Shown here: in pieces, positions 1-64,000 of the stretch | How the letters are laid out: each line of letters begins with the position of its first letter | Numbering within the stretch: the first letter of the stretch is position 1 | Origin: Cenarchaeum symbiosum A | GTDB taxonomy: Archaea > Thermoproteota > Nitrososphaeria > Nitrososphaerales > Nitrosopumilaceae | DNA length: 64,000 bases | Reading direction: 5' to 3' | NCBI GenBank assembly: GCA_000200715.1 | Contig: DP000238.1 | Span: 1,908,849-1,972,848 of the forward strand | The notes under the pieces: model-generated | Seen by the model: the letters and a program-made list of their open reading frames with translations, nothing else | What the model was told of the DNA's origin: nothing | The model's database searches: none | Program-made: the position numbers and the translations under genes

Positions 1-716
1 TTTTTCCTGGGCATTGTTCTCTTGGACCGGGGAAGCGGCCCAGCTGTGCGCGCTATGCGGGCCAGTGCGGCTGCATCGACGAACGGCGCGATTCCACGGG
101 CCACCGCCGATATGGCCCCGGGCCGCGACTCTATCGCGGGGACCAGCCCTAGGTGCCTGGAGGGAAGGGAGAAGCGCGCATCCCTGGGAATACATCCCAC
201 AACGGGGACCCCCAGGGGCTCGAGCGCATCCCTGCAGATTTTCTCGTGTCTTTTGCTGCCCAGCCTGTTCAGTATTATGCCGCGTATGCAGTGGTTCCTG
301 CGGAACCTCATAAAGCCGAGCGCCGTCGCCGCTACAGAGCGCCCCGCCCTGCTCGCGTCGAGCACCAGTACCACGGGTGCACCAAGTATTGAAGATACGT
401 GGTGCGTGCTCGATACCCCTGAGCTTCCCGCGCCGTCATAGTAGCCCATGACGCCCTCTACCAATGATATGCCGGGGCCCGAGTTTCTGACAAAGCTGTT
501 CAGGACTCCGCCCCGGCCCATGAGCCAGACGTCGAGGTTGATAGCCTCTCTGCCCGAGGCCGCCGAGAGGTGGCCGGGATCTATGTAGTCGGGCCCCACC
601 TTGAACGGCTGCACCGTATGCCCGGAGCCCGCCAGCGCGGCTATCACGCCGCAGGATACCGACGTCTTTCCGACTCCGCTAGATGAGCCGGCCAGGACCA
701 GCCTGGGTATACGCAA
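1..716 (-). CDS. cobB: Cobyrinic acid a,c-diamide synthase, C-terminus cut by window edge
   Basis: This enzyme amidates the a and c side chains of cobyrinic acid using ATP and glutamine, a corrin-ring step of cobalamin synthesis. The visible N-terminal part begins RIPRLVLAGSSSGVGKTS, a P-loop of the CobB/CobQ type, followed by FKVGPDYIDPGHL and LVEGVMGYYDG, which are typical of CobB. There is no ATG; I chose TTG at 716 because a minus-strand TATA-like box (741-750) lies about 27 bases upstream, the usual leaderless spacing here. About 238 residues are visible and the reading frame runs off the left edge, so the C-terminal glutamine amidotransferase domain cannot be checked. It is divergent from the first giant surface gene. 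cobO at 13.5 kb and the cob operon at 53.7 kb act in the same pathway. Confidence 0.88.
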   Translation of the reverse strand, partial: MRIPRLVLAGSSSGVGKTSVSCGVIAALAGSGHTVQPFKVGPDYIDPGHLSAASGREAINLDVWLMGRGGVLNSFVRNSGPGISLVEGVMGYYDGAGSSGVSSTHHVSSILGAPVVLVLDASRAGRSVAATALGFMRFRRNHCIRGIILNRLGSKRHEKICRDALEPLGVPVVGCIPRDARFSLPSRHLGLVPAIESRPGAISAVARGIAPFVDAAALARIARTAGPLPRSKRTMPRK

Positions 717-740
717 ACCGCGCGGATGGGGCCGGGCACG

Positions 741-750
741 GATTTAAACC
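741..750 (-). promoter_or_regulatory. TATA-like box of cobB
   Basis: GGTTTAAATC on the minus strand lies about 27 bases before the TTG at 716 and supports that non-ATG start as leaderless. Confidence 0.5.
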
Positions 751-784
751 AACGTGCAGGCCAAGGCACGGATTCAACCCGGAT

Positions 785-806
785 CCGTGCTTGATTTCAG
801 GCACGG
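785..806. promoter_or_regulatory. Near-perfect palindrome upstream of surface gene 1
   Basis: CCGTGC and GCACGG arms flank TTGATTTCAG, with a nearly symmetrical TTGA/TCAG core. It lies about 33 bases upstream of the TATA box. A perfect version is found at the same place before surface gene 2 (6799-6816). Two more GCACGGATT copies lie just upstream (736-744 and 766-774). A regulator site is inferred. Confidence 0.45.
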
Positions 807-837
807 ATTTGCCTTGTGTGATCCGGCATTGAATAGT

Positions 838-847
838 CTTTTAATAT
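838..847 (+). promoter_or_regulatory. TATA box of surface gene 1
   Basis: CTTTTAATAT is followed by TCTCCATTTGACAG, all conserved in the second copy (6851-6860). The spacing puts transcription start at about 871, the ATG of a 9-codon ORF, not at the signal peptide of the main gene. Confidence 0.6.
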
Positions 848-870
848 CTCCATTTGACAGGCACCATAGC

Positions 871-900
871 ATGAAAGTGACATTTTGGAGCGTATCGTGA
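871..900 (+). CDS. Putative 9-residue upstream ORF (copy 1)
   Basis: The ORF reads MKVTFWSVS then TGA. Its ATG is 27 bases from the TATA box, as expected of a leaderless message. The duplicated region before the next gene keeps an equivalent ORF, MKVAFWSVL (6882-6911), with half of the base changes silent. It is in frame with the large gene, separated by one TGA. A regulatory leader peptide is inferred; translation is not proven. Confidence 0.4.
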   Translation: MKVTFWSVS

Positions 901-951
901 CGGCAGATCCTTGTGGGACAGGCGGGCGCATGCGGCGCCAGGAGGCCCTCC

Positions 952-962
952 GGGGGGGGGGG
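952..962 (+). repeat. Homopolymeric tract of 11 G (copy 1)
   Basis: Eleven consecutive G lie 28 bases before the chosen start of surface gene 1. A tract of the same length is at the equivalent place in copy 2 (6967-6977). The ATG at 930 upstream of the tract is out of frame with the main gene now, and would come into frame with 10 G. Confidence 0.8.
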
Positions 963-990
963 CTGCACGTTGACGGTTCCGGGTAGCGGC

Positions 991-3900
991 ATGCGCGGCG
1001 TCCTGCTCGCGGTGCTGTTCATGGCCGCATTTGCCGCGGCGCCAGTCTATGCGCAGACGGTTAACCCGGATATAATGGAGGAGGCAGGTGTGTCGGAGGA
1101 TGCAGATTTGATACTAGTGCCCGCATCCCCAAAGTTCGTCAATGCCACGCTGAGCAGCGACGGCCTGCTGGAAGTAACGTTTGATGTGCCGCTAAACGAA
1201 TCCACGATAAACCATGCCAAGATAACCATCGCCGACGGGGATGCGCCGGCCGGGCGGGTGCCCCTGGTAGCCGGCGAGTTTACGCTGATCAGAAAGGACA
1301 CCATGAGCTATCAATTGACAGGGAACAAATTGGACCTGGTGTCCAGTTATACGGATCCCCGGGTGCGTATTGATATAGGAACGCTCGGGCCGGGCCTGCC
1401 CGATGTGGGATACCGGCTGCCGGATTCATTGTACCCGTACGAGCCGGATGTTGTATCCGCGGCCCCGCCCAACAACACCGAGAACTCGACGCAGGGGCTG
1501 GCGCTCTCGAGGGGCGGCACGGTAATGTTTACGGTGGGTCTGGACCGGGACACGGTATTCCGGTATGTGCTAGAACAGCCTTACGACATATCCTCGGCAA
1601 GAATTGACGGCTCGTACAACGTGAGCGGCCGGGAGGCGGACCCCCGCGGGCTGGCATTCTCCCCGGTCGGGCTCACGATGTTCGTCGCGGGAAACGACAC
1701 CATCCACCAGTATGCACTGGGATCGCAGTTTGGCTTTGTCCAGGACCCGTCGTTTGAGGGAAGCTTTAGCGTGGCCGAGGACGGCCTGGTCACGGGAATA
1801 GACTTTGGGCTGGATGGAACCAGGATGTACCTCTCGGGGGCAAACAGCAGCGCCATCCAGCAGTACGACCTGTCAAGTCCGTACGACATAACCGTCCAGC
1901 CAGTCCATGCGGGAAACTTTAGCACCATCGACCAGGATGACTCGCCCAGCGGGGTTGTAGTCTCCGATGACGGCCGCATCATGCTGGTACTCGGCCAGCA
2001 GAACGACAAGATGTACATGTACGGCATAGATACACCGCACGACATCTCCACTGCCTGGTACGCGGGCTCCCAGGATGTCCGGGTTCAGGATAACAGCCCG
2101 GAGGGTATAGCGGCATCTACCGACGGAAGGCTGATCTTTGTCACGGGTACGCAGAACAATGATGTGCACAGGTACAACCTCCGGGCGCCGTACGATGTAG
2201 CCCGGGACAGGGCGGATAGCGGGCCCACCTTCAACGTGTACAACAATCCCGACAACCAGGGCGGGCTCGGCAGGGTCCCGACGGGTATTGTATTCTCCCC
2301 TGACGGCCTGCAGATGTTCGTCTCCTCTCATGCCTTGGGCACCGTACAAGCGTACGACCTGACAGTCCCCTATTCAGTGACAACGGCTACGGCCGCAGAC
2401 TCTTATGCCACGGCCTTTGACCCGCCCCTCACCCGCGATCGCCCCTTTGACGTGGAATTCTCCGCCGACGGCCTCTGGATGTTCAACACCGGGCGTGAGG
2501 GACAAAACTTGTACTCGTATACGCTGGACACCCCGTACAACATAACATCGGCCATGCGGAATGGCACGTACGACATAGAGACGTCGGCGCAGGCGGCCGT
2601 GGTATTCAACCCCGAAGGGACCATAATGCTGCTTGCAGTGGAAACCCCGGGCTCTATACAGGAATACAGCCTTCCCAACCCGTTTAACATATCCGGCGCC
2701 GTGGCGGCCCCGTTCAGCATAGGGGACGGGCTTAGCCCGGTGGGGCTTGAATATTCGTCCGACGGGCACAGGCTCTTCATCATGGATAACACCGAGGTGG
2801 TGCACAGGTATGACCTTTTAACGCCGTATACGCTGAGGGACTCACTGTTTATAGACACTGAGGTGTTCAACAGCGATGCCCAAACCAACGATATAACATT
2901 CTCCGGCGACGGCAGAAAGCTGTTCATTGCCGGAGGCCAGGGCCACAACATAGTGACGTACAACCTGACATCCCCCTACGACATAACCTCGTCCGCCCGC
3001 AGCACGGCTCTCTTGGTGGAGACCAGCTCTAATCCCACTCCGAGTGATGTATCCGTGAGCAATGACGGCAGATCGGTGCTTGTATTCAACAACCTACGGG
3101 ACAGGGTATCCGACTACACCTTGCTCCAGCCGTACGACCTGTCCACCCGGGGACAACAGGCCGAATCGCCCGCGGCCGCCAACAACAATGTAAACGCGAT
3201 GGAGTTTTCATCCAATGGGACGCTGATGTTCTTGGCTGGATGGACCGCACCCGCTGCCGGCGATAATCCGGATAATATTGCAGGCCGGGAGATTCATACA
3301 TACAACCTGAGCACGGCATTTGACACGACCACGGCCCAGCTTATAGGCAGCTTTATCACCGGCAGCGTGACAAACCCGCTGCCGAGCGAGCCACGGGGCG
3401 AGCCGGCAGACAAGTCGATAAGCAGCCCCTCGGCAATGAGGTTCTCGCCGGACGGGATGGACCTGTTTATAATTGACGAGATCGAAAGAGCAATACATCA
3501 CTTTAACCTGAGCAGCCCGTATTTAGTTGACAACACGACTGCCTATGTAGAATCCCTTGACGTCGAGAACAGGGATAGCAACCCCTCCGGGTTGGCATTA
3601 TCTGCAGATGGCAAGAGGATGTTCATCACGGGGGCCAATAGGGATGCCATACAAAGATACGATATGGATATCGCGCACAACCTTTCGACCGCCGTATATT
3701 CGGGATTGATCAGCGTGGGGCGCCTCGAGAACCAGCCCCGGGGGATTGCATTTTCAGAGGACGGCTCGAGGCTGTTCTTTACCGGGGAGCAGAGGGATCG
3801 GGTATACCTGCTTGATCTGGCGGGCCCCGAGACCATCCTTGTAGAGCCCCCGCTGAGCGACCTCCGGATTGAGATAGAGGCAACAGACGCCCCCGTGCAC

Positions 3901-6735
3901 TCCGATAAAGTGGAGGGGCAGCCCGAGGTGGCAATCGCCGTCGACGCGCCCTCTGTCATTTCCACTGCGAGCTCCATGATAGGATCCCGGATGCACAACG
4001 CATCAGTCCCCGATACGCCGATGCTCTCTGATGATCATACGTTGGCCCTCACGCGCATAGTGGCCGTCCTCGACGAGATCATGCTCTCTGATACTCCCCG
4101 GGTGGACACCATGTATGTCCTGCCAGCCTCCGACGCGGCCTCGTTCTCTGATATGTCCACCGCGTTGATCACGGGAGTGCCCCAGGTGCACGACCGGCCA
4201 GCCTCCGACGCGCCCTCATTCTCTGACATATCCACCGCGTTAGTTACGATAGTGCCCCAGGTGCACGACCGGCCAGCCTCCGACGCGCCCTCATTCTCTG
4301 ACATATCCACCGCGTTAGTTACGATAGTGCCCCAGGTGCACGACCGGCCAGCCTCCGACGCGCCCTCATTCTCTGAAATGTCCACCGCGTTGATCACGGG
4401 AGTGCCCCAGGTGCACGACCGGCCAGCCTCCGACGCGCCCTCATTCTCTGAAATGTCCACCGCGTTGATCACGGGAGTGCCCCAGGTGCACGACCGGCCA
4501 GCCTCCGACGCGCCCTCATTCTCTGACATGTCCACCGCGTTAGTTACGGTGGCATCCGTAATGCACGACCTGCCCGTCTCCGACGCGCCTGTTCTATCGG
4601 AGTTGGCGGCCTCTGTCATAAAACACGACCTTCCGGCCTCCGACGCGCCTGTTCTATCGGAGTTGGCGGCCTCCGACCTGACCACGGTCCCTAGGGTGCT
4701 GTCGGTCTCGGCCCCCTCTTCTATACAGATGGCAAACGGCACAGTCGAGATAACGGTAGAATTCAGCGAGCCGGTAAACGTGACAGGCGTCCCGCTGCTC
4801 AGGCTTGACGTGGGCGCAAATGCCACATTTGCAGCTGGTATGAACACCTCCAACGTAAACTTTAGCTATACGGTGGCCGCGGGCCACAACTCGGCCGACC
4901 TGTCCTATGAGGGCACAAACGCGCTGGTATTAGGCAACGGCAGCATAACGTCGGCCGATGACGGGGCGCCCGCAGACCTGACACTGCCGCAGCCCGGCTC
5001 TAACTCGTCACTGTCGGGCAGCTCAAACGTTACAATAGATACCGTGATTCCCTCGGTAGACAGCATACTGGCCACGGGGAATTACACCCTTGTGGCCACA
5101 ATCAGCGAGCCGCTTGACATCATCCCCATGAATACAACACTGGTAAGAAACGGGTCATTTACCAGCAATCCCATGGTGGAGATAGTGGCTGGCAGCAACC
5201 TGCTCATAACCACAAACCACACGCTCTTTGCACAGAACATCACGGTCCAGTTTACAAACATGACAGACCCCGCGGGGAACAGGCTTGAGATGTACGAGTA
5301 CAACCTTACCGATGACGACACGGCCCTGCGTGACAACAGGGTGGTAGTCATAGATGATTCTAACAACACGCTTGTAATACACGACGGGATAAATGATATG
5401 GTCAGTATCGATGATCAAACAGAGAACAATCCGCTCATACTGAACCTTGAGGGGGTAAGTCCCAACAGTACCAGCGCAATACTTCCCTCGGATATAACGG
5501 TCACCCGGGGAAATACCACCCTTATGCTGCCGATAAACCTGACCCTGTCGGGATTCAATGGAATGCAGCAGATAATCATACAGGATTCAACCAAGGATCC
5601 CCCTGTCGTGAACGGCGACCCCCGGGAGACATCCGTGGAGGTGGGACTGCCTGATGTGGACCTCAGGCTGAGTGTGCCGGTCCGGATCGACCTAGTCGGA
5701 GAGCCAGGAGATCAGGGATACCGCATAGACTCGATGGGCATGACCATACCGATAGATCGCTGCGATGGGAACAACCCCCCTGCGCAGCCGCTCCAGCAAG
5801 CCGACGACGGCGCCTGCCTGTTCAATACCGGTAACGTCTTTACAATATGGACGTACAATCTCGACACATTCGGTCTGTTCACACCCGCACCCGAGACCGA
5901 TTCCTCGCTGACACCAGCACCGCTGCCGCGCAGGGGCGGCGGCGGTGGCGGCGGAGGAGGAGGCGGCGGCTCCATACTCAGCGGCACGGGCTTTGGATAT
6001 GATGCCTCATTCGGGTTCTCTTCCGGCGGGCAGGATGCACTGTCCGGCTCCACCATACGCCTCAACCCAAGCAACACACTGGTTGTGACCCCGGCGCTCA
6101 CCGGGGCCTCCGACCTGGCCATATTTGAGATGGAGATGATCTTTACGGGGGCCGACGGCGGAACGGCCAGTGTATACTACAACAGGCTGGGCTCGTTCGT
6201 CGGACAGCAGTGCCCCGTAGGGCCGGTGGTATCCGGGGAGGTGAGCACCTGCGATGTGTCATCCGTGCTTGAGGACGCGGCGGTGCCGGTCCTCGTGGGC
6301 GGCACACTCGAGAGCATTGTCATGTCGTTGGAGGGGGAGTTTGCCGGCACAATGAGCATCATGCTCCGCGACAACCAGGGGATAACCCTTGCCACGCACG
6401 ACCGCGACAAGTTCAGCATAAGCACCGGGGATGCGGCCGCCGGAGTGCGCGGACCAGGGCCGGACGCCGGCACGGGGCCCGTGGACGCCGGGCCTGACGG
6501 AACAACCCGCGCAGAGCCTGAGCCCCGCGCAGAACGCGAGCCGGAGCCCCGTGCAGAGCCTGAGCCCCGCGAGATTCGGGAACCATCCGAAATCCCGGAC
6601 GACAGATCTATGGACGGGGAGCTGCCAGGTGAACCATCCGCACCGGCAGACGGGGAGCCCGCGCCGGCAGACGCCCCCGAAAGAAACTTCTTTGATGTAA
6701 TAGGCGATTTCCTAAGGTCCCTGTTCAGGTTCTGA
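991..6735 (+). CDS. Giant secreted beta-propeller surface protein, paralogue 1
   Basis: Secreted surface protein of 1914 residues; its molecular function is unknown. The start at 991 begins a clean signal peptide (MRGVLLAVLFMAAFAAAPVYA); TTG 970 and GTG 913 are in-frame alternatives. Residues about 167-943 carry about 15 repeats of the form G-x-x-F-S-x-D-G-x-x-M-F-V-x-G-x(5)-I-x-x-Y-x-L-x-x-PYDI, resembling YVTN/WD-type propeller blades and enough for two propellers. Six 25-residue units (core ASDAPSFSD) follow at 1043-1192, then Ig-like modules at about 1230-1450. A run of 12 glycines after PLPRR (about 1650) precedes a conserved C-terminal domain, a Glu/Pro/Arg-rich tail and a final FFDVIGDFLRSLFRF. 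Many N-x-S/T sites suggest glycosylation. It is the tandem paralogue of the next gene: both ends are alike and the repeat regions differ. No catalytic motif is seen. Confidence 0.85.
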   Translation: MRGVLLAVLFMAAFAAAPVYAQTVNPDIMEEAGVSEDADLILVPASPKFVNATLSSDGLLEVTFDVPLNESTINHAKITIADGDAPAGRVPLVAGEFTLIRKDTMSYQLTGNKLDLVSSYTDPRVRIDIGTLGPGLPDVGYRLPDSLYPYEPDVVSAAPPNNTENSTQGLALSRGGTVMFTVGLDRDTVFRYVLEQPYDISSARIDGSYNVSGREADPRGLAFSPVGLTMFVAGNDTIHQYALGSQFGFVQDPSFEGSFSVAEDGLVTGIDFGLDGTRMYLSGANSSAIQQYDLSSPYDITVQPVHAGNFSTIDQDDSPSGVVVSDDGRIMLVLGQQNDKMYMYGIDTPHDISTAWYAGSQDVRVQDNSPEGIAASTDGRLIFVTGTQNNDVHRYNLRAPYDVARDRADSGPTFNVYNNPDNQGGLGRVPTGIVFSPDGLQMFVSSHALGTVQAYDLTVPYSVTTATAADSYATAFDPPLTRDRPFDVEFSADGLWMFNTGREGQNLYSYTLDTPYNITSAMRNGTYDIETSAQAAVVFNPEGTIMLLAVETPGSIQEYSLPNPFNISGAVAAPFSIGDGLSPVGLEYSSDGHRLFIMDNTEVVHRYDLLTPYTLRDSLFIDTEVFNSDAQTNDITFSGDGRKLFIAGGQGHNIVTYNLTSPYDITSSARSTALLVETSSNPTPSDVSVSNDGRSVLVFNNLRDRVSDYTLLQPYDLSTRGQQAESPAAANNNVNAMEFSSNGTLMFLAGWTAPAAGDNPDNIAGREIHTYNLSTAFDTTTAQLIGSFITGSVTNPLPSEPRGEPADKSISSPSAMRFSPDGMDLFIIDEIERAIHHFNLSSPYLVDNTTAYVESLDVENRDSNPSGLALSADGKRMFITGANRDAIQRYDMDIAHNLSTAVYSGLISVGRLENQPRGIAFSEDGSRLFFTGEQRDRVYLLDLAGPETILVEPPLSDLRIEIEATDAPVHSDKVEGQPEVAIAVDAPSVISTASSMIGSRMHNASVPDTPMLSDDHTLALTRIVAVLDEIMLSDTPRVDTMYVLPASDAASFSDMSTALITGVPQVHDRPASDAPSFSDISTALVTIVPQVHDRPASDAPSFSDISTALVTIVPQVHDRPASDAPSFSEMSTALITGVPQVHDRPASDAPSFSEMSTALITGVPQVHDRPASDAPSFSDMSTALVTVASVMHDLPVSDAPVLSELAASVIKHDLPASDAPVLSELAASDLTTVPRVLSVSAPSSIQMANGTVEITVEFSEPVNVTGVPLLRLDVGANATFAAGMNTSNVNFSYTVAAGHNSADLSYEGTNALVLGNGSITSADDGAPADLTLPQPGSNSSLSGSSNVTIDTVIPSVDSILATGNYTLVATISEPLDIIPMNTTLVRNGSFTSNPMVEIVAGSNLLITTNHTLFAQNITVQFTNMTDPAGNRLEMYEYNLTDDDTALRDNRVVVIDDSNNTLVIHDGINDMVSIDDQTENNPLILNLEGVSPNSTSAILPSDITVTRGNTTLMLPINLTLSGFNGMQQIIIQDSTKDPPVVNGDPRETSVEVGLPDVDLRLSVPVRIDLVGEPGDQGYRIDSMGMTIPIDRCDGNNPPAQPLQQADDGACLFNTGNVFTIWTYNLDTFGLFTPAPETDSSLTPAPLPRRGGGGGGGGGGGGSILSGTGFGYDASFGFSSGGQDALSGSTIRLNPSNTLVVTPALTGASDLAIFEMEMIFTGADGGTASVYYNRLGSFVGQQCPVGPVVSGEVSTCDVSSVLEDAAVPVLVGGTLESIVMSLEGEFAGTMSIMLRDNQGITLATHDRDKFSISTGDAAAGVRGPGPDAGTGPVDAGPDGTTRAEPEPRAEREPEPRAEPEPREIREPSEIPDDRSMDGELPGEPSAPADGEPAPADAPERNFFDVIGDFLRSLFRF
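4117..4566 (+). repeat. Six 75-bp tandem repeats within surface gene 1
   Basis: Units start at 4117, 4192, 4267, 4342, 4417 and 4492, and each encodes 25 residues with the core ASDAPSFSD and ending VPQVH. Central units are nearly identical in DNA, which points to recent duplication or gene conversion. The same period recurs in surface gene 2 at 10794-11243. Confidence 0.85.
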
Positions 6736-6798
6736 CCGGGGTTTGCGGGCAGAGCCTGCATTGCATAACTCGAGGCCAAAGCACGAATTCGGTTCAGG

Positions 6799-6816
6799 GT
6801 GCCTGATTTCAGGCAC
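6799..6816. promoter_or_regulatory. Perfect palindrome upstream of surface gene 2
   Basis: GTGCCTGATTTCAGGCAC has 8-base arms around TT and lies about 35 bases upstream of the TATA box. It matches the site at 785-806 and resembles the ones at 17319-17333 and 43766-43795. Confidence 0.5.
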
Positions 6817-6850
6817 GGAATTACTCTTGGGCGATCCGGCTCTGAATAGT

Positions 6851-6860
6851 CTTTAATATC
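6851..6860 (+). promoter_or_regulatory. TATA box of surface gene 2
   Basis: CTTTAATATC with flanks matching copy 1. It is about 27 bases before the ATG of the upstream mini-ORF at 6882. Confidence 0.6.
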
Positions 6861-6881
6861 TCCATTTGACAGAATGATGGC

Positions 6882-6911
6882 ATGAAAGTTGCATTTTGGA
6901 GTGTATTATGA
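6882..6911 (+). CDS. Putative 9-residue upstream ORF (copy 2)
   Basis: MKVAFWSVL then TGA, the counterpart of 871-900. It is in frame with the main gene across a single stop. Its conservation next to a duplicated promoter suggests a leader peptide or coupling element; this is inference. Confidence 0.4.
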   Translation: MKVAFWSVL

Positions 6912-6966
6912 CGGCAGATCCTTGGGGGACAGGCGGGCGCATGCAGCGCCACGGGGAGGCCCTGCC

Positions 6967-6977
6967 GGGGGGGGGGG
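6967..6977 (+). repeat. Homopolymeric tract of 11 G (copy 2)
   Basis: Eleven G lie 9 bases before the ATG at 6987. The upstream ATG 6941 reads through the tract and stops at 6998-7000. With 10 G it would read into the signal peptide, the same behaviour as copy 1. Confidence 0.8.
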
Positions 6978-6986
6978 CATCCGTTG

Positions 6987-9900
6987 ATGGTTCTGGGTAA
7001 TGTAGTGCGCGGCGCACTGCTTGCGGTGCTGTTCATGGCTGCACTGGCCGCGGCTCCTGCCTATGCGCAGGAGGGGCCCGGGGTGGGGGAGAATGTTGGC
7101 TTGGGGGTGACGCGCGCATCCCCGCAGTTCGTTAATGCCACGCTGGACGCCGACGGCGTGCTGAAAATAACGTTCGACCGGCCGCTAACCACCTACACGA
7201 TAAACCACGACCTGATAACCATCACCGACGGGCTCTCTCCGGCCGGGAAGATACCCTTGCTCGCCGGAGAGTTTGCGCTGGTTGATGGGAGCGTTCAGGC
7301 GGATACCACCCTGCAGTATACACTGAGCGGTAACAAACGGGACCTGGTGTCCAGCTACGCGGATCCCCGGGTGCGGATTGATATCGGGTCTCTCGGGCCG
7401 GGCCTTCCCGCCGTCGGATACCGGCTGCCGGAGTCGCTGTACCCGTACGAGCCGGATGTTGTATCCGCGGCCCTGCCCAACAACACCGAGGGAGCGCATC
7501 AGGGACTGGCGTTCTCGAGGGACGGCACGGTGATGTTCACGGTGGGAACCCAACTGGACACGGTGTTCCGGTATGTGCTCGATCAGCCCCACGACATATC
7601 ATCGGCAAGAATTGAAGGAAACTACAGCGTGGGCGACCGGGAGGATAACCCACGCGGACTGGCATTCTCCCCGGACGGGCTCAAGATGTTCGTCGTGGGA
7701 AACGACACGGTGCACCAGTATGCACTGGGCTCGCAGTTTGGCTTCAGCTCCGCCCCGTCGTTCGAGCATAACTTTAGTGTGGCCGAGGACGTCCTGCTCA
7801 CGGGAATAGACTTTGGGAATAACGGCAACAGGATGTACCTCTCGGGTGAAAACAACAGCGCCATCCAGCAGTACGACCTCTCCGAAGCGTACGATATAGA
7901 AGTGCAGCCCGTCCATGCAGGGAACTTTAGCACCGCCGGCCAGTATGACTCGCCCCGCGGGGTAATAGTCTCCGGCGACGGCCGCATCATGCTGGTACTG
8001 GGCCAGCCGGACGACAAGGTGTTCATGTACGGGATGGACGCGCCGCACGATATATCCACCGCAGGGTATGTGGGCTCCCACGAGATCACAAACTCGGAGC
8101 GCAACCCGGAGGGAATAGCGGCGTCGGACGACGGAAGGCTGATCTTTGTCACGGGCACTGTGACCAACAGTGTGTTCAGGTACAATCTCGGGGCGCCGTA
8201 CGATGCCGCCCGGGATGGGGCGGGGGCCGGGCCCACCCTGGACGGCATCCCCGGGGCCACTACGGGGATTGTATTTTCCCCTGACGGCCTGCAGATGTTC
8301 CTCTCCCCCCATAGTTCAGATACCGTAGATGCATACAACCTGACAGTCCCCTATGGCGTAGCTACGGCCACACCTGCAGACTCTTTTGATCTTAATCCCA
8401 TTCCCACGGGGGACAGCGGCCGCAATCGTCCCTTTGATGTGGAATTTTCCGCGGATGGCCTCTTGATGTTTATCACTGGGCGTAACCCCGTAGAGCTGTA
8501 TTCGTATACGCTGGATGCGCCGTACAACATATCATCGGCCGAGTATAATAGCTCGTACGCGATAACGATAGCGTCGAATAATGATCCGACGGCTGTGATA
8601 TTCGACCCCACCGGGACCATCATGCTGCTTGCAGCGGGACCCCGCGGAGGCGGCATCATACAGGAATACAACCTCCCCAGCCCGTACAACATATCCGGCG
8701 CCGTGGCGGCACCGTTCAACATAACGGACGGGCTGATCCCGCTGGGGATTACATACTCGTCAGACGGGCACAGGCTCTTCGTCATGGATGACCGCGAGGT
8801 GATGCACAGGTACGACCTTCTGACGCCATACAGCCTGAGGGATGCCCTGTTTGTGGACTCCCGTAAATTCACCGAAGGTGCCCAGCCCAACGATTTGGAG
8901 TTCTCCGGTGACGGCAGAAAGATGTTCATAGTCTGGGGCAACCGTCAGGCGATAGAGACGTACAACCTGACAGCCCCCTACGACATAACCTCGTCTGCCA
9001 GCCCCGTGTCCCTTTCAGTGGACACCGGCTCTCCCACACCGAGCGACATCTCCGTGAGCACAGACGGCAGGACAGTGCTTGTATTCAACAACATACGGGA
9101 CGCGGTCATTGGGCACAGCCTGCGCCAGCCGTACGACCTGTCCACATCCGCTTCATCGGTCCAATCGGCCGCTGCCGACAACACCAATGTAAATGCGATG
9201 GACTTTTCACCCAACGGTACGCTGATGTTCCTGTCGGGATGGACCCCGACCACCGGAGTCTCCACGGGCCGGACTGTCTATACGTACAACCTGAGCGCCC
9301 CGTTTGACGTATCCACGATCCAGCGCATAGGCGAGTTTCACACCCGGGATGCGGTAAATGCGCTGACGGGAGACGCCGGTATAAGCAGCCCCTCGGCAAT
9401 GAGGTTCTCGGCCAACGGGACGGACCTGTACATAATAGACGAGATCGACCGCTCCATACACCACTACAACCTGAGCAGCCCGTACCTGCTTGACAATACG
9501 ACTGCCTATGTGGAATCCCTAAATGTCAATAATAGGGATAGCAACCCCTCCGGGCTTGAATTATCAGCCGACGGCAAGAGGCTGTTCATCTCGGGGGCCG
9601 GCAGTGACCACATACGCAGGTACGACATGGGCATAGCGTACAACCTTTCCACCGCCGAGCATTCGGGATCGATCAACGCGGGCAGGCTCGACAGCCAGTC
9701 CCGTGGGATTGCATTTTCAGAGGACGGCTCTAGATTGTTCTTTGTAGGGGATGATACGGATCGGGTATACCTGCTTGATCTGGCGGCCCCCGAGGTCATC
9801 AGCGTACAGGCCCTGCCGAGCAACCTCCGGATTGCGATAGAAGCCTCCGACACGCCCGTGCACTCCGATGGCGTGACACGGTCTGGAGTGCACGAAGCAG

Positions 9901-12900
9901 ACGCCATCGACGCGCTCCTGCCCTCTGATCTCGCTACGGCTATCCCGCCCCGGATACACGACATAGCAGTCTCCGACGCGCTCATCTTCTCTGATGTTCC
10001 CGGGGCGGTCCGCGTGCCTGTAGACCACGAAGCAATCGCCATCGACGAGCTCCTGCCCTCCGATGGCGGCCTTGCAAACCACGTGGTCGTATCCCAGCTG
10101 AGCACCGTGGCCGTCTCCGACGCGCTCATCTTCTCTGATGTTCCCGGGGCGGTCCGCGTGCCTGTAGACCACGAAGCAATCGCCATCGACGCGCTCCTGC
10201 CCTCCGATGGCGGCCTTGCAAACCACGTGGTCGTATCCCAGCTGAGCACCGTGGCCGTCTCCGACGCGCTCATGTTCTCTGATGTTACCGGGGCGGTCCG
10301 CGTGCCGGTAGAGCACGAAGCAATCGCCATCGACGCGCTCCTGCCCTCCGATGGCGGACTTGCAAACCACGTGGTCGTATCCCAGCTGAGCACCGTGGCT
10401 GTCTCCGACGCGCTCATGTTCTCTGATGTTCCCGGGGCGGTCCGCGTGCCGGTAGAGCACGAAGCAATCGCCATAGAGACGCCCCTGCACTCTGATGATT
10501 CCATGGCGCCCCTGTCGAATAACATAAACGTCTCCGACGCGCCCGGGCACCTTGAACATATCGGGGGAGATCTCATGGACACAGGCATGTCGATCAATGG
10601 AATCGACAGGTTCATGTTCAAAGAGAATCAGGCCTTCACGGGCTTGCCGTTGAGGATAAACGCTGCTGATATGCCCGCTATCATCTCAGGTGCGGACAGC
10701 ACGGTCAGGTCCCAGTTGCACAACTCATCTGCCTCCGACGCGCCTTTGCTCTCTGACGCTTACCGGCTGGACCTCATGCGCATTGTGATTGTCTCCGACG
10801 CGCCCTCGGTGCTTGATCCCGCCACTGCGAACCTCGAGGGATCGCCCACGGTTCACAAGTTGACTGCCTCCGACGCGCCCCCACTGCTTGATCCTGCCAC
10901 TTTGTTCGTCGTGGGAACGCCCCGGGTTCACAACTTGACTGCCTCCGACGTGCTCCCGCTGCTTGATCCTGCCACTTTGTTCGTCGTGGGAACGCCCCGG
11001 GTTCACAACTTGACTATCTCCGACGCGCCCCCGCTGCTTGATCCCGCCACTGCGAACCGCATGGGGAGCCCACAGATGCTCACTCGAACAGGCACAGACG
11101 CGCCCTCGGTACGTGATCCCGCCACTGCGTTCCTCAAGGGACCGCCCACGGTTCACAACTTGACTGCCTCCGACGCGCCCTCCGTGCTTGATCCTGCCAA
11201 TACAGAGCTTGTGGTGCCACCAACGTACGAACAGACCGTCTCCGACGAGCCCGCCGTATCGGACTCGGGGGACTCTGTCTCAATTCCGGTGGTGCTGTCG
11301 GTCTCGGCCGAATCTGCCGCGGTAAGGGAGAACGGGACGGTTTCCATAACGGTCACATTCAGCGAGGCTGTAAATGTGGCGGGGACTCCGATGCTCGGGC
11401 TTGACGTGGGTGCGAATGCCAATTATACAACGGGCTCGGGCACCCCCAACTTGGTCTTCAGCTATACGGTGGCCGCGGATCACAACTCGGCCGGCCTCTC
11501 CTATGCGGGGACAGATGCTCTCGTGGCCGAAGACGGCAACATAACGGCAGTAAGCGACGGGGATCTTGCCGACCTCACGCTGCCGGAGCCCGGCTCTGGC
11601 TCATCACTGTCGGGCAGCTCAAGCGTTGTAATAGATACCGAACAGCCCTCGATAGTGCGCATACTGGCTACGGGGATTGACACACTGGTGGCCACCATCA
11701 ACGAGCCGCTCGTCATTACCCCCATGAACATAACACTGGAGATAAACGGATCAAGTGCCAACGTGACCAATGTAACGGTGGTGCCGGGCAACAACCTGCT
11801 CATAACCACCGACGCGGATCTCCCGGACACACTGAACATCACGGTCCGGCTTGCAAACGTGACAGACCCCGCAGGGAATCCGCCTGCGATGGGTGACTAC
11901 AATCTCACCATGAACGACAAGGCGCTGCTTGGTGACCGGTCGGTGGACATAACTGATGAGAGCAACCTGCTCGTAATACATGATAGGATGCCCGATGAGA
12001 TCCTTGTAGGGGATGGGACAACACTGAACACTCCACTCATACTGTATCTTGGACTAGAAAATACCAGCGAGACTGACGTGTCACTTCCCTCGAATATAAC
12101 GGTCACCAGCAGGGGAATCACGATTATGCTGCCGAAAAACCTGAACCTGTCAGGATTCAATGACACACAGCAGATAATCATAGACGAGTCAGATAGGGAG
12201 TTCCGTGACGAAGAAGGCGTTCCCCGGGGCATGCCCGTTGAGGTGGGCCTGCTAAACGTGGACCTTCGGCTGGACCCGCCGATCCGGATCAACCTGGTCG
12301 GGGAGCCTGGAGACCTGGGATACCGCATAAACTCGACGAGCAACTTTACAGTGATAGATGACGAGTGCACCGAGAACAGCGCCGCCGGGGCGGCTGCCCA
12401 GAAAGCTGCTGGCGGAGCCTGCCTGTTCAGTGACGGCAACGACTTTACAATATGGACGCACAGACTCTCCACGTACGGCCTGTTCACGCCACCCTCCGTG
12501 CCTGATCCCGGAACCGGTTCCGGGCTTACACCAGCACCACTGCCGCGCAGGGGCGGCGGTGGCGGCGGCGGAGGAGGGGGCGGCGGCTCTGTACTCGGCG
12601 GCACGGGCTTTGGATATGATGCCAGCTTTGAGTTCTCCCTGGACGGGGAGAATGTACTGAGGGGCTCCTCCATACGCCTCCCACCAGGTAACACACTGGT
12701 CGTGGCCCCTGTTCTCACCGGGGACTCCGGCCAGGCAGTCTTTGACATGGAGATTCTCTTCAATGGGGCCGACGGCAGCACGTCCAGCGTATACTACAAC
12801 AGGCTGGGCGCGTTCTTTGGACAGCAGTGCGCCGTCGAGCCCATAACATCCGGGATGGTGAGCACCTGCGATGAATCGTCCATAATTGCGGACGCGGCGG

Positions 12901-13346
12901 TGCCGGCCTTTGTGGGCGGCGCACTCGAGAGCATCGCCGTGCCGCTGGAGGGCGAGTTCACCGGCACAGTCAGCATACTGCTCCGTGACAACCAGGGGAT
13001 AACCCTTGCCACACACGACAACGACAAGTTCAGTATTAACACCGTGGGCACTGCCCCCGACACGCGCGGCCCCGCAGGGCCGGATGCCGGCGCCCCCGGC
13101 ACTGGCCCCGGAGAGCCGGAAGACGCAGGAATTGGCGGAACAACACGCGCAGAACCTGAGCCCCGCACGGAGCCCGGGCAGGAGCCCCGCGCAGAGCCCG
13201 GTGACTCCCGGGATCCCGCCGGAATCCCGGACGGCGGATCCATGGGGGAGCCGGTAGATGCCGAGCCTGCCGCACCGGCAGACCCCTCCAGAAACTTATT
13301 CGAGATCATAGGCGACCTTCTAAGGTCCCTGTTCGGGTTCTCTTGA
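6987..13346 (+). CDS. Giant secreted beta-propeller surface protein, paralogue 2
   Basis: Secreted protein of 2119 residues, paralogous to the preceding gene. The ATG at 6987 begins MVLGNVVRGALLAVLFMAAL and leads to a signal peptide ending AYAQ; GTG 7005 aligns with the ATG of paralogue 1 and is an alternative start. Blade-like repeats with the same YDL-x-x-PYDI periodicity fill residues about 171-933. They are followed by three full 48-residue repeats (about 1015-1160), a different linker, a second array of 25-residue repeats (core TASDAP-LLDPAT, about 1270-1420), Ig-like modules, the conserved 12-glycine tract (about 1855), a C-terminal domain close to that of paralogue 1, a Glu/Pro/Arg/Gly-rich tail and a final LFEIIGDLLRSLFGF. 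The shared ends with diverged middles suggest repeat shuffling after duplication. Function unknown; an S-layer-associated or host-contact role is plausible. Confidence 0.85.
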   Translation: MVLGNVVRGALLAVLFMAALAAAPAYAQEGPGVGENVGLGVTRASPQFVNATLDADGVLKITFDRPLTTYTINHDLITITDGLSPAGKIPLLAGEFALVDGSVQADTTLQYTLSGNKRDLVSSYADPRVRIDIGSLGPGLPAVGYRLPESLYPYEPDVVSAALPNNTEGAHQGLAFSRDGTVMFTVGTQLDTVFRYVLDQPHDISSARIEGNYSVGDREDNPRGLAFSPDGLKMFVVGNDTVHQYALGSQFGFSSAPSFEHNFSVAEDVLLTGIDFGNNGNRMYLSGENNSAIQQYDLSEAYDIEVQPVHAGNFSTAGQYDSPRGVIVSGDGRIMLVLGQPDDKVFMYGMDAPHDISTAGYVGSHEITNSERNPEGIAASDDGRLIFVTGTVTNSVFRYNLGAPYDAARDGAGAGPTLDGIPGATTGIVFSPDGLQMFLSPHSSDTVDAYNLTVPYGVATATPADSFDLNPIPTGDSGRNRPFDVEFSADGLLMFITGRNPVELYSYTLDAPYNISSAEYNSSYAITIASNNDPTAVIFDPTGTIMLLAAGPRGGGIIQEYNLPSPYNISGAVAAPFNITDGLIPLGITYSSDGHRLFVMDDREVMHRYDLLTPYSLRDALFVDSRKFTEGAQPNDLEFSGDGRKMFIVWGNRQAIETYNLTAPYDITSSASPVSLSVDTGSPTPSDISVSTDGRTVLVFNNIRDAVIGHSLRQPYDLSTSASSVQSAAADNTNVNAMDFSPNGTLMFLSGWTPTTGVSTGRTVYTYNLSAPFDVSTIQRIGEFHTRDAVNALTGDAGISSPSAMRFSANGTDLYIIDEIDRSIHHYNLSSPYLLDNTTAYVESLNVNNRDSNPSGLELSADGKRLFISGAGSDHIRRYDMGIAYNLSTAEHSGSINAGRLDSQSRGIAFSEDGSRLFFVGDDTDRVYLLDLAAPEVISVQALPSNLRIAIEASDTPVHSDGVTRSGVHEADAIDALLPSDLATAIPPRIHDIAVSDALIFSDVPGAVRVPVDHEAIAIDELLPSDGGLANHVVVSQLSTVAVSDALIFSDVPGAVRVPVDHEAIAIDALLPSDGGLANHVVVSQLSTVAVSDALMFSDVTGAVRVPVEHEAIAIDALLPSDGGLANHVVVSQLSTVAVSDALMFSDVPGAVRVPVEHEAIAIETPLHSDDSMAPLSNNINVSDAPGHLEHIGGDLMDTGMSINGIDRFMFKENQAFTGLPLRINAADMPAIISGADSTVRSQLHNSSASDAPLLSDAYRLDLMRIVIVSDAPSVLDPATANLEGSPTVHKLTASDAPPLLDPATLFVVGTPRVHNLTASDVLPLLDPATLFVVGTPRVHNLTISDAPPLLDPATANRMGSPQMLTRTGTDAPSVRDPATAFLKGPPTVHNLTASDAPSVLDPANTELVVPPTYEQTVSDEPAVSDSGDSVSIPVVLSVSAESAAVRENGTVSITVTFSEAVNVAGTPMLGLDVGANANYTTGSGTPNLVFSYTVAADHNSAGLSYAGTDALVAEDGNITAVSDGDLADLTLPEPGSGSSLSGSSSVVIDTEQPSIVRILATGIDTLVATINEPLVITPMNITLEINGSSANVTNVTVVPGNNLLITTDADLPDTLNITVRLANVTDPAGNPPAMGDYNLTMNDKALLGDRSVDITDESNLLVIHDRMPDEILVGDGTTLNTPLILYLGLENTSETDVSLPSNITVTSRGITIMLPKNLNLSGFNDTQQIIIDESDREFRDEEGVPRGMPVEVGLLNVDLRLDPPIRINLVGEPGDLGYRINSTSNFTVIDDECTENSAAGAAAQKAAGGACLFSDGNDFTIWTHRLSTYGLFTPPSVPDPGTGSGLTPAPLPRRGGGGGGGGGGGGSVLGGTGFGYDASFEFSLDGENVLRGSSIRLPPGNTLVVAPVLTGDSGQAVFDMEILFNGADGSTSSVYYNRLGAFFGQQCAVEPITSGMVSTCDESSIIADAAVPAFVGGALESIAVPLEGEFTGTVSILLRDNQGITLATHDNDKFSINTVGTAPDTRGPAGPDAGAPGTGPGEPEDAGIGGTTRAEPEPRTEPGQEPRAEPGDSRDPAGIPDGGSMGEPVDAEPAAPADPSRNLFEIIGDLLRSLFGFS
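10032..10463 (+). repeat. Three 144-bp tandem repeats within surface gene 2
   Basis: Units start at 10032, 10176 and 10320, with a partial unit from 10464. Each encodes 48 residues including AIAIDALLPSDGGL, VAVSDAL-FSDV and GAVRVPV-HE. DNA identity between units is very high. This array is absent from paralogue 1. Confidence 0.85.
10794..11243 (+). repeat. 75-bp period repeat array within surface gene 2
   Basis: The TCCGACG-like core recurs at 10794, 10869, 10944, 11019, 11094 and 11169, exactly 75 bases apart. It encodes 25-residue units with the core SDAP, then LLDPAT or VLDPAT. It has the same period and core as the array in paralogue 1 but is more diverged. Confidence 0.75.
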
Positions 13347-13452
13347 GCCCAACCGGGGCAACCACCCCGGGAGCCCTGTTCCGGATCCCCTGTACGAATC
13401 TGCAGCACGGCCCGCGCCGGGGAGTCTGCATCTCTACAGGCCCCGCGGCAAT

Positions 13453-13460
13453 CTATTAAG
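13453..13460 (+). promoter_or_regulatory. TATA-like box of cobO
   Basis: CTATTAAG lies 28 bases before the ATG at 13485, consistent with a leaderless message. Confidence 0.45.
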
Positions 13461-13484
13461 CGGGAGCCGCCCCGCCGCGGCCTC

Positions 13485-14015
13485 ATGGGGGACGGCCTGG
13501 TAATAGTGTACACTGGGGGCGGCAAGGGCAAGACCACTGCTGCGCTCGGCATGGCATTGAGGGCCGCAGGATACGGGCACAAGACCTGCATGGTGCAGTT
13601 CATCAAGGGGTCGTGGCATTACGGGGAGAGGGATTCTGCTGCAATGCTGGGAGAATCGCTTGAGCTGATAGTCGCGGGCAAGGGCTTTGTTGGCATAATG
13701 GACGACAGCAGCCCGCGCAAGGAGCATGTAGAGGCGGCGCGCGGCGCGCTCAGGATCAGCAGGGAAAAGATCACATCCGACAAATACGAAACAGTCATCC
13801 TCGACGAGATAAACTATGCCGTCGACTTGGGCCTGATAACCACAGAGGATGTGCTCGGCCTGATAGGGGAGAGGCCCCCACGCCTCAACCTGGTCCTGAC
13901 TGGAAACCACGCAAGGCCCGAGATAGTAGAGGCGGCCGACCTTGTCACAGAGATGAAAGAGGTCAAGCACCCGTACAGGTCCGGAAGGCGGGCCGCCCGG
14001 GGCGTCGACTTCTAA
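13485..14015 (+). CDS. cobO: Cob(I)alamin adenosyltransferase
   Basis: It transfers the 5'-deoxyadenosyl group of ATP to reduced corrinoid, giving the adenosyl form used downstream in cobalamin assembly. At 176 residues it has the usual length of the BtuR/CobO family, with an N-terminal P-loop (VYTGGGKGKTTAALGMALR, residues 7-25), VQFIKGSWHYGE, a Walker-B-like VILDEINYAVD (about residue 104) and LTGNHARPEIVEAADLVTEM near the C-terminus. It stands alone between the surface genes and aIF2 alpha. Its partners are cobB at the left edge and the cob operon at 53.7-57.8 kb. Confidence 0.93.
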   Translation: MGDGLVIVYTGGGKGKTTAALGMALRAAGYGHKTCMVQFIKGSWHYGERDSAAMLGESLELIVAGKGFVGIMDDSSPRKEHVEAARGALRISREKITSDKYETVILDEINYAVDLGLITTEDVLGLIGERPPRLNLVLTGNHARPEIVEAADLVTEMKEVKHPYRSGRRAARGVDF

Positions 14016-14016
14016 A

Positions 14017-14026
14017 CATTAAATTA
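14017..14026 (+). promoter_or_regulatory. TATA-like box of the aIF2 alpha-nop10 pair
   Basis: ACATTAAATT is centred about 28 bases before the ATG at 14050. Confidence 0.5.
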
Positions 14027-14049
14027 CCAACGGGGGTCGGCTGCCGACG

Positions 14050-14841
14050 ATGCCCGCTGAAATGCAGGAGCTGCCCGAGCCCGGGGAGGTGGTGCTCGCC
14101 ACTGTAACCCGCGTGATGGACCACGGCGCGTACGTCTCGCTAGACGAGTTTGGCGACATACCGGGATTTTTGCACATCTCGGAGATCGCCCCCGGGTGGA
14201 TACGCTCGATAAGCAGGTTCGTAAAGACGGGCGAAAAGAAGGTGCTGCTAGTCAAGAGGGTCAACGAAAAGAGGGCCGACATAGACCTATCCCTCAAGCA
14301 AGTCTCCATAGACCAGAAAAAGAGAAAGCTGCTCGAGGTAAAAAGGTACGAAAAGGGCCGGACCCTTCTGGGCAGCGTGGCCGACAAGGCGGGCCTCTCC
14401 GACGGCGATGTGGACGAGCTCGAAGAGGCGCTCTGCTCAAAGTTCGATTCCGCGTACGATGCGTTCTCCCAGATAGCCCGGGGTGGAATATCGCTCGTCT
14501 CTGCGTTGAAGCTGCCAAAAAAGACCCTATCGGCAATGGAGGAGGTCAGCTCGAAGATAAGGCTGCCCTCGGTGGAGATCCGCGGAATCATGGAGATTAC
14601 AAACAGCCGGCCCGACGGCGTCGAGGTCATACGGGACACTCTATCTGCAGCGGCCGAAGGCAACGTAAAGATCACGTACCTTGGCGCCCCGACATACCGC
14701 ATATCGATTACGGCCCCCGATTTCAAGACGGCAGAAAAGGAGCTCAAGCCGCTGGTAGAGGGGATACAGCGCTCTGCAGAAAAGAACCGTGGCACCTTCA
14801 AGTTTACCCGGGAAGAATCCAAAAAGACCCGGGAGGAATAG
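14050..14841 (+). CDS. Translation initiation factor 2, alpha subunit
   Basis: One subunit of the archaeal aIF2 heterotrimer that brings initiator tRNA to the ribosome. The 263 residues start with an S1-type OB domain (VVLATVTRVMDHGAYVSLDE and GFLHISEIAPGWI, residues 13-60). A helical middle part follows, and then a C-terminal alpha/beta domain with ITNSRPDGVEVIRDTL and YLGAPTYRISITA that contacts the gamma subunit. Length and order match archaeal aIF2 alpha. The nop10 gene begins 3 bases after its stop, a pairing known in archaea, so the two are likely co-transcribed. Confidence 0.94.
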   Translation: MPAEMQELPEPGEVVLATVTRVMDHGAYVSLDEFGDIPGFLHISEIAPGWIRSISRFVKTGEKKVLLVKRVNEKRADIDLSLKQVSIDQKKRKLLEVKRYEKGRTLLGSVADKAGLSDGDVDELEEALCSKFDSAYDAFSQIARGGISLVSALKLPKKTLSAMEEVSSKIRLPSVEIRGIMEITNSRPDGVEVIRDTLSAAAEGNVKITYLGAPTYRISITAPDFKTAEKELKPLVEGIQRSAEKNRGTFKFTREESKKTREE

Positions 14842-14843
14842 CC

Positions 14844-15005
14844 GTGAAGTTTCAGCTGCGCAAGTGCGGCTCCTGCGGCAGGTACACCCTGAAAACAGAG
14901 TGTCCCAAGTGCGGCGGCGAGACGCGCTCGGCCCACCCCGCAAAGTTCTCGCCTGATGACAGGTACATGAGGTATAGATTGCGCGAAAAGTACGGGGGCG
15001 GCTGA
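14844..15005 (+). CDS. nop10: H/ACA ribonucleoprotein component Nop10
   Basis: A small structural protein of the H/ACA RNA-guided pseudouridylation complex. It has a GTG start and 53 residues (MKFQLRKCGSCGRYTL...). Two CxxC pairs (CGSC and CPKC) form the zinc ribbon, followed by the AHPAKFSPDDRYMRYRLREK linker typical of Nop10. It starts 3 bases after the aIF2 alpha stop. Its TGA at 15003-15005 is in frame with the epimerase-like reading frame that follows, which has no ordinary start codon of its own. Confidence 0.93.
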   Translation: MKFQLRKCGSCGRYTLKTECPKCGGETRSAHPAKFSPDDRYMRYRLREKYGGG

Positions 15006-15107
15006 GATACGCGGGACGGCTCGGGGCACAGGCTTGCCATAAGCGGCTCAAGGGGCTTTGTAGCAGGTGCCCTGCGCGCCCTGCTCCGCGCAGAAGGGAT
15101 TCCTGCC

Positions 15108-15857
15108 GTGTGCCTCTCGCGCGGAGACCCCGGGGCGGAAGGCGGCGAAGAAGGCATATCCACTTCATATTCAATATCAGATGCGCCAAAATTGCGCGGA
15201 TGCACCGCATTTGTCCACCTGGCCGAGGCCGGCCGCCCCGGTATCTCTACAGACGCCTCTCTCGCCCGGGATATAGTAAAGCTCTGCAGGACAGCAGGAA
15301 TAGGCAGGATCACATATCTCAGCGGCCTTGGCGCGTCCCCGTCTTCTACATCGGCCCACTTTCTATCCCGGTATGCGGCAGAACAAGAGATAGCAAGCTC
15401 CGGACTGGAGTATACAATATTCAGGCCGTCGTTCATACTCGGCACGGCCGACCGCCTTACGCGGGGGCTCAAAAAACAGCTTAAAGAGGGCGGCGCCGTC
15501 ATCCCCGGCTCCGGGGAATACCCCGTCCAGCCGATACATATCGATGATGCCTGCCGGATAATCCGCGATTCTGCCATATCAGACGCATACCTGAACAGTA
15601 CCGTGGATCTTGTCGGGCCCAGAATAGTCACATATACAGAGTTTCTCTCGGGGTTGAAGGACCGGCGCACCCGGAGGGTAGAACTAGAAGAGGCGCTCCG
15701 GCGGGCAGTCACGGACCATCACTACTATTTCGGGCCAGACGACCTTGCCATACTGGTGGGAGGATTTGTGGGCGACTTTGAGGGCTTGCGCGCAAGGCAC
15801 AAGGGCAAGTTCACTCCCTATGAAGAGGCGCTAAAGTCCAGCGGCCTTTCGCAGTGA
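15108..15857 (+). CDS. NAD-dependent epimerase/dehydratase-like protein, start unresolved
   Basis: Extended short-chain dehydrogenase of the NmrA/nucleoside-diphosphate-sugar-epimerase type; substrate unknown. GTG 15108 is the first usable start and gives 249 residues. The same open frame, however, continues upstream to the nop10 stop and encodes RLAISGSRGFVAGALRALLR, which is the expected first strand and G-x-x-G-x-x-x-G dinucleotide-binding loop. That stretch (15006-15107) has no ATG, GTG or TTG in frame. Either the start codon is unusual, or the gene is read through the nop10 TGA, or it is truncated or carries a sequence error. Downstream motifs are [18 protein letters not shown], an atypical YAAEQ in place of YxxxK, and [11 protein letters not shown]. 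The 3' end overlaps the convergent metK by 27 bases. Confidence 0.75.
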
Positions 15858-16997
15858 ATCCGCCTTGTCGGTCCTCTCCCAGCTAAACTCAGGCTCGTCC
15901 CTTCCAAAGTGGCCGTACGCGGAGGTCTTTCTGTATATGGGCGACTTGAGCCCGAGATGCGAGATTATCGCCGACGGGGTCATGTCAAAGACCTCCCGCA
16001 CAGCTGATTCTATCCTGTCCTCGTCCGCCTTGTGTGTATCAAACGTGCTGACCATCAGCGAGACCGGCTCTGCCACGCCTATCGCATAGGCCACCTGCAC
16101 CTCGCACTTTTCTGCAAGGCCGGCGGCCACTATGTTCTTGGCCACGTACCTGCACATATAGCAGGCAGACCTGTCCACCTTTGACGGGTCCTTGCCGGAG
16201 AACGCGCCCCCGCCGTGCCGCCCATAGCCCCCGTAGGTGTCCACTATTATCTTCCTGCCCGTCAGGCCCGCGTCCCCGTGCGGGCCCCCGATCTCAAACC
16301 TGCCCGTCGGGTTGACGTATATCCGTATGTCCTCGTCCCAGTATTCCCCGCATACCGGCTTTATCACCCGCGATATGACTGACTTTCTTATCTCTTCGTT
16401 GGCGACGTCGGGGGCGTGCTGGGTCGATATCACTACAGCGTCTATCCTCTTTGGCTTTCCGCCCTCGTACACTATGGATACCTGCGACTTGCCGTCGGGC
16501 CTGGCCCAGGGGAGCCCTCCTGACCTGCGCTCTTCTGTGAGCTTTTTTGTCAGCCTGTGCGCCAGAAGTATGGGCAGCGGCATCAGCTCTTTGGTCTCAT
16601 CTGTCGCGTATCCGAACATCAGCCCCTGGTCGCCCGCACCCTGGGCTCCATTTCCGGAGGCAGTCACGCCCCGGCTGATGTCGGGGCTCTGGGCGTGGAT
16701 CCTCAGGTCTATCTCGCATGATTTTGCGTCAAACTCTAGCGCGGGATCGTCGTATCCCACCTCACTGACGACCCTCCTTACCAGGGCCTCCTGGGCCTTT
16801 GCATCAAACTGCGCCTTTGATGTAACCTCGCCGGCAACCGCCACAAAGTCGGTCGTAACAAGCGTTTCCACGGCCACCCTTGAATCCGGGTCCTGCGTTA
16901 TGTACTCGTCAAGGAACGCGTCAGAGATCTGGTCGCAGAGCTTGTCCGGGTGCCCTTCCGTGACGGATTCTGACGTAAAGAGATGCCTTCTTTTCAT
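15831..16997 (-). CDS. metK: S-adenosylmethionine synthetase, bacterial-type MetK
   Basis: It makes S-adenosylmethionine from methionine and ATP. The 388 residues show the classic bacterial/eukaryotic MAT motifs: [20 protein letters not shown] at the N-terminus, [16 protein letters not shown] (about 115), [20 protein letters not shown] (about 235) and [19 protein letters not shown] (about 260). This is not the divergent archaeal MAT family, so an ancient transfer from bacteria is likely. lsm lies 14 bases upstream on the same strand and probably shares its transcript. The 3' end overlaps the epimerase gene. Confidence 0.96.
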
Positions 16998-17011
16998 GCG
17001 GTGTCACTGGG

Positions 17012-17254
17012 TTAGAGCTCGTTTTCCAGTCTTATGAACAGCACGTTGTTGCCCCTGACTATGACCCTGCCATAGTTGGCCACCACCTTGCTGTCATGGA
17101 ACTCTTCTGCATCGGTCATTATCAGGTTCATGTACGAATCCACATTCTCCATCTTGCCCTTGTACTCTGTCTCGTTCTTGAGCCGTACTGTGACCGCCTT
17201 TTTTGTGCTCTTTTGGAGCGCCGTCAGCGGCCTTTTTGCGTTGGATTGCGACAC
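17012..17254 (-). CDS. Sm-like RNA-binding protein
   Basis: LSm proteins form rings that bind U-rich RNA and take part in RNA processing. The GTG start at 17254 gives 80 residues (MSQSNAKRPLTALQKSTKKA...), the usual size. Sm1 (VTVRLKNETEYKGKMENVDSYMNLIMTDAEE) and Sm2 (YGRVIVRGNNVLFIRL) are both present. The open frame extends to 17332 but the extra N-terminus is not Sm-like. A possible minus-strand TATA box is at about 17289-17298. metK follows after 14 bases. Confidence 0.9.
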   Translation of the reverse strand: MSQSNAKRPLTALQKSTKKAVTVRLKNETEYKGKMENVDSYMNLIMTDAEEFHDSKVVANYGRVIVRGNNVLFIRLENEL

Positions 17255-17318
17255 CGGATATTCACTTGGTGACCGTCGCCTTATCCTAGAATAAAAGCTT
17301 TCCCCGGTGCCGCAGAGT

Positions 17319-17333
17319 CGTGCTTCAGGCACG
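17319..17333. promoter_or_regulatory. Palindrome in the lsm/radB-like divergent region
   Basis: CGTGCTTCAGGCACG, related to the palindromes before the two surface genes, lies about 37 bases upstream of the TATA box at 17369-17378. Confidence 0.4.
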
Positions 17334-17368
17334 GATCCCGGAGTACAGGCCCCCCTGCCGCGGGATCC

Positions 17369-17378
17369 GTTTAATTTT
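17369..17378 (+). promoter_or_regulatory. TATA box of the RadB-like gene
   Basis: GTTTAATTTT lies about 26 bases before ATG 17399, which favours that start over TTG 17378. Confidence 0.55.
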
Positions 17379-17398
17379 TGGCTGCCCGTACTGCATGC

Positions 17399-18055
17399 AT
17401 GATAAGATCCGGCATACGGGGGATCGACGGCTTTCTGGGGGGCGGCCTCCGGGGCGGATTTATCACCGATATATTCGGCCCGCCAGCCTCGGGCAAGTCG
17501 CAGATCGCATTCGAGATATGCGCGGGGGCGCTAGCGGAAGGCGGGCGCGTGATATTCCATGATACGTCCGGGACTCTGCGGCCCGAGAGAATACTGCAGA
17601 TACTCCGCTCACGCGGCCTTGGCGGCGAGGGCCTTTTAGACAGGATGATAGTCTCCCGGATGACCAATACCGGCGAGCAGGCGGCAGGCCTCTCCCAGAT
17701 AGGCCCGGAGGCCTCGCTTGTCGTAGTGGATAACGCCACCGAGCTCTTCTCATTCGAGTATGCAGGCCGCGAGAGGTCCCTTCCAAGGAACAGGCTCCTC
17801 ATGCAGTACATGCGCAGGCTGTCGGGCGCGGCCGTGGCCCTGAGGGTGCCCGTTATAGTGACGAATACCGTGCGGTTCATCGAGGGCGGGGAGGCAGAAA
17901 ACCTGGCGTCTGCCATGCGGCCGTTCCCGCACGTGAGGATCCATCTCAGGAGGATGGGCGGCGTGACCGCGGCCGAGATATCCACCGCCGGAAAAAGGTC
18001 GTACTTTTCATTCAAGATAACCCCCGGGGGGATAAGGGAGGGCGCGCCGGCATGA
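17399..18055 (+). CDS. RecA-superfamily ATPase, RadB-like
   Basis: A small RecA-fold ATPase without the N-terminal helix-hairpin-helix of RadA, the hallmark of archaeal RadB, a recombination mediator. The 218 residues begin MIRSGIRGIDGFLGGGLRGG, then Walker A GPPASGKSQ (about residues 28-36) and a Walker-B-like SLVVVDNATELF (about 105). A promoter 26 bases upstream supports the ATG at 17399. It is divergent from lsm-metK. A KaiC-like or other RecA-family role cannot be ruled out from sequence alone. Confidence 0.75.
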   Translation: MIRSGIRGIDGFLGGGLRGGFITDIFGPPASGKSQIAFEICAGALAEGGRVIFHDTSGTLRPERILQILRSRGLGGEGLLDRMIVSRMTNTGEQAAGLSQIGPEASLVVVDNATELFSFEYAGRERSLPRNRLLMQYMRRLSGAAVALRVPVIVTNTVRFIEGGEAENLASAMRPFPHVRIHLRRMGGVTAAEISTAGKRSYFSFKITPGGIREGAPA

Positions 18056-18092
18056 CCTGTGTATAATACGTGCCTGAACGCGGGGCCGAATC

Positions 18093-18100
18093 TTTTTAAC
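18093..18100 (+). promoter_or_regulatory. TATA box upstream of the 37-residue membrane ORF
   Basis: TTTTTAAC is centred 26 bases before ATG 18122. No comparable box precedes the helicase ATG, so both genes probably use it. Confidence 0.5.
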
Positions 18101-18121
18101 ACCGTGCCCCCGGTGTGCCGC

Positions 18122-18235
18122 ATGGCCGGAATCTATGACTCCATCCCCCTAATCTCCGTCATACTCTTTGCGGCGGGGCTGGTAGGCGCCATGGTATATG
18201 AGAGGACCAGATCGAGGGAAGAAGACAAGGCTTGA
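18122..18235 (+). CDS. Small single-span membrane protein (37 residues)
   Basis: It encodes MAGIYDSIPLISVILFAAGL and ends ERTRSREEDKA: one hydrophobic helix followed by a charged tail, so the C-terminus is probably cytoplasmic. The ATG is at the right distance from a TATA box, and the frame overlaps the helicase gene by 38 bases, suggesting translational coupling. I recognise no family. Confidence 0.55.
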   Translation: MAGIYDSIPLISVILFAAGLVGAMVYERTRSREEDKA

Positions 18236-20936
18236 CCCCGTCCTGGCGGCAAGGTTCGCATCACTAGGCTTTGAGAGCCTGACCGAGATTCAGGCAAGGG
18301 CATCACCCGTCATATATCAAAAGAGGGACACGCTTGTAATAGCCCCCACCGGATCCGGCAAGACCGAATGCTCGGTGATCCCTGTTTTTTCGCGCCTCTC
18401 CCGGCGCGAAGGCAGGACAAGGGCCCTCTACATAACGCCGCTTCGCGCTTTGAACAGGGACGTCTTTAGGAGGATCACCTCGTATGCAGAGGCAGAAGGC
18501 CTCACCATAGGGATAAGGCACGGCGATACCACCCAGAAAGAGCGAAAAAAGATATCAGAGAACCCCCCGGATGTGTTAATCACGACCCCTGAGACGCTCG
18601 TCATCCTGCTGACGCAGAAAAAGATGCTCGACGCGCTATCTGAGCTCGAATGGGTGATAATAGATGAAGTGCACGAGCTCTTGGCCAGCGAGCGCGGCTC
18701 GCAGCTCTCGCTGAGCCTTGAGCGGCTGGCGGTCAACTCGTCGAGGGAGATTACCCGGATAGGCCTCTCCGCTACCGTCGGCAACATAGCCGATGCGGCA
18801 AAGTTTGTCTCGGGTGCCCGGAGAAAGTGCAGGGTCGTCCGGGACAGGTCGGTCCGCAGGTATGAAGTGGAGGTCAGGTATGTGGACGGCTCGATATCGG
18901 ATGTGGCAGGCGAGGTCGCCTCCTATGTGAGGGACCAGGGGATTGACACGCCCGTCCTGCTGTTTACGAACAGCAGGGGCGAGGCGGAGCTGATGGCCTC
19001 TATACTGAGGGAGAACTCTGACATACCGATACAGCTCCACCACGGCTCGCTGTCCAGGGAGGTGCACGAGGAGACGGAGGGCTCTCTAAAGGAGGGCAAA
19101 TTCGGCATAGTAGTCTGTACGTCCTCGCTGGAGCTCGGCCTGGACATAGGCTCTGTCGAGCTTGTCATACATTATGGCTCGCCGAGGCAGGTATCAAAGC
19201 TGGTCCAGAGGATAGGAAGAAGCAGGCACAGCAGGGGCTCATCCGCGCGGGGCCTTGTAATAACCAACAGCCCCGACGACGAATGCGAGGCGCGGGCCAT
19301 ACTGGAGAGGATCGCAGAAGGCTCGATTGAAGACCAGGCTATACACCGGGGCTCGGCAGATGTGCTGGCGCACCACCTGGTCGGCCTTGTAATACAGCTC
19401 GGCGAGGTTGCTGTCCCGCGTGTACTCGAGATATTCAGGGGCGCCTACCCGTTTAGGGATCTTGACCTGGAGGGCCTTTGCGCAGTGCTGGAGCTGCTCG
19501 ATTCCAACCGCCTGATATACTTTGACCGCGCGAACATGTCAATCCAAAGAAGCGGCAGGTCGTTTACCTACTATTACGAGAACCTGTCCACGATACCGGA
19601 CATACTCCGGTTTCGAGTATTTGATTCCGTGGGCAAAAAGGTGATAGGCTCGCTGGACCAGAGGTTTGTAGGCGACTACGGGGAGCAGGGGAACGTATTC
19701 GTCCTGCGGGGACTCAAATGGAGGATACTCAACATAGACGAAAAATCGCTATTCGTCAATGTAGAGCCGCTGATGTCAGGCGGGGTCAACGTTCCGTACT
19801 GGGAGGGCGAGACCATACCTGTCGACAGGTCCACAAGCGGCAAAGTGGGCCGCTTTCGCGCAAGGGCGCGGCGCGGCGAGATACAGCTGGCAAGCGATGT
19901 AATGGCAAAGCTCCCCTTTGCAGAGCCGCCAGATGATTCCACGATAGTCGCAGAATCATCCAGAGTAGCAGGGACGGTTGTTTTACATGCGTGCCTTGGC
20001 ACAAAGGTAAACGCGACGCTGTCCACACTGCTGTCGTCGATGCTCTCATCCATGCTGGGCTTTGCCGTGGAATCGCGCTCGGACGCGTACAGGATTGCGC
20101 TCACCTCCAACTCCAGGCTGACAAAAGGGCTGATTGACAGCGTTCTGCACGATACATACGATTTATCCGACGTGGTGGCGGGCTCGATTGCGGGCACGCA
20201 CAATGTAAACTGGAGGACCTGGTGCGTGGGAAAAAAGTTCGGCATTGTCGACCGCAGGGCGGTATACGAGCGCCGGTCCGCCCGGTTTCTCTACGAGAGG
20301 TACAAGGGCACGCCGGTAGTCGACGAGGCGCTCCGCGAGCTCTTCCACGACAGGTACGACCTTGAGGGGACAGATGCCGTATTATCCGAGATTAGGGAGG
20401 GCAGGATCCGCCTCTTGTGGGAGGAGGTGGACCGCTTCTCAAAGCTGGCGGGGCCGATCCTCGATCATACCACAAAGTACTATGCGGCGCCTGCCAGCCT
20501 CGACCAGGGGATAGTCAACCTGGTAAAAAAGAGGCTCTCAAAGACCGTCCACAGGCTGATATGCGCGCGATGCGGAAAATGGGAGAGGACGTACGAGGCA
20601 GACAAGGTGCCAGAAAGCCTCCGCTGCCCGTACTGCCGGGGAAAGCAGATCACATCCACGTTCCAGTCCGACCACGACCTGTCCGCGTTGATACGCAAAA
20701 AGCACGGCGGAGGCAAGGTCACCAAGGATGAGCGGCGCAGGCTCGACAGGGCGTGGAAGGCCTCGTCTTTGATAGAGAGCTTTGGAAACGATGCGATAAC
20801 TGCCCTCTCCGGATATGGTGTTGGCGCGGATACTGCCGCGCGCATACTGCGGGACATGGTGGGCGATGAGGACCTGTTCCGGCGGATATACGAAGCGGAG
20901 AGAAACTATGTGATGACCCGCGGCTTTTGGGACTAG
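18198..20936 (+). CDS. Lhr-type superfamily 2 DNA/RNA helicase
   Basis: A large helicase-related (Lhr) protein of 912 residues, probably acting in nucleic-acid repair. Visible motifs are the Q-motif-like FESLTEIQARASPVI, motif I APTGSGKTE (about 50), motif II DEVH (about 154), motif III LSATVGN, the VLLFTNSRGEAE and TSSLELGLDIGSVELVIHYG strands of the second RecA domain, and motif VI QRIGRSRH. The long C-terminal part includes a CARC...CPYC zinc-ribbon (about 789-813), which is not in all Lhr proteins. Its start overlaps the small membrane ORF by 38 bases, and its last 4 bases overlap the convergent RPA gene. Confidence 0.9.
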   Translation: MRGPDRGKKTRLDPVLAARFASLGFESLTEIQARASPVIYQKRDTLVIAPTGSGKTECSVIPVFSRLSRREGRTRALYITPLRALNRDVFRRITSYAEAEGLTIGIRHGDTTQKERKKISENPPDVLITTPETLVILLTQKKMLDALSELEWVIIDEVHELLASERGSQLSLSLERLAVNSSREITRIGLSATVGNIADAAKFVSGARRKCRVVRDRSVRRYEVEVRYVDGSISDVAGEVASYVRDQGIDTPVLLFTNSRGEAELMASILRENSDIPIQLHHGSLSREVHEETEGSLKEGKFGIVVCTSSLELGLDIGSVELVIHYGSPRQVSKLVQRIGRSRHSRGSSARGLVITNSPDDECEARAILERIAEGSIEDQAIHRGSADVLAHHLVGLVIQLGEVAVPRVLEIFRGAYPFRDLDLEGLCAVLELLDSNRLIYFDRANMSIQRSGRSFTYYYENLSTIPDILRFRVFDSVGKKVIGSLDQRFVGDYGEQGNVFVLRGLKWRILNIDEKSLFVNVEPLMSGGVNVPYWEGETIPVDRSTSGKVGRFRARARRGEIQLASDVMAKLPFAEPPDDSTIVAESSRVAGTVVLHACLGTKVNATLSTLLSSMLSSMLGFAVESRSDAYRIALTSNSRLTKGLIDSVLHDTYDLSDVVAGSIAGTHNVNWRTWCVGKKFGIVDRRAVYERRSARFLYERYKGTPVVDEALRELFHDRYDLEGTDAVLSEIREGRIRLLWEEVDRFSKLAGPILDHTTKYYAAPASLDQGIVNLVKKRLSKTVHRLICARCGKWERTYEADKVPESLRCPYCRGKQITSTFQSDHDLSALIRKKHGGGKVTKDERRRLDRAWKASSLIESFGNDAITALSGYGVGADTAARILRDMVGDEDLFRRIYEAERNYVMTRGFWD

Positions 20937-22339
20937 GCAGGCTCCATGTCAGAGTATGCCACAAGGACCAGCTCGATTCTTCCCTCGAGGCCCGCCCTAG
21001 CGTTGAGGTTTGCTGCAGAGAACTTTTGCCCCGCCTTGAGCCCTTCAATCATCCTCGCCTGGTCCCTCCAGCCTTTCAGGGGGATCTCGCCGGTATCGTC
21101 CCCTACTAGCATCTCGCCGAGCTCGACTGTATCGCCTGCCCTGGTCAGTATGTCCCGCTTCTCGGGCGCGTTTAGCACCACCGCTTCAATGCAATAGTTC
21201 CCGCCATCTGCCACGTCCTTGATCTTTGTGCGAAGATCCCCCCTTTTTGGCAGGGAGTCAGAATCGGACATCTTTCTTGCATACGAGCCGGAATCAAGCG
21301 TTATCGAGTTGCCGTGCACTTTCGACGGCATGCACTCCATTATGTCCCCGGCTGCAAGCTCGTCCGTCTGGCCGCCCGTGTCGGATATTTGCAGCAGGTT
21401 CTTTTTCTCATTGACCCCCAGTATGAGCGTGCTGCCTGAGGGCGACTTTCTGACGGATAGGATCCTTGCGGTGACGGGGGTGATCTCGTCTGAGCCCTCC
21501 ACCTTTATCAGGGTGGATTCGTTGCCGTGCACCTCGAGCCCCTGTTCTGCCATCTTGGCCCTGACCCCGAGCAATACAGTCTTTGAATCCTGGGATATGA
21601 CCGCGGGCAGGTTCTTTTCGTCCTTGCCCCAGACTACAACCTTGACGGGCGACGAACCGCTCCCCTTCATCCTGAACCGCAGCGCCGTCCCCGGCTCGCC
21701 GCGCGAGTTTGTAAACCGTATTGTCCCTATCTGCCCGTCTATTGTTCCCGACACGGCAAGGTCCTTCTCGCCCTCTGATACGGTGCTAATGTCCCTCGTT
21801 ATCTTTTCTATCCCGGGTATGCTGCTTGTGTTTCCGGACTTTTCTAATCCAGAATCGGAGCCTATGTTTATCGTCGGCGTGCCGTCGCGGTCGGCCCGGA
21901 CATACGCCCTGAGTATCTTTACAAGATCCCCCGGCCCGAGGCTGTCTATCCCCTCCAGGTTGGCCTTGTCGTCCCAGAGCTTGACGCTGGCAGTCTTTGT
22001 GCCGGATTCATCGCCGTCGTATACGGTCATCGTCCTGAGCTTGAACGGCGTGCCGTCCTTTCTGGAATACTCTTTTGTCTGTGACATGTTCAGCATGCGC
22101 GCCTCAAGCGAGACATCCTTTGCGCCCGCGCGCAGGTCCTTTATCACCACGTCCGATCTTGCCGGGGCGTCGAGCTTTACATTGAGCTCGCCTGCCACCA
22201 AGAACAAGGCCCCCTGGTCTGTAAGGTATCCGGCGCCGATCCTCTCTTTTTTCTCCCGTATGAGGTTCTCTATGGCGGCCCTGTCCAGATCGGGCTTGAG
22301 CTCCATGAGCTTGCCCATGAGTTCCTCAAAGTCGGACAT
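20933..22339 (-). CDS. Replication protein A-like single-stranded DNA-binding protein
   Basis: It binds single-stranded DNA in replication, repair and recombination. The 468 residues begin with a helical segment ending in EKKERIGAGYLTDQGALFLVA, as in archaeal RPA. OB-fold repeats follow (for example LEARMLNMSQTKEYSRKDG with VKLWDDKANL, and LAVSGTIDGQIGTIRFTN with VVVWGKDEK), then ARILSVRKSPSGSTLILGVN and a C-terminal OB fold ending LEGRIELVLVAYSDMEPA. At least three OB folds seem present and no zinc finger is visible. The start is supported by a TATA-like box at 22361-22370. It converges with the Lhr helicase gene. Confidence 0.85.
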   Translation of the reverse strand: MSDFEELMGKLMELKPDLDRAAIENLIREKKERIGAGYLTDQGALFLVAGELNVKLDAPARSDVVIKDLRAGAKDVSLEARMLNMSQTKEYSRKDGTPFKLRTMTVYDGDESGTKTASVKLWDDKANLEGIDSLGPGDLVKILRAYVRADRDGTPTINIGSDSGLEKSGNTSSIPGIEKITRDISTVSEGEKDLAVSGTIDGQIGTIRFTNSRGEPGTALRFRMKGSGSSPVKVVVWGKDEKNLPAVISQDSKTVLLGVRAKMAEQGLEVHGNESTLIKVEGSDEITPVTARILSVRKSPSGSTLILGVNEKKNLLQISDTGGQTDELAAGDIMECMPSKVHGNSITLDSGSYARKMSDSDSLPKRGDLRTKIKDVADGGNYCIEAVVLNAPEKRDILTRAGDTVELGEMLVGDDTGEIPLKGWRDQARMIEGLKAGQKFSAANLNARAGLEGRIELVLVAYSDMEPA

Positions 22340-22360
22340 GACACAACGTGCGGGGCGCTC

Positions 22361-22370
22361 ACTATAAGAA
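22361..22370 (-). promoter_or_regulatory. TATA box of the RPA gene
   Basis: TTCTTATAGT on the minus strand is centred 26 bases before ATG 22339. Confidence 0.5.
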
Positions 22371-22446
22371 TTTTGTACCCTGTTCTGTATACAGCAGGCC
22401 CTGCTGGCGGCATAACTAGATTAGTAGGGGGGCTAGGGCCCCTGTT

Positions 22447-23388
22447 ATGTCATGTATAGAAGCGAGATCGCTGGCCAAGTCGTACGGGAACGTCACGGCA
22501 GTCGACGGCATCGATCTTGAGGTCCCAGAAGGGCAGATATTCGGGTTTTTGGGCCCGAACGGGGCGGGCAAGTCCACCACGATAAAGATGCTCACCACGC
22601 TGGTGCAGCCCGACAAAGGGGATATCCGCATACTGGATACGGACGCAGTCCGGCACCCTTTAGACGTGAGAAAGAGGATAGGCGTGGTCCTGCAGCAGCC
22701 AAGCTACGAGCCGTCCCTTACGGTATCCAAGTCGCTTGAAAAGTACGGCATGATGTGGGATACGCCCCCTGCCGAGCGCAAGGAGAGGGCAGAAAGGCTC
22801 ATGGAAGAGTTCGACCTGACCGAGATAAGAAACCGCAAGAACGTGGACCTCTCGATAGGCCAGAGGCGGAGGGTCCAGGTGGTCCGGGAGTTTATGCATG
22901 ACATGGACCTGCTGTTTCTTGACGAGCCCACAGTCGGCCTCGATCCGTCGGCGCGGAGGCGCCTGATGGACTATCTCAAGGAGAGGGCCAGGTCGGGCCT
23001 GACGATATTTTACACCACCCATGTCCTGACCGAGGCAGAATACATCTGCGACAGGATCGCCATAATAAACAGGGGCAAGATAGTGGCAGTCGATACTCCA
23101 GAAGAGCTCAAGAACAGGTTCGGCCAGCAAAAGACGATAAAGATACACCTCTCTGCAAAGGACGATCATGTAGAGGGCCTGCTAGAACACATACCGGACT
23201 GCAAAATAGATTTTAGAACGGGGACCTCCATTACGATACAGTCCGACGAATCTACCAAGGTGCTGGCGCAGGTTTTGCAGATACTGGGAGGAAACGGGAT
23301 AGAGGTGGAGGATCTCTCCGCCGTTCCGACCAATCTAGAGGAGATATTCCTAAAGGTGGTGGGGGGTTCGGGTGCACCAGATAGTTAG
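22447..23388 (+). CDS. ABC-2 type exporter, ATP-binding subunit
   Basis: ATPase of an export system of the DrrA/CcmA group. The 313 residues show Walker A GPNGAGKST (about 38), a Q-loop GVVLQQPS, the signature region LSIGQRRRVQVVREF (about 137), Walker B LLFLDEPTVGLDPSARR (about 158) and the switch histidine in TIFYTTHVLTEAE. The C-terminal extension of about 80 residues is typical of drug- or antibiotic-export ATPases. The permease gene starts 17 bases inside its 3' end. The substrate cannot be told from sequence. Confidence 0.93.
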   Translation: MSCIEARSLAKSYGNVTAVDGIDLEVPEGQIFGFLGPNGAGKSTTIKMLTTLVQPDKGDIRILDTDAVRHPLDVRKRIGVVLQQPSYEPSLTVSKSLEKYGMMWDTPPAERKERAERLMEEFDLTEIRNRKNVDLSIGQRRRVQVVREFMHDMDLLFLDEPTVGLDPSARRRLMDYLKERARSGLTIFYTTHVLTEAEYICDRIAIINRGKIVAVDTPEELKNRFGQQKTIKIHLSAKDDHVEGLLEHIPDCKIDFRTGTSITIQSDESTKVLAQVLQILGGNGIEVEDLSAVPTNLEEIFLKVVGGSGAPDS

Positions 23389-24133
23389 GCTGGTAAACCG
23401 CAACCTGACCATCGCCCTCAACCCGGGCTTTCTGGTCTGGCAGGTGGTCTTCCCGCTGATATACATATTCGTCGCAGGCTTTGCGTATACTTCGATAATA
23501 GACGGGGTCTCATTCGAAGGCAGGGATCTCGACTATCCTGCATTTCTTGCAACCGGGATGATCGGCTTTAACATAATGAACAGCACCCTTGTTACGGGGA
23601 TCATAATCTGGAATGATAGGCGCCACGGAATGTTCGAGCAGATAATGTCGGGGCCGTTTACCAGGGCACACTACATACTGAGCAGCGTGATCACCCAGGG
23701 GATAGTGGGCATGGTGAGCGCGGCCCTCATATCGGCAATGGGCTATCTTGTATACTTTGACCATGTAGAGTTCGGGGCGGCCACCATCCCGCTGATAGTA
23801 TTTGCTGCAGTGACCGGCTCTGTGCTGTTTGGCTCGATAGCCTCGATAATATCCGTCAGGATACGGTCCAGCGAGGGCTTTAACGTGATAATCAACACGG
23901 TCTTTCTGTTCTTTGCATTTGTCAGCACGGCGTTCTATCCCGCGACTGGCGCCCCGCAGTCGCTGGCCATAGCGTTCTATCTGAATCCGCTGACGTACCT
24001 TGTCGACGTGATCAGGGCGGGGATATTCGGGGCGATAACGGAGTTTGTGCTGATAGAGATGGCGGTGCTGGCCGTCCTGGCGGCAGGGATGTTCGTGGTT
24101 GCAATACGGATGCTCACAAAGCTGGATTACTAG
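23372..24133 (+). CDS. ABC-2 type exporter, permease subunit
   Basis: Membrane partner of the preceding ATPase. The GTG start (MHQIVRLVNRNLTIALNPGF) overlaps the ATPase gene by 17 bases. The 253 residues hold six hydrophobic segments in the ABC-2 layout, with the conserved NPLTYLVDVIRAGIFG near the C-terminus. Its stop codon directly abuts the 3' end of the convergent tRNA-Gln gene. Confidence 0.92.
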   Translation: MHQIVRLVNRNLTIALNPGFLVWQVVFPLIYIFVAGFAYTSIIDGVSFEGRDLDYPAFLATGMIGFNIMNSTLVTGIIIWNDRRHGMFEQIMSGPFTRAHYILSSVITQGIVGMVSAALISAMGYLVYFDHVEFGAATIPLIVFAAVTGSVLFGSIASIISVRIRSSEGFNVIINTVFLFFAFVSTAFYPATGAPQSLAIAFYLNPLTYLVDVIRAGIFGAITEFVLIEMAVLAVLAAGMFVVAIRMLTKLDY

Positions 24134-24204
24134 TAGCCCGGCCCAGATTCGAACTGGGGTCGGGGGCTCCAAAGGCCCCCATGCTTCCGCTACACCACCG
24201 GGCT
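24134..24204 (-). tRNA. tRNA-Gln (anticodon UUG)
   Basis: Minus-strand cloverleaf of 71 bases: acceptor AGCCCGG/CCGGGCT with discriminator A; anticodon arm GGGGC-CTTTGGA-GCCCC giving UUG; T-arm CCCAG-TTCGAAT-CTGGG. No CCA is encoded. gatD/gatE in this window would supply Gln on this tRNA by transamidation. Confidence 0.93.
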
Positions 24205-24309
24205 TCCGCACCTGCCCCGCCAAGGCTCCCTTAATGTTATTTGCCCAAGGCGGGCTCTATTGGATAGGGGCGCGCCCTGGCCCCGGTCAAACAGCGTCGC
24301 GGGTGTCAT

Positions 24310-25353
24310 TCATGTAGATGCCCGCACATCGAGCTTTGTACCTAGAGCGCGTGCCGCCTTCTCCAGGGTATAGAACGGATCCTCCATGCGGGCAAGCTCC
24401 ACCCCGGCCTTTCTTGCCGTCTTTTTGCGGGACCGGATCATCCCGTTTATCATCGAGGCGACCGACCCCGGCGTGCGGCCCCTCCTGGCAAGCCCCCGGC
24501 GTACCAGGTACTTTTCAACAGCATTGGGCACAGCGTCGTAAGAGACTGTCGGAACACCGAGAAGTGCAGCTTCTGCCGTCATCGTCCCGCCGGAGCCGAC
24601 GAATACATCGCATCCGTCTAGCAGGCGCCTGCCGTCATGCGACATCCCCATTATTCTTATCCTGTTCCCAAAGGCAGCCCGGAGCTCCCTCCGCTGGACA
24701 GGATACCTGGCAAGGATGGCCACCTCCTTGTCCTTGTGCTTGTCAAGAAGAGCCCTGATTATCGGGACGGTCCTGCCACCGCCTTTTGCATATGCAGCCT
24801 GCCCCTCTTCTGCCCTGACCAGGATGGTCGGCCTGTCCCGGTCAAAGGGAACAGGAGGCCCCGCCGGCTCCCGCCTGGCGGTAACTGCGGCATCTATCGA
24901 TCTATACCGGATTATTTTATCCGGATCTATGCCAAACCGGGCAAACTCTGATCTTGGGAATATCCACGGGGTCAGGAGCCTTCCCGCAAGGGGGACAGTC
25001 AGCCTCATGACCGCCTCTGCATGGGGCGAATCGGCAAACGACACATGGGGTATCCCAAGGCCGTATGCCACCCTTGCCGCCTCCGGAGATGAGCAGGCCA
25101 CGGATAGATCGGGCGAGAACCTCTTCACCGCCTTGACCAGCAGCGCCATCCTCTCCAGGCCGGCCCCAAGCTTGCCCTCCCTGCTTGAGCCCCCGTGCCT
25201 GCCCGCCTCCACCGCCCGGACCCCCCTGATCTTCAGCAGCGGCGAGACCTCCCCGTACCTGCGGGTGGTCCGGAGAACCCCTTCCAGCCTGGCCGCCATG
25301 GGCTCGAGGAACAGCAGGTGCTTTGGCGTGATCATATCGAACCAGATCCTCAT
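24310..25353 (-). CDS. DUF354 family glycosyltransferase-like protein
   Basis: A 347-residue protein of the archaeal DUF354 family, which has a UDP-glycosyltransferase/MGT-like two-domain fold; substrate unknown. It begins MRIWFDMITPKHLLFLEPMA. Conserved points include SVACSSPEAARVAYGLGIPHVSF, FADSPHAEAVMRLTVPL and a C-terminal donor-site-like region with DVFVGSGGTMTAEAALLGVP. The open frame continues upstream to 25791 but that part is antisense to the divergent gene. ATG 25353 lies 29 bases from the shared promoter. Confidence 0.75.
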   Translation of the reverse strand: MRIWFDMITPKHLLFLEPMAARLEGVLRTTRRYGEVSPLLKIRGVRAVEAGRHGGSSREGKLGAGLERMALLVKAVKRFSPDLSVACSSPEAARVAYGLGIPHVSFADSPHAEAVMRLTVPLAGRLLTPWIFPRSEFARFGIDPDKIIRYRSIDAAVTARREPAGPPVPFDRDRPTILVRAEEGQAAYAKGGGRTVPIIRALLDKHKDKEVAILARYPVQRRELRAAFGNRIRIMGMSHDGRRLLDGCDVFVGSGGTMTAEAALLGVPTVSYDAVPNAVEKYLVRRGLARRGRTPGSVASMINGMIRSRKKTARKAGVELARMEDPFYTLEKAARALGTKLDVRAST

Positions 25354-25376
25354 GGAGCGGCGTGGGGCCCCCAACT

Positions 25377-25388
25377 TCAATAAGTTTT
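25377..25388. promoter_or_regulatory. Shared divergent TATA region
   Basis: CAATAAGTTTTT lies about 29 bases before ATG 25353 on the minus strand and about 32 before ATG 25415 on the plus strand. It could serve both genes. Confidence 0.4.
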
Positions 25389-25414
25389 TCTTACTCGGCA
25401 TGCAGCCCCCGTAC

Positions 25415-26542
25415 ATGGCGGCAAAGGTGGTTGTATACGGCTTCAGCACTGAGGGGTACCTCCTTGCCCGCCAGATGTCGATCAAGGGGGCGTCAGTCTC
25501 GCTCATAGACGAGATGTCATTATCGGCCATATCGCTCACGCCAGAGATCGCAAAAAAGTACGCCAGCGTCTCGTCCCTCAAGGAGGACGAGCCGATACTC
25601 CCCCTCGAGCCGATAGACGTGGCGATCTCCCGCGCCCAGTACCTCTTCTTTGCGCCCCGGATAAGGAAGATAGGCCAGGACACCAAGACGGAGATATGCT
25701 CAAAGTTCAAGACCGCCACGTCCCCGCTGAAAAAAAACTCCTCGGTGATATACTGCGTGCCGACGGGCTTTGAGGGCAACCACGAGAACATATCGTTTCT
25801 AGAGCATGTTACAGGCTTTGAGGCGGGCCGGACTGTCTCTTACTATTACTATCCCCTGGGCGGGGAGAACCCCGAGCTCATAGGCTCGTTTAGCGGCAGC
25901 GACGAGGTGCTCGCAGAACTGCTCTCCCCGGGAAAAAAGCAGAGGGAGTTTGTCCCCATGTCGTCGGCCGAGCACTTTTACGCCGTCGACCTGCTGACCC
26001 GCTTCTCTACATTGTTCAGCTCTTTGGAGGTGTGCAAGTTCGCCCAGGACGAGCAGACCAAGGCGGACCTCTCCTCGAGGCGCTTCAAGGATGTATTTCT
26101 CGACGACATGGTTGCAGGCATGTACGACCTGCAGTCGCTCCATTCGTCGTTCGACGCGCCAAACACCATCACCTACATAATCAACGGGAGCCTGCGGGGG
26201 ATTGAAAATTATATCAAGCGCCTGATAGACGAGACGCGCTCGCTGCTCAAGCAGAACCATCTAAAGGCCAGCAGGACCACGATAGCCGTCTCGTGGACGA
26301 TGGACAAGTACGAGATGCGCGGCGACAAGGTGGACATGCTCCGCGATCTTACGTCGCGGCTGCGCGACAGCATAGGGGATGTGGCCGCGTACAGCGAGCC
26401 CGATTCCGACCTCTTTCACAACGAGAGAATCATGGTCGTGCTGGTCTGCACCCAGGCCGACTTTGAGAGGATAGCGGAGAACAGGAAGGAGAAGAACCTC
26501 ATACTGATCAAGGCCAACCCGCTGTGCGAGGTCGTACAATAG
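25415..26542 (+). CDS. Rossmann-fold protein of unknown function
   Basis: A 375-residue cytoplasmic protein. It begins MAAKVVVYGFSTEGYLLARQ, a nucleotide-binding-like first strand and loop with G-x-x-x-x-G, followed by VSLIDE where an acidic residue would contact the ribose. The middle part (AISRAQYLFFAPRIRKIGQ, VIYCVPTGFEGNHE) recalls nucleotide-sugar dehydrogenases, but no full set of family motifs is visible. The C-terminal half looks helical. ATG 25400 is an in-frame alternative; 25415 fits the promoter better. I do not recognise a named family. A role in cell-envelope sugar metabolism beside DUF354 is only a guess. Confidence 0.6.
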   Translation: MAAKVVVYGFSTEGYLLARQMSIKGASVSLIDEMSLSAISLTPEIAKKYASVSSLKEDEPILPLEPIDVAISRAQYLFFAPRIRKIGQDTKTEICSKFKTATSPLKKNSSVIYCVPTGFEGNHENISFLEHVTGFEAGRTVSYYYYPLGGENPELIGSFSGSDEVLAELLSPGKKQREFVPMSSAEHFYAVDLLTRFSTLFSSLEVCKFAQDEQTKADLSSRRFKDVFLDDMVAGMYDLQSLHSSFDAPNTITYIINGSLRGIENYIKRLIDETRSLLKQNHLKASRTTIAVSWTMDKYEMRGDKVDMLRDLTSRLRDSIGDVAAYSEPDSDLFHNERIMVVLVCTQADFERIAENRKEKNLILIKANPLCEVVQ

Positions 26543-26550
26543 GGTTAAAA
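26541..26550 (+). promoter_or_regulatory. TATA box of grpE-dnaK
   Basis: AGGGTTAAAA is centred 28 bases before ATG 26575 and gives that start priority over the longer frame from 26524. Confidence 0.5.
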
Positions 26551-26574
26551 TCAGCCCCGTATGACATCCTGACG

Positions 26575-27138
26575 ATGGATGAGGAGAAGGCGGCCACCGT
26601 CCAGGAGCCCTTTGAGCAGGAAGCCCCCGGGATCGGGGATCAGGAAGCCCCCGGGATCAGCGAGCAGCAAGCCCCCGGGGAACTGGAGGAGATGCTCGAG
26701 GCCGAGCGGCTCAGGTCGGCGGATCTTGAGGAGAAGCTAAAGCACATGCTGGCCGACTTTCAGAATCTTGAGAAGAAGACCCGGGCCGACATCGAGCGGG
26801 GGGTCGGCGAGGGGCTGGACGGGATACTGCTTGACTTTCTGGAGATCCACGACGACTTTGCGCGCGCAAAGGACGCTGCGGCAGACGGGGCCGCGGCTGC
26901 AGGCCTAGCATCTGTCCTGCGGAACATGGATTCGCTCCTGGCAAAGCACGGGCTCTCCACGATAGACGCGCTCGGCGAGATATTCGATCCCAATCTGCAC
27001 GAGGCCATCTCGATCATACAGGACGGCTCGCTTGACGAGGGGACCGTCACACGGGAGATCAGGAAAGGATATATCTCTCGGCACAGGGTTGTCAGACCGG
27101 CACTAGTTGAAATATCCAAGAAAGGCGGAGTGAACTGA
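26575..27138 (+). CDS. grpE: GrpE nucleotide-exchange factor
   Basis: It releases ADP from DnaK. The 187 residues start with an acidic, low-complexity region with repeated (Q)EAPGI units. The long coiled coil follows ([33 protein letters not shown]), then the beta domain with [28 protein letters not shown] and [25 protein letters not shown], the GrpE signature. dnaK follows after 2 bases. GrpE, DnaK and DnaJ are patchy in archaea and are usually explained by transfer from bacteria. Confidence 0.93.
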
Positions 27139-27140
27139 AG

Positions 27141-29111
27141 ATGGCAAAGGTAATAGGCATTGATCTGGGCACAAGCAATTCTGCCGCAGCAGTGGTCATG
27201 GGCGGCAAGCCCACGATAATACCTGCTGCAGAAGGGGCGACAGTAGGCGGCAAGGCGTTCCCGTCTGTGGTCGCATTCTCGAAAGACGGCGACCTGCTGG
27301 TGGGCGAGCCTGCGCGCAGGCAGGCGGTCACAAACCCGGAGAACACGATAATGGCGGCAAAGCGAAAGATGGGCAGCGAGCACATCTTCAAGGCGGGGGG
27401 CAAAGACTACAAGCCGCAGCAGATCTCCTCGTTTATACTGCAAAAGATAAAGAAGGATGCCGAGGCGTTTGTCGGCGAGCCGGTGGGGCAGGCCGTAATC
27501 ACTGTCCCCGCCTACTTTGACGACAACCAGCGCCAGGCCACCAAGGACGCGGGCACAATAGCGGGGCTCGATGTGGTCAGGATAATCAACGAGCCCACAG
27601 CTGCATCGCTTGCGTTTGGCCTCGACAAGTCAAAGCAAGACATGAAGATACTGGTCTTTGACTTTGGAGGTGGCACACTGGACGTTACCGTAATGGAGAT
27701 GGGCGGCGGCGTATTCGAGGTGATGAGCACCTCCGGGGACACCCAGCTGGGGGGGACAGACATGGACAAGGCGATAATAGACTATATCGTAGACGACTTT
27801 AGAAAGAGAGAAGGCGTGGACCTCTCGCAGGACAGCACTGCTCTGACCAGGGTGAGGGAGGCGGCCGAGAAGGCCAAGATCGAGCTGTCTACTGTCATGG
27901 AGACCGACGTCAACCTGCCCTTCATATCGCACGATTCGTCGGGCCCAAAGAACCTCGAGCTCCGGCTGACCCGGGCCAAGCTCGAAGAGCTGGTGGGGCC
28001 TATCATTGACAGGTGCCGGCCCTCTATAGAAAAGGCCCTGGCGGACGCAAAGGTGTCGCCTTCTGATATCGCAAAGATAGTCATGGTGGGCGGCCCCACC
28101 CGGATGCCCGCAGTCAAAAAGTTCGTCAGCTCGGTGACCGGAAAAGAGTCCGAATCGGGTGTAGACCCCATGGAGGCAGTCGCCATGGGCGCGGCCATAC
28201 AGGCGGGGATCATAGCCGGGGACGTCACAAGCGATATCGTCTTGCTTGATGTCACCCCGCTGACGCTCGGCATCGACACGCTCGGCGGGGTGCGGGAGCC
28301 GCTCATAGAGAGGAACACGACAATACCCACCTCAAAGAGCAAGGTCTTTACCACCGCGGTCGACAACCAGACAGCGGTAACTATCCACGTGGTCCAGGGC
28401 GAGCGGCCGATGACCTCGGACAACGTATCACTGGGCAGCTTCAACCTGACCGACCTGCCGCCGGCACCGAGGGGCATCCCCCAGATAGAGGTAAAGTTCG
28501 ACATAGATGCAAACGGGATAATCAACGTGACGGCAAAGGATCTCGGCACCCAGAAGGAGGCAAAGATAACCATAGAATCAAGCTCAAAGCTCTCCAAGGA
28601 TGAGATAGAAAAGCTCAGGGAGGATGCCGAAAAGTTCTCTGACGAAGACGAAAAGAAAAAAGGCAAGGTGGAGCTCAAAAACGAGGCGGAGAGCTTTGTG
28701 TATACAGCAGAGAAGCTTATCAACCACGACCTCAAGGACAAGATTACACAGGAGCAGGGGATCAAGATCAGCGACGGCATAAGGGAGGTCAAGGAGGCGC
28801 TAGACCAGGACCCTGATATCCTGAGGCCAAAGCTCGACTCGCTAAAAGCCATGGTAAACGAGATTACCACCGAGATGTACCAGCAGGCGGCAGCGCAGGG
28901 CGCGGCAGGCGGAGCCGCAGGAGGAGCCGCAGGAGGAGCCGCAGGCGGGGCAGCCGGCGATGCTGCAGGGGCAGCCGGGGATTCCACAGGCGATGCCGCG
29001 GGTGCAGCCGGGGGGCCCTCTGAAGGGCCGGCCGGTGACGCAGGGGCAGGCGAATCTGCAGGTCCGGAGCCCGGGGACGACGGCCAGCCAAAGCCCGGCC
29101 CGGCGGCCTAG
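27141..29111 (+). CDS. dnaK: Hsp70 chaperone DnaK
   Basis: ATP-driven chaperone for unfolded proteins. The 656 residues begin [18 protein letters not shown]. The ATPase domain has [53 protein letters not shown] and [16 protein letters not shown]. The substrate domain starts at about residue 370 ([16 protein letters not shown]). The C-terminal lid ends in an unusually long Gly/Ala-rich tail with repeated GGAA units (from about residue 585), where bacterial DnaK has a short disordered tail. It is the second gene of grpE-dnaK; dnaJ has its own TATA box. Confidence 0.97.
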
Positions 29112-29120
29112 ATAATTTAT
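29111..29120 (+). promoter_or_regulatory. TATA box of dnaJ
   Basis: GATAATTTAT lies right at the end of dnaK and 28 bases before ATG 29145, so dnaJ can be transcribed on its own. Confidence 0.5.
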
Positions 29121-29144
29121 ACCCCCGCACGCGGATTTCATGCG

Positions 29145-30200
29145 ATGTCTGCCAAGAGGGACTATTATGAAGTGCTAGGACTCGGGCGGGATGCCGAGCT
29201 AGCCGAGATAAAGTCACAGTACCGCAAGCTCGCGCTCAAGTTCCATCCCGACAGGAACAAGTCGGCCGATGCGCCAGAGCACTTTAAGGAGATCTCCGAG
29301 GCGTACGGGGTCCTCTCGGATCCCGAGAAGAGGGGCGTATACGACCAGCACGGCCACGGGGGCGTCGGGGAAAGGTACAGCACCGAGGACATATTCCGCG
29401 GCTCCGGGGGCTTTGAGGATGCATTTGGCGGGGGCGGCTTTGGGTCGATATTTGACACGATATTTGGCGGCGGGGGCCCCGGCCGGAGGAGGGGCTCGGA
29501 CATACTGTACAAGACCGATGTCACATTGGAGGAGGTCCTCCGCGGGAAAAAAGCCGTGATTGATCTTGACACGAATGTCGCGTGCGACGTGTGCCGTGCG
29601 TCGGGCTGCCAGCCGGGCACATCAAAGGCCTCCTGCAAGGCGTGCGGGGGGCACGGCCAGATAAAGCAGGTGCGACAGACCGGCTTTGGCTCGTTTATGA
29701 CCATGTCGGCCTGCCACCGCTGCCGCGGCCAGGGAACGGTGATAGAAAAGCCCTGCAGCACATGTTCCGGCCGCGGCACAAGAAGGGGCAGAAAGCACCT
29801 AGAATTTGAGATCCCCCCGGGGATAGACAACGGGGACTATACCGTAAGGGGGGAGGGCGAGCTTGTGCCCGGCGGGGAGAACGGGGATCTGATCGTGCGG
29901 ATCACGGTAAGGCCCCACGCGATATTCAAGAGGGACGGCCGGGACATATTCTACGATGAAGAGGTTACAATGGTCGATGCCGCACTCGGCAAAAAGGTCA
30001 CCGTGCCCACCCTCGATGACACCCGGGAGATCAAGATAGACCCGGGTACTCAGCCAAACACGATAATCAAGCTCAGGGGCAGGGGCGTGCCGCACCAGGG
30101 GTCGGGGCGCGGGGACCAGTATGTAAGGATCGTAGTCACCATTCCAAAAAAGCTCACCAAGGATCAAAAGAAGATCCTGGGCGAGTTCTACAAGCCCTGA
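29145..30200 (+). CDS. dnaJ: Hsp40 co-chaperone DnaJ
   Basis: It delivers substrates to DnaK and stimulates its ATPase. The 351 residues have all class I parts: the J domain with LKFHPDRNKS (HPD at about residue 34), the Gly/Phe-rich linker (GGFEDAFGGGGFGSIFD), four zinc-binding repeats (CDVCRASG, CKACGGHG, CHRCRGQG, CSTCSGRG, about 146-205) and the C-terminal substrate-binding domain. Length is slightly below the bacterial norm. Confidence 0.96.
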   Translation: MSAKRDYYEVLGLGRDAELAEIKSQYRKLALKFHPDRNKSADAPEHFKEISEAYGVLSDPEKRGVYDQHGHGGVGERYSTEDIFRGSGGFEDAFGGGGFGSIFDTIFGGGGPGRRRGSDILYKTDVTLEEVLRGKKAVIDLDTNVACDVCRASGCQPGTSKASCKACGGHGQIKQVRQTGFGSFMTMSACHRCRGQGTVIEKPCSTCSGRGTRRGRKHLEFEIPPGIDNGDYTVRGEGELVPGGENGDLIVRITVRPHAIFKRDGRDIFYDEEVTMVDAALGKKVTVPTLDDTREIKIDPGTQPNTIIKLRGRGVPHQGSGRGDQYVRIVVTIPKKLTKDQKKILGEFYKP

Positions 30201-30205
30201 TTGGA

Positions 30206-30364
30206 TTACTTGGACCGCCTCTGGACCAGCTCGTGGCCCTCCCTGACGTGCTGGTCGTGGCAGGACTTTATGATCTCGCCCATCTTGCTCTCTGGATAGT
30301 ACTTTATGTTGTACCTGCCCAGGATCCTCCTGCAGTCTACGCAGTATATCTCCCTGTAGGCCAA
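30206..30364 (-). CDS. Small CxxC protein of unknown function (52 residues)
   Basis: Read from TTG 30364 it gives MAYREIYCVDCRRILGRYNI through to HELVQRRSK. It has a CVDC pair, then CHDQH and REGH, which could bind one metal ion. No ATG is available; the start is supported by a minus-strand TATA-like box at 30388-30397, 28 bases away. It converges with dnaJ (6 bases between stops). The family is not recognised. Confidence 0.55.
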   Translation of the reverse strand: MAYREIYCVDCRRILGRYNIKYYPESKMGEIIKSCHDQHVREGHELVQRRSK

Positions 30365-30387
30365 CGCGCGCGCCCGGAGGGCACTGC

Positions 30388-30397
30388 AATTTTAACC
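30388..30397 (-). promoter_or_regulatory. TATA-like box of the small CxxC protein
   Basis: GGTTAAAATT on the minus strand is centred 28 bases before TTG 30364. Confidence 0.45.
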
Positions 30398-30437
30398 AAT
30401 AAAGAAACTTATTCCGGGCCCCGGCACCCCTCCCCGT

Positions 30438-30522
30438 GCGGGAGTCGCCCAGCCCGGTCAAAGGCGTAAGGTTCAGGTCCTTATCTCTCAGGAGTACGTG
30501 GGTTCGAATCCCATCTCCCGCA
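30438..30522 (+). tRNA. tRNA-Leu (anticodon CAG)
   Basis: Type II tRNA of 85 bases: acceptor GCGGGAG/CTCCCGC with discriminator A; anticodon loop TTCAGGT giving CAG; a long variable arm around ATCTCTCAGGAGTA; T-arm GTGGG-TTCGAAT-CCCAT. No CCA is encoded and no intron is seen. Confidence 0.93.
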
Positions 30523-30555
30523 CCCTCATTTGTGCCGGAAGACAGCCCGCGCCCT

Positions 30556-30564
30556 GTTAAATAG
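30556..30564 (+). promoter_or_regulatory. TATA box of the serpin gene
   Basis: GTTAAATAG is centred 26 bases before ATG 30586. Confidence 0.45.
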
Positions 30565-30585
30565 CGGCGGGGCCAAATCCCGCCC

Positions 30586-31974
30586 ATGAGGGTAATTTAT
30601 GCCGCCCCCATCCTGCTCCTGCTTGTCCCTGCCGCCGGGGCACTGCAGTGCGGAGAAGAGCATGTCCTGACGGAGAGGCCCAACGGCAAGCTTGCCTGCG
30701 TGACTGATCAGACGGCAGACAGGCTGGGCTGGATGCGTGTACAGGATCCCGGGGACCCGGCAGACAGGGTGTCCCCCGACGGGTTATCCGTAATGCACGA
30801 GCGGCAGCCCGTAGAGGCCCCCGCGTTGCTAGGTATAGGCGCCGATGCACGCGGCATGACAGATGCAGATGCCCGCGGTGCAGCCGGGAACAGATCCTTT
30901 GCGGGCGACTTTTACGCGCAGGTATCTGATATACAGGGCAACATCTTCTTTTCGCCCGTATCCATCCATACGGCATTCTCTGCGGTATACGAGGGGGCAG
31001 AGGGCGATACGGCGGCGCAGCTCCGGGATGCCTTCGGGCTGGAACCAGACGATTCAGCCCGCCACGCATCTGTAAAACTGCTCCTTGAATCATTCGGGGG
31101 CACGGGGCCGGTGCTGGAGATGGCAAGCGCGCTCTGGCTTGCAGACTGGATTGAAGCCAAAGAGGAATATGTCGGCGCGGTGCGCGATGTGTACCGTTCC
31201 GACGTGGAGCGGATTGACTTTGTCTCCGAGGGCGAGAAAAGAATAGACGCGTGGGCCTCGGATAATACACGCGGCAGGATAACCGACGTGACAGAGCAGG
31301 ACCAGTTTGACGACCTGACTGCCGCTGTAATCACCAACGTTGTATACTTTAACGGCTCCTGGGCGGAGCGCTTTTCCGTGGAAGATACCAGGACCTCCAC
31401 GTTCTGGAGGGGCGCCTCCGACGGCGTGGATGCCGAGTTTATGAACCTGGCCGCCAACCTTGACTATTCCGAGCGGCGCGGCGCGCAGGTGCTGAGGCTG
31501 CCCTATGAAGGCGGCGGGATCTCCATGGTGATAATTCTTCCCGGAACAAGGGACGGCATAACAGAACTCGAACAGTCCGTTGTACACGACGGCATACCCG
31601 CCTGGACCTCCGGCATGGCCTCAAAGGAGGTCATGGTCTCGCTGCCAAAGTTCGAGATGGGCACAAGATACGACCTGGTCCCGCTGCTCTCGGGGCTCGG
31701 CGTTCTAGACGCCTTTGTCCCGTCAGATGCGGACTTTGCGGGAATAGCGGACGTTGCCGGCGAGCTGTACATAGGCGGCGCAAGCCACGACGCGTATGTC
31801 AGGGTCAATGAGGCAGGCACGGAGGCTGCAGCGGCTACCGTCGTGGGTATGAGGGCCACCAGCGAGCCGCCCCCGCCGGAGGTCTTTACCGCCGACCATC
31901 CATTTCTCTTCATCATACAGGATGACGGGGGCGCGGTCCTCTTCATGGGACGGCTGTCCGATCCGACAGCCTGA
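30586..31974 (+). CDS. Secreted serpin (serine protease inhibitor)
   Basis: Serpins trap serine or cysteine proteases by a large conformational change. The 462 residues start with a signal peptide (MRVIYAAPILLLLVPAAGA) and an extra region of about 90 residues with two cysteines before the serpin fold. Fold motifs are NIFFSPVSIHTAFSAVYEGA (about 122), VVYFNGSWAERF (about 250), SLPKFEM (about 350) and the C-terminal HPFLFIIQDDGGAVLFMGRL. The reactive-loop hinge EAGTEAAAATVVG (about 408) has small residues as in inhibitory serpins. Counting 17 residues from its first Glu puts P1 at Thr of MRATS, with Met or Arg next to it as alternatives. Serpins are rare in archaea. In a symbiont, a defence against host proteases is a reasonable guess. 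Confidence 0.92.
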   Translation: MRVIYAAPILLLLVPAAGALQCGEEHVLTERPNGKLACVTDQTADRLGWMRVQDPGDPADRVSPDGLSVMHERQPVEAPALLGIGADARGMTDADARGAAGNRSFAGDFYAQVSDIQGNIFFSPVSIHTAFSAVYEGAEGDTAAQLRDAFGLEPDDSARHASVKLLLESFGGTGPVLEMASALWLADWIEAKEEYVGAVRDVYRSDVERIDFVSEGEKRIDAWASDNTRGRITDVTEQDQFDDLTAAVITNVVYFNGSWAERFSVEDTRTSTFWRGASDGVDAEFMNLAANLDYSERRGAQVLRLPYEGGGISMVIILPGTRDGITELEQSVVHDGIPAWTSGMASKEVMVSLPKFEMGTRYDLVPLLSGLGVLDAFVPSDADFAGIADVAGELYIGGASHDAYVRVNEAGTEAAAATVVGMRATSEPPPPEVFTADHPFLFIIQDDGGAVLFMGRLSDPTA

Positions 31975-32010
31975 TGCATGGCCTGAAATCCGGACTATAA
32001 CATGACAAAC

Positions 32011-32020
32011 AACTTTAAAA
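32011..32020 (+). promoter_or_regulatory. TATA box of the 86-residue basic protein
   Basis: AACTTTAAAA is centred 26 bases before ATG 32043. GCCTGAAATCCGG about 20 bases upstream is a reverse-oriented relative of the ATTTCAGGC element. Confidence 0.5.
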
Positions 32021-32042
32021 GCCACGGCTAGTTAAGATAGCT

Positions 32043-32303
32043 ATGGGCAAAATCACGCGTATAGGGGGGCGAGGAACCTCCCGCAGGGTCACCGATAAAG
32101 AGGACGACAACTGGACGGGCAAGGCGTACAAAGAGATGCAGGCCGCCCGAAAAGAGGCCGCAAAGGACGTATTTGTGACGGTAGGACGTGGCACCAAGAA
32201 GATCCGACTGGGCGACATAGCCGATACAAAGGGCAGGCCGTCGGGCAAGGGCCACTGGGTCAGGACCAACAGGGGAACCAGCAGGCGCTGGGTAGAGAAC
32301 TAG
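32043..32303 (+). CDS. Small basic protein of unknown function
   Basis: It has 86 residues (MGKITRIGGRGTSRRVTDKE... TNRGTSRRWVEN), rich in Arg, Lys and Gly, with GRGTSRR near the start and RGTSRRW near the end. No membrane segment or cysteine is present. It is probably a nucleic-acid- or ribosome-associated protein judging from its charge (inference). A good promoter 26 bases upstream supports its reality. Confidence 0.65.
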   Translation: MGKITRIGGRGTSRRVTDKEDDNWTGKAYKEMQAARKEAAKDVFVTVGRGTKKIRLGDIADTKGRPSGKGHWVRTNRGTSRRWVEN

Positions 32304-32339
32304 CCAGTACCCCGGTTTATTTTACAATACAGGCGGACA

Positions 32340-34226
32340 CTAGCCCTGTGCGGCGCGTATCTTTTCGCCGAGCAGCACGCGCACCTTCTCCCCGCCGGCC
32401 CTGCCGCGCAGCTCCTTCATGGCCATCCCCATGAGGGCGCCGGCCGCGCGCTCGCCGCGCTCCTTTATCATCGAAAGATTCTCCCCTATCAGCCTGTCCA
32501 GGATCTCTTCTGTCTCTGCATCCGAGAGCGCGCCTATCCCGGAGACCTTGATTGCCTCGGCGACGGAGCCGGCATCGCCGCGCATTATCGCCCCGAATAT
32601 TATCCCGAGTGATTCCTTTGCAATCTTTTCTTCGGCGAGCATCCCGAATGCTTCTTCTATCATTTCATCCTCCAGCCTGCCGGCGTCAAGCCCCCTCCTT
32701 TGCAGCTCGGTTATCGTCGAGCAGAGCGCGGAAGCTGCAAAGTTTGCCGGCACGCTGCCCGCCACCTTTTCAAATATTCCAAGGTATCCGGAATCGAGCA
32801 GCTGCTCGGCGAGCTGCGTATTAAGCCCGTGCCTTTTGCACAGGCCGGCCACCATCTCGTCCCACGGCTCGGGAACGAGCGCACCCGCGGCTTCTAACTC
32901 CTTGTCAGATATTGCAATCGGGGGGACATCAGTCTCCGGGTACATCCTGGCGGGCCCCGGCCGCGGCCGCAGAAATACAGTCCCGCCGTCGGGCGTGGCG
33001 CGCCTGGTCTCGGAGGGCACACCCGAGCGCGCCCTGTCCAGCCTATCGAGCAGCTGCCCCACAACCAATTCTGCTTTTTCCTGCTGCGCCATAACCATGA
33101 TGAATGCGTCTGTGCCCGCGGCGCCGAGCCTGCTGCCCACTGCTTCCACGTCATCGGAAGTAATACCGTATGCCGGCAGCTCATCTGAATGGAATATGCC
33201 GCCCATCCCGTACGATTTCGCAAGCTCGGCAAGCTCTTTGCCCAGCCTGATCCCCTCGTGCGGCGAATAACCCAGGATTCCCTCAAGGCCCGGCAGCAAA
33301 ACAGCGTACATGCGGCCGCCCCCTGAAATCTCCTTGACTACCGCCTTGGACTCTGTCCCCTTCATCTCGGCGGTCACATCCACCATGTCGGAGGCTGTAG
33401 GGCCCCGCACCCATATTCCGCGCAGCTTCTCCGCTATCATGTTGAGCCCCTCTTGTCTGCGCGCCTCAAAATCGACTACTTTTTCGAGCTGGTCCAGTCT
33501 CTGCACGCCCTTGACCTCGACCACGGCCCCCCCGCTGACTGAAACGTTGACGTCCTGCCTTATCGAGCCTATGCCCCTTGCCGCCCTGCCAGTCGACCGG
33601 AGCAGCCTGCCGAGCGCCAGCGCAGCATCCCGCGCCCTCCTGGGACCTCCCTCTATCGGCTCGAGGGCGATCTCTATTAGCGGGATTCCCAGACGGTCCA
33701 GGCCGTACTCGCGCACGCCCCCGGATTCGCCGATCAGCCTTGCGGCATCCTCTTCTAGGCATATCGACTGCACCCCGACTTCTCCCCCGGAGTGCAGCAC
33801 GCCCCCCATGGAGACGAGCATGGTCCTCTGGAATCCCGACGTGTTAGAGCCGTCTACTACCATCTTTCTCATGGGAAAGACCTCCCTGAATATGCTCGAG
33901 TTCAGCGCCGATGCAACTATCAGCACGGCCTCCCTTGCACCGGGGTCGACCCCGTGGGGCGGCTCCTCGTCCTCCTCGACCAGACAGCTGATGCCGGGGC
34001 CCGCGTGATACACCATGGTCATCGCCCTCTCCCCCTCGAATACCGCCGCGGGGTCATAACTGCCGGTCTCGCTTCTTGCCGCACGCAGCCTGCGCGTTAT
34101 CCTGCGGGGAAACTTGGCTGCCTCCTCCTGGCCGCACCCGCAGAAGAGCTTCCTGCCGGTGGCCAGCTGCTGGTGCACCTCGAGGCCCACCTTGAGCCCT
34201 ATCCTCTCATAGTATGTATCGTCCAC
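32340..34226 (-). CDS. gatE: Glutamyl-tRNA(Gln) amidotransferase subunit E
   Basis: With GatD it converts Glu-tRNA(Gln) to Gln-tRNA(Gln), the only route in archaea lacking GlnRS. The 628 residues begin MDDTYYERIGLKVGLEVHQQ. The GatB/E kinase-like domain has DGSNTSGFQRTMLVSMGG and RARDAALALGRLLRSTGRAARGIGSIRQDVNVSV. The middle insert around MVDVTAEMKGTESKAVV is the AspRS-like domain found only in GatE. The C-terminal YqeY-like tail is complete. gatD is 22 bases upstream on the same strand. Confidence 0.96.
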   Translation of the reverse strand: MDDTYYERIGLKVGLEVHQQLATGRKLFCGCGQEEAAKFPRRITRRLRAARSETGSYDPAAVFEGERAMTMVYHAGPGISCLVEEDEEPPHGVDPGAREAVLIVASALNSSIFREVFPMRKMVVDGSNTSGFQRTMLVSMGGVLHSGGEVGVQSICLEEDAARLIGESGGVREYGLDRLGIPLIEIALEPIEGGPRRARDAALALGRLLRSTGRAARGIGSIRQDVNVSVSGGAVVEVKGVQRLDQLEKVVDFEARRQEGLNMIAEKLRGIWVRGPTASDMVDVTAEMKGTESKAVVKEISGGGRMYAVLLPGLEGILGYSPHEGIRLGKELAELAKSYGMGGIFHSDELPAYGITSDDVEAVGSRLGAAGTDAFIMVMAQQEKAELVVGQLLDRLDRARSGVPSETRRATPDGGTVFLRPRPGPARMYPETDVPPIAISDKELEAAGALVPEPWDEMVAGLCKRHGLNTQLAEQLLDSGYLGIFEKVAGSVPANFAASALCSTITELQRRGLDAGRLEDEMIEEAFGMLAEEKIAKESLGIIFGAIMRGDAGSVAEAIKVSGIGALSDAETEEILDRLIGENLSMIKERGERAAGALMGMAMKELRGRAGGEKVRVLLGEKIRAAQG

Positions 34227-34248
34227 CGGATCCCACCGTTATCCTGTC

Positions 34249-35538
34249 CTAAAAAACCCCCGGGGAGAACTCGCCGGCTATTCTATCCAGCATGATATTT
34301 CTCACCCCTTTGATATCATCTTTTATCCCTAGAGCCCACATGAGCTTTACCAGCGCGGTCTCGGACAGCATATCACCGAGTGGCGTTATCCCCAGTCCGA
34401 GCAGGTCCCTGCCGCTCTCATAGACCGTCATGGATACCCTGCCGTCGATACACTGCGAGGTCATCCCCATGAATACGCCCTTTTCTGCGGCCCTGCCGAC
34501 TGCTTCATACATCTGGCGCCCCACGTGCCCAAGGCCTGTTCCCTCGAATATTATCCCCCTGGCCCCGGCGTCGAGTATAGAATCAAGCACGGCGGGATCA
34601 TAGCCGGGGTGGTACTTTACCAGCGATGCCCTCGGGTCGACAGCTATTCTGGGCCTGTACTCCCCGGGTGCCAGACGGTCCCCCGGCCCCGCCTCGAGCC
34701 TGCCGTCCCGGATGGTATACGCAGGAGATCCCCCCACCGTCTGGAACGCGCCCCTTTTGCTTGTGTGGTTCTTGCGGACCCTCGTCCCAAGATGGCAGGC
34801 GCTAGCCCCGTCGTTGCCGTCAAGGTGCATGACCACATAGATGCCGCTGTCCACCTGCGTGAGGAAGCTTGCCGCCGCGGCAAGGTTTTGCGCCGCATCA
34901 GACGACGGCCTGTCGGGCGACCTCTGCGAGCCGACGAGCGCCACCGGCGCGGGAAAGCCGGAGAGCGCAAACGAAAGATACGACGCTGTATACTGCATGG
35001 TGTCGGTCCCGTGGGCCACTATCACCCCGCCGAACCCCTCGCCGGATGCGGCGTGCAGCTCCTCTGCTATCTTTTTCCAGTGATCAGGCTGCAGGTTCTC
35101 CGAGTGCTCGGAGAAGATCACCCTTGGAGTAATCTCTGCAATTTTGGCAAGCTCCGGCACCGACTGGTAGATCTCTTCGGGGCCCAGCGCCGGCGTGACC
35201 GCGCCCGTCCTATAGTCTATCCTGCTGGCTATCGTCCCGCCGGTGGATAGCAGCAGGACCTTTGGCAGCCCGCCCGCTGGCGCGGGCGCTGCTGCAGCAG
35301 CGGCTGCAGGCCGTTCTATATCCGGGAGCTTCTCCACGCCCTTTATCCAGCCGAGCTCTATTCCCACATTGTAGCCGCTGTCGAGCTTTAGCACAAGCCT
35401 GTCGCCCCCGCCCTCGTACCTTGGCATCAGCATTCCCGTGTATTCCAGGCCGGCATCGAGCCGGACCCTGTCCCCGACGCCAAGGCCGTTCAATTTGAGA
35501 AATTCGAGCGGCCCGCCCGAGTAGCCGGTGTGGTCCAC
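34249..35538 (-). CDS. gatD: Glutamyl-tRNA(Gln) amidotransferase subunit D
   Basis: The glutaminase partner of GatE, an L-asparaginase homologue that feeds ammonia to it. The 429 residues start at GTG 35538, 26 bases from a TATA box. The N-terminal small barrel (GDRVRLDAGLEYTGMLMPRY) is followed by the asparaginase domain: VLLLSTGGTIASRIDYRTGA (first catalytic Thr, about 98), VIVAHGTDTMQYTASYLSFA (second Thr/Asp pair) and GSQRSPDRPSSDAAQNLAAA. All expected catalytic residues are visible. Confidence 0.96.
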   Translation of the reverse strand: MDHTGYSGGPLEFLKLNGLGVGDRVRLDAGLEYTGMLMPRYEGGGDRLVLKLDSGYNVGIELGWIKGVEKLPDIERPAAAAAAAPAPAGGLPKVLLLSTGGTIASRIDYRTGAVTPALGPEEIYQSVPELAKIAEITPRVIFSEHSENLQPDHWKKIAEELHAASGEGFGGVIVAHGTDTMQYTASYLSFALSGFPAPVALVGSQRSPDRPSSDAAQNLAAAASFLTQVDSGIYVVMHLDGNDGASACHLGTRVRKNHTSKRGAFQTVGGSPAYTIRDGRLEAGPGDRLAPGEYRPRIAVDPRASLVKYHPGYDPAVLDSILDAGARGIIFEGTGLGHVGRQMYEAVGRAAEKGVFMGMTSQCIDGRVSMTVYESGRDLLGLGITPLGDMLSETALVKLMWALGIKDDIKGVRNIMLDRIAGEFSPGVF

Positions 35539-35558
35539 GGGCCGGGTGGGCGGCGCCG

Positions 35559-35569
35559 TTTAATTAAAC
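35559..35569 (-). promoter_or_regulatory. TATA box of gatD-gatE
   Basis: GTTTAATTAAA on the minus strand is centred about 26 bases before GTG 35538 and supports a leaderless non-ATG start. Confidence 0.5.
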
Positions 35570-35593
35570 ACTGCGGGAGTATCGTACACCCGT

Positions 35594-37780
35594 CTATTGT
35601 ATGAACGGGGCAATCTTTTCGCCCAGCTTGAGGTTCTTTTGCGTCTTGACCTTTTTGACGGCCTCCTCAAAGTGCCTCATTGTCACGCGGGCCTCCTCGG
35701 TGCTGTTCTCTATCTCCTTTGCGTCGGGGTGCGTATCGAGGTATTCGTGGATTACCAGCGAGACTGCCGTGTTGGCTATCGAGGCGACATCCGCGCCGCT
35801 CAGGCCGTCGGTCATATCCGCTATGGCCTCCATGTTGACGTGCTCAGGATCTTCTGCCGCTGTAACCACGGGTATCCCTTCCGAGTTTATCTTGAGTATG
35901 CTCGTCCTGCTCTCCTTGTCGGGCAGGGGGATCTGGATTATCTTGTCGAACCTTCCCGGCCGGAGCAATGCCGGGTCTATCATGTCTGCCCTGTTGGTGG
36001 CCGCAAGCACGACCACCCCGTGCAGGTTCTCCATGCCGTCAAGCTCTGTCAGCAGCTGGCTTACCACCCTCTCGGTGATGTTGGTCGCCGCGCTGTCCGC
36101 GCCCCTTACCGGGGCGATAGAATCCACCTCGTCAAAGAATATCACGCACGGGGATGCCTGCCTGGCCCTGCGGAAGATCTCCCTTATGCCCCTTTCTGAT
36201 TCGCCGACCCACTTTGAGAGCAGTTCCGGCCCCTTTACGGATACAAAGTTGGCCTCGCTCTGGGTGGCCACAGCCTTTGCCAGTAGGGTCTTGCCTGTCC
36301 CGCTTGCCCCGTGCAACAGTATGCCCCGGGGCATCCTGTGGCCGAGCTTGTCGTATAAAGCTGGATACTTCATGGGCCACTCGACAGCCTCCTGGAGCTC
36401 CCTCTTTACATCCTCGAGGCCGCCTACTTCGTCCCATTTTACATCGGGGTTCTCTATGAAGACCTCACGCATGCCCGATGGCGTGACCTCGATTAGCGCC
36501 TTTTGATAGTCCTCGCCGTTGACGACAAGCTTGTCGAGCGTTTCGGGCGGTATCTTTTCATCTTCGAGGTTGAGCTCCGGGAGCAGCCTCCTCAGGCACT
36601 TCATTGCCGCCTCCTTGCATAGATATTCGAGGTCCGCCCCGACATAGCCGTGGCTGACGCCGGCAATCTTGTCGATGTTGACATCGTCTGTCAGCGGCAT
36701 GTTCCTTGTGTGTATTGCGAGTATGTCCTTTCTGCCCTTTTTGTCCGGGACCTTGATCTCTATCTCCCTGTCAAACCTGCCGGGGCGCCTCAGCGCGGGG
36801 TCTATTGCATTGGGCCTGTTGGTTGCCGATATTACAATGACCTTGCCGCGTGCTTCGAGCCCGTCCATGAGCGATAACATCTGGGATACTACGCGCCGCT
36901 CCACCTCGCCGGTCACTTCCTCTCTTTTGGGCGCTATCGAGTCTATCTCGTCGACGAATATTATCGACGGGGCCTTCTCCCTTGCCTCCTTGAAGATCTC
37001 CCTGAGCCTGGCCTCGCTCTCTCCATAGAACTTGCTCATTATCTCGGGCCCCGATATGCTGATGAAATGCGCATTGCTCTCGTTTGCCACCGCCTTTGCA
37101 AGTAGAGTCTTGCCGGTGCCCGGCGGGCCATAAAGCAGCACGCCCTTTGGCGCCTCGATGCCGAGCTTTTCAAATATCTCGGGGTGCCTCAGCGGCAGCT
37201 CGATCATCTCCCTTACCTTCTTTATCTCGTCGGTCAGTCCGCCTATGTCCTCGTATGTGACCTGCGGCACGCCCCTTAGCGTCTCGCCTTTTTCTGCAAT
37301 GTTGAATACGGTCTTTTGTGTTACCAGGACGGCATCTGCCGCCGGCGTTATCCCTATCACCTGGAAGGTGAGCCTGCCGCCAAAGTACGGGACCATCACA
37401 TTGTCCCCCTTGATCAGCGGGACGCTCTCGAGCGCGTCAGCCAGATATCTTTCATCTATGGGCGGTATGGCCTCGAGCGGCGCGACGACCACCTTGTCGG
37501 CGCCGACTGCCTTGATCTTCCTGACCGCTATCGTATCCCCGATGGCTATCCCGGAGTTGTTCCGTCCGAGGCCGTCTATCCGTATAATCCCCTTGCCCTC
37601 GTCTGACGGGTACAGGGGCAGGCACTTTGCGACGGTCCTTCTTTTCCCCTTTATCTCGATTACATCGCCGGTGGACGCGCTGAGGGTGTCCATTGAATCA
37701 TAGTCTATCCGTGCCACCCCTCTGCCGACATCCCTGGTGTAAGCCTCCAAAACCTTCAGGGACAGGGCGTTTTGGCTCAT
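35594..37780 (-). CDS. Cdc48/VAT-type AAA+ ATPase
   Basis: Hexameric unfoldase that prepares proteins for degradation or disassembly. The 728 residues have the N-domain (about 1-185), the D1 AAA module with [17 protein letters not shown] (about 217) and [17 protein letters not shown], and the D2 module with [17 protein letters not shown] (about 490) and [15 protein letters not shown]. Each module has its arginine-finger region ([24 protein letters not shown]). The second Walker A has Ala-Ser in place of the usual Pro-Pro. The start is supported by a TATA box at 37801-37810. It ends without the bacterial-like acidic tail. Confidence 0.95.
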
Positions 37781-37800
37781 AGCCCAACTTTTCTTGTCTA

Positions 37801-37810
37801 TTTTTTATAT
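37801..37810 (-). promoter_or_regulatory. TATA box of the Cdc48 gene
   Basis: ATATAAAAAA on the minus strand is centred about 27 bases before ATG 37780. Confidence 0.6.
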
Positions 37811-37966
37811 CTTTGGCGTTTGGGGCCCAGCCAGCCATGCAGGCGGTGGATCAGTTGTACGCAGCCTTTTTCTAGCATGACATTCTTGGCCCTTGGAATA
37901 CCCGGTCCGGGCGTCCCCGTGCCTGCCTGCCGGGGCCTTGGCTGGGGGGCCTCAGGGTGATCATAA

Positions 37967-37975
37967 GCTTAAAAT
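37967..37975 (+). promoter_or_regulatory. TATA box of rpl2
   Basis: GCTTAAAAT is centred 27 bases before ATG 37998 and favours that start over ATG 37980. Confidence 0.55.
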
Positions 37976-37997
37976 CCGCATGGCCGGCCGTCTCCCC

Positions 37998-38729
37998 ATG
38001 GGCAAGAGGCCACTTGTAAGGCGCAGGGGGCGCGGCGGGATGCAGTTCCGGGCCGCAACCACCGGCAAGATAGCGCGTGCAAAGTACCCCGCCTTTGAGC
38101 TCGGGGAGCAGCGCGAGGGCACGGTGATCGACCTTGTGCACGAGCGTGGCAGGGACGCCCCTCTGGCCAAGATAAGGTTCGAGGACGGGATCGTCTCGTA
38201 CGTGCCTGCCGTGCTCGGCACCCGGGTCGGCTCGAGCATGAACTTTGGGCTAAAATCAGAGATACGCGACGGCAATGTAATCAGCGTCCAGAACATACCC
38301 GATGGAACAACGGTCTGCAACGTGGAAAAGCACTATGGGGACGGCGGGGCCATAGTAAAGTCCGCCGGCGGAAACGCGACCGTATTCTCGCACGGGGAAG
38401 GCGGCGTGGTGCTCAAGCTGCCCTCTGGAAGGTTCTCCACGCTGAACCCGAAAAACAGGGCAATGGTGGGCACCCTGGCAGGCGGCGGCGTCTCGGAGCG
38501 CCCGTTTATGAGCGCGGGCGGCAAGTGGAGGAGGTTCCGCTCCAAGGGAAGAAAGTACCCCATAGTCCGGGGAGTCGCGCAGGCTGCATACGTGCACCCG
38601 CACGGGGGAGGAAGGCACCAGCACGTGGGGCAGAGCTCTACCGTCTCCAGGAACGCCCCGCCGGGGGCGAAAGTGGGCAGCATCGCGGCCAGAAAGACCG
38701 GAAGGGCCAAGATCAAGGACCGCAGATAG
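37998..38729 (+). CDS. rpl2: Ribosomal protein L2 (uL2)
   Basis: Core large-subunit protein near the peptidyl-transferase centre. The 243 residues begin MGKRPLVRRRGRGGMQFRA. The central barrels (VIDLVHERGRDAPLAKIRFEDG, GSSMNFGLKSEIRDGNVISV) and the C-terminal loop AYVHPHGGGRHQHVG, with the conserved histidine, are present. It stands alone rather than in the usual ribosomal S10/spc cluster. The preceding 217 bases hold only the two divergent promoters. Confidence 0.96.
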   Translation: MGKRPLVRRRGRGGMQFRAATTGKIARAKYPAFELGEQREGTVIDLVHERGRDAPLAKIRFEDGIVSYVPAVLGTRVGSSMNFGLKSEIRDGNVISVQNIPDGTTVCNVEKHYGDGGAIVKSAGGNATVFSHGEGGVVLKLPSGRFSTLNPKNRAMVGTLAGGGVSERPFMSAGGKWRRFRSKGRKYPIVRGVAQAAYVHPHGGGRHQHVGQSSTVSRNAPPGAKVGSIAARKTGRAKIKDRR

Positions 38730-38840
38730 CCTGGCATCATATCCTTGTGCATTCACTCTTTTCAGGGGATTTACCGCGGCATCTGCCGCCCGGATCCTGC
38801 TTGCAGGGCCCTGATTTGATTTTTCAGCACCGCGGCTAAA

Positions 38841-38850
38841 GTTTTTATTC
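38841..38850 (+). promoter_or_regulatory. TATA box of the SufT-PqqD-like gene
   Basis: GTTTTTATTC is centred 26 bases before ATG 38872. CCTGATTTGATTTTTCAG lies upstream (38810-38827). Confidence 0.4.
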
Positions 38851-38871
38851 TTTTTTCAAGCTGATAAACGC

Positions 38872-39495
38872 ATGGAGACTGTAACTGCGGAAGCCGTTAG
38901 GGAGTCCCTCAAGCAGTGCATGGATCCCGAGGTGCCGATAAACATAGTGGATATGGGCCTGATATACGGGATAGACGTGGACAGCAATGATGTCAACATC
39001 AGGATGACCATGACCACGCAGAGCTGCCCCCTCCACGAGACCATTGTGTCTGATGTGAGGCGCTATGCAAGAAAGGTCCCCGGCGTGAACAGCGTCAACG
39101 TGGACATAGTCTGGGATCCCCCCTGGTCCATGGACAAGCTCTCCGAGGACGGCAAAAAGATCCTCAAGGAGATGGGCAGCGGCATGATAACGCCCGCGCC
39201 GGTCAACTACGAAACGGCCATGCCGCAGGGCGTGGGCAAGCTGGTAAAGCAGGACGACGGCTCGCTTGTGCTGGCAAACGAGCACGAGCAGGGCTTTATG
39301 GTAAACCAGGCAATAGTGAACTTTTGGAAGTCATGCAACGGAAAGCGCAAGGTCGACGAGCTAGTCGAGATATTCGCGCAGGATACCGGCCTGCAGAGGC
39401 ACCAGGTGGAAAAAGAGGTCATGCAGCTGATAAAGCAGCTGACAGACGGCGGCCTGCTGACCGTCCCCACAAAGGCCCAGGCCCCCAACTTTTAG
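38872..39495 (+). CDS. MIP18/SufT-like protein fused to a PqqD-like domain
   Basis: The 207 residues fall into two parts. The N-terminal 100 form a DUF59/MIP18 domain (VRESLKQCMDPEVPINIVDMGLIY, MTMTTQSCPLHETI with the conserved Cys), used in iron-sulfur cluster delivery. The C-terminal part (about 120-200: GSLVLANEHEQGFMVNQAIV, FWKSCNGKRKVDELVEIFA, VEKEVMQLIKQLTDGGLL) looks like a PqqD-type winged-helix peptide-binding domain. Such domains usually present peptides to radical-SAM enzymes, none of which is nearby. It converges with the SDR gene, overlapping by 4 bases. The iron-sulfur role is inference from the first domain. Confidence 0.75.
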   Translation: METVTAEAVRESLKQCMDPEVPINIVDMGLIYGIDVDSNDVNIRMTMTTQSCPLHETIVSDVRRYARKVPGVNSVNVDIVWDPPWSMDKLSEDGKKILKEMGSGMITPAPVNYETAMPQGVGKLVKQDDGSLVLANEHEQGFMVNQAIVNFWKSCNGKRKVDELVEIFAQDTGLQRHQVEKEVMQLIKQLTDGGLLTVPTKAQAPNF

Positions 39496-40136
39496 AACAC
39501 GTGGCTCGAGTTCGCGCCGTCAAAGTCTATGACCGCACCCGACAGGTACTTTATCCTGCTCTTTACTATGCAGCCGACGAGGTCGCCTATCTCTTTTGGC
39601 TCCCCGAGCCTGCCCATGGGCAGGCCCTTCCCGAACTCTTTGGCATCCCCGACGAGCTCCCTCATGCGGTCCGTATTGATTGCGCCCGGCGCTATGTTTA
39701 CACAGCTGATATTTCTTGCCGCAAGGCTTCTGCTTAACACCTTGAATACGCTGCTAAACGCCGACCGGTAGGCAGCAGATATTACAAGTTTCGGGCTCGG
39801 CTCCTTTATCACGCCGGAGCTTATCAGAAAGATGTACCCGCCGTCCCTCACCTTGATCCCGCGCAACAGCATGCAAAAGCCCAGGAATAATTGGTTGTGG
39901 TACTTTTCCCAGTCGGCCCTGTTTATCTCGTCAAACTCCATGGGGGGAGGCCCGCCGGTGTTCAGCACCAGAACATCGGTCTCTGGGTTTTTTGCAGCAA
40001 ATTTATCCACGCTTTCAAGGTCGGACGTGTCTATGTCAGCGCGTGATGCGGCCATAACATCGCACCCCGCCGACTTCAATGCGTCTGCTATGGCCCCTCC
40101 TATCCCCCGGGACCCGCCTATCACTATCGCTTGCAT
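39492..40136 (-). CDS. Short-chain dehydrogenase/reductase, atypical active site
   Basis: NAD(P)-binding oxidoreductase of 214 residues; substrate unknown. It starts MQAIVIGGSRGIGGAIADAL (the TGxxxGIG-type glycine motif), then VLVLNTGGPPP (NNAG-like) and IFLISSGVIKE (catalytic Ser region). The usual YxxxK is replaced by YRSAF, so the catalytic lysine is missing, as in the BKR-like atypical SDR subgroup. ATG 40136 starts the Rossmann fold directly; the open frame continues upstream through unrelated sequence. It is 14 bases downstream of the 79-residue ORF. Confidence 0.82.
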   Translation of the reverse strand: MQAIVIGGSRGIGGAIADALKSAGCDVMAASRADIDTSDLESVDKFAAKNPETDVLVLNTGGPPPMEFDEINRADWEKYHNQLFLGFCMLLRGIKVRDGGYIFLISSGVIKEPSPKLVISAAYRSAFSSVFKVLSRSLAARNISCVNIAPGAINTDRMRELVGDAKEFGKGLPMGRLGEPKEIGDLVGCIVKSRIKYLSGAVIDFDGANSSHVF

Positions 40137-40150
40137 GATCTCATGGAGGC

Positions 40151-40390
40151 TCAGACCTCCTTTATTTCGGTGATCTTTCCGAGCACAGAGTCCATCCTGA
40201 TTACGGCCTTTTTGCCGTCCCAGCCTAGCGCCACGTACCAGTCCCCCGAGTCTTTGTGGTAGAGGGATTCTAGCTTTTCCATGCCCTGGGCATCTGCGGC
40301 GTACTTTTTGACTATCCCCGATATGGCAAGCGAGACTGCGTCCTGCTCTTTTTCGAGCTTTCTCTTCATCAGTCCTATTCCGGGGCTCAT
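40151..40390 (-). CDS. Small protein of unknown function (79 residues)
   Basis: Starting at ATG 40390 it reads MSPGIGLMKRKLEKEQDAVS, is helical in its first half, and ends with a strand-rich part (DWYVALGWDGKKAVIRMDSV). A TATA-like box (40411-40420, minus) sits 27 bases upstream; ATG 40369 is an in-frame alternative. It is probably co-transcribed with the SDR gene. I recognise no family. Confidence 0.6.
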   Translation of the reverse strand: MSPGIGLMKRKLEKEQDAVSLAISGIVKKYAADAQGMEKLESLYHKDSGDWYVALGWDGKKAVIRMDSVLGKITEIKEV

Positions 40391-40410
40391 GCAGATGCAG
40401 GTATCTGGGC

Positions 40411-40420
40411 ATCTAATATA
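40411..40420 (-). promoter_or_regulatory. TATA box of the small ORF-SDR pair
   Basis: TATATTAGAT on the minus strand is centred 27 bases before ATG 40390. Confidence 0.5.
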
Positions 40421-40483
40421 GCTAATCACCGGCTGATAGGAGGGATTCGTGCCTGAGCTTTGCGGATATGCACTAGAACTGCA

Positions 40484-40558
40484 AGGGCTCGGAGGGCTTC
40501 GATCCCTCGACCTGGCGGTCCGAAGCCGCCCGCACTGTCCAGGCTGTGCAACGAGTCC
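40484..40558 (-). tRNA. tRNA-Arg (anticodon UCG), with unusual positions
   Basis: Minus-strand cloverleaf of 75 bases: D-stem GCAC/GTGC; anticodon arm GGCGG-CTTCGGA-CCGCC giving UCG; T-arm GAGGG-ATCGAAG-CCCTC; acceptor GGACTCG/CGAGCCC. Three points are odd: A-C at the third acceptor pair, A where T54 is expected in the T-loop, and T at the discriminator position. It may be a divergent functional gene or a decaying one. Confidence 0.72.
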
Positions 40559-40570
40559 GTTTCAACCAAC

Positions 40571-40580
40571 TTTTTAACGG
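40571..40580 (+). promoter_or_regulatory. TATA box of the aminotransferase gene
   Basis: TTTTTAACGG is centred 26 bases before TTG 40602 and supports that non-ATG start. Confidence 0.5.
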
Positions 40581-40601
40581 GCTAAATACCTGTCTTAACA
40601 C

Positions 40602-41771
40602 TTGAAAGTATCACGCAAGGTGGCCGATGTGGAATATGCTATACGGGACGTGGTATCGGCCGCCCACAAGCTCGAGGCGGCAGGCCGGCACATCGACTAT
40701 CTGAACGTGGGCGACCCTGTACAGTTTGGCTTCCAGCCGCCGGAGCACGTCAGGGAGGCGCTCTCCCGGGCCGTAATGGACGGCCACAACTACTATACAA
40801 GCTCCGAAGGCCTGCCGGAACTGCGCGACGAGATTGCGATAAAGGAGGGAAAAAAGGGGCTTGGCGTCTCTGCAGATGACGTCCTGGTTACAAACGGGAT
40901 CTCCGAGGCGCTAGAAATGGTGCTCGACTCGATAGTAGAGGAGGGCGACGAGGTGCTGCTGCCAGGGCCCTACTACCCGCCGTACGCCTCGTACATACGG
41001 CTCAACGGGGGCAGGCCCGTCGAGTTCGAGACGGGCCCTGGGCCCGGCATCGACCTTGAGAGTGTGCGCTCCAAGATTACGCCGAGGACCGTGGCCATCT
41101 GCATCATCAACCCCAACAACCCGACGGGCTATGTGCTCGGGGAGCGCGCGCTCAAGGGTTTGGTGGACCTGGCAAACGAGCACAACCTGTACATAATATG
41201 CGACGAGATATACGACCAGATAACCTTCGATGACAGCTTTGCGGGAATAGGCAGGGTGGCAGGCGACTCGCCTGTCATACTGCTCAACGGCTTCTCCAAG
41301 GTGCACCTCATGACTGGGTGGCGCCTCGGGTATATCGCACTCGGGCCCTCGAAACTGCTTGACCCTCTAAGGGGGGCGCTGCCAAAGCTCGCGCGAGTAA
41401 GGATATGCGCCAACACGCCCGTCCAGTATGCGGCGCTAGAATCGCTCCGCGGCCCGCAGGGGTACATACAAGAGTTTGTCGAAAAACTCCGGGAGCGGCG
41501 GGACCTTGTCGTGCGCCGGCTCAACGCCATGCCCGGCATATCATGCGCAAAGCCGCAGGGCGCCTTTTACACATTTCCCTCTATTGATACGGACAGGTTC
41601 CCGTCGGACAGGGACTTTGTCATGGGGCTGCTCGAACAAAAGGGCGTCCTGACCGTCCATGGCTCGGGGTTTGGCAAAAAGTACGGCAGCGGCCACTTTC
41701 GGATAGTCTACCTGCCGGATCCGGACATGCTCGAATCCGCAATGGACAGGATAGAAGAGTACGTATCTTAA
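40602..41771 (+). CDS. Class I/II aminotransferase, alanine/aspartate type
   Basis: PLP-dependent aminotransferase of 389 residues; probably alanine or aspartate is the amino donor, but specificity cannot be read from the sequence. Visible motifs: YLNVGDPVQFGFQPP, HNYYTSSEGLPELRDEIA, LVTNGISEALEM, CIINPNNPTGYVLG (the NPNNPTG signature, about residue 172), CDEIYDQI with the PLP-contacting Asp, NGFSKVHLMTGWRLGY with the Schiff-base Lys (about 234), and a C-terminal GHFRIVYLPD Arg. The TTG start is 26 bases from the TATA box. Confidence 0.9.
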   Translation: MKVSRKVADVEYAIRDVVSAAHKLEAAGRHIDYLNVGDPVQFGFQPPEHVREALSRAVMDGHNYYTSSEGLPELRDEIAIKEGKKGLGVSADDVLVTNGISEALEMVLDSIVEEGDEVLLPGPYYPPYASYIRLNGGRPVEFETGPGPGIDLESVRSKITPRTVAICIINPNNPTGYVLGERALKGLVDLANEHNLYIICDEIYDQITFDDSFAGIGRVAGDSPVILLNGFSKVHLMTGWRLGYIALGPSKLLDPLRGALPKLARVRICANTPVQYAALESLRGPQGYIQEFVEKLRERRDLVVRRLNAMPGISCAKPQGAFYTFPSIDTDRFPSDRDFVMGLLEQKGVLTVHGSGFGKKYGSGHFRIVYLPDPDMLESAMDRIEEYVS

Positions 41772-42172
41772 TAGCTCCACCGGGAGAATTTCTCCGGCGT
41801 GAGCTCTATTATGCAGTCTGTATCATTGAGCAGCTCCTGCGCGGCTTCATTATCCAGGGAATCATAGTACCTCGATAATATGCGCCCGGCGATGCGGCGC
41901 ACCTCTGCCCCGTCGAGAATAAGCCTCGCGCTGCCGCTGCCCGCCACCCCGTTAATCTCCGGCGCGTTGACCCCCACATCGACACAAAATGCCGCCCTGG
42001 TATTCCCCCGCAGGTTGCGAGCCTTTTTCGTCCTTGTGTTCGTGCCTATGTAGAATTTGCCGCCCCTGTAGACATACCAGACGGGGGCCACGTGGGGGGT
42101 GCCGTCGGGGCCGACTGTCGCCAGCCTGAGCAGCTTCTGCGACCTTAGGAAGCTATCGCGGCGGCCTGACAT
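41768..42172 (-). CDS. PPOX-family flavin- or F420-binding protein
   Basis: A split-barrel protein of 134 residues, related to pyridoxamine-phosphate oxidase. FLRSQKLLRLATVGPDGTPHVAPVWYVYRGGKFYIGT and TRTKKARNLRGNTRAAFCVD are the usual cofactor-binding blocks. The F420:NADP oxidoreductase two genes upstream makes an F420-linked role possible. It overlaps the small membrane-protein gene by 20 bases, and its 3' end overlaps the aminotransferase end by 4. Confidence 0.82.
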   Translation of the reverse strand: MSGRRDSFLRSQKLLRLATVGPDGTPHVAPVWYVYRGGKFYIGTNTRTKKARNLRGNTRAAFCVDVGVNAPEINGVAGSGSARLILDGAEVRRIAGRILSRYYDSLDNEAAQELLNDTDCIIELTPEKFSRWSY

Positions 42173-42389
42173 GCTTCCTGTACCCCAGGGCCACCATTAT
42201 GCAGCCAAACCCTATCATCCCCACAGACAGCTTTACGCTGTTCGGGTTGCCATTTAGCAGAAACTCCAGCACAAAGTCGGGCGTCCAGAGGATCAAATGC
42301 TGGACCATGATCACAGAGGCCGTAACGATAAACAGGACGCCCATAGCGACATACCAGTTCCTGCCGCGCCTGTTGAACTCGGAGGACAT
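42153..42389 (-). CDS. Small two-span membrane protein
   Basis: It has 78 residues with two hydrophobic helices (WYVAMGVLFIVTASVIMVQH and VKLSVGMIGFGCIMVALGY) joined by a short loop, and basic ends. It sits between the F420:NADP oxidoreductase (2 bases upstream) and PPOX genes (20-base overlap), so it is part of a three-gene minus-strand unit. No family is recognised. Confidence 0.7.
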   Translation of the reverse strand: MSSEFNRRGRNWYVAMGVLFIVTASVIMVQHLILWTPDFVLEFLLNGNPNSVKLSVGMIGFGCIMVALGYRKHVRPPR

Positions 42390-42391
42390 TG

Positions 42392-43045
42392 TCAGACGAT
42401 CTTTATCCCCGGGTTTTTGATCTTGTTCCTGACCATTATGTTGAGGAGCAGCGGGGTGGCTGCCTCTGCCAGGTATGACAGCGACCCGGGGCCAAGGTAT
42501 AGCGGCCGGAGCCCGCCCATCTCCCTTATGAGGCCGCTGGCCGTATCGACAGCGGCATCGCCGTCGCCGCAGACAAAGACGTCATAGTCAAGATTTCTGC
42601 TTGTATCGACGAGCTTCTTTTCAGAGACAGCGTGCAGGGCGGATACTAGCATCTCGCGGCGCTTTACATGCTTTGCAACAAGGTCGTATGAAGGGGGCGT
42701 TCCGTCGCATATAGGGATGAACTCGAACCCCGCGTCGGTCTTTCTCATGGGGACAATCGGGGATATTATCACGCAGTCCTCGCGCGCTGCAGCGAGCACT
42801 GTCGGGCAGACAGCATCTATGTTCCCGTAGGGTATCGACAGGACGAGCACGTCGCTTTCTGCGGCAATGGATTCGTTGCTGCCGCCCCTAATCGTTCCCT
42901 GGCCGGCTATTCCCGCATACTCTTTTGCCGCCTCCTCGGCCCTTGCTGCATCCCTCGACCCGACGAGCACCTCGTGGTTCTTGCACCAGCGCAGGGCAAA
43001 GCCGCGGCCCATGCCGCCGGTGCCGCCGATTATGCCGATCTTCAC
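42392..43045 (-). CDS. F420H2:NADP+ oxidoreductase-like protein
   Basis: It moves hydride between coenzyme F420 and NADP. The 217 residues begin MKIGIIGGTGGMGRGFALRW, the NADP-binding loop of the Fno family, with VGSRDAARAEE binding the 2'-phosphate. Later blocks are VLVLSIPYGNID, CVIISPIVPM, VSALHAVSEKKL and DVFVCGDGDAAVDTASGLI, all typical of F420-dependent NADP reductases. It is the first gene of the unit with a small membrane protein and PPOX. Thaumarchaeota are known to make F420. Confidence 0.88.
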   Translation of the reverse strand: MKIGIIGGTGGMGRGFALRWCKNHEVLVGSRDAARAEEAAKEYAGIAGQGTIRGGSNESIAAESDVLVLSIPYGNIDAVCPTVLAAAREDCVIISPIVPMRKTDAGFEFIPICDGTPPSYDLVAKHVKRREMLVSALHAVSEKKLVDTSRNLDYDVFVCGDGDAAVDTASGLIREMGGLRPLYLGPGSLSYLAEAATPLLLNIMVRNKIKNPGIKIV

Positions 43046-43060
43046 GGATTATTGCCAGGG

Positions 43061-43073
43061 AATGTTATTATTA
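43061..43073 (+). promoter_or_regulatory. TATA box of the histidine phosphatase gene
   Basis: AATGTTATTATTA is centred about 27 bases before ATG 43095. Confidence 0.45.
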
Positions 43074-43094
43074 TCTCTATTTGGCCAGCCCTGC

Positions 43095-43718
43095 ATGGCC
43101 TTGGTCATTTTTCTAAGGCATGGCCAGGCAAGAAACAACACAGAGCGCGTGCTGTCCGGCCGCACCCCCGGCGTCCCTCTGACGGAGAAGGGAATGGACC
43201 AGGCAAGAAAGGCCGCCGAACTGGTGGGCAGGATGGATGTGGCCCGGATATACACAAGCCCCATACAGAGGGCGCGCCAGACCGCCGACACCGTGGGCAG
43301 CGCCAACAACATCGAGGTAGTAGAAGATGACAGGCTCATCGAGCTGGAGATGGGCAGGTTCACCGGGTGCAAATACGACGACATAGCAAACCGGCACGGC
43401 AACATATTCCTAAAGTTTTATTCCGGGGACAGGGAGCTCGAGGGCAGCGGCGTCGAGACGTTCGCAGAAGTAAAAAAGCGCGTCAACGATATAGTGGGAT
43501 ACGTGACGGGCCGCCACCCCGGGGAGAATGTCCTGCTGGTAACCCACATGGACCCCATCAAGGCGGCGCTCTCCGGTTCAATCGACCTAAAGCCCCAGTC
43601 GCTCTTCGAGCTCATAGTGGCAAACGCCTCGCTGAACGTCTTTTATGAAGACAAGGGGCGGCTGTTCCTGCGCGGGATAAACGTGATGGACACAGCCCGC
43701 TTTGATGACTGGTGGTAA
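43095..43718 (+). CDS. Histidine phosphatase family protein
   Basis: A 207-residue enzyme of the phosphoglycerate-mutase/phosphatase superfamily. MALVIFLRHGQARNNTERVL carries the catalytic RHG at residues 8-10; GVPLTEKGMDQARKAAEL, IYTSPIQRARQTADTV, the acidic LIELEMGRFTG and VLLVTHMDPIKAAL (second catalytic His) follow. It may act as a phosphoglycerate mutase or, since cobalamin genes are in the window, as alpha-ribazole phosphatase. The sequence does not decide. Confidence 0.88.
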   Translation: MALVIFLRHGQARNNTERVLSGRTPGVPLTEKGMDQARKAAELVGRMDVARIYTSPIQRARQTADTVGSANNIEVVEDDRLIELEMGRFTGCKYDDIANRHGNIFLKFYSGDRELEGSGVETFAEVKKRVNDIVGYVTGRHPGENVLLVTHMDPIKAALSGSIDLKPQSLFELIVANASLNVFYEDKGRLFLRGINVMDTARFDDWW

Positions 43719-43765
43719 TGCGGAATCCGCGTGTGCCTGCCGTGCAGGGTGCCCGCAGGGGCGAA

Positions 43766-43795
43766 CCTGATTTCGTGATCATACACCTGATTTCG
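43766..43795 (+). repeat. Direct repeat upstream of the cox operon
   Basis: CCTGATTTCG occurs at 43766-43775 and again at 43786-43795, exactly 20 bases apart. The second copy ends about 34 bases before the TATA box. It is the same core as in the palindromes before the surface genes. Confidence 0.5.
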
Positions 43796-43828
43796 GGCTC
43801 ATTCAACAAATATGGCAAAACGACAAAC

Positions 43829-43838
43829 CCTTAAATAG
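43829..43838 (+). promoter_or_regulatory. TATA box of the cox operon
   Basis: CCTTAAATAG is centred about 29 bases before ATG 43863. Confidence 0.55.
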
Positions 43839-43862
43839 AAAATCGAAGCGGTATGATATTGC

Positions 43863-44123
43863 ATGAGGGGCATACCAAGCGTTCTCTTGATCGTTGCCAT
43901 TATGATGGTGATACCATACGTAGGCAATGCGATCGCGGCAGGTGATGAGCCTGGCGAGTACCTTGACCGCAGGACAGTCATCTGGAACCTCTTCTTCAGG
44001 CTCATGGTTGTCTGCTTTACAGTGGGGGCCGTCGTATCCGGGATCGTGATCTGGCAGGTATGGCGTTTCCGGGAATCACATCCACAGGCCAAGCCCACAG
44101 AATACGAGGGGACGGTCTGGTAG
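43863..44123 (+). CDS. Small membrane protein of the terminal oxidase cluster
   Basis: An 86-residue protein with two hydrophobic helices (SVLLIVAIMMVIPYVGNAIA, possibly a signal peptide, and FFRLMVVCFTVGAVVSGIVIWQVW) and a polar tail. It is the first gene of the oxidase operon, ending 3 bases before coxB. The pattern of helix, short linker and WRFRESHP resembles the N-terminal membrane part of an oxidase subunit II, which would complement the one-helix CoxB next door. An accessory oxidase subunit is inferred from position. Confidence 0.7.
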   Translation: MRGIPSVLLIVAIMMVIPYVGNAIAAGDEPGEYLDRRTVIWNLFFRLMVVCFTVGAVVSGIVIWQVWRFRESHPQAKPTEYEGTVW

Positions 44124-44126
44124 ACA

Positions 44127-44558
44127 ATGGCGACCCACTCCAACTGGCTTGAATGGATCTACATCGGCGTGGTTGTCGCACTGTTATGCTGGGTTGGCGC
44201 AGAGGCGTGGAACGTAGAGAGGCTCATCGAGCATGTCCCGGAGGATGCCGAGATAATAAAGGTGGTCGGCCAGCAGTGGTTCTGGACCTTTGAGCACGAG
44301 GACGGCACCCAGGAGGTGGGCGAGCTGCATGTAGAGGTTGGCAAGGCGTACAAGTTTGAGATATACTCGACAGACGTGATACACTCGTTTAACATACACG
44401 ACTATGTAGTCCTCATGGACGCGGTCCCGGGCAAGGTGACCACAGTGTGGTTTGCACCTACAGAGGTAGGCGAGCATGATATACAGTGCAGGGAGTACTG
44501 CGGGCTGATCCATTATAACATGAGGGGCACGCTATTCGTGGAGGAGGCGTCGGCATGA
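44127..44558 (+). CDS. coxB: Heme-copper oxidase subunit II (CuA)
   Basis: It receives electrons at the CuA centre and passes them to subunit I. The 143 residues are short for the family: one N-terminal membrane helix (WIYIGVVVALLCWVGAEAW), then the cupredoxin domain. CuA ligands are complete: His in VIHSFNIH (about 88), then CREYCGLIHYNM (Cys, Glu, Cys, His, Met; about 119-130). It is operonic with the 86-residue membrane protein and CoxA. Confidence 0.95.
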   Translation: MATHSNWLEWIYIGVVVALLCWVGAEAWNVERLIEHVPEDAEIIKVVGQQWFWTFEHEDGTQEVGELHVEVGKAYKFEIYSTDVIHSFNIHDYVVLMDAVPGKVTTVWFAPTEVGEHDIQCREYCGLIHYNMRGTLFVEEASA

Positions 44559-44607
44559 CAAGGTATTTAATCAATTACAACACTAGCAGGACAAGAGGGA
44601 TGACACA

Positions 44608-46134
44608 ATGGTACTAGAACTCCAAAAGCCGCGCCCCATCTGGCAGATCATGTTCTCGACGCATCATACAGATGTGGGCCTGCTCTACCTGATATCCTCG
44701 CTGGGCTTTCTGTTCCTGGGCGGGGCACTGGCCCTGCTGATAAGGGCGGAGCTCTTCTTCCCGGGAACGCAGTTTATCGCGGATTCAATGACCTTCAACA
44801 GGATGTTTACTGTTCATGGAACGACCCTGATATTCCTGTTTATACTGCCGTTTGCATCCGCTGTTGGAAACTACTTTGTCCCGATAATGGTCCGGTACAA
44901 GGACATGGCGTATCCAAAGCTCAACGCGATAGCCTTCTGGATGATCCCGCCCGCGGGGGCACTCGTCTGGCTGGGCTTTGCCGACTTTAGCTGGTACGCA
45001 ACACCCCCGTACTCTGTAATCAGCGCACCAGGGCCTGCCGCCGACATGTGGATATTTGGCCTAAAGATACTGGGCATCTCATCGATACTGGGATCAATCA
45101 ACTTTATCGTTACAATACTCAAATGCAAGCATCCGGACATGTCCCTGGGCCAGGTCCCACTTCTTGCATGGTCATATCTTTCATCATCGTTAATAGTCCT
45201 CGTGGCACTGCCCACCTTTGCAGCGGCCCTGCTCATGCTGCTTACCGACAGGCTCGGCGTCTCTGGGTTCTTCAACCCGGCAGTGGGCGGCGATCCTATC
45301 GCGTACGCGCACCTGTTCTGGTTTACATTCCACCCGGAGGTATACGTGCTGGTCATACCGGCAATCGGCATGATGTACGAGATGGTGCCCCGCTTCTCTA
45401 GAAAGCCGATATACAGCTACAACTCTGGATTGTTTGCATTCGTGCTGCTTACAATAGTGGGCTTTTCATCCTGGGCGCACCACATGTTTGCAACAGGGAT
45501 GTCCTTTACGGAAAAGACCGTATTCATGCTGGGTACGCTTGCTGCAGTGCCGGCATCGGCCATGCACGTGTTCAACTTTGTGGCCACCATGTGGAACGGG
45601 CGCATCAGGTTCGATTCACCGATGATGTGGTCGATAGGCGGAATAGCATTGTTCTTTTCCGCAGGCGCCGGCGGCGTGCTCAACGCGGCCATGCCGCTGG
45701 ACTTTACCACGCACGATACGTACTGGGTCGTGGGCCACTTCCACCTGTTTGTAATGGGGACGATAGCGTTCGGCTCGATAGGCTTCTTTTACTATATGTT
45801 CCCGTTCGTAACCGGCAGGATGTACAATGAAAAGCTCGGCAAGATCCACTTTGTATTCTCGTTCGTTGGAGCGGTGCTGCTCTTCTTTACCCAGCACATA
45901 CTGGGGATATACGGCATGCCCCGCAGGGTCTACGACTATCCGCCCATACCTGAATGGATTGCAATGAACCAGATTGCCACAGTGGGCGCAATGCTGATAG
46001 GCGTGGGAATGGCGATATTCCTCGGCAACATGATACACTCGTCTGCAAAGGGCAAGCCGGCCAACATGGAGGACCCGTGGGGGATCGGCGGCAGATACTA
46101 TTACCCATACCAGGTCAAGAACCCCCAGCACTAG
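44608..46134 (+). CDS. coxA: Heme-copper oxidase subunit I
   Basis: Catalytic subunit that reduces oxygen and pumps protons. It has 508 residues and about 12 membrane helices. Low-spin heme ligand: FTVHGTTLIFLF. CuB ligands: FTFHPEVYVLVIP (His with the cross-linked Tyr, about 235) and WAHHMFATGM. Heme a3 and a ligands: VVGHFHLFVMG (about 375). A TATA-like stretch at 44561-44570 may give a separate message. In ammonia-oxidising archaea this is the terminal oxidase. Confidence 0.97.
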   Translation: MVLELQKPRPIWQIMFSTHHTDVGLLYLISSLGFLFLGGALALLIRAELFFPGTQFIADSMTFNRMFTVHGTTLIFLFILPFASAVGNYFVPIMVRYKDMAYPKLNAIAFWMIPPAGALVWLGFADFSWYATPPYSVISAPGPAADMWIFGLKILGISSILGSINFIVTILKCKHPDMSLGQVPLLAWSYLSSSLIVLVALPTFAAALLMLLTDRLGVSGFFNPAVGGDPIAYAHLFWFTFHPEVYVLVIPAIGMMYEMVPRFSRKPIYSYNSGLFAFVLLTIVGFSSWAHHMFATGMSFTEKTVFMLGTLAAVPASAMHVFNFVATMWNGRIRFDSPMMWSIGGIALFFSAGAGGVLNAAMPLDFTTHDTYWVVGHFHLFVMGTIAFGSIGFFYYMFPFVTGRMYNEKLGKIHFVFSFVGAVLLFFTQHILGIYGMPRRVYDYPPIPEWIAMNQIATVGAMLIGVGMAIFLGNMIHSSAKGKPANMEDPWGIGGRYYYPYQVKNPQH

Positions 46135-46143
46135 GTGCATACG

Positions 46144-46731
46144 ATGGCTGACGATCCAAACGACCCAATATACAGGACCACCGCTGCAAGAACGGGCAAG
46201 ATGATGGCCATAATGCTGGGCATATGCCTGGCAGGCGGAGGGATCTTTTTCGGCCTGTGGGACTATTGGATCTCCGAGCCCGCCCCGGTGGTAGCCATGA
46301 TGGCAGGCGAAGGCCCCGTCGAGACTGCAGTCGAGCTATCCGGCAGGGACATCGACGTCTCGCTTTCATTTATAGAATCAGAGGACTTTAGGGTTCTTGC
46401 ATTCGACGCGCTGCCCGGCGAGCCCGGCAGCAACCCGACGATAACTGCAGAGGTGGGCGACAGGATACGGTTCGACGTGGTAAACGACGGCGTATTGTTC
46501 CACGCGTTCGGTGTTACAGCCGACGAGGAGGGATGGGTCGGATTGTACCCTTCGTCAGAGATCGCCACATCGAGCAACCCGCTCCTGGCGGGCGAGAGCG
46601 GCACATCCGAGTTCATACCGTCAGAAGACGGCGTATACTATTACATCTGCACAGTCCCGGGCCACAGGATCCAGGGAATGGTCGGCCAGATTATAGTCGG
46701 AGACGCAGAGGCACCCGCACCCGAGGGCTGA
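46144..46731 (+). CDS. Membrane-anchored blue copper (cupredoxin) protein
   Basis: An electron carrier of the plastocyanin type. The 195 residues start MADDPNDPIYRTTAART, then one membrane helix (MMAIMLGICLAGGGIFFGLW), a linker, and a copper domain. Type 1 copper ligands are visible: His in LFHAFGV (about 121), then CTVPGHRIQGM (Cys, His, Met). It follows coxA after 9 bases and probably docks to the oxidase, either as a donor or as an extra subunit. Such copper proteins replace cytochrome c in Thaumarchaeota (established knowledge). Confidence 0.92.
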   Translation: MADDPNDPIYRTTAARTGKMMAIMLGICLAGGGIFFGLWDYWISEPAPVVAMMAGEGPVETAVELSGRDIDVSLSFIESEDFRVLAFDALPGEPGSNPTITAEVGDRIRFDVVNDGVLFHAFGVTADEEGWVGLYPSSEIATSSNPLLAGESGTSEFIPSEDGVYYYICTVPGHRIQGMVGQIIVGDAEAPAPEG

Positions 46732-46741
46732 CCGGATAACA

Positions 46742-47185
46742 TTGGCCCTCAAATACCTCTCCCTTGTATCCCTTGCAGTACTGTATTCGCTGATGTTTCT
46801 CGGCGGGTACATCTCGGCCGCCGGCCTGGGCCTCACGTGCCCCGACTGGCCGCTCTGCCCCAACGGGCTACTTCCGGGCGACCCGTACCTTGTCGAGTGG
46901 ACGCACAGGCTGATTGCAGTCACCGCAGGGGGCCTGATCATCGCCACCGCGGTAGCCTCTTGTATAAACAAGGACGCAGGCTCCCGGATGAAGGCGACCG
47001 CGATAATAGGGGCCGTCCTTGTAGTCACACAGATAACGCTGGGGGCCGTAGTCATAGATACGAAACTTCACGCTGTTCTGGTGGCCGTGCACCTGGGCAT
47101 AGGCATACTGTTGTTCGCAATGGTATTGATGACTACACTCTTTGCATTCCGCATGGGCAAGCAGTCGATAAAGGCCCGGACGTAG
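46742..47185 (+). CDS. ctaA: Heme A synthase, compact archaeal form
   Basis: It oxidises the C8 methyl of heme O to give heme A. The 147 residues with four membrane helices are half of the bacterial eight-helix protein, which is the known compact archaeal CtaA. Conserved points are GGYISAAGLGLTCPDWPLCP (two Cys), VEWTHRLIAVTAGGLI with heme-binding His, and LHAVLVAVHLGIGILL with two His. The TTG start is 10 bases after the cupredoxin gene, so it belongs to the oxidase operon. ctaB, the preceding step, is at 51.0 kb. Confidence 0.88.
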   Translation: MALKYLSLVSLAVLYSLMFLGGYISAAGLGLTCPDWPLCPNGLLPGDPYLVEWTHRLIAVTAGGLIIATAVASCINKDAGSRMKATAIIGAVLVVTQITLGAVVIDTKLHAVLVAVHLGIGILLFAMVLMTTLFAFRMGKQSIKART

Positions 47186-47216
47186 ACAGGCTGTACAGGC
47201 CCCGCCGATTACCGCC

Positions 47217-47744
47217 CTAGGGCTTGGGTTTGTGCCGCGGAAACCTCTTGGGTATGTAGACGTACCCGACTATAACCGCAAACGTGCTGGCCCCGACTGT
47301 AATCGAGAAAAAGAAGATGTACCCAAAGGGGCTCTGCGTGCTCAGGTTGAAGGTATAGGTCAGGATCTCGCCCTGCTCGTTCATGTCGTACAGGTCCACG
47401 AACACTATGTGGTTTCCCTTGGATGTAAAGGAGTGCTCCACCTCCCAGTGGCTGCCGTCGACCGCCCTTGGCGCTATGGCCCAGAGCTGCTCCCCCTGGT
47501 AGGTAAAGCGGAGCCCCATGGTGAACCTGTCGACCTCCACAAAGTCGATGTCCGTCACCCTGAGCAGGATCGTTGACGGCTCGTCTACCTGGGGGAACTC
47601 GGGCAGGGTGGCTATCTGGACCCTGTACCCGCCTATGAACTCCTCTGCCGAGTTGAAGAGCGAGTGGGCGTGCGATTCAGAAATGCCGCCGGCGCCTGCC
47701 GCCACTGCAAGCACGGCCAGAATTATGGGGATGCGCGGGTTCAC
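47217..47744 (-). CDS. Secreted, C-terminally anchored protein next to the oxidase cluster
   Basis: GTG 47744 gives 175 residues with a clean signal peptide (MNPRIPIILAVLAVAAGAGG) and lies 27 bases from a TATA box; ATG 47786 is a less convincing start. The outside part is a single beta-rich domain (STILLRVTDIDFVEVDRFTM, HSFTSKGNHIVFVDLYDM). A membrane helix (IFFFSITVGASTFAVIVGYV) and a basic tail follow. It resembles YtkA/FixH-like oxidase assembly or copper-handling proteins only in general layout. The function is inferred from position. Confidence 0.68.
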   Translation of the reverse strand: MNPRIPIILAVLAVAAGAGGISESHAHSLFNSAEEFIGGYRVQIATLPEFPQVDEPSTILLRVTDIDFVEVDRFTMGLRFTYQGEQLWAIAPRAVDGSHWEVEHSFTSKGNHIVFVDLYDMNEQGEILTYTFNLSTQSPFGYIFFFSITVGASTFAVIVGYVYIPKRFPRHKPKP

Positions 47745-47766
47745 TGCTATCAAGCAGGCGGCAAAA

Positions 47767-47776
47767 GTATTATAAT
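47767..47776 (-). promoter_or_regulatory. TATA box of the secreted anchored protein
   Basis: ATTATAATAC on the minus strand is centred 27 bases before GTG 47744 and supports that start. Confidence 0.5.
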
Positions 47777-47867
47777 GTAGTTTCATAAAATTAGGCACAA
47801 CTAATACGTATGGATGCGATCGCCTGTCCTGCACGCCGTATAAGCGGGGATGGGAAAAATGTCCAAA

Positions 47868-47876
47868 CCTTTAAAT
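47868..47876 (+). promoter_or_regulatory. TATA box of the SRPBCC protein gene
   Basis: CCTTTAAAT is centred about 28 bases before TTG 47901. Confidence 0.55.
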
Positions 47877-47900
47877 CCGTAATGGGAAGTCGGAAATCTG

Positions 47901-48503
47901 TTGACTGTAATAAGCAAGTCGATCGAGATCAAGGCACCAATCAGCACTGTCTTTACGTACTTTGCAAGGCCCGAGCACGTCTCTGACCAGGTAAAGAACG
48001 ATACAGTCGGAATGAGCGTAGTCCCTCTTGATGTCAAGGAAGGCATGGGTGTGGGAACAACGTTCAGGGTGATAGGCGACTTTGGCGGCAAGCGGCTCGA
48101 ATGGGACTGCGAGACGACCGAGTACAAGAGGAACAGCAGGATCACAGCAGAACAGTTCAAGGGCCCGTTCAAGCACTGGAAGATCACCAACGACTTTGAG
48201 GAGCTCGGCGAGAACGAGACCCGCGTGACACTCACTGTAGACTATGTGATGCCATTTGGACCCTTGGGCAGCATACTGAACAAGGCAAAGTTTGCAAAGT
48301 CTGCCGAGCGCGGCATGGAGACAGCACTGTACAATGTGCGCGGCCTGCTCGAAGGCAACGGCTCAATCCCCGTATACATCACACTCGATGCATACCGCAA
48401 GCTGCTGGCAGAGAAGAAAAAGATGCACAACGTCCCGGTCTCGACTGTACTAACCCAGATACTCAAAGAGTATGACGAGATCCAGGCCAAGGTTCCAAAC
48501 TAA
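47901..48503 (+). CDS. SRPBCC/START-like ligand-binding protein with C-terminal helical extension
   Basis: A 200-residue protein from a TTG start. Residues 1-145 form a polyketide-cyclase/START-type fold (SIEIKAPISTVFTYFARPEH, then FRVIGDFGGKRLEWDCETTE, and a long helix with AKSAERGMETALYNVRGLLE). Residues about 151-196 (SIPVYITLDAYRKLLAEKKK, VPVSTVLTQILKEYDEIQ) form a strand followed by two helices, like a ribbon-helix-helix DNA-binding domain. The combination suggests a ligand-sensing regulator, which is inference. Confidence 0.72.
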   Translation: MTVISKSIEIKAPISTVFTYFARPEHVSDQVKNDTVGMSVVPLDVKEGMGVGTTFRVIGDFGGKRLEWDCETTEYKRNSRITAEQFKGPFKHWKITNDFEELGENETRVTLTVDYVMPFGPLGSILNKAKFAKSAERGMETALYNVRGLLEGNGSIPVYITLDAYRKLLAEKKKMHNVPVSTVLTQILKEYDEIQAKVPN

Positions 48504-48550
48504 CTGTCATCTCAACGTTAATAACAAACTCTATTTCTGTAAATTTCTGT

Positions 48551-48624
48551 GGGTTTATGGCTCAGCCAGGTAGAGCACCGGACTCTTAATCCGGCTGTCA
48601 GGGGTTCGAATCCCCTTAAACCCG
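48551..48624 (+). tRNA. tRNA-Lys (anticodon CUU)
   Basis: 74 bases: acceptor GGGTTTA/TAAACCC with discriminator G; D-stem GCTC/GAGC; anticodon arm CCGGA-CTCTTAA-TCCGG giving CUU; T-arm AGGGG-TTCGAAT-CCCCT. No CCA is encoded and no intron is seen. Confidence 0.95.
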
Positions 48625-48777
48625 CCTTCTAGATGTAATGCGCAGGGGCGCATAGGAGTTATTAGAAATGGCCTCCATAACCAGATGGTATGTCGCTGCA
48701 AGGCTTTGTACTGGTCAGTTGTACGACCCTGACTGTAGCTTTGAGCATCGCGCTGGCCGCCCTGTATTCCTGAGCAT

Positions 48778-49185
48778 TCAGAGGCCGAGGTGCTTTTTTG
48801 CTATCATGTGGATTCCGGGCTCGCCTACCGCGCCCGTCATCCTGTCGGCGGGGCTGCCGTCTCTAAACATGACAAACGTGGGTATCGCCTGCACTCCATA
48901 TCTATGCGCTATCGGCTGGGCATTGTCCACGTTGACGCGGGCGAACTTTATGCCGGGGTACTTTTTTGCCATCCTCTCAAATATCGGGTGCATCGACTTG
49001 CAGGGGCCGCACCACTCCGCCCAAAAGTCAACAAGGACGAGGCCGCCTGCGCCTATCACGCCGTCAAAGTTTGAAGTATCAAGCTCGAGCACGCCGGCTT
49101 TTGCCGCGAGCTGCCCCTCCCTGTGCTCCCCCATTAGATCATGCAACTGCTTGTCCCGTATGCGCTCGTATTCTGAGTCGTCCAT
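48778..49185 (-). CDS. Thioredoxin
   Basis: Thiol-disulfide reductant of 135 residues. A 40-residue helical N-terminal extension (MDDSEYERIRDKQLHDLMGE) precedes the thioredoxin fold with LVLVDFWAEWCGPCKSMHPI (active site WCGPC, about residue 59), VNVDNAQPIAHRYGVQAIPT (cis-Pro) and FVMFRDGSPADRMTGA. The extension is unusual for a plain thioredoxin and recalls some archaeal ones. A TATA-like ATATTAAAC region at about 49207-49216 lies 27 bases upstream. Confidence 0.93.
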   Translation of the reverse strand: MDDSEYERIRDKQLHDLMGEHREGQLAAKAGVLELDTSNFDGVIGAGGLVLVDFWAEWCGPCKSMHPIFERMAKKYPGIKFARVNVDNAQPIAHRYGVQAIPTFVMFRDGSPADRMTGAVGEPGIHMIAKKHLGL

Positions 49186-49226
49186 ATTATGGTAGGGGCG
49201 GGCCTGATATTAAACGGATGCGGCCC

Positions 49227-49646
49227 CTACAGGTCGAGCAGGAACCTGAGCCTGACCCCGTCGGATTCGTCTATCTCCATTTCATGGAATGTGGGCGCCT
49301 TTATCTCCACATGAAAACCGTGCCTCTCAAGATCGATGGGCTCGCCAAACGTGCTGGCCCTGACGGTGCGCTTGTCCCCGGAGATCTTTGCGGATATCCT
49401 GGATATGGCAAAGCCGCCGGTGATGATCTGGTATATCACTTCCTCGAGCCAGTTGAACAGCAGGTAGTGCAGGTCCTCGCCGGACGCTGTGATCTCGCGC
49501 TCTTCTATCTCTTTGACGGATCCGGTATCCAGCGTGATCTCGGCCACGGCCCTGCCTGCAGCAGTGAACGCCTCGTCGAGGCTGCCTGCCCTGACTTCGA
49601 CTATCGCATCTGTGGCATGATCAAGGATTCTATAGCTCAAGCGCAC
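49227..49646 (-). CDS. Archease
   Basis: It activates the RNA ligase RtcB in tRNA splicing and RNA repair. From GTG 49646 the 139 residues match the family: YRILDHATDAIVEVRAGSLDEAF with the metal-binding Asp/His region, AGRAVAEITLD, the ASGEDLHYLLFNWLEEVIY block, and the C-terminal GFHVEIKAPTFHEMEIDESD. Length is normal. rtcB itself is not in the window. Confidence 0.9.
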   Translation of the reverse strand: MRLSYRILDHATDAIVEVRAGSLDEAFTAAGRAVAEITLDTGSVKEIEEREITASGEDLHYLLFNWLEEVIYQIITGGFAISRISAKISGDKRTVRASTFGEPIDLERHGFHVEIKAPTFHEMEIDESDGVRLRFLLDL

Positions 49647-49713
49647 ATCGGCGGGCGGCGCTCACAATTTACGTCTTTTCCGCACCGGGCTGAACCATCC
49701 GGGCCTGCCAACC

Positions 49714-49724
49714 AAGCTTTATCA
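49714..49724 (+). promoter_or_regulatory. TATA-like box of the repeat-rich membrane protein
   Basis: AAGCTTTATCA is centred about 29 bases before ATG 49749. Confidence 0.4.
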
Positions 49725-49748
49725 AGCCCATCTCTGTACCGTTGAGCC

Positions 49749-50447
49749 ATGGGAAGGTTCGAGTATGCGCTTGTGGCCGCGATGGCACTATTAATCTCGG
49801 GCACACTCGGGCTGATTTTACAGTCCCCGGATGCGGTCATGGAGGAATCAAGAGTGGATCTTGGAAGGACCGGCGTGCCCGGCGGGCTCACATTTGCAGC
49901 GCCGGATGATGTCCCCGCCCCGCGCATGGCCCCTATTGCAACAGATGACGCCATGCCGGAACCCGACGGGGAGCCGCGCTTCGTCGAGCTCGGCGCGACG
50001 GACAGCCTGATGATCGGCGAGGGCGGCCCGGCACCCGTGGAAGCTGCAGACGAGACCGATATGTCCGATGGAATGGAGGAGGCCGCCATGTCCGATGGAA
50101 TGGAGGAGGCCGCCATGTCCGATGGAATGGAGGAGGCCGCCATGTCCGATGGAATGGAGGAGGCCGCCATGTCCGATGGAATGGAGGAGGCCGCCATGTC
50201 CGATGGAATGGAGACGGGCAGCGAAGAGATGGCCGTCACCATAGAGGCGTCCGATACGGTAGAGCTTGAGGACGGGGGCTCTGAGGGGACCGTTGATGCA
50301 GAATTCGACGGCCGGACTACCGCCATAGATGTCTCCGATACGGTAGAGCTTGAGGACGGGGGCTCTGAGGGGACCGTTGATGCGGAATCCGATGACCGGA
50401 CTACCGCCATAGAGGCATCCGATGCGGTAAGCGTAGACGACGGCTGA
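49749..50447 (+). CDS. Anchored acidic repeat protein of unknown function
   Basis: A 232-residue protein with one N-terminal hydrophobic segment (YALVAAMALLISGTLGLIL) and an otherwise very acidic, probably disordered outside part. Residues about 105-155 are nine-residue repeats MSDGMEEAA (five perfect and one partial). Two longer repeats follow (about 165-225) sharing SDTVELEDGGSEGTVDAE and RTTAI. Met-rich acidic repeats could bind metal, for example copper, but this is a guess. It has no similarity to known families that I can see. Confidence 0.75.
   Translation: MGRFEYALVAAMALLISGTLGLILQSPDAVMEESRVDLGRTGVPGGLTFAAPDDVPAPRMAPIATDDAMPEPDGEPRFVELGATDSLMIGEGGPAPVEAADETDMSDGMEEAAMSDGMEEAAMSDGMEEAAMSDGMEEAAMSDGMEEAAMSDGMETGSEEMAVTIEASDTVELEDGGSEGTVDAEFDGRTTAIDVSDTVELEDGGSEGTVDAESDDRTTAIEASDAVSVDDG
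50061..50213 (+). repeat. 27-bp perfect tandem repeats in coding sequence
   Basis: Units begin at 50061, 50088, 50115, 50142 and 50169, with a partial unit at 50196. They are identical at the DNA level and encode MSDGMEEAA. The multiple-of-three period keeps the frame whatever the copy number, so length variation is likely between strains. Confidence 0.9.
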
Positions 50448-50465
50448 TCTTTAACTGATATTTCC

Positions 50466-50837
50466 CTAAATCAGGCTAACGTTGCGCCCGTCGTCGACCC
50501 AGATCCCCTCAACTTTGACCCCAAGATCCCACGATTTTACGAGCCGGACCCCTTCTGCTATGTCCTTGGCATGCTCTTCTGCCGAGACGGGATTTGCCGC
50601 ACAGTCCGCGTGGCCCGAGACTATGACCGTTTTGGACTTGTGCGCCTTTATCGATATGACCACCTTTTTTCGGAGCGCCTCGGCTGTCTCGGGCGCAGAG
50701 ATTCTCTTGTCGAGACCCGGCTCTGTAATGGTATCCACATAGTCCACGTTGTATTTTTCCCTTATCCACTCCGAGACGGGCCCCTGAATCCTGCCGTCTA
50801 TGCAGCTGACCGATGTAGCAAAGGTGCCAGTAGCCAT
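50466..50837 (-). CDS. Small beta-carbonic-anhydrase-like protein
   Basis: The 123 residues carry the zinc-ligand pattern of beta carbonic anhydrases: SCIDGR (Cys-x-Asp-x-Arg, about residue 11) and SGHADCAANP (His-x-x-Cys, about 74-83). The fold is much shorter than the usual 180-220 residues, ending soon after GIWVDDG. It could be a reduced CO2-hydrating enzyme or a related metal-binding protein. Carbon fixation by bicarbonate in Thaumarchaeota makes a CO2 role attractive, but this is inference. Confidence 0.7.
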   Translation of the reverse strand: MATGTFATSVSCIDGRIQGPVSEWIREKYNVDYVDTITEPGLDKRISAPETAEALRKKVVISIKAHKSKTVIVSGHADCAANPVSAEEHAKDIAEGVRLVKSWDLGVKVEGIWVDDGRNVSLI

Positions 50838-50928
50838 GGTTCACCGGGGGCACCGGCGGTTAAAAACGATACTTACAGGTAGGAACCGGCGTATCCGGCG
50901 GGCGCCTGCATAACAGCGGGGCTCTAAC

Positions 50929-50938
50929 TTTTAAATTA
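50929..50938 (+). promoter_or_regulatory. TATA box of the 28-residue membrane peptide
   Basis: ACTTTTAAAT is centred about 27 bases before ATG 50960. Confidence 0.55.
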
Positions 50939-50959
50939 TAGAGACCGGCCGGCAGTTCC

Positions 50960-51046
50960 ATGGACAGCACTCAGAAGCTGATAGGATACTCGCTCATCGG
51001 ACTGGTGGCGCTTACAATCGTCTACGTGGCAGTAGTGGGCTTTTAG
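50960..51046 (+). CDS. 28-residue membrane peptide
   Basis: It reads MDSTQKLIGYSLIGLVALTI followed by VYVAVVGF, a single membrane helix with a short polar N-terminus. A strong TATA box sits 27 bases upstream and the stop overlaps the convergent ctaB stop by 4 bases. A position beside heme-farnesyl genes suggests a tiny oxidase or assembly subunit, but there is no direct evidence. Confidence 0.5.
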   Translation: MDSTQKLIGYSLIGLVALTIVYVAVVGF

Positions 51047-51975
51047 GCCCGCAGGCCGGCATCGACCATCAGCGCTATGAACAGGACGGCAAGGTATGGG
51101 CTGGAGAACTTGAAGAGCACCCAGGCCGCCTTCTCTGTCGGCTTGTATACCACCCATGCGGACAGGGCGATTATCAGCGCGCCGGACGCCGCCGCCGTAG
51201 CGAGGTAGACGGGGCCCACTGCAGCAGCCCCGTCTTCTAGAGTTATGAGGAGGGGCGCCAGGCTGAATAGCGCCATGGCCACTGTGGATACTGCAATCAC
51301 CCTTGCGGATGTGCCCTCCGAGTGGACGGCTGTCAGCATCGGGACGTTGACCTTGTTGTAGTCGTCCCTAAAGTGGAGAGTCAGCGCCCAGATGTGCATC
51401 GGGGTCCAGATGAATACAAGCCCGCCCATGACGAGCCCCATCGTCCACAGGTCGGCTGTAGTGACGGCAACCCAGCCTATCATGGGCGGCATCCCGCCGC
51501 AGAGCCCGCCGAGCACAATATTCGAGCGGCTCCGCCTCTTTAGCATGTATGAATAGACCAGCACATTGTTGAACAACCCAAACGCAATGAACGCGGCGGC
51601 CCAGGCGCCCTGGACAGGGGTGGTGGTCAGGGCGATGCAGGCGGCCATCACCATGGAGGCGCCGGCAAGGAACAATCCAAAGTTGCGGGCCCCCGCGGGC
51701 GTGACCCTTCCCGATGGAAGGGGGCGCTTTTGGGTCCGCTTCATTATCGCGTCTATGTCCCTGTCGTGGTAGTTGGTCAGCACGTTTGCGGAAGCTGATC
51801 CCGCCGCCACCGAGAAGAGCATCAGGGCCCAGGTAGCGATGGATATCTCTATCCCGTATATCCCGGAGGCGGCAACTGCGGCCCCAAAGGCGGTGAATAC
51901 CAGCAGGTACCAGATCTTTGGCTTGCTGAGCTCATAGTATACGGCCACCCTTGACTGTGCCTTTTCTCTCTGCAC
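51043..51975 (-). CDS. ctaB: Protoheme IX farnesyltransferase (heme O synthase)
   Basis: It attaches a farnesyl group to heme b, giving heme O, the substrate of CtaA. The 310 residues form a UbiA-type membrane protein with about nine helices. The prenyl-diphosphate motif is NYHDRDIDAIMKRTQKRPLP (about residue 69), and the second conserved region is YSYMLKRRSRSNIVLGGLCGGMPP (about 138). It starts 10 bases after the Lrp regulator stop on the same strand, so the regulator may be co-transcribed with it. Confidence 0.95.
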   Translation of the reverse strand: MQREKAQSRVAVYYELSKPKIWYLLVFTAFGAAVAASGIYGIEISIATWALMLFSVAAGSASANVLTNYHDRDIDAIMKRTQKRPLPSGRVTPAGARNFGLFLAGASMVMAACIALTTTPVQGAWAAAFIAFGLFNNVLVYSYMLKRRSRSNIVLGGLCGGMPPMIGWVAVTTADLWTMGLVMGGLVFIWTPMHIWALTLHFRDDYNKVNVPMLTAVHSEGTSARVIAVSTVAMALFSLAPLLITLEDGAAAVGPVYLATAAASGALIIALSAWVVYKPTEKAAWVLFKFSSPYLAVLFIALMVDAGLRA

Positions 51976-51985
51976 GGATCGACAC

Positions 51986-52444
51986 CTACTTTGAGGGCAT
52001 ATATGGCATTGCCTTTTCGCGCGTCTTCATCTCTAGAAAGCTCTCCGACGATATGACCCCGTCTATCTTGCCTATGCTGTCGGAGACTATCACGTGCATT
52101 TCGCCTAGCTCGCGGGCATAGACCGTCACCAGTATGTCGAACCTGCCTGTCACCTCGGCTATCTCCCTGACGCCCCTGATCTCGAATAAAGCGTCTATTA
52201 TGCTGTCCCGCTTCTTGGAGTCCATGTTGAGGCCTATGAGGGCCTTTACCTGGTAGCCGAGCTCCTGGTCGTTTACCACTATGGTAAACCGCTCTATGAG
52301 CCTCTTTTTGACCAATCTCTTGATTCTAGAGTATACCACGCTTGAGTTGACCTTGATCTTCTCGGAGAGCTTTGGGACCGATATGGACGCGTCGGCCGAC
52401 AGCTCGGAGAGTATCTTCAGGTCCAGCTCGTCGACTTTTGCCAT
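51986..52444 (-). CDS. Lrp/AsnC-family transcriptional regulator
   Basis: A DNA-binding regulator of 152 residues. The N-terminal winged helix begins MAKVDELDLKILSELSADAS and has ISVPKLSEKIKVNSSVVYSRIKRLVKKRLI as the recognition part. The C-terminal RAM domain contains ALIGLNMDSKKR, EVTGRFDILVTVYARELGEM and IGKIDGVISSESFLEMKTRE. A TATA box (52461-52475) precedes it. It lies between asd and ctaB, both on the same strand, and may sense an amino acid and control one of them. Confidence 0.93.
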   Translation of the reverse strand: MAKVDELDLKILSELSADASISVPKLSEKIKVNSSVVYSRIKRLVKKRLIERFTIVVNDQELGYQVKALIGLNMDSKKRDSIIDALFEIRGVREIAEVTGRFDILVTVYARELGEMHVIVSDSIGKIDGVISSESFLEMKTREKAMPYMPSK

Positions 52445-52460
52445 GGGGTATGCCCCCTTG

Positions 52461-52475
52461 TTTAATTTATAAATC
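52461..52475 (-). promoter_or_regulatory. TATA box of the Lrp regulator gene
   Basis: GATTTATAAATTAAA on the minus strand lies about 24 bases before ATG 52444. Confidence 0.55.
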
Positions 52476-52509
52476 TTAAACGGATATTTGGCTAAATTTG
52501 AAATAATTT

Positions 52510-53589
52510 CTAGATTTTGCCCTTTTTGAGCAGCATCTCCGCCAGCAGGACCGCCCCCTTGCCAGAGCCCATCTTTTTGTTGTGGGAGAAGAGCATGTAC
52601 TTGAGGCCGTTATCGAATAGGTCTTCTTTTTCAACGCGGCCTATAGTGGTGGTCATGCCGTCGCCTACCGGCCGTTCGAGCCTGGGCTGGGGCCGTGTGG
52701 GGTCCTCGTGGAATGCATAGTATTCGTCAGGGGCCGACGGCAGGCCGGCAACCGAGCTGTTCCTGTTTGATTCGTCGAATAACGCCTTTGCCTTTGCCGG
52801 GTCTATCTCATCTTCGGTCTCGACGGCCACTGACTCTGTGTGGCCGTCCAGGATGGGCACCCTGGTGCACGTGGCGCTGACCTTTATGTCGGCGTCTATT
52901 ATCTTTCCGTCCTTTAGCTTGCCGAGTATCTTGCGGGTCTCTATCCTTACCTTTTCTTCTTCTTTCGGGATATAGGGGATGATATTGTCGGTTATGTTCA
53001 TTGCCGATACCCCGGGGGACCTGCCGCCGCCGGATATCGCCTGCATGGATGTCATCCTTACTTTTTTGGCGCCGTACTTTTCGTATATCGGCTTTAGCGT
53101 TATGGCAAGGCCCGTGGTTGTGCAGTTGGGGAGCGGGGCCACCCAGCCCTTCCAGTTCCTGTTCTTTTTTTGCGTATCGAGCAGGTCGGCCTGCTCGTCG
53201 TTTATGCCGGGGATCAGTATGGGGACGTCTTCTTCGTACCTGTACGCGGAGCTTGTGGATATTACGGGGAGGTCTGCCGCGAACTTTGTCTCTATATCCC
53301 GGGCGGCGCCCGATTCTATCGCGGAGAAGACAAGGTCGAGCTGCGAGACATCCACCTGGTCTATGGATTTTACCATCATGTCTGTGATGTACGGGGGGAT
53401 CTCGCCGCCTATCTCCCAGCCGACTATGCCAGAATCATCCCTGATCGCGTCAATGTACTTTTTGCCCGCCGAGCGCTCCGATGCGGCTATCTGGGTGACA
53501 GTAAACCACGGGTGATCCTCCAGCGACTGGACGAACTCCTGGCCCACTGCCCCGGTGGCGCCCAGTATGGCGACCCTCTTCTTTTCCAT
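52510..53589 (-). CDS. asd: Aspartate-semialdehyde dehydrogenase
   Basis: It reduces aspartyl phosphate to the semialdehyde, the branch point to lysine, threonine and methionine. ATG 53589 gives 359 residues beginning MEKKRVAILGATGAVGQEFV (NADP loop). LVFSAIESGAARDIE, the active-site PLPNCTTTGLAITLKPI (Cys about 153) and TSMQAISGGGRSPGVSAM follow, of the archaeal/fungal subfamily. The catalytic His region is CTRVPILDGHTESV. The open frame continues to 53823 but that part is antisense to the cob operon. A TATA box at 53611-53620 is 27 bases away. Confidence 0.95.
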   Translation of the reverse strand: MEKKRVAILGATGAVGQEFVQSLEDHPWFTVTQIAASERSAGKKYIDAIRDDSGIVGWEIGGEIPPYITDMMVKSIDQVDVSQLDLVFSAIESGAARDIETKFAADLPVISTSSAYRYEEDVPILIPGINDEQADLLDTQKKNRNWKGWVAPLPNCTTTGLAITLKPIYEKYGAKKVRMTSMQAISGGGRSPGVSAMNITDNIIPYIPKEEEKVRIETRKILGKLKDGKIIDADIKVSATCTRVPILDGHTESVAVETEDEIDPAKAKALFDESNRNSSVAGLPSAPDEYYAFHEDPTRPQPRLERPVGDGMTTTIGRVEKEDLFDNGLKYMLFSHNKKMGSGKGAVLLAEMLLKKGKI

Positions 53590-53610
53590 GGGGCCCGATC
53601 CATTCCATGA

Positions 53611-53620
53611 ATTAATATTC
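53611..53620 (-). promoter_or_regulatory. TATA box of asd
   Basis: GAATATTAAT on the minus strand is centred about 27 bases before ATG 53589. ACTAAATC at about 53653 on the plus strand may serve the divergent cob operon. Confidence 0.5.
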
Positions 53621-53680
53621 CTTTTTGAGTCCCGCCTCCCATACCAAAACACACTAAATCGGCGGTATGTTATACAGCCC

Positions 53681-54745
53681 GTGAAGCTGCACCGGGAGAT
53701 CACCTCGCACGAGCCGACGGTCCACGGCGGGCCGTACTCTGCGGGAGCACTGCCCGGGCTGGTCGACTTTAGCTCAAACGTATCACCCGCTGGCCCCCCT
53801 CCTTCTGTCGGGCGCAGCCTCAAGGGGATGATGAACAGGGTGTCTGTCTATCCGGATCCCGCCTCATCATCACTGCGGGCCCGGCTTGCAAGGTATGCGG
53901 GCCTCCGTATCCGGCAGATAACAGTAGGAGGCGGCGCCACCGCGATAATACACGACTTTTGCAGGGCGTTTCTCCGGGGGAGAAAGACGCTTGTGGTATC
54001 GCCCACGTTTGGCGAGTACGAGGCTGCCGCCCGCCTGGCGGGGGCCCGCGTCAGTCGCTTTGAGGCGATGGAGGTTGGCGCGGAGACAGAAAAACTCGCG
54101 GGTGCCATACCCCGCGGAGGGTGCCTATTCCTATGCAATCCGAACAATCCAACGGGGGAGCTGCTGTCCAAAGAGCAGGTGGGGAGGCTGGTCCGGGCGG
54201 CCGCCCGCAGGTCCGCGCTGGTCATGGTAGACGAGTGCTTTATCGAGCTGTCCCGGAAGCCGCGAGAGAGCATACTGGATATGGCGGGCCGCCTGAGTAA
54301 CATGCTGGTCCTCCGGTCGCTTACAAAGTCGTTTGGCCTGGCGGGGCTGCGAGTAGGGTATGCGGCAGGCCCGCAGGGGATCATAGACGTGCTGGAAAAG
54401 GTAAGGATCCCGTGGAGCGTCTCGGGGCCCGCCCAGGATATGGCCGAGGCCGCTTTATCGTGCACCTCCCACCTTGTATCTGCACGAAAGATGATATTCA
54501 AAGAGGCCGGGTTTTTGCGCCGCGGCATATCCGGGATAGACGGCTTTGAATGCCTGGATACCTCGGCGAATTTTATGCTGGTTAGGACGCGGCTCCGGGG
54601 CTCTGCAGTGCGGGACAGGCTGATCAAGCGCGGCATACTTGTGCGCGACTGTTCCAGCTTTGGCATGGACGGGCACTACATCCGGATAGCCGTCAGGACG
54701 AGGCGCGAGAACAAGATGCTGGTGGAGGCGCTAGGTTCCATATGA
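53681..54745 (+). CDS. PLP-dependent aminotransferase-like enzyme, probable threonine-phosphate decarboxylase
   Basis: From GTG 53681 the protein has 354 residues in the HisC/CobD group. VKLHREITSHEPTVHGGPYS and LVDFSSNVSPAGPP resemble CobD, which decarboxylates threonine phosphate to the aminopropanol linker of cobalamin. Motifs: YPDPASSSLRARLARYAG, CNPNNPTGELLS, MVDECFIELSR, and the Schiff-base lysine in RSLTKSFGLAGLRVGYAAG (about residue 219). Its position as first gene of a cobalamin operon with a 4-base ATGA overlap to cobQ favours CobD over histidinol-phosphate aminotransferase; sequence alone does not separate the two. Confidence 0.82.
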   Translation: MKLHREITSHEPTVHGGPYSAGALPGLVDFSSNVSPAGPPPSVGRSLKGMMNRVSVYPDPASSSLRARLARYAGLRIRQITVGGGATAIIHDFCRAFLRGRKTLVVSPTFGEYEAAARLAGARVSRFEAMEVGAETEKLAGAIPRGGCLFLCNPNNPTGELLSKEQVGRLVRAAARRSALVMVDECFIELSRKPRESILDMAGRLSNMLVLRSLTKSFGLAGLRVGYAAGPQGIIDVLEKVRIPWSVSGPAQDMAEAALSCTSHLVSARKMIFKEAGFLRRGISGIDGFECLDTSANFMLVRTRLRGSAVRDRLIKRGILVRDCSSFGMDGHYIRIAVRTRRENKMLVEALGSI

Positions 54746-55572
54746 GCAGCATAATGGTCCAGGGGACCTCTTCGGGCGCGGGCAAGTCGGTCCTGGTGAC
54801 GGCCCTCTGCAGGATATTCTCCGACATGGGCCTGTCCGTAGCTCCGTTCAAGTCGCAGAACATGTCAAATTTGTCGTATACTGGGGATGGCTTTGAGATA
54901 TCGCGCGCGCAGGCCATCCAGGCAGTTGCAGCAAGGGCCGAGATAACCCCGGACATGAACCCTGTCCTGCTCAAGCCCAGGGGAGGAAAAAGCACTGTCT
55001 ATCTGGGGGGCAGGCGCCGGGGTGTGATGGATGCAGCAGAATACTATCGGATTGCACGGCGCGAGCTGCTGCCCCCAGCGTTGTCATCCCTTGCAAGGCT
55101 GCGGCGTGAACATGATGTCGTGGTCATAGAAGGGGCGGGCTCGCCTGCAGAGATAAACCTGCGCGGCCGAGACATAACCAACATGGCGATCGCATCGAGG
55201 ATAGCCTCGCCTGTAATACTGATCACCGATATAGAGAGGGGCGGCTCCTTTGCAGCACTTGTGGGAACGCTCTCGCTGCTCGAGGAGCGGCACCGGGAGC
55301 TGGTCCGCGGGCTCGTATTCAACAAGTTCCGCGGCGACGAGGGGATCCTGCGGCCCGGCTTTGCAAGGCTACGGAGAATAACCGGAAAGCGCGTGCTCGG
55401 GGTCATACCAAAGGCAAAACTGGGCATACCAGAGGAAGATTCTCTTGATGCATCACCCGGGGGCACCCCGTGGGACGGCCGGCCCGGCACACTGGACAGG
55501 GAGATAGGAAAGCTCGCATCTCTGGTAGAAAAGAGCCTCGACATGCGGGCCATCGGGGGGATGATAAAATGA
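54742..55572 (+). CDS. cobQ: Cobyric acid synthase lacking the glutaminase domain
   Basis: CobQ/CbiP amidates four side chains of adenosylcobyrinic acid diamide. The first 230 residues are a normal ATP-binding domain: MVQGTSSGAGKSVLVTALCR, VAPFKSQNMSNLSY, SRAQAIQAVAARAEITPDMN, VLLKPRGG, VVIEGAGSPAEINLRGRDI, NMAIASRIASPVILITDIER and VFNKFRGD. Family members run to about 480 residues with a glutamine amidotransferase domain carrying a Cys-His pair. Here the protein stops at 276, after LDREIGKLASLVEKSLDM, and cbiB begins 4 bases before the end. No fragment of the missing domain follows, so this is not a simple frameshift. Ammonia may be used directly or supplied in trans. Confidence 0.9.
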   Translation: MSSIMVQGTSSGAGKSVLVTALCRIFSDMGLSVAPFKSQNMSNLSYTGDGFEISRAQAIQAVAARAEITPDMNPVLLKPRGGKSTVYLGGRRRGVMDAAEYYRIARRELLPPALSSLARLRREHDVVVIEGAGSPAEINLRGRDITNMAIASRIASPVILITDIERGGSFAALVGTLSLLEERHRELVRGLVFNKFRGDEGILRPGFARLRRITGKRVLGVIPKAKLGIPEEDSLDASPGGTPWDGRPGTLDREIGKLASLVEKSLDMRAIGGMIK

Positions 55573-56531
55573 TCGAGCCGCTGCTCGCCCTTGCAATAGC
55601 AATATCCCTGGATATGGCGGCAGGCGACCCGAGGAGCGCCCTGCATCCTACCGCATGGACGGGGCGCCTCATCGGAAGAATCATCCCGTACGGGAAGACT
55701 GGCTCGGCCGCCTCCGAGAAAATATGGGGGGCGCTATTTGTCACGGGGGTCACGGCCCTGGTGGTATTGTGCATAGCCGGGTTTTACATGGGCGTGGGCC
55801 TGCTGGCGGCACTCCCCGCCGCGGTATTATCTGTAGCCGCCGGCGCCGTCCTCCTCAAGAGTACAATAGCAATCCGGGGCATGGAACGGCACGCGCTCGA
55901 TGTGCTGCGCCCGCTTGAAGAGGGCAATATAGGTGCAGCAAGGGAGCGCCTCTCCATGATAGTAAAGCGCGATACCTCGAACCTTGACAGGAGGCGTATT
56001 CTCTCGGGTGTTCTAGAGAGCGTCTCGGAGAATACAGTAGACGGCGTGACGGGGCCGCTGTTCTATTTTGGAATATTCGGGCTCTTTGGCGCCTTTGTAT
56101 ACAGGACGGTCAATACCTTTGATTCCATGATAGGATACAGGAGCGGCATGTTCAGGAACCTTGGGTGGTTTGCGGCCTATTCGGATAGAATACTCAACTA
56201 CCTGCCTGCAAGGCTTACAGCACTGGTCATGGTGATAGCATCGTTCCTATTGCGGAATGACTGGAGGGGCTCGTACAGGGCGATACTCCGGGACAGCTCC
56301 AGGACAGAGAGCCCCAACGCTGGATACCCGATGGCGGCTCTGGCAGGCGCCCTCGGCACCGCGCTCGAAAAGCCCGGCCACTATACGATAGGGGATGGCG
56401 CAGAGCCCGACATATCCCATGTAAGGTCGTCCATATCGATAATGAAGGCCACCTGCCTGCTGTTCTGTGCACTTGTTACAGCGCCAATGGTGGCCGTCCT
56501 CTCGTACATCGGGTGGTGGATTCATGTTTAA
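55569..56531 (+). CDS. cbiB: Adenosylcobinamide-phosphate synthase
   Basis: It couples the aminopropanol (phosphate) arm to adenosylcobyric acid. The 320 residues form a membrane protein beginning MIEPLLALAIAISLDMAAGD with AAGDPRSALHPTAWTGRLIG (the GDP-x(5)-HP-x-x-x-G-x-x-I-like motif). AIRGMERHALDVLRPLEEGN, MIVKRDTSNLD, GVLESVSENTVDGVTGPLFY and NTFDSMIGYRSGMFRNLGW are strongly conserved in CbiB/CobD. ATGA overlaps with cobQ before and an 8-base overlap with cobS after show tight coupling. Confidence 0.96.
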   Translation: MIEPLLALAIAISLDMAAGDPRSALHPTAWTGRLIGRIIPYGKTGSAASEKIWGALFVTGVTALVVLCIAGFYMGVGLLAALPAAVLSVAAGAVLLKSTIAIRGMERHALDVLRPLEEGNIGAARERLSMIVKRDTSNLDRRRILSGVLESVSENTVDGVTGPLFYFGIFGLFGAFVYRTVNTFDSMIGYRSGMFRNLGWFAAYSDRILNYLPARLTALVMVIASFLLRNDWRGSYRAILRDSSRTESPNAGYPMAALAGALGTALEKPGHYTIGDGAEPDISHVRSSISIMKATCLLFCALVTAPMVAVLSYIGWWIHV

Positions 56532-57252
56532 GGGCGCAGGCTCGGTCATATCGTTTCTGACGATACTGCCCGCGGGGGCAGGCAGCCTGGATGTGATAGC
56601 ACGGAACATGCATCTTTTCCCGCTGGCCGGCATGGCGATAGGGCTGATCGCAGGCGGCATAGGCCTTGGGCTATCGGAGGCTGGCGCCGACCCGCTGGTG
56701 GTCGCTTTGCTGGTGGTAGCCGTAATAGCCGTGATCACGGGGATACACCATACCGACGGCCTTGCGGACTTTGCCGACGGCATGATGGCAGGCGGGGACA
56801 AGGAGCGCAAGATATCTGCCATGCGGGATTCGTCGGTGGGCTCTGCCGGCGTGACGGCGGTGGTCCTGTATATCGTGGGAATGGTGGTGGCACTCTCGCT
56901 TGCCGGCGGCACCGAGCTGCTCAAGGCGGTGCTATTCGCCGAGGTGGCGGCAAAGCTGTCCATGGTGTTGATGGCGTGGAGGGGCCGCACGGCTGCCCCC
57001 GGTTCTGGCTCGCCGTTTGTATCGGCCATGAAAGGCGGAAGAAGGGCCGCATTTGCTGTAATAATATCCGCGATACCGCTTGTCATTCTGGGGGGCTGGG
57101 CCGGCCTGGCCGTGCTGTCGACCGGCGTTATATCGTCTGTCATCTTGGTATCCCTGTCGTCGAGAAGCTTTGGGGGTATAACCGGCGATGTAATGGGTGC
57201 TGCAAACGAGCTGACCCGGCTTGCTTCTGTCCTGGTCTTTGTATCGATATGA
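56524..57252 (+). CDS. cobS: Adenosylcobinamide-GDP ribazoletransferase (cobalamin synthase)
   Basis: It joins GDP-cobinamide to alpha-ribazole (or its phosphate), the last step of cobalamin assembly. The 242 residues with several membrane helices begin MFKGAGSVISFLTILPAGAG. The signature is VITGIHHTDGLADFADGMMA with GGDKERKISAMRDSSVGSAG (about 75-115). It overlaps cbiB by 8 bases and cobY by 4 bases. Confidence 0.95.
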   Translation: MFKGAGSVISFLTILPAGAGSLDVIARNMHLFPLAGMAIGLIAGGIGLGLSEAGADPLVVALLVVAVIAVITGIHHTDGLADFADGMMAGGDKERKISAMRDSSVGSAGVTAVVLYIVGMVVALSLAGGTELLKAVLFAEVAAKLSMVLMAWRGRTAAPGSGSPFVSAMKGGRRAAFAVIISAIPLVILGGWAGLAVLSTGVISSVILVSLSSRSFGGITGDVMGAANELTRLASVLVFVSI

Positions 57253-57848
57253 TGGGAATGATAATGGCCGGGGGCCGCGGAACCCGGATGGGCCATACAG
57301 AGAAGCTTCTCCTGGGCGGCACCCCCATGGTCCTCCGCGTGCTGGATGCTCTAAAACAGTCGGGCTGCTTTGGTGGGATAGCAGCAGCTATCAGCCCCAA
57401 CGCGCCAGATACGGCGCTGCTCTTGGAGGAGAGAGGAGTGCGCGTTATAGAGACCGGCGGCAGCGGCTATCCGCAAGACCTCAACAGGGCCCTGTCAGAT
57501 CTTGAGGGGACGGTGATGGCCGTACCCGGGGACCTGCCACTTTTGGACGCGCAGGTAATACGCGTGTTAGTTGATAGGTGCCGGCAGGGCGACTCCTGGA
57601 CGAGCTTTGTCGTATCGGAGGGATTTCTTTGCACAATGGGCCTGCGGGGCGGCTATTATACAGAGTACAACGGGAAGAGGTGCGCGTACACGGGCGTATC
57701 CGTTGTAGACGCGGGAAAAGCGGGGCCCTTGCAGGAGATAGGCGAGCGCCTCGAGATGGTAAACGATCCAAGGATTGCATTCAATGTGAATACGGTACAA
57801 GAGTACCGCATATACGAATCTATGCGGTCAGGAACTCGAACTTTTTGA
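57249..57848 (+). CDS. cobY: Adenosylcobinamide-phosphate guanylyltransferase, archaeal type
   Basis: It transfers GMP to adenosylcobinamide phosphate; archaea use CobY in place of bacterial CobU. The 199 residues start MMGMIMAGGRGTRMGHTEKL, the nucleotidyltransferase loop, with GGTPMVLRVLDALKQ, VIETGGSGYPQDLNRALSDL, VMAVPGDLPLLD (metal-binding Asp) and CAYTGVSVVDA. ATGA overlaps link it to cobS. Its 3' end overlaps the convergent L44e gene by 29 bases. Confidence 0.9.
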   Translation: MMGMIMAGGRGTRMGHTEKLLLGGTPMVLRVLDALKQSGCFGGIAAAISPNAPDTALLLEERGVRVIETGGSGYPQDLNRALSDLEGTVMAVPGDLPLLDAQVIRVLVDRCRQGDSWTSFVVSEGFLCTMGLRGGYYTEYNGKRCAYTGVSVVDAGKAGPLQEIGERLEMVNDPRIAFNVNTVQEYRIYESMRSGTRTF

Positions 57849-58101
57849 CGCGCAGCCCATAGGTGTTGAACTTTTTCTTGCAGTCGGGGCATGTGAGAAG
57901 CCGCGTCACCTTTTTTGTCACCTTGGCGGGCTTTGCGAGCTTGGGGAATTTCTGGCCCCCGTATCCCTTTTTGTCCTCTGCGTGGCGCCTCTCCCCTATG
58001 GCAGAGGCCCTGCGCTTGCCGGCCTTGTATATGGAGACCTTTTGCGTCGTGTGCTTTTTGCACTTGGGACAGTACCTCCTTATCTGCTTGGGATACCTCA
58101 T
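57820..58101 (-). CDS. rpl44e: Ribosomal protein L44e
   Basis: Large-subunit zinc protein of archaea and eukaryotes. The 93 residues begin MRYPKQIRRYCPKCKKHTTQ. Two CxxC pairs (CPKC, CPDC) bind zinc, and ERRHAEDKKGYGGQKFPKLA is the conserved basic middle. The start is supported by a TATA box at 58121-58130, 27 bases upstream. The usual archaeal neighbour S27e is absent. Confidence 0.95.
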   Translation of the reverse strand: MRYPKQIRRYCPKCKKHTTQKVSIYKAGKRRASAIGERRHAEDKKGYGGQKFPKLAKPAKVTKKVTRLLTCPDCKKKFNTYGLRVKKFEFLTA

Positions 58102-58120
58102 ACCCGGCGGCCCGGGGGCC

Positions 58121-58130
58121 CGGTAATTTA
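58121..58130 (-). promoter_or_regulatory. TATA box of rpl44e
   Basis: TAAATTACCG on the minus strand (within GCTTAAATTACC) is about 27 bases before ATG 58101. Confidence 0.5.
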
Positions 58131-58160
58131 AGCATTGGATCGGGGATCGGCCGGTCAAAC

Positions 58161-58170
58161 TATAATTATC
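58161..58170 (+). promoter_or_regulatory. TATA box of the adenine deaminase gene
   Basis: TATAATTATC is centred 26 bases before ATG 58191, which favours it over TTG 58182. Confidence 0.6.
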
Positions 58171-58190
58171 TGCGGGAATGATTGTTCCGC

Positions 58191-60020
58191 ATGAGGCCGC
58201 TCTCCAGGTCCATATCGCGCCTGGCTGCGGTGGCCATGGGGGACCGCAAGGCCGACCTGATCATCCAGAACTGCTCGCTTGTATCCGTGTATACGGGGGA
58301 GGTGATCGAGGGAACAGAGATCGCCGTATCAGGCGACCGTATCGCGTACGTGGGGCCGGATGCGTCGCATGCGCGGGGTGCAGGGACTGTTATCCATAAC
58401 GCACAGGGCAGGTACGCGGCACCCGGCTTTGCCGACCCGCACATACATGTCGACCAGTTCGTCACACCTGCCGAGCTTGCCGCACAGTCGGTCCTGCATG
58501 GGACCACCTCGCTGTTCTCGGACCCGATAGACATGGTGGGGGTCGCCGGATACAGGGGCTTTAGAACCCTGATGAATATGTCAAAGGATCTGCCGGCGCG
58601 ATTCTTCCACGTGGTGCCCGGGGGCCTTCCCGTCGATGGCAGGTTCAGCCACAGCAATACGCTGAGCCCCGAAGAGGAGAGATCGGCGATAGGCCTTCCA
58701 GATGTTCTCGGCATGGGGGAGGTATTCTCGTGGACAAAGGTCACATCAAGGGATCCCGGCACAATGAGGTCGATAGGTACGATGCTTGATGGCGGCTGCA
58801 TAATCAACGGGCATACCGCGGGCGCATCGGGAAAAAAGCTGAGCGCGTATGTATCCGCGGGGATACTGTCGTGCCACGAGCCCGTAAATGCAGAACAGGC
58901 AGAAGAGAGGCTGCGCCTCGGCATGTGGGTGATGATGCGGGAGGGCTCGATACGGAGGGACCTGGCAGAGATACTTCCCCCGATGCTGAAGAAGGAGGCG
59001 GGCCTCGACAGGCTGATGTTCTGTACTGACGGGATAGACCCTGTCGACATGGGCGAGAAGGGCCACATTGATCACTGCGTAAGGGAGGCTGTGCGCCTTG
59101 GGGCAGACCCCGTAAGGGCAATAGCGATGGCGTCGAGGAATTGTTTTGACTATTATAACATGGCCCGCGACCTTGGGGGGATATCCCCGGGGAGAATAGC
59201 GGACATACAGATGCTATACGACCTGGAATCGTTCCGGCCCGAGGATGTATTTGTCGGCGGGAACAGGATGGTCTCCGGGGGGAAGCTGGTATCGCGGCAG
59301 CATCCGGTAAAGGCGCCATCCTGGACGCGCAGGACTATACGACTGGGGAGATTAACCGCGGCAGACTTTGCGGTGCATTCGAGAAAAAAGACCGAGCAGG
59401 TAAACACCATAACAATGAAGACAGAGATCATAACAGAACAGGGCTCCGCCGAGCTATCCGTAAAAGAGGGCAACGTGGAACCGTCAAGGGATAGTGACGT
59501 ATGGAAGGTGGCCGCATTTGACCGATTGTCAGGGAACGGCGGCCGCACTGTGGGATTCCTGGAAAACTTTGGGGCAGACATAGGGGCGCTTGCATCCTCC
59601 TGGAGCTTTCATGAGAACGACCTTGTCGTACTGGGCTCATCCGAGATAGAGATGGCAAAAGCCGCCAATGCCGTGATGGATAAGGGCGGCGGGATCGCGG
59701 TGGTCCAAAAGGGCAGGGTATCGGCCATGCTCCCGCTGCAGATCTGCGGGATAATCTCGTCCGATCCGTTCGGCAAGGTATCCGAGGGGCTCTCCAAGCT
59801 GACCTCTGTGATGACGGATGCTGGATGCACATTCCAGAGGCCGCACCTGGTGCCGGTCTTTCTGCCCTTTCTGGCCCTGCCTTCTGTCCGCATCCTGTAC
59901 AGCGGGATGGTGGACGTCCGCAGGCGCTCCTATATCCCGGTGATCGCCGGGGCCAGAACGGCCTCCCAGAGGCCCAAAACGCTTCGTAATATTAAAAAAG
60001 GGCCCAAAAGCGTGCGCTGA
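58191..60020 (+). CDS. ade: Adenine deaminase
   Basis: It converts adenine to hypoxanthine and ammonia in purine salvage. The 609 residues fit the amidohydrolase fold: YAAPGFADPHIHVDQFVTPA (metal-binding HxH), HGTTSLFSDPIDMVGVAGY, GEVFSWTKVTS, IINGHTAGASGKKLSAYVSA (His), ILSCHEPVNAEQAEERLRLG and LMFCTDGIDPVDMGEKGHID (catalytic Asp). The C-terminal Ade domain (GKVSEGLSKLTSVMTDAGCT, ALPSVRILYSGMVDVRRRSY) is complete. The thermosome promoter lies inside its 3' end. Confidence 0.93.
   Translation: MRPLSRSISRLAAVAMGDRKADLIIQNCSLVSVYTGEVIEGTEIAVSGDRIAYVGPDASHARGAGTVIHNAQGRYAAPGFADPHIHVDQFVTPAELAAQSVLHGTTSLFSDPIDMVGVAGYRGFRTLMNMSKDLPARFFHVVPGGLPVDGRFSHSNTLSPEEERSAIGLPDVLGMGEVFSWTKVTSRDPGTMRSIGTMLDGGCIINGHTAGASGKKLSAYVSAGILSCHEPVNAEQAEERLRLGMWVMMREGSIRRDLAEILPPMLKKEAGLDRLMFCTDGIDPVDMGEKGHIDHCVREAVRLGADPVRAIAMASRNCFDYYNMARDLGGISPGRIADIQMLYDLESFRPEDVFVGGNRMVSGGKLVSRQHPVKAPSWTRRTIRLGRLTAADFAVHSRKKTEQVNTITMKTEIITEQGSAELSVKEGNVEPSRDSDVWKVAAFDRLSGNGGRTVGFLENFGADIGALASSWSFHENDLVVLGSSEIEMAKAANAVMDKGGGIAVVQKGRVSAMLPLQICGIISSDPFGKVSEGLSKLTSVMTDAGCTFQRPHLVPVFLPFLALPSVRILYSGMVDVRRRSYIPVIAGARTASQRPKTLRNIKKGPKSVR
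59988..59999 (+). promoter_or_regulatory. TATA box of the thermosome gene
   Basis: AATATTAAAAAA sits inside the 3' end of the adenine deaminase gene and about 28 bases before ATG 60022. Confidence 0.6.
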
Positions 60021-60021
60021 C

Positions 60022-61626
60022 ATGGCATCCATCCAGCAGACCCCCCAGGGCCCCGTGCTTGTGCTCAAGGAGAGCGCCCTGCAGCAAAAGGGCAGGGACG
60101 CACAGCAGAACAACATAGCGGCGGCCAAGCTGGTCGCGGAGCTGGTCCGGTCAAGCCTGGGCCCGCGCGGCCTGGACAAGATGCTCGTGGACTCGCTTGG
60201 GGATGTGACCATAACCAACGACGGGGCGACCATCCTCAAGGAGGTGGACGTCCAGCACCCGGCCGCAAAGATGATGGTCGAGATAGCAAAGACCATGGAC
60301 AACGAAGTAGGCGACGGGACCACCTCATCGGTGGTATTCGGGGGTGCATTGCTCTCCAAGGCAGAAGAGCTGCTCAAAAAGGACGTCCATTCGTCCGTTA
60401 TAGTGGAGGGCTATCAGGCTGCGGCAGAAAAGTCGCTCCAAGTGCTGGACAGCATGGTAAAAAAGATACAGCCAGACGACCGCGATTCACTGCTAAAGAT
60501 AGCGACTACCAGCATGCAGTCAAAACTGGTCTCTGACGACAGCGAGCCGCTCTCCCAGATGACCGTAGACGCCGTAATGAAGGTGGCAGTCAGGAAGGAC
60601 CAGGGGTATGTCGTAGACCTTGACAACATAAAGGTGGAGAAAAAGTCCGGCGGCTCCATACAGGACACCCGGCTGATAAAGGGAATAGTCCTGGACAAAG
60701 AGGTGGTCCATAGCGGCATGCCGACAAAGATACCGGGCGCAAGAATAGCACTACTGAATACCGCTTTAGAAGTTGAAAAGACCGAGATGAGCTCCGAGAT
60801 AAGGATAAGCGATCCCACCCAGATGCAGCTGTTCCTGGAAGAAGAGAACAGGATGCTAAAGGCAATGGTTGAAAAGATACGCGCCGCAGGCGCAAACGTC
60901 CTGCTCTGCCAAAAGGGCATAGACGACATAGCACAGCACTATCTGGCAAAGGCGGGCATACTGGCGGTCCGGCGCGTAAAAGAGAGCGACATGACAAAGT
61001 TAGGCAAGGCCACCGGGGGAAGGGTATCCAGCAATATAGACGATTTAACCTCGGGCGACCTTGGAAGGGCCGAGATGGTCCAGCAGAGAAAGGTCGAATC
61101 AGACAAGTGGGTCTTTGTAGAGGAATGTGCAAACCCCCAGTCGGTGACACTCTTGCTGCGCGGCGGCTCGCAGAGGGTGGTCGACGAGGTGGACCGCTCG
61201 ATACACGACGCACTCATGGTGGTAAAGGACGTAATGGAGAACCCGTCGATAGTTGCGGGCGGCGGCGCGCCTGAGGCATACATTGCATCACAGCTCAAAG
61301 AATGGGCCGACAGCTTTGACGGCAGGGAGCAGCTTGCGATAAAGAAGTATGCCGAGGCCTTGGAGACCATACCCCTTGCAATAGCAGAAAATGCCGGCAT
61401 GGACCCGATAGATACGATAGCCACCCTGAGAGCAAAGCAGAGCCAGGGCGGCAAGTGGACTGGAATAGACGCAAAAAAGACAAGAATAGATGACATGTAC
61501 GGCCTGGATATTATCGAGCCGTCCGTGATAAAAGAGCAGATAATCAAGTCGGCGACCGAGGTCGCATGCATGATACTCCGGATAGACGACGTGATAGCGG
61601 TCTCTGCCGGCGGCCCGGCCGGATAA
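60022..61626 (+). CDS. Thermosome subunit (group II chaperonin)
   Basis: Subunit of the archaeal double-ring folding machine related to eukaryotic CCT. The 534 residues carry ELVRSSLGPRGLDKMLVDSL, VTITNDGATILKEVDVQHPA, EVGDGTTSSVVFGGALLSKA (the GDGTT ATPase loop, about 98), KKSGGSIQDTRLIKGIVLDK and VAGGGAPEAYIASQLKEWAD. The tail ends SAGGPAG, a short version of the usual glycine-methionine end. It starts just after ade with its own TATA box. Confidence 0.97.
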   Translation: MASIQQTPQGPVLVLKESALQQKGRDAQQNNIAAAKLVAELVRSSLGPRGLDKMLVDSLGDVTITNDGATILKEVDVQHPAAKMMVEIAKTMDNEVGDGTTSSVVFGGALLSKAEELLKKDVHSSVIVEGYQAAAEKSLQVLDSMVKKIQPDDRDSLLKIATTSMQSKLVSDDSEPLSQMTVDAVMKVAVRKDQGYVVDLDNIKVEKKSGGSIQDTRLIKGIVLDKEVVHSGMPTKIPGARIALLNTALEVEKTEMSSEIRISDPTQMQLFLEEENRMLKAMVEKIRAAGANVLLCQKGIDDIAQHYLAKAGILAVRRVKESDMTKLGKATGGRVSSNIDDLTSGDLGRAEMVQQRKVESDKWVFVEECANPQSVTLLLRGGSQRVVDEVDRSIHDALMVVKDVMENPSIVAGGGAPEAYIASQLKEWADSFDGREQLAIKKYAEALETIPLAIAENAGMDPIDTIATLRAKQSQGGKWTGIDAKKTRIDDMYGLDIIEPSVIKEQIIKSATEVACMILRIDDVIAVSAGGPAG

Positions 61627-61637
61627 AATATCATACA

Positions 61638-62486
61638 GTGAACCGCATAGGCATAGATTTAGGCGGAACAAAAACAGAAGGTGTTCTCCTTGATGAGCAA
61701 TACAATATTCTAGACAGGAGGCGCGTACCCACTTCTGGCACCTACGACGGCGTATTAGATGGAATAGCCGGCCTTGTAGAGGGGCTCGACCCGGGAGAGT
61801 CAACAGTGGGCGTCTGCACCCCGGGATCATTATCCCCATCCACCGGCCTGATAAGAAACAGCAACACCAGATATCTCTCAGGCAGGCCCCTCAAGGGCGA
61901 CTTAGAGGGCCTCCTGGGCAGGCCCATTACCATGGAGAATGACGCCAACTGCTTTGCCCTGGCAGAGGCGCGCATGGGCGCGGGCCGGGGATACGGGACC
62001 GTCTTTGGCGTGATAATGGGGACCGGCGTGGGGGGCGGCCTGGTGGTAGACGGGATAATACGCGGCGGGCGCAACGGGATAGCCGGCGAGTGGGGCCACC
62101 ATATACTGCACAGGGATGGAAGGGAATGCTATTGCGGGGAAAAGGGCTGTGTAGAGATGTACATCTCGGGGCCTGCGCTTGAGAGAAGGTGGGCTGAGCT
62201 TACCGGCAGGTCCGAGCCCCTAAAGGAGATAATGGGCGGGGTACACGGCTCTGTAAAATGGAGGCACGAGTTCATGGACAACTTTGGCGCCGGCCTCGCA
62301 AATGTAATAGACATACTGGATCCAGATGTGATAGTGCTGGGGGGCGGCGTATCAAATGTGCCCCTTCTGTACAGCGAGGGAAGGGACGCAGTATACAAGA
62401 GGGTATTCAGCGATATAGTCGATACGCCGATACTCCGGAACGAGCTGGGAGATTCGTCGGGGGTGATAGGCGCGTGTTTGTTGTGA
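61638..62486 (+). CDS. ROK-family sugar kinase
   Basis: ATP-dependent sugar kinase (glucokinase, fructokinase or N-acetylhexosamine kinase; substrate not decided). From GTG 61638 it has 282 residues: MNRIGIDLGGTKTEGVLLDE (phosphate loop), VGVCTPGSLSPSTGLIRNSN, MENDANCFALAEARMGAGRG (catalytic Asp), FGVIMGTGVGGGLVVDG, GEWGHHILHRDGRECYCGEK with GCVE (the ROK zinc site, H and three Cys) and PDVIVLGGGVSN. It follows the thermosome gene after 11 bases. Its stop directly abuts the stop of the convergent guaA. Confidence 0.92.
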   Translation: MNRIGIDLGGTKTEGVLLDEQYNILDRRRVPTSGTYDGVLDGIAGLVEGLDPGESTVGVCTPGSLSPSTGLIRNSNTRYLSGRPLKGDLEGLLGRPITMENDANCFALAEARMGAGRGYGTVFGVIMGTGVGGGLVVDGIIRGGRNGIAGEWGHHILHRDGRECYCGEKGCVEMYISGPALERRWAELTGRSEPLKEIMGGVHGSVKWRHEFMDNFGAGLANVIDILDPDVIVLGGGVSNVPLLYSEGRDAVYKRVFSDIVDTPILRNELGDSSGVIGACLL

Positions 62487-64000
62487 CTATTGCGGCTCGA
62501 TTGTAGCTGGCGGCTTGCTTGATATTGCATATGTGACCCACGTGACCTCCTCTATCTCGTTTGTTATCCTGTTGCTCATCTTTTCGAGCAGTCCGTGCGG
62601 GAGTCTGGACCAGTCTGCCGTCATTGCATCAAGTGATTCTACTACCCGTATGGTCACTATGCTGCCGTGCCTTCTTTCGTCTCCGACTACGCCCACCGCC
62701 CGGTCGTCCCCCACTGCCGCATAGGCCTGCCATACTGTATCGTACAGCCCTGCTGCTTCAAGCTCTTCTTCGACTATCTTGCTTGCGGCCTTTGCTATGC
62801 CGAGCTTTCTTGGCGTCACCTCGCCCATTATACGTACTGCCAGGCCGGGCCCCGGAAACGGGTGCCTCGAGACGAGCCCCGGCGGCACGCCTAATCTTGC
62901 TGCTATCTTTCTTACCTCGTCCTTGTACAGCTCCCTGAGTGGCTCGAGGATCTCGAGTCCCAGCCGGTCCGGCAGGCCGCCCACATTGTGGTGCGATTTT
63001 ATCACCGCGGCGGGACCGCCGGTGGCGCCGCTCTCCACCACATCGGGGTAGAGAGTCCCCTGGGCAAGCCACCGGAACGGCCCGTTCTTTTCGGCATATT
63101 CAGAGAATACATCCGCAAACTCGCCGCCTACTACTTTTCTCTTTTCTTCCGGGTCTGTTATCCCTTTGAGCTTTTCAAGGAATCTCTCTGCTGCATACAA
63201 TGCTGTAAACCGCATGCCAAACTCCTCCTTGAAGATTCTCTCCACTTCCGCCTCCTCATTGTGGCGCAGCAGGCCGTTATCGACAAATACGCACTTGAGG
63301 CGGTCGCCGACCGCCTTGTGTATGAGCAGGGCAGTCACTGTAGAGTCTATCCCCCCGCTGACCCCGCAGAGTATGTTGCCTTCGAGCCCTGACATTTTAT
63401 CCACGGCATCGTCGATAAACGCGTCCATGGTCCATTCCTGCTTTGCGCCGCATATCTTTAGCACGAAATTGCGCAGTATCTCCGAGCCCTGTTCTGTATG
63501 GGCCACCTCCGGGTGGAACTGTATCCCGTAGATGGACCTTGACCTGTCGGCTATCACTGCCGCGCTGGATCCTCCGGTATGGCCCATTATCTCAAAGCCC
63601 GGGGGCACCTGTTCTGCCTCGTCTCCATGGCTCATCCAGGCGCGAAACGAGCCGCCAAGCCCGCCGAGCAGGTCCCCGTCGTCATCCACCGACAAAAGCG
63701 ACGAGCCGTACTCCCTGTTTGCGCGCCTGACTTTTCCGCCAAAGCCGTCGACGATAACCTGGTGGCCATAGCAGATTCCAAGGATGGGCAGCCCTATCTC
63801 CAGTACTCCTGCGCCGGGCCGGGGCGCCCCCTCCTTGTATACGCTTGACGGGCCGCCTGACAGGACCACCCCGCTTGGCGCCTCCTTTCGCAGTTTGTCT
63901 GCCGATATATCGTGGGGGAGCAGAACAGCGTGTACCTCAAAGTCGCGTATCCGCCTGCATATCAGGTGGCTGTACTGTGAGCCAAAGTCAAGAACGGCTA
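62487..64000 (-). CDS. guaA: GMP synthase (glutamine-hydrolysing), N-terminus cut by window edge
   Basis: It aminates XMP to GMP. The frame is open to the right edge; the first visible residues AVLDFGSQYSHLICRRIRD suggest only a few are missing from an approximately 510-residue protein. The glutaminase domain has VVLSGGPSSVY, GLPILGICYGHQVI (catalytic Cys) and GIQFHPEVAHTEQGSEILRN (His, Glu). The ATP-pyrophosphatase loop is ILCGVSGGIDSTVTALLIHK. The C-terminal dimerisation part ends MSNRITNEIEEVTWVTYAIS and KPPATIEPQ. Unlike many archaea, which split the two activities, this is the one-chain form. Confidence 0.96.
   Translation of the reverse strand, partial: AVLDFGSQYSHLICRRIRDFEVHAVLLPHDISADKLRKEAPSGVVLSGGPSSVYKEGAPRPGAGVLEIGLPILGICYGHQVIVDGFGGKVRRANREYGSSLLSVDDDGDLLGGLGGSFRAWMSHGDEAEQVPPGFEIMGHTGGSSAAVIADRSRSIYGIQFHPEVAHTEQGSEILRNFVLKICGAKQEWTMDAFIDDAVDKMSGLEGNILCGVSGGIDSTVTALLIHKAVGDRLKCVFVDNGLLRHNEEAEVERIFKEEFGMRFTALYAAERFLEKLKGITDPEEKRKVVGGEFADVFSEYAEKNGPFRWLAQGTLYPDVVESGATGGPAAVIKSHHNVGGLPDRLGLEILEPLRELYKDEVRKIAARLGVPPGLVSRHPFPGPGLAVRIMGEVTPRKLGIAKAASKIVEEELEAAGLYDTVWQAYAAVGDDRAVGVVGDERRHGSIVTIRVVESLDAMTADWSRLPHGLLEKMSNRITNEIEEVTWVTYAISSKPPATIEPQ

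Follow-up and report, generated by a model that had tools for sequence, protein, structure and literature searches.

Giant propeller proteins of Cenarchaeum symbiosum A and a possible slippage-prone switch at the 5' ends of their genes

Described systems closest to the gene pair

Phase variation by homopolymers is typical of bacteria adapted to a host. In Campylobacter, Neisseria and Helicobacter, G/C homopolymers of ~10–17 bases are located in the promoters, leaders or 5' coding sequences of genes for surface proteins and glycans (PMC6321876, PMC5084427). Orsi et al. 2010 (PMC2831843) report no shift of poly-C/G tracts towards the 5' ends of genes, and a 2025 review (PMC11868660) treats phase variation in archaea as a matter for later study. 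No report of homopolymer phase variation in C. symbiosum or in archaea was found in the open-licence literature, which is weak evidence of absence, and slipped-strand phase variation of a surface repertoire is apparently undescribed in archaea. As for the proteins, Moeller et al. 2019 (PMC6790972) note an S-layer group that is expanded in Ca. N. ianthellae as well as in C. symbiosum, and propose that it acts in adhesion; the family expansion described below is therefore partly known. The propeller architecture, the C-terminal module and the poly-G tracts go beyond what their passages on this group describe.

The two giant proteins studied here resemble 1l0q, the Methanosarcina mazei surface-layer protein with a YVTN-type beta-propeller (Jing et al. 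2002), in being exported archaeal proteins with propeller repeats, export being judged from the signal peptide. They differ from it in having two propellers' worth of blades, Ig-like and repeat regions as putative spacers and a family-specific C-terminal module. To the SGL (PF08450) and Lactonase (PF10282) families they are alike at the level of repeats only; the pair consists of giant multidomain proteins for which enzyme activity is not indicated by the sequence. With the phase-variable genes of Campylobacter, Neisseria and Helicobacter their genes share a G/C tract at the 5' end; in those bacteria a frame change decides on the full-length protein, and here it may do so. Unlike in those bacteria, the organism is an archaeon with TATA promoters, the targets are giant propeller proteins, and length variation and switching are putative.

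The gene pair and its family of giant exported proteins

The genome of Cenarchaeum symbiosum A, a symbiont of the sponge Axinella mexicana, is a single contig of 2,045,086 bases. The window, that is, the whole stretch of 64,000 nucleotides that was analysed, corresponds to bases 1,908,849–1,972,848. GC content is 58% over the stretches read, with a published value of 57.3% (PMC7565180). The pair has the following features:

991..6735, + strand: giant secreted propeller protein 1, 1,914 codons (ORF and Pfam search)
roughly 1450–3770, + strand: region of protein 1 homologous to the propeller of protein 2 (homology)
4037..4673, + strand: 75-nt (25-residue) repeat array, gene 1 (repeat analysis)
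5935..5970, + strand: 12-glycine tract, protein 1, mixed GGN codons (sequence)
6682–6732, + strand: C-terminal amphipathic helix, protein 1 counterpart (alignments)
6987..13346, + strand: giant secreted propeller protein 2, 2,119 codons, alternative start GTG 7005 (ORF and Pfam search)
7458..9779, + strand: ~15 predicted propeller blades, protein 2 (AlphaFold2, Foldseek, profile match to 1l0q)
9883..10497, + strand: 144-nt (48-residue) repeat array, gene 2 (repeat analysis)
10700..11264, + strand: 75-nt (25-residue) repeat array, gene 2 (repeat analysis)
12552..12587, + strand: 12-glycine tract, protein 2, mixed GGN codons (sequence)
12618..13049, + strand: family-specific C-terminal beta domain, protein 2, with two conserved cysteines (pLDDT ~90, alignments)
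13290..13343, + strand: C-terminal amphipathic helix FEIIGDLLRSLFGFS after a disordered Glu/Pro linker, protein 2 (alignments, predicted structure)

Both ORFs, read from ATG 991 and ATG 6987, lie where an earlier note on this DNA had placed them, and the signal peptide, Ig-like modules, 12-glycine tract and charged tail that it had listed are present in both proteins. The hydrophobic N-termini (MRGVLLAVLFMAAFAAAPVYAQ in protein 1, VRGALLAVLFMAALAAAPAYAQ in protein 2) end in A-x-A-Q and were judged by inspection of the sequence to be export signals; Ig-like regions, glycine tract, C-terminal beta domain and acidic tail are common to the two. The glycine tract was considered as a DNA homopolymer and rejected as such because of its mixed codons; G runs in the window do not exceed 7, the two 11-G tracts aside. 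Identity between the proteins is ~68% in the N-terminal domain, the propeller region and the C-terminal domain, and it falls to 60% over the Ig region and 44% over the arrays; the synonymous sites of the genes are ~66% identical. The dN/dS ratio between the genes (0.46–0.64 outside the arrays, 0.78 within them) is consistent with a maintained function of the pair. The central arrays do differ, as the earlier note had claimed, both in unit size and in copy number: gene 1 carries ~7 near-identical copies of its 75-nt unit, and gene 2 carries ~4 copies of the 144-nt unit and ~6 of a diverged 75-nt unit.

The pair is flanked by apparent cobalamin genes, a CbiA-like amidase gene recognised by motif (window 1–712, − strand) and a cobalamin adenosyltransferase-like gene (13485–14015, + strand), which are ordinary neighbours.

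AlphaFold2, given an alignment of 14 paralogue sequences, modelled the propeller region of protein 2 with a pLDDT of 79.8 and a pTM of 0.78. In the model, an N-terminal beta domain is followed by 59 strands forming ~15 four-stranded blades (residues ~158–931). A Foldseek search of this model against the PDB gave 1,323 matches at E ≤0.001 (best E 1.3e-25), the best 50 of which are WD40-type or LRP-type multi-propeller proteins with global TM-scores of ~0.2, low values that are expected if ring orientations differ. The best sequence-profile relative with a solved structure is 1l0q (E 3.8e-14). A tandem beta-propeller fold is thus supported by the modelling, and a split of the rings into 7 and 8 blades would be our guess. 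The ~15 propeller-like repeats of the earlier note are borne out by these predictions; the two 7-bladed propellers that it had put up for checking are supported as propeller folds, but the predicted blade number does not exactly fit a 2 × 7 arrangement. Matches to SGL and Lactonase above the gathering score are present in both proteins and represent single repeats scattered across the blades. A propeller of FG-GAP/integrin type was rejected, as PF01839 has no match in the genome.

When protein 2 was used as a query against the genome, a large set of paralogues was retrieved, which after collection and re-calling amounts to ~37 ORFs. Counted between stops, they add up to 109,460 codons, equal to ~328 kb and to ~16% of the 2.045-Mb genome, the largest being 12,016, 10,048, 7,622 and 6,886 codons long. 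The tandem pair that the earlier note had treated as a system is real, but its scale was underestimated, the pair being two of these ~37 genes. The closest relative of the protein 2 propeller lies inside the 10,048-codon ORF (82% identity, versus 68% for the tandem neighbour, protein 1), suggesting that domain exchange between loci is likely. The 12,016-codon ORF (768747–804797) has a likely N-terminal part in another frame just upstream (764062–768948), and the two joined would encode ~13,600 residues. Frame breaks inside four giant members (683563, 768747, 875183 and 533070) were considered as switches and rejected, since none lies at a long homopolymer; those at 683563, 875183 and 533070 represent decay or sequencing errors. 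An anti-phage defence reading was likewise discarded, PADLOC giving no match. A profile scan of 84,980 GTDB species confirmed no relative, although records near the window's own genome were possibly left out of it; other relatives, in family-level genomes, have only single domains in common with the proteins.

Nearly all intact members of the family close with the same elements in the same order: the Gly tract, then a beta domain (~145 residues), a Glu/Pro linker that is disordered and, last, an amphipathic helix of FFRSLFG-like sequence. The beta domain has two invariant cysteines and is predicted with a pLDDT of ~90. A degenerate DNA pattern for FFRSLFG had ten matches genome-wide, all ten at ends of family members, and none with the reversed control. 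The comparison with other thaumarchaeal genomes proposed in the earlier note places the module in this genome alone among 200 family-level genomes: it is absent from 198 of the 199 relatives, and the remaining one has the tail only. The latter, G010 of genus g10, encodes a Glu/Pro linker with a WFRSLFGG tail (...EPEAEEFESIFDAIINWFRSLFGG; C63:29982–30131) in a protein cut by the contig edge, which suggests that the C-terminal signal may be older than the family expansion. No relative of the module with a solved structure was found. We infer that the module is a surface-retention or sorting signal. Of the surface function put forward in the earlier note, propeller and export are supported by the structure prediction, the profile match to 1l0q, the signal peptides and the C-terminal module; the notion of an expandable adhesin or host-contact system may be called plausible.

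G/C tracts in the duplicated control region and elsewhere

The region upstream of both genes is duplicated and contains the following features:

758..990, + strand: control region, copy 1 (genome search, global alignment)
839..847, + strand: TATA-like box TTTTAATAT, copy 1 (read from sequence, conserved between copies; putative function)
871..900, + strand: 9-codon upstream ORF, MKVTFWSVS and stop, copy 1 (sequence; putatively translated)
897..986, + strand: 29-codon ORF from a GGAG-preceded GTG across the G tract, ending in TAG 4 nt before ATG 991 (frame analysis)
952..962, + strand: 11-G homopolymer, copy 1 (sequence, genome run count)
6773..6986, + strand: control region, copy 2 (genome search, global alignment)
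6852..6859, + strand: TATA-like box TTTAATAT, copy 2 (read from sequence; putative function)
6882..6911, + strand: 9-codon upstream ORF, MKVAFWSVL and stop, copy 2 (sequence; putatively translated)
6908..7000, + strand: 30-codon ORF from a GGAG-preceded ATG across the G tract, ending in TAA 4 nt before GTG 7005 (frame analysis)
6967..6977, + strand: 11-G homopolymer, copy 2 (sequence, genome run count)

The upstream duplication of ~250 bases claimed in the earlier note is real. In the genome search the copies are 82% identical over 243 nt, and exactly two copies exist genome-wide; in a global alignment 206 of 243 positions are identical (85%), and the score of 288 compares with at most 50 among 300 shuffles. 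Since this identity exceeds that at the synonymous sites of the genes, the control region is under constraint. Its reading as a family-wide promoter was rejected because the sequence is found only twice in the genome. As a 'duplicated control region' the earlier note thus had the duplication right and overlooked its key part, the poly-G tract.

In each copy the ATG of the upstream ORF, MKV(T/A)FWSV(S/L), lies ~27 nt downstream of the TATA-like box, and in copy 1 this ORF is possibly leaderless. The stop of the upstream ORF is overlapped by the GGAG-preceded GTG or ATG, from which the reading frame passes through the 11-G run that precedes the signal peptide. Read from this start, 11 Gs lead to a stop, and 10 or 13 Gs bring the whole giant protein into frame, in both copies. 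The frame consequence of tract length in the window pair depends on the start codon used, and translation may start at 991, 6987 or 7005 regardless of tract length. The copies differ by a +1 indel ahead of the tract and a −1 behind it, which cancel out and keep the frame relation, an outcome with a chance of ~1 in 3 by luck.

Across the genome, G/C runs of exactly 8, 9, 10, 11, 12 and 13 bases number 10, 1, 2, 5, 6 and 3, respectively, plus one of 17. Runs of at least 11 bases total 15, versus ~0.16 expected when the decay at lengths 5–7 is extrapolated; a first-order Markov model expects more long runs than this extrapolation, but also overpredicts runs of 8 to 10. Seven of the 17 runs of at least 10 bases are located at 5' ends of the giant-protein family (genome positions 405709, 503350, 598936, 839948 and 1387616, and the window pair). 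This enrichment has a binomial P of 2e-8 against a background of noncoding sequence only, or 4e-7 with the pair counted once. As both G and C occur on the sense strand and the positions differ, several origins of the tracts are needed. In the paralogue at 839948, a C13 immediately follows a TATA-like box. At 503350, the signal peptide reads into a C12 and stops a few codons later, while a propeller body of 1,362 residues is open in another frame; by frame analysis, C11 or C14 would join the two. The paralogue at 892179 has a short G run only, where the one at 1387544, with the same signal peptide, has 12. At 1765713, in a gene for a secreted protein outside the giant family, an in-frame G10 comes immediately after the signal peptide. 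The loci at 503350 and 1765713 are textbook examples, in which the reading frame makes the effect of a length change clear.

An independent case comes from another genome. A 3,198-codon propeller gene on contig C37 of G010, which belongs to another genus, has a G11 directly after a TATA-like box, and two further tracts in that genome precede signal-peptide genes (3 of 8 in all, against 9% in the control). Outside G010 and C. symbiosum A (G000), tracts at signal-peptide genes are close to the background rate (3 of 30, with one locus counted twice among the three). A genome of the same genus, G001 (3.17 Mb, 70.6% GC), contains hundreds of G/C runs of at least 11 bases, mostly intergenic by a crude gene call, reflecting either a lineage-wide tendency to slippage or a sequencing artefact. 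The strong concentration on surface genes is seen in G000 only, and the general slippage tendency elsewhere is the main weakness of a switching interpretation.

Proposed phase switching and competing explanations

We consider it somewhat more probable than not that the pair are members of a family of ~37 giant exported surface proteins with slippage-prone 5' G/C tract switches. The beta-propeller domains would serve for display, with the Ig-like regions and the 25- and 48-residue repeats as spacers, and the Gly hinge, beta domain, acidic linker and amphipathic FFRSLFG helix would most likely hold the proteins at the cell surface. A G or C homopolymer of 11–17 bases at the 5' end, present in the pair and five other members, would act as the switch. 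The tract of the pair is placed between a Shine–Dalgarno-like start and the signal peptide, so that added or lost bases could decide if the giant protein is made at all and, if so, which version of it. One other member has its tract inside the coding sequence, immediately behind the signal peptide, and a further one has it immediately downstream of a TATA-like box. Cells within one population might then carry differing sets of surface proteins. Of this account, the sequence establishes the family with its architecture, the tracts with their enrichment and what they do to the frame; anchoring at the surface, slippage of the tracts, switching of expression and contact with the sponge are the interpretive part. 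On the broader proposition, that this is archaeal phase variation of a giant propeller surface repertoire and that the Glu/Pro linker with the FFRSLFG helix is a new C-terminal sorting signal, we are evenly divided. If it is true, symbionts of early-branching animals are under pressure to vary their surface, be it from host immunity, phagocytosis by sponge cells or viruses.

Part of the same evidence would also fit an expanded surface family whose G tracts are neutral slippage products of a GC-rich lineage, harmless in 5' leaders and switching nothing. The abundant, mostly intergenic runs of G001, the rarity of tracts in coding sequence of G000 (1 of 17 in one count) and the near-background link to exported proteins beyond G000 and G010 all point that way. 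We nevertheless hold neutrality to be unlikely, though by a good deal the least unlikely of the alternatives, because the tracts of G000 concentrate on one gene family, both window copies retain the 11-G run though ~1/3 of synonymous sites differ, and two coding sequences have their tract immediately behind the signal peptide, a place in which slippage is bound to disrupt the protein. The proteins could, on the other hand, be exported and not displayed, being released lactonase-like enzymes or matrix components whose arrays and tail have another role. Pfam matches above cut-off in both proteins favour such enzymes, but their scatter as single repeats over the blades, the surface-layer protein as best profile relative of solved structure and the common terminal helix closing nearly all intact members make this improbable. 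Slightly more improbable still are errors of assembly or base calling in the tract lengths, which would make the frame switches artefactual and the genes constitutively expressed: homopolymers of 11–17 are hard to call, the C12 gene at 503350 is out of frame as assembled and four giant genes have other frame breaks, yet a wrong length cannot create a tract, and the 15 long tracts comprise both G and C on the sense strand, are kept in two diverged copies and have a counterpart in another genus.

Further tracts of the genome touch other genes. A second family, of small secreted proteins with a YGMAE motif (1681320–1681997 and 1765152–1765865), has a G11 one base before the ATG in the former and the in-frame G10 after the signal peptide in the latter. 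The set of tract targets resembles bacterial phase-variable repertoires. A G12 at 1049891–1049902 lies at the end of a glycosyltransferase-like gene that immediately precedes a WecB-like epimerase gene, and another at 1061485–1061496 lies inside a methyltransferase-like gene, names that we take from recognised motifs; surface glycans might possibly be switchable through these two tracts.

Follow-up and report, generated by a model that had tools for sequence, protein, structure and literature searches.

Missing or inactivated glutaminase domains in the cobyric acid synthases of ammonia-oxidising archaea, and ammonia as a putative nitrogen donor

How would a cobyric acid synthase (CobQ) that carries no glutamine amidotransferase (GATase) domain obtain the nitrogen for its amidations? 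The question is raised by a gene in the window, that is, the whole stretch of 64,000 nucleotides of Cenarchaeum symbiosum A DNA that was analysed. This cobQ gene, assigned by frame reading and by matches to PRK00784 and Pfam profiles, occupies positions 54742-55572 of the forward strand as an uninterrupted frame of 276 codons, and is the only CobQ copy in a single-contig genome of 2,045,086 bases.

Architecture of the window gene

The product passed the cut-off of the NCBIfam cobyric acid synthase model PRK00784 (319.1 bits, cut-off 273) through a match confined to profile positions 2-238 out of 480, and scored below the cut-off of the full-length model TIGR00313 (273.7 bits, cut-off 309.9). 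Its P-loop, MNPxLLKP and EGAGSPAEIN motifs align with those of full-length CobQs. Pfam identified CbiA/AAA_26 and returned no match to GATase_3, and the GATase with catalytic Cys and His that a strict assignment to EC 6.3.5.10 calls for is missing. The absence of the domain, as claimed in an earlier note on this DNA, is therefore real. Scores fell far below the cut-offs of PRK01077 (34.4 bits, cut-off 254), TIGR00379 (32.2 bits, cut-off 261.4) and the dethiobiotin synthetase (BioD) model TIGR00347 (21.8 bits, cut-off 83.3), and CobB is encoded by a separate gene.

The gene is embedded in a cobalamin locus on the same strand. A class I/II aminotransferase gene (53555-54745; PF00155, 175 bits; true start possibly further in) precedes it with a four-base overlap at 54742-54745. 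It is followed by cbiB (cobD; 55569-56531; PF03186, 286 bits), which shares the ATGA at 55569-55572 with cobQ (the four-base overlap given in the earlier note), by cobS (56467-57252 as frame coordinates, start uncertain; PF02654, 151 bits), and by a cobY-type NTP transferase gene (57249-57848, start approximate; PF12804, 58 bits). The 5' part of cobB, on the reverse strand, is cut by the left window edge (1-716); the whole gene (L001:1453-2793, minus strand, on G000:C1) encodes 446 residues with an intact GATase including Cys and His, and the idea that CobB too might lack the domain can be dismissed.

The earlier note had also described a protein ending early at 276 residues; the length is correct, but the implied C-terminal truncation is not, since the domain has been lost from within the protein and residues ~248-275 correspond to the C-terminus of full-length CobQs. 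Three segments were distinguished, all on the forward strand: a synthetase (ATP-dependent amidoligase) domain (residues 3-237, 54748-55452; pLDDT mostly >90), a junction or linker where full-length CobQs carry ~200 GATase residues (residues 233-247, 55438-55482), and the retained C-terminal helices (residues 248-275, 55483-55566; modelled as 248-265 and 268-275). In alignments, short CobQs end with the same helix as full-length ones. A hidden Markov model (HMM) built from the C-terminal tails of 90 intact full-length CobQs gave 32 of 37 short tails, the window protein's among them (19.8 bits), a higher score than any of 925 shuffles; 36 of 37 exceeded the 99th percentile of the shuffled scores. 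A model built instead from the linker and the beginning of the GATase, the residues that a simple truncation would have left, lifted none of the 37 tails past that percentile, and simple truncation was rejected. The GATase has thus been lost by internal in-frame excision, with the C-terminal helices kept.

The AlphaFold2 model of the window protein (pLDDT 89.6, pTM 0.90) is confident in the tail (92-97) and falls below 50 only at residues 233-243. Its closest solved fold is that of dethiobiotin synthetase 1dbs (Z 19.9, rmsd 3.3, 218 aligned residues, model 1..271 on chain 1..224), itself a stand-alone enzyme devoid of GATase; however, the identity over the alignment is 17%, only the fold is shared, and the BioD reaction, carboxylation of a diamine, uses a different substrate. 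A search by sequence for a solved CobQ synthetase structure found none, the best matches being BioD with E 0.14 and worse. The last helices recur in the model of a full-length euryarchaeal CobQ (L121), at 455-466 and 469-475, after the GATase, and on these models the domain would therefore behave as an insert ahead of the final helices of the synthetase fold, whose removal would leave a complete, stand-alone BioD-like enzyme.

CobQ forms across lineages and their link with amoA

At E 1e-20 or better, CobQ was found in 115 of 121 sampled genomes of the window's family (f1, which we take to be Nitrosopumilaceae), and 111 of the 115 matches lie in unbroken frames of 273-328 codons, the short form being counted here by frame length alone except in genomes whose loci were read directly. 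Two longer frames (G001 and G048) result from upstream read-through, with CobQ parts of about 281 and 310 residues, and in G080 (L046) and G092 (L045), one of which is a single-contig genome, cobQ is broken by a stop or frameshift in otherwise normal relatives. Among 73 CobQ-bearing genomes chosen outside the family, the short form was present in 45/45 genomes of f3 (presumably Nitrososphaeraceae; 283-342 codons) and in 5/5 of the Nitrosocaldus-type genus g23 of f2, which became 6/6 once all f2 and f5 members of the collection had been read; a locus named Ca. Nitrosocaldus schleperae (L173) also has the g23 form. A long CobQ (456-634 codons) is encoded in f2 genus g31 (G197), in f5 (G183, joined in the full reading by G562, the only other f5 member of the collection), and in families f6-f9 (12/12), f20 (7/7) and two more distant ones (2/2). 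Of 53 loci, 48 have the aminotransferase ahead of CobQ and 48 have CbiB behind it, the exceptions being four f20 loci in which CobQ stands alone, L037, where CbiB is missing after CobQ, and L076, where an aminotransferase was not seen; the order aminotransferase-CobQ-CbiB is identical in short, dead and full-length loci.

Some further forms were noticed in this survey. In a GC-rich relative (L037, from G048; frame 960-2396) the CobQ tail is longer and its C-terminal helix motif apparently repeated about three times. In other families of the phylum, CobQ-like matches lying in frames of just 312-322 codons (G546, G427 and G467) could be additional GATase-less forms or contig ends. Family f4 of the same order (e.g. 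G173 and G216) gave no CobQ match even in genomes called 100% complete, and presumably does not synthesise vitamin B12 de novo.

For ammonia oxidation, archaeal AmoA from L097 was used as the query, as Pfam AMO (PF02461) misses archaeal amoA: it matched 1 of 300 genomes, in a match adjoining the AmoA later chosen as query. With this query, 48 of 80 chosen genomes matched, all of them in f1, f2, f3 and f5. Forty-seven genomes have both amoA and CobQ, in the short form in 45 and in the long form in two (G197 and G183), while the CobQ-bearing genomes tested from amoA-less families all have the long form (21/21). A physical absence of the domain in every ammonia oxidiser is thereby refuted; because the long CobQs of G197 and G183 have dead residues, loss of function replaces physical loss as the correlate of amoA. 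Three genomes of ammonia-oxidiser families (G048, G227 and G310; 87-95% complete) run counter to this, having CobQ devoid of GATase and no amoA match, which probably reflects assembly gaps. Neither gene was found in G093 and G224, and G186 has amoA and no CobQ at the threshold used. In G198 the AmoA matches are fragmented over different contigs, into two of 185 residues and two of 66, which may be a pair of gene copies that are interrupted or were split by assembly.

Inactivation of the long CobQs was read against a census of 95 full-length rows, comprising 79 of 80 contig-search loci (the short L173 being left out) and 16 from the proteins' own class. Four rows, representing three distinct proteins, are dead: those of G197, G183 and G562, the last encoded identically (100%) in isolate SAT137 (L103). 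G562 belongs to the same family as G183, and amoA status covers G183 and G197. Cys and His are the established catalytic pair of this GATase type in the CobQ-like GatD (available text of PMC5871853). The catalytic His is missing in 3/3 distinct long proteins of f5 and f2-g31: G183 and G562 have Tyr in its place in the YxHG(I/L)F motif, G197 has a deletion spanning it, and none of the three retains the YEIH histidine. In G197 the nucleophile Cys has also given way to Asp, and the nucleophile position is followed by Glu-Gly in the three proteins and by Gly-Gly in the others. The Cys and both His are kept in 91/91 other full-length rows, with Glu after the nucleophile position confined to the dead ones. 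Dead domains also evolve faster than intact ones: G183 and G562 share 80.1% identity in the synthetase and 56.1% in the GATase, versus 68-78% in the GATase of four intact pairs at 79-86% in the synthetase. Pfam still reports GATase_3 in these proteins, with 73-75 bits for f5 and 44 for G197, so that domain annotation alone hides the inactivation.

Taken as sequences, then, the CobQs of all amoA-bearing archaea examined have lost either the GATase catalytic residues or the whole domain, and relatives devoid of amoA keep it intact. The short form is not a local peculiarity; it extends to sampled ammonia-oxidising archaea at large, the exceptions, which belong to two deep lineages, being long but dead.

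The nitrogen donor

In its synthetase domain, its place in the cobalamin operon and its C-terminal helices, the ammonia-oxidiser CobQ is an ortholog of the enzyme described as CobQ/CbiP (EC 6.3.5.10; PRK00784, TIGR00313), from which it differs in that the GATase is absent or, in G197, G183 and G562, dead. Its nitrogen would consequently not come from glutamine by the usual route. We consider it probable (roughly 0.6) that the short CobQ is still an active cobyric acid synthase, but one dependent on ammonia rather than glutamine. Its synthetase domain would bind ATP and presumably phosphorylate, one after another, the four carboxyl side chains still free in adenosylcobyrinic acid a,c-diamide; cytoplasmic ammonia would then attack the acyl phosphate, and no glutamine would be hydrolysed. 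Free ammonia would thus be the nitrogen donor, the acyl-phosphate chemistry of the family would be unchanged, and a ready ammonia supply may have made the glutaminase dispensable.

Known systems offer partial parallels. MurT/GatD, the lipid II amidotransferase, has a CobQ-like glutaminase, and its dead C94G version amidates with free ammonia at pH 8.5, although its synthetase is a Mur ligase and the GatD subunit is required even with ammonia (as far as the accessible part of PMC3266927 goes). Human carbamoyl phosphate synthetase 1 (CPS1) likewise has a dead glutaminase domain (Cys to Ser) and takes free ammonia (available sections of PMC4655335), but it is an unrelated enzyme, and its dead domain is still in place where the majority of ammonia-oxidiser CobQs have shed theirs. 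Since both systems take ammonia with dead glutaminases, free ammonia would be the most economical nitrogen source for CobQ, and its use, which the earlier note had suggested, appears to be the best-supported mechanism.

We searched for glutaminases that could take over the lost function. GATase_3 matches in the window genome are CobB, PdxT and PurQ, the latter two named from sequence and neighbours, and, weakly, an orphan class I GATase of 226 residues (L004:1105-1782, minus strand, at ~153 kb of G000:C1; PF00117, 85.6 bits) that falls below every NCBIfam equivalog cut-off. A profile of the intact CobQ GATase, run over 79 genomes, scored 367-434 bits in 5/5 intact controls, 153 and 160 in the f5 pair and 57 in G197. 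The profile was also used to look for the separate glutaminase that the earlier note had thought might serve the enzyme. It revealed no free CobQ-type glutaminase in 71 genomes belonging to ammonia-oxidiser families (the window's and 70 more), where the best score among the matches listed was 43.4 bits and the best matches examined were CobB. The catalytic Cys and His of CobB are kept in 19/19 ammonia oxidisers read (18 of 30 returned loci and the window genome's own). A dedicated CobQ-type glutaminase is therefore absent, other glutaminases persist, and free ammonia is favoured over a dedicated separate glutaminase.

Less likely, yet the most serious competitor, is that CobQ is fed in trans by a separate glutaminase, the candidate donors being the CobB GATase, within a CobB-CobQ complex, and a free-standing class I enzyme of the type encoded by L004. 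The conserved CobB residues and the L004 product, assigned to no curated equivalog, are compatible with it, and GatD/MurT provides a precedent of a CobQ-type glutaminase working as a separate subunit (accessible text of PMC3266927 and PMC6085368). Against feeding in trans, no GATase gene adjoins cobQ in the gene order common to short, dead and full-length loci, and the dead intermediates retain a folded-looking domain that could obstruct docking. The reading based on free ammonia has its own difficulties: the retention of the CobB glutaminase and the presence of PurQ and PdxT indicate that no general switch to free ammonia has occurred, and ammonia-oxidising archaea live at low external ammonia. 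MurT alone, in the absence of GatD, was moreover inactive with any nitrogen donor (available text of PMC3266927).

It is improbable that the short CobQ has given up complete cobyric acid synthesis for another or a partial amidation, or that the cells salvage corrinoids instead. The tie to the reaction comes from similarity of sequence, and the TIGR00313 cut-off is missed; but synthetase motifs and gene order are conserved and no other CobQ exists in the genome. We take Nitrosopumilus maritimus to be an ammonia-oxidising archaeon of the window's family. It releases cobalamin, a structure that needs these amides (PMC8281238, in the part available), and the amidations must therefore be made. An artefact of the window genome (frameshift, misassembly or pseudogene) has a negligible probability; the broken frames of G080 and G092 and an origin of the reference that is presumably metagenomic would speak for it, but the unbroken frames of the family, two of the remaining four being read-through, and the short form in every f3 and f2-g23 genome refute it. 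Hence the claim that cobQ is no pseudogene remnant stands, and the alternative of full-domain orthologues beside a damaged copy here is excluded, by the same architecture in many independent genomes.

Order of events and significance

In a tree of the synthetase domain (56 rows), the 32 short and three dead CobQs form one group (support 100/99) and all 21 full rows fall outside it. Glutaminase function thus probably disappeared in one event on the stem leading to the ammonia oxidisers, and removal of the domain came afterwards. Within the CobQ tree the short group needs two changes, and one excision origin was recovered in 14% of bootstrap trees. At least two excisions would be the simplest reading because of the family label of G197, which places it in one family with Nitrosocaldus; the gene tree alone does not force it. 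The broader scenario, in which all ammonia-oxidising archaea have an ammonia-only cobyric acid synthase, the switch took place on the stem that gained ammonia oxidation, and inactivation was followed by clean removal, at least twice if the G197 label is right, seems to us evenly poised between true and false. In the CobQ tree, the tie of glutaminase loss to ammonia oxidation comes down to a single evolutionary event.

PMC4303638, which used TIGR00313 as the cobQ model, proposes that ammonia-oxidising archaea are an important source of vitamin B12 in aquatic environments. Their CobQ is listed as cobQ in PMC9530722 and PMC6964070, whose accessible portions carry no remark on the domain; the latter reports cobQ as undetected in two such genomes holding the neighbouring genes, for which our guess is the cut-off of a full-length model. 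With TIGR00313 (cut-off 309.9), other short CobQs scored 302.4 (L067 of f3, below) and 320.9 (L071 of f2, above), so that surveys relying on full-length models can miss the gene. Our literature search, with subscription papers mostly outside its reach, found no published report of a missing or dead CobQ GATase in ammonia-oxidising archaea; the enzyme family is known, and its lineage-wide glutaminase loss with surviving intermediates is apparently unreported. If the nitrogen donor of this four-amidation step has changed throughout the lineage, B12 synthesis would hinge on cytoplasmic ammonia, and CobQ could serve to test biochemically and directly whether these cells, living on traces of ammonia, hold usable free ammonia. 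The CobQ series would also document, as few cases do, the death of an enzyme domain ahead of its deletion.

Elsewhere in the window, a frame of 232 codons on the forward strand (49749-50447) contains about six tandem copies of the unit AMSDGMEEA.
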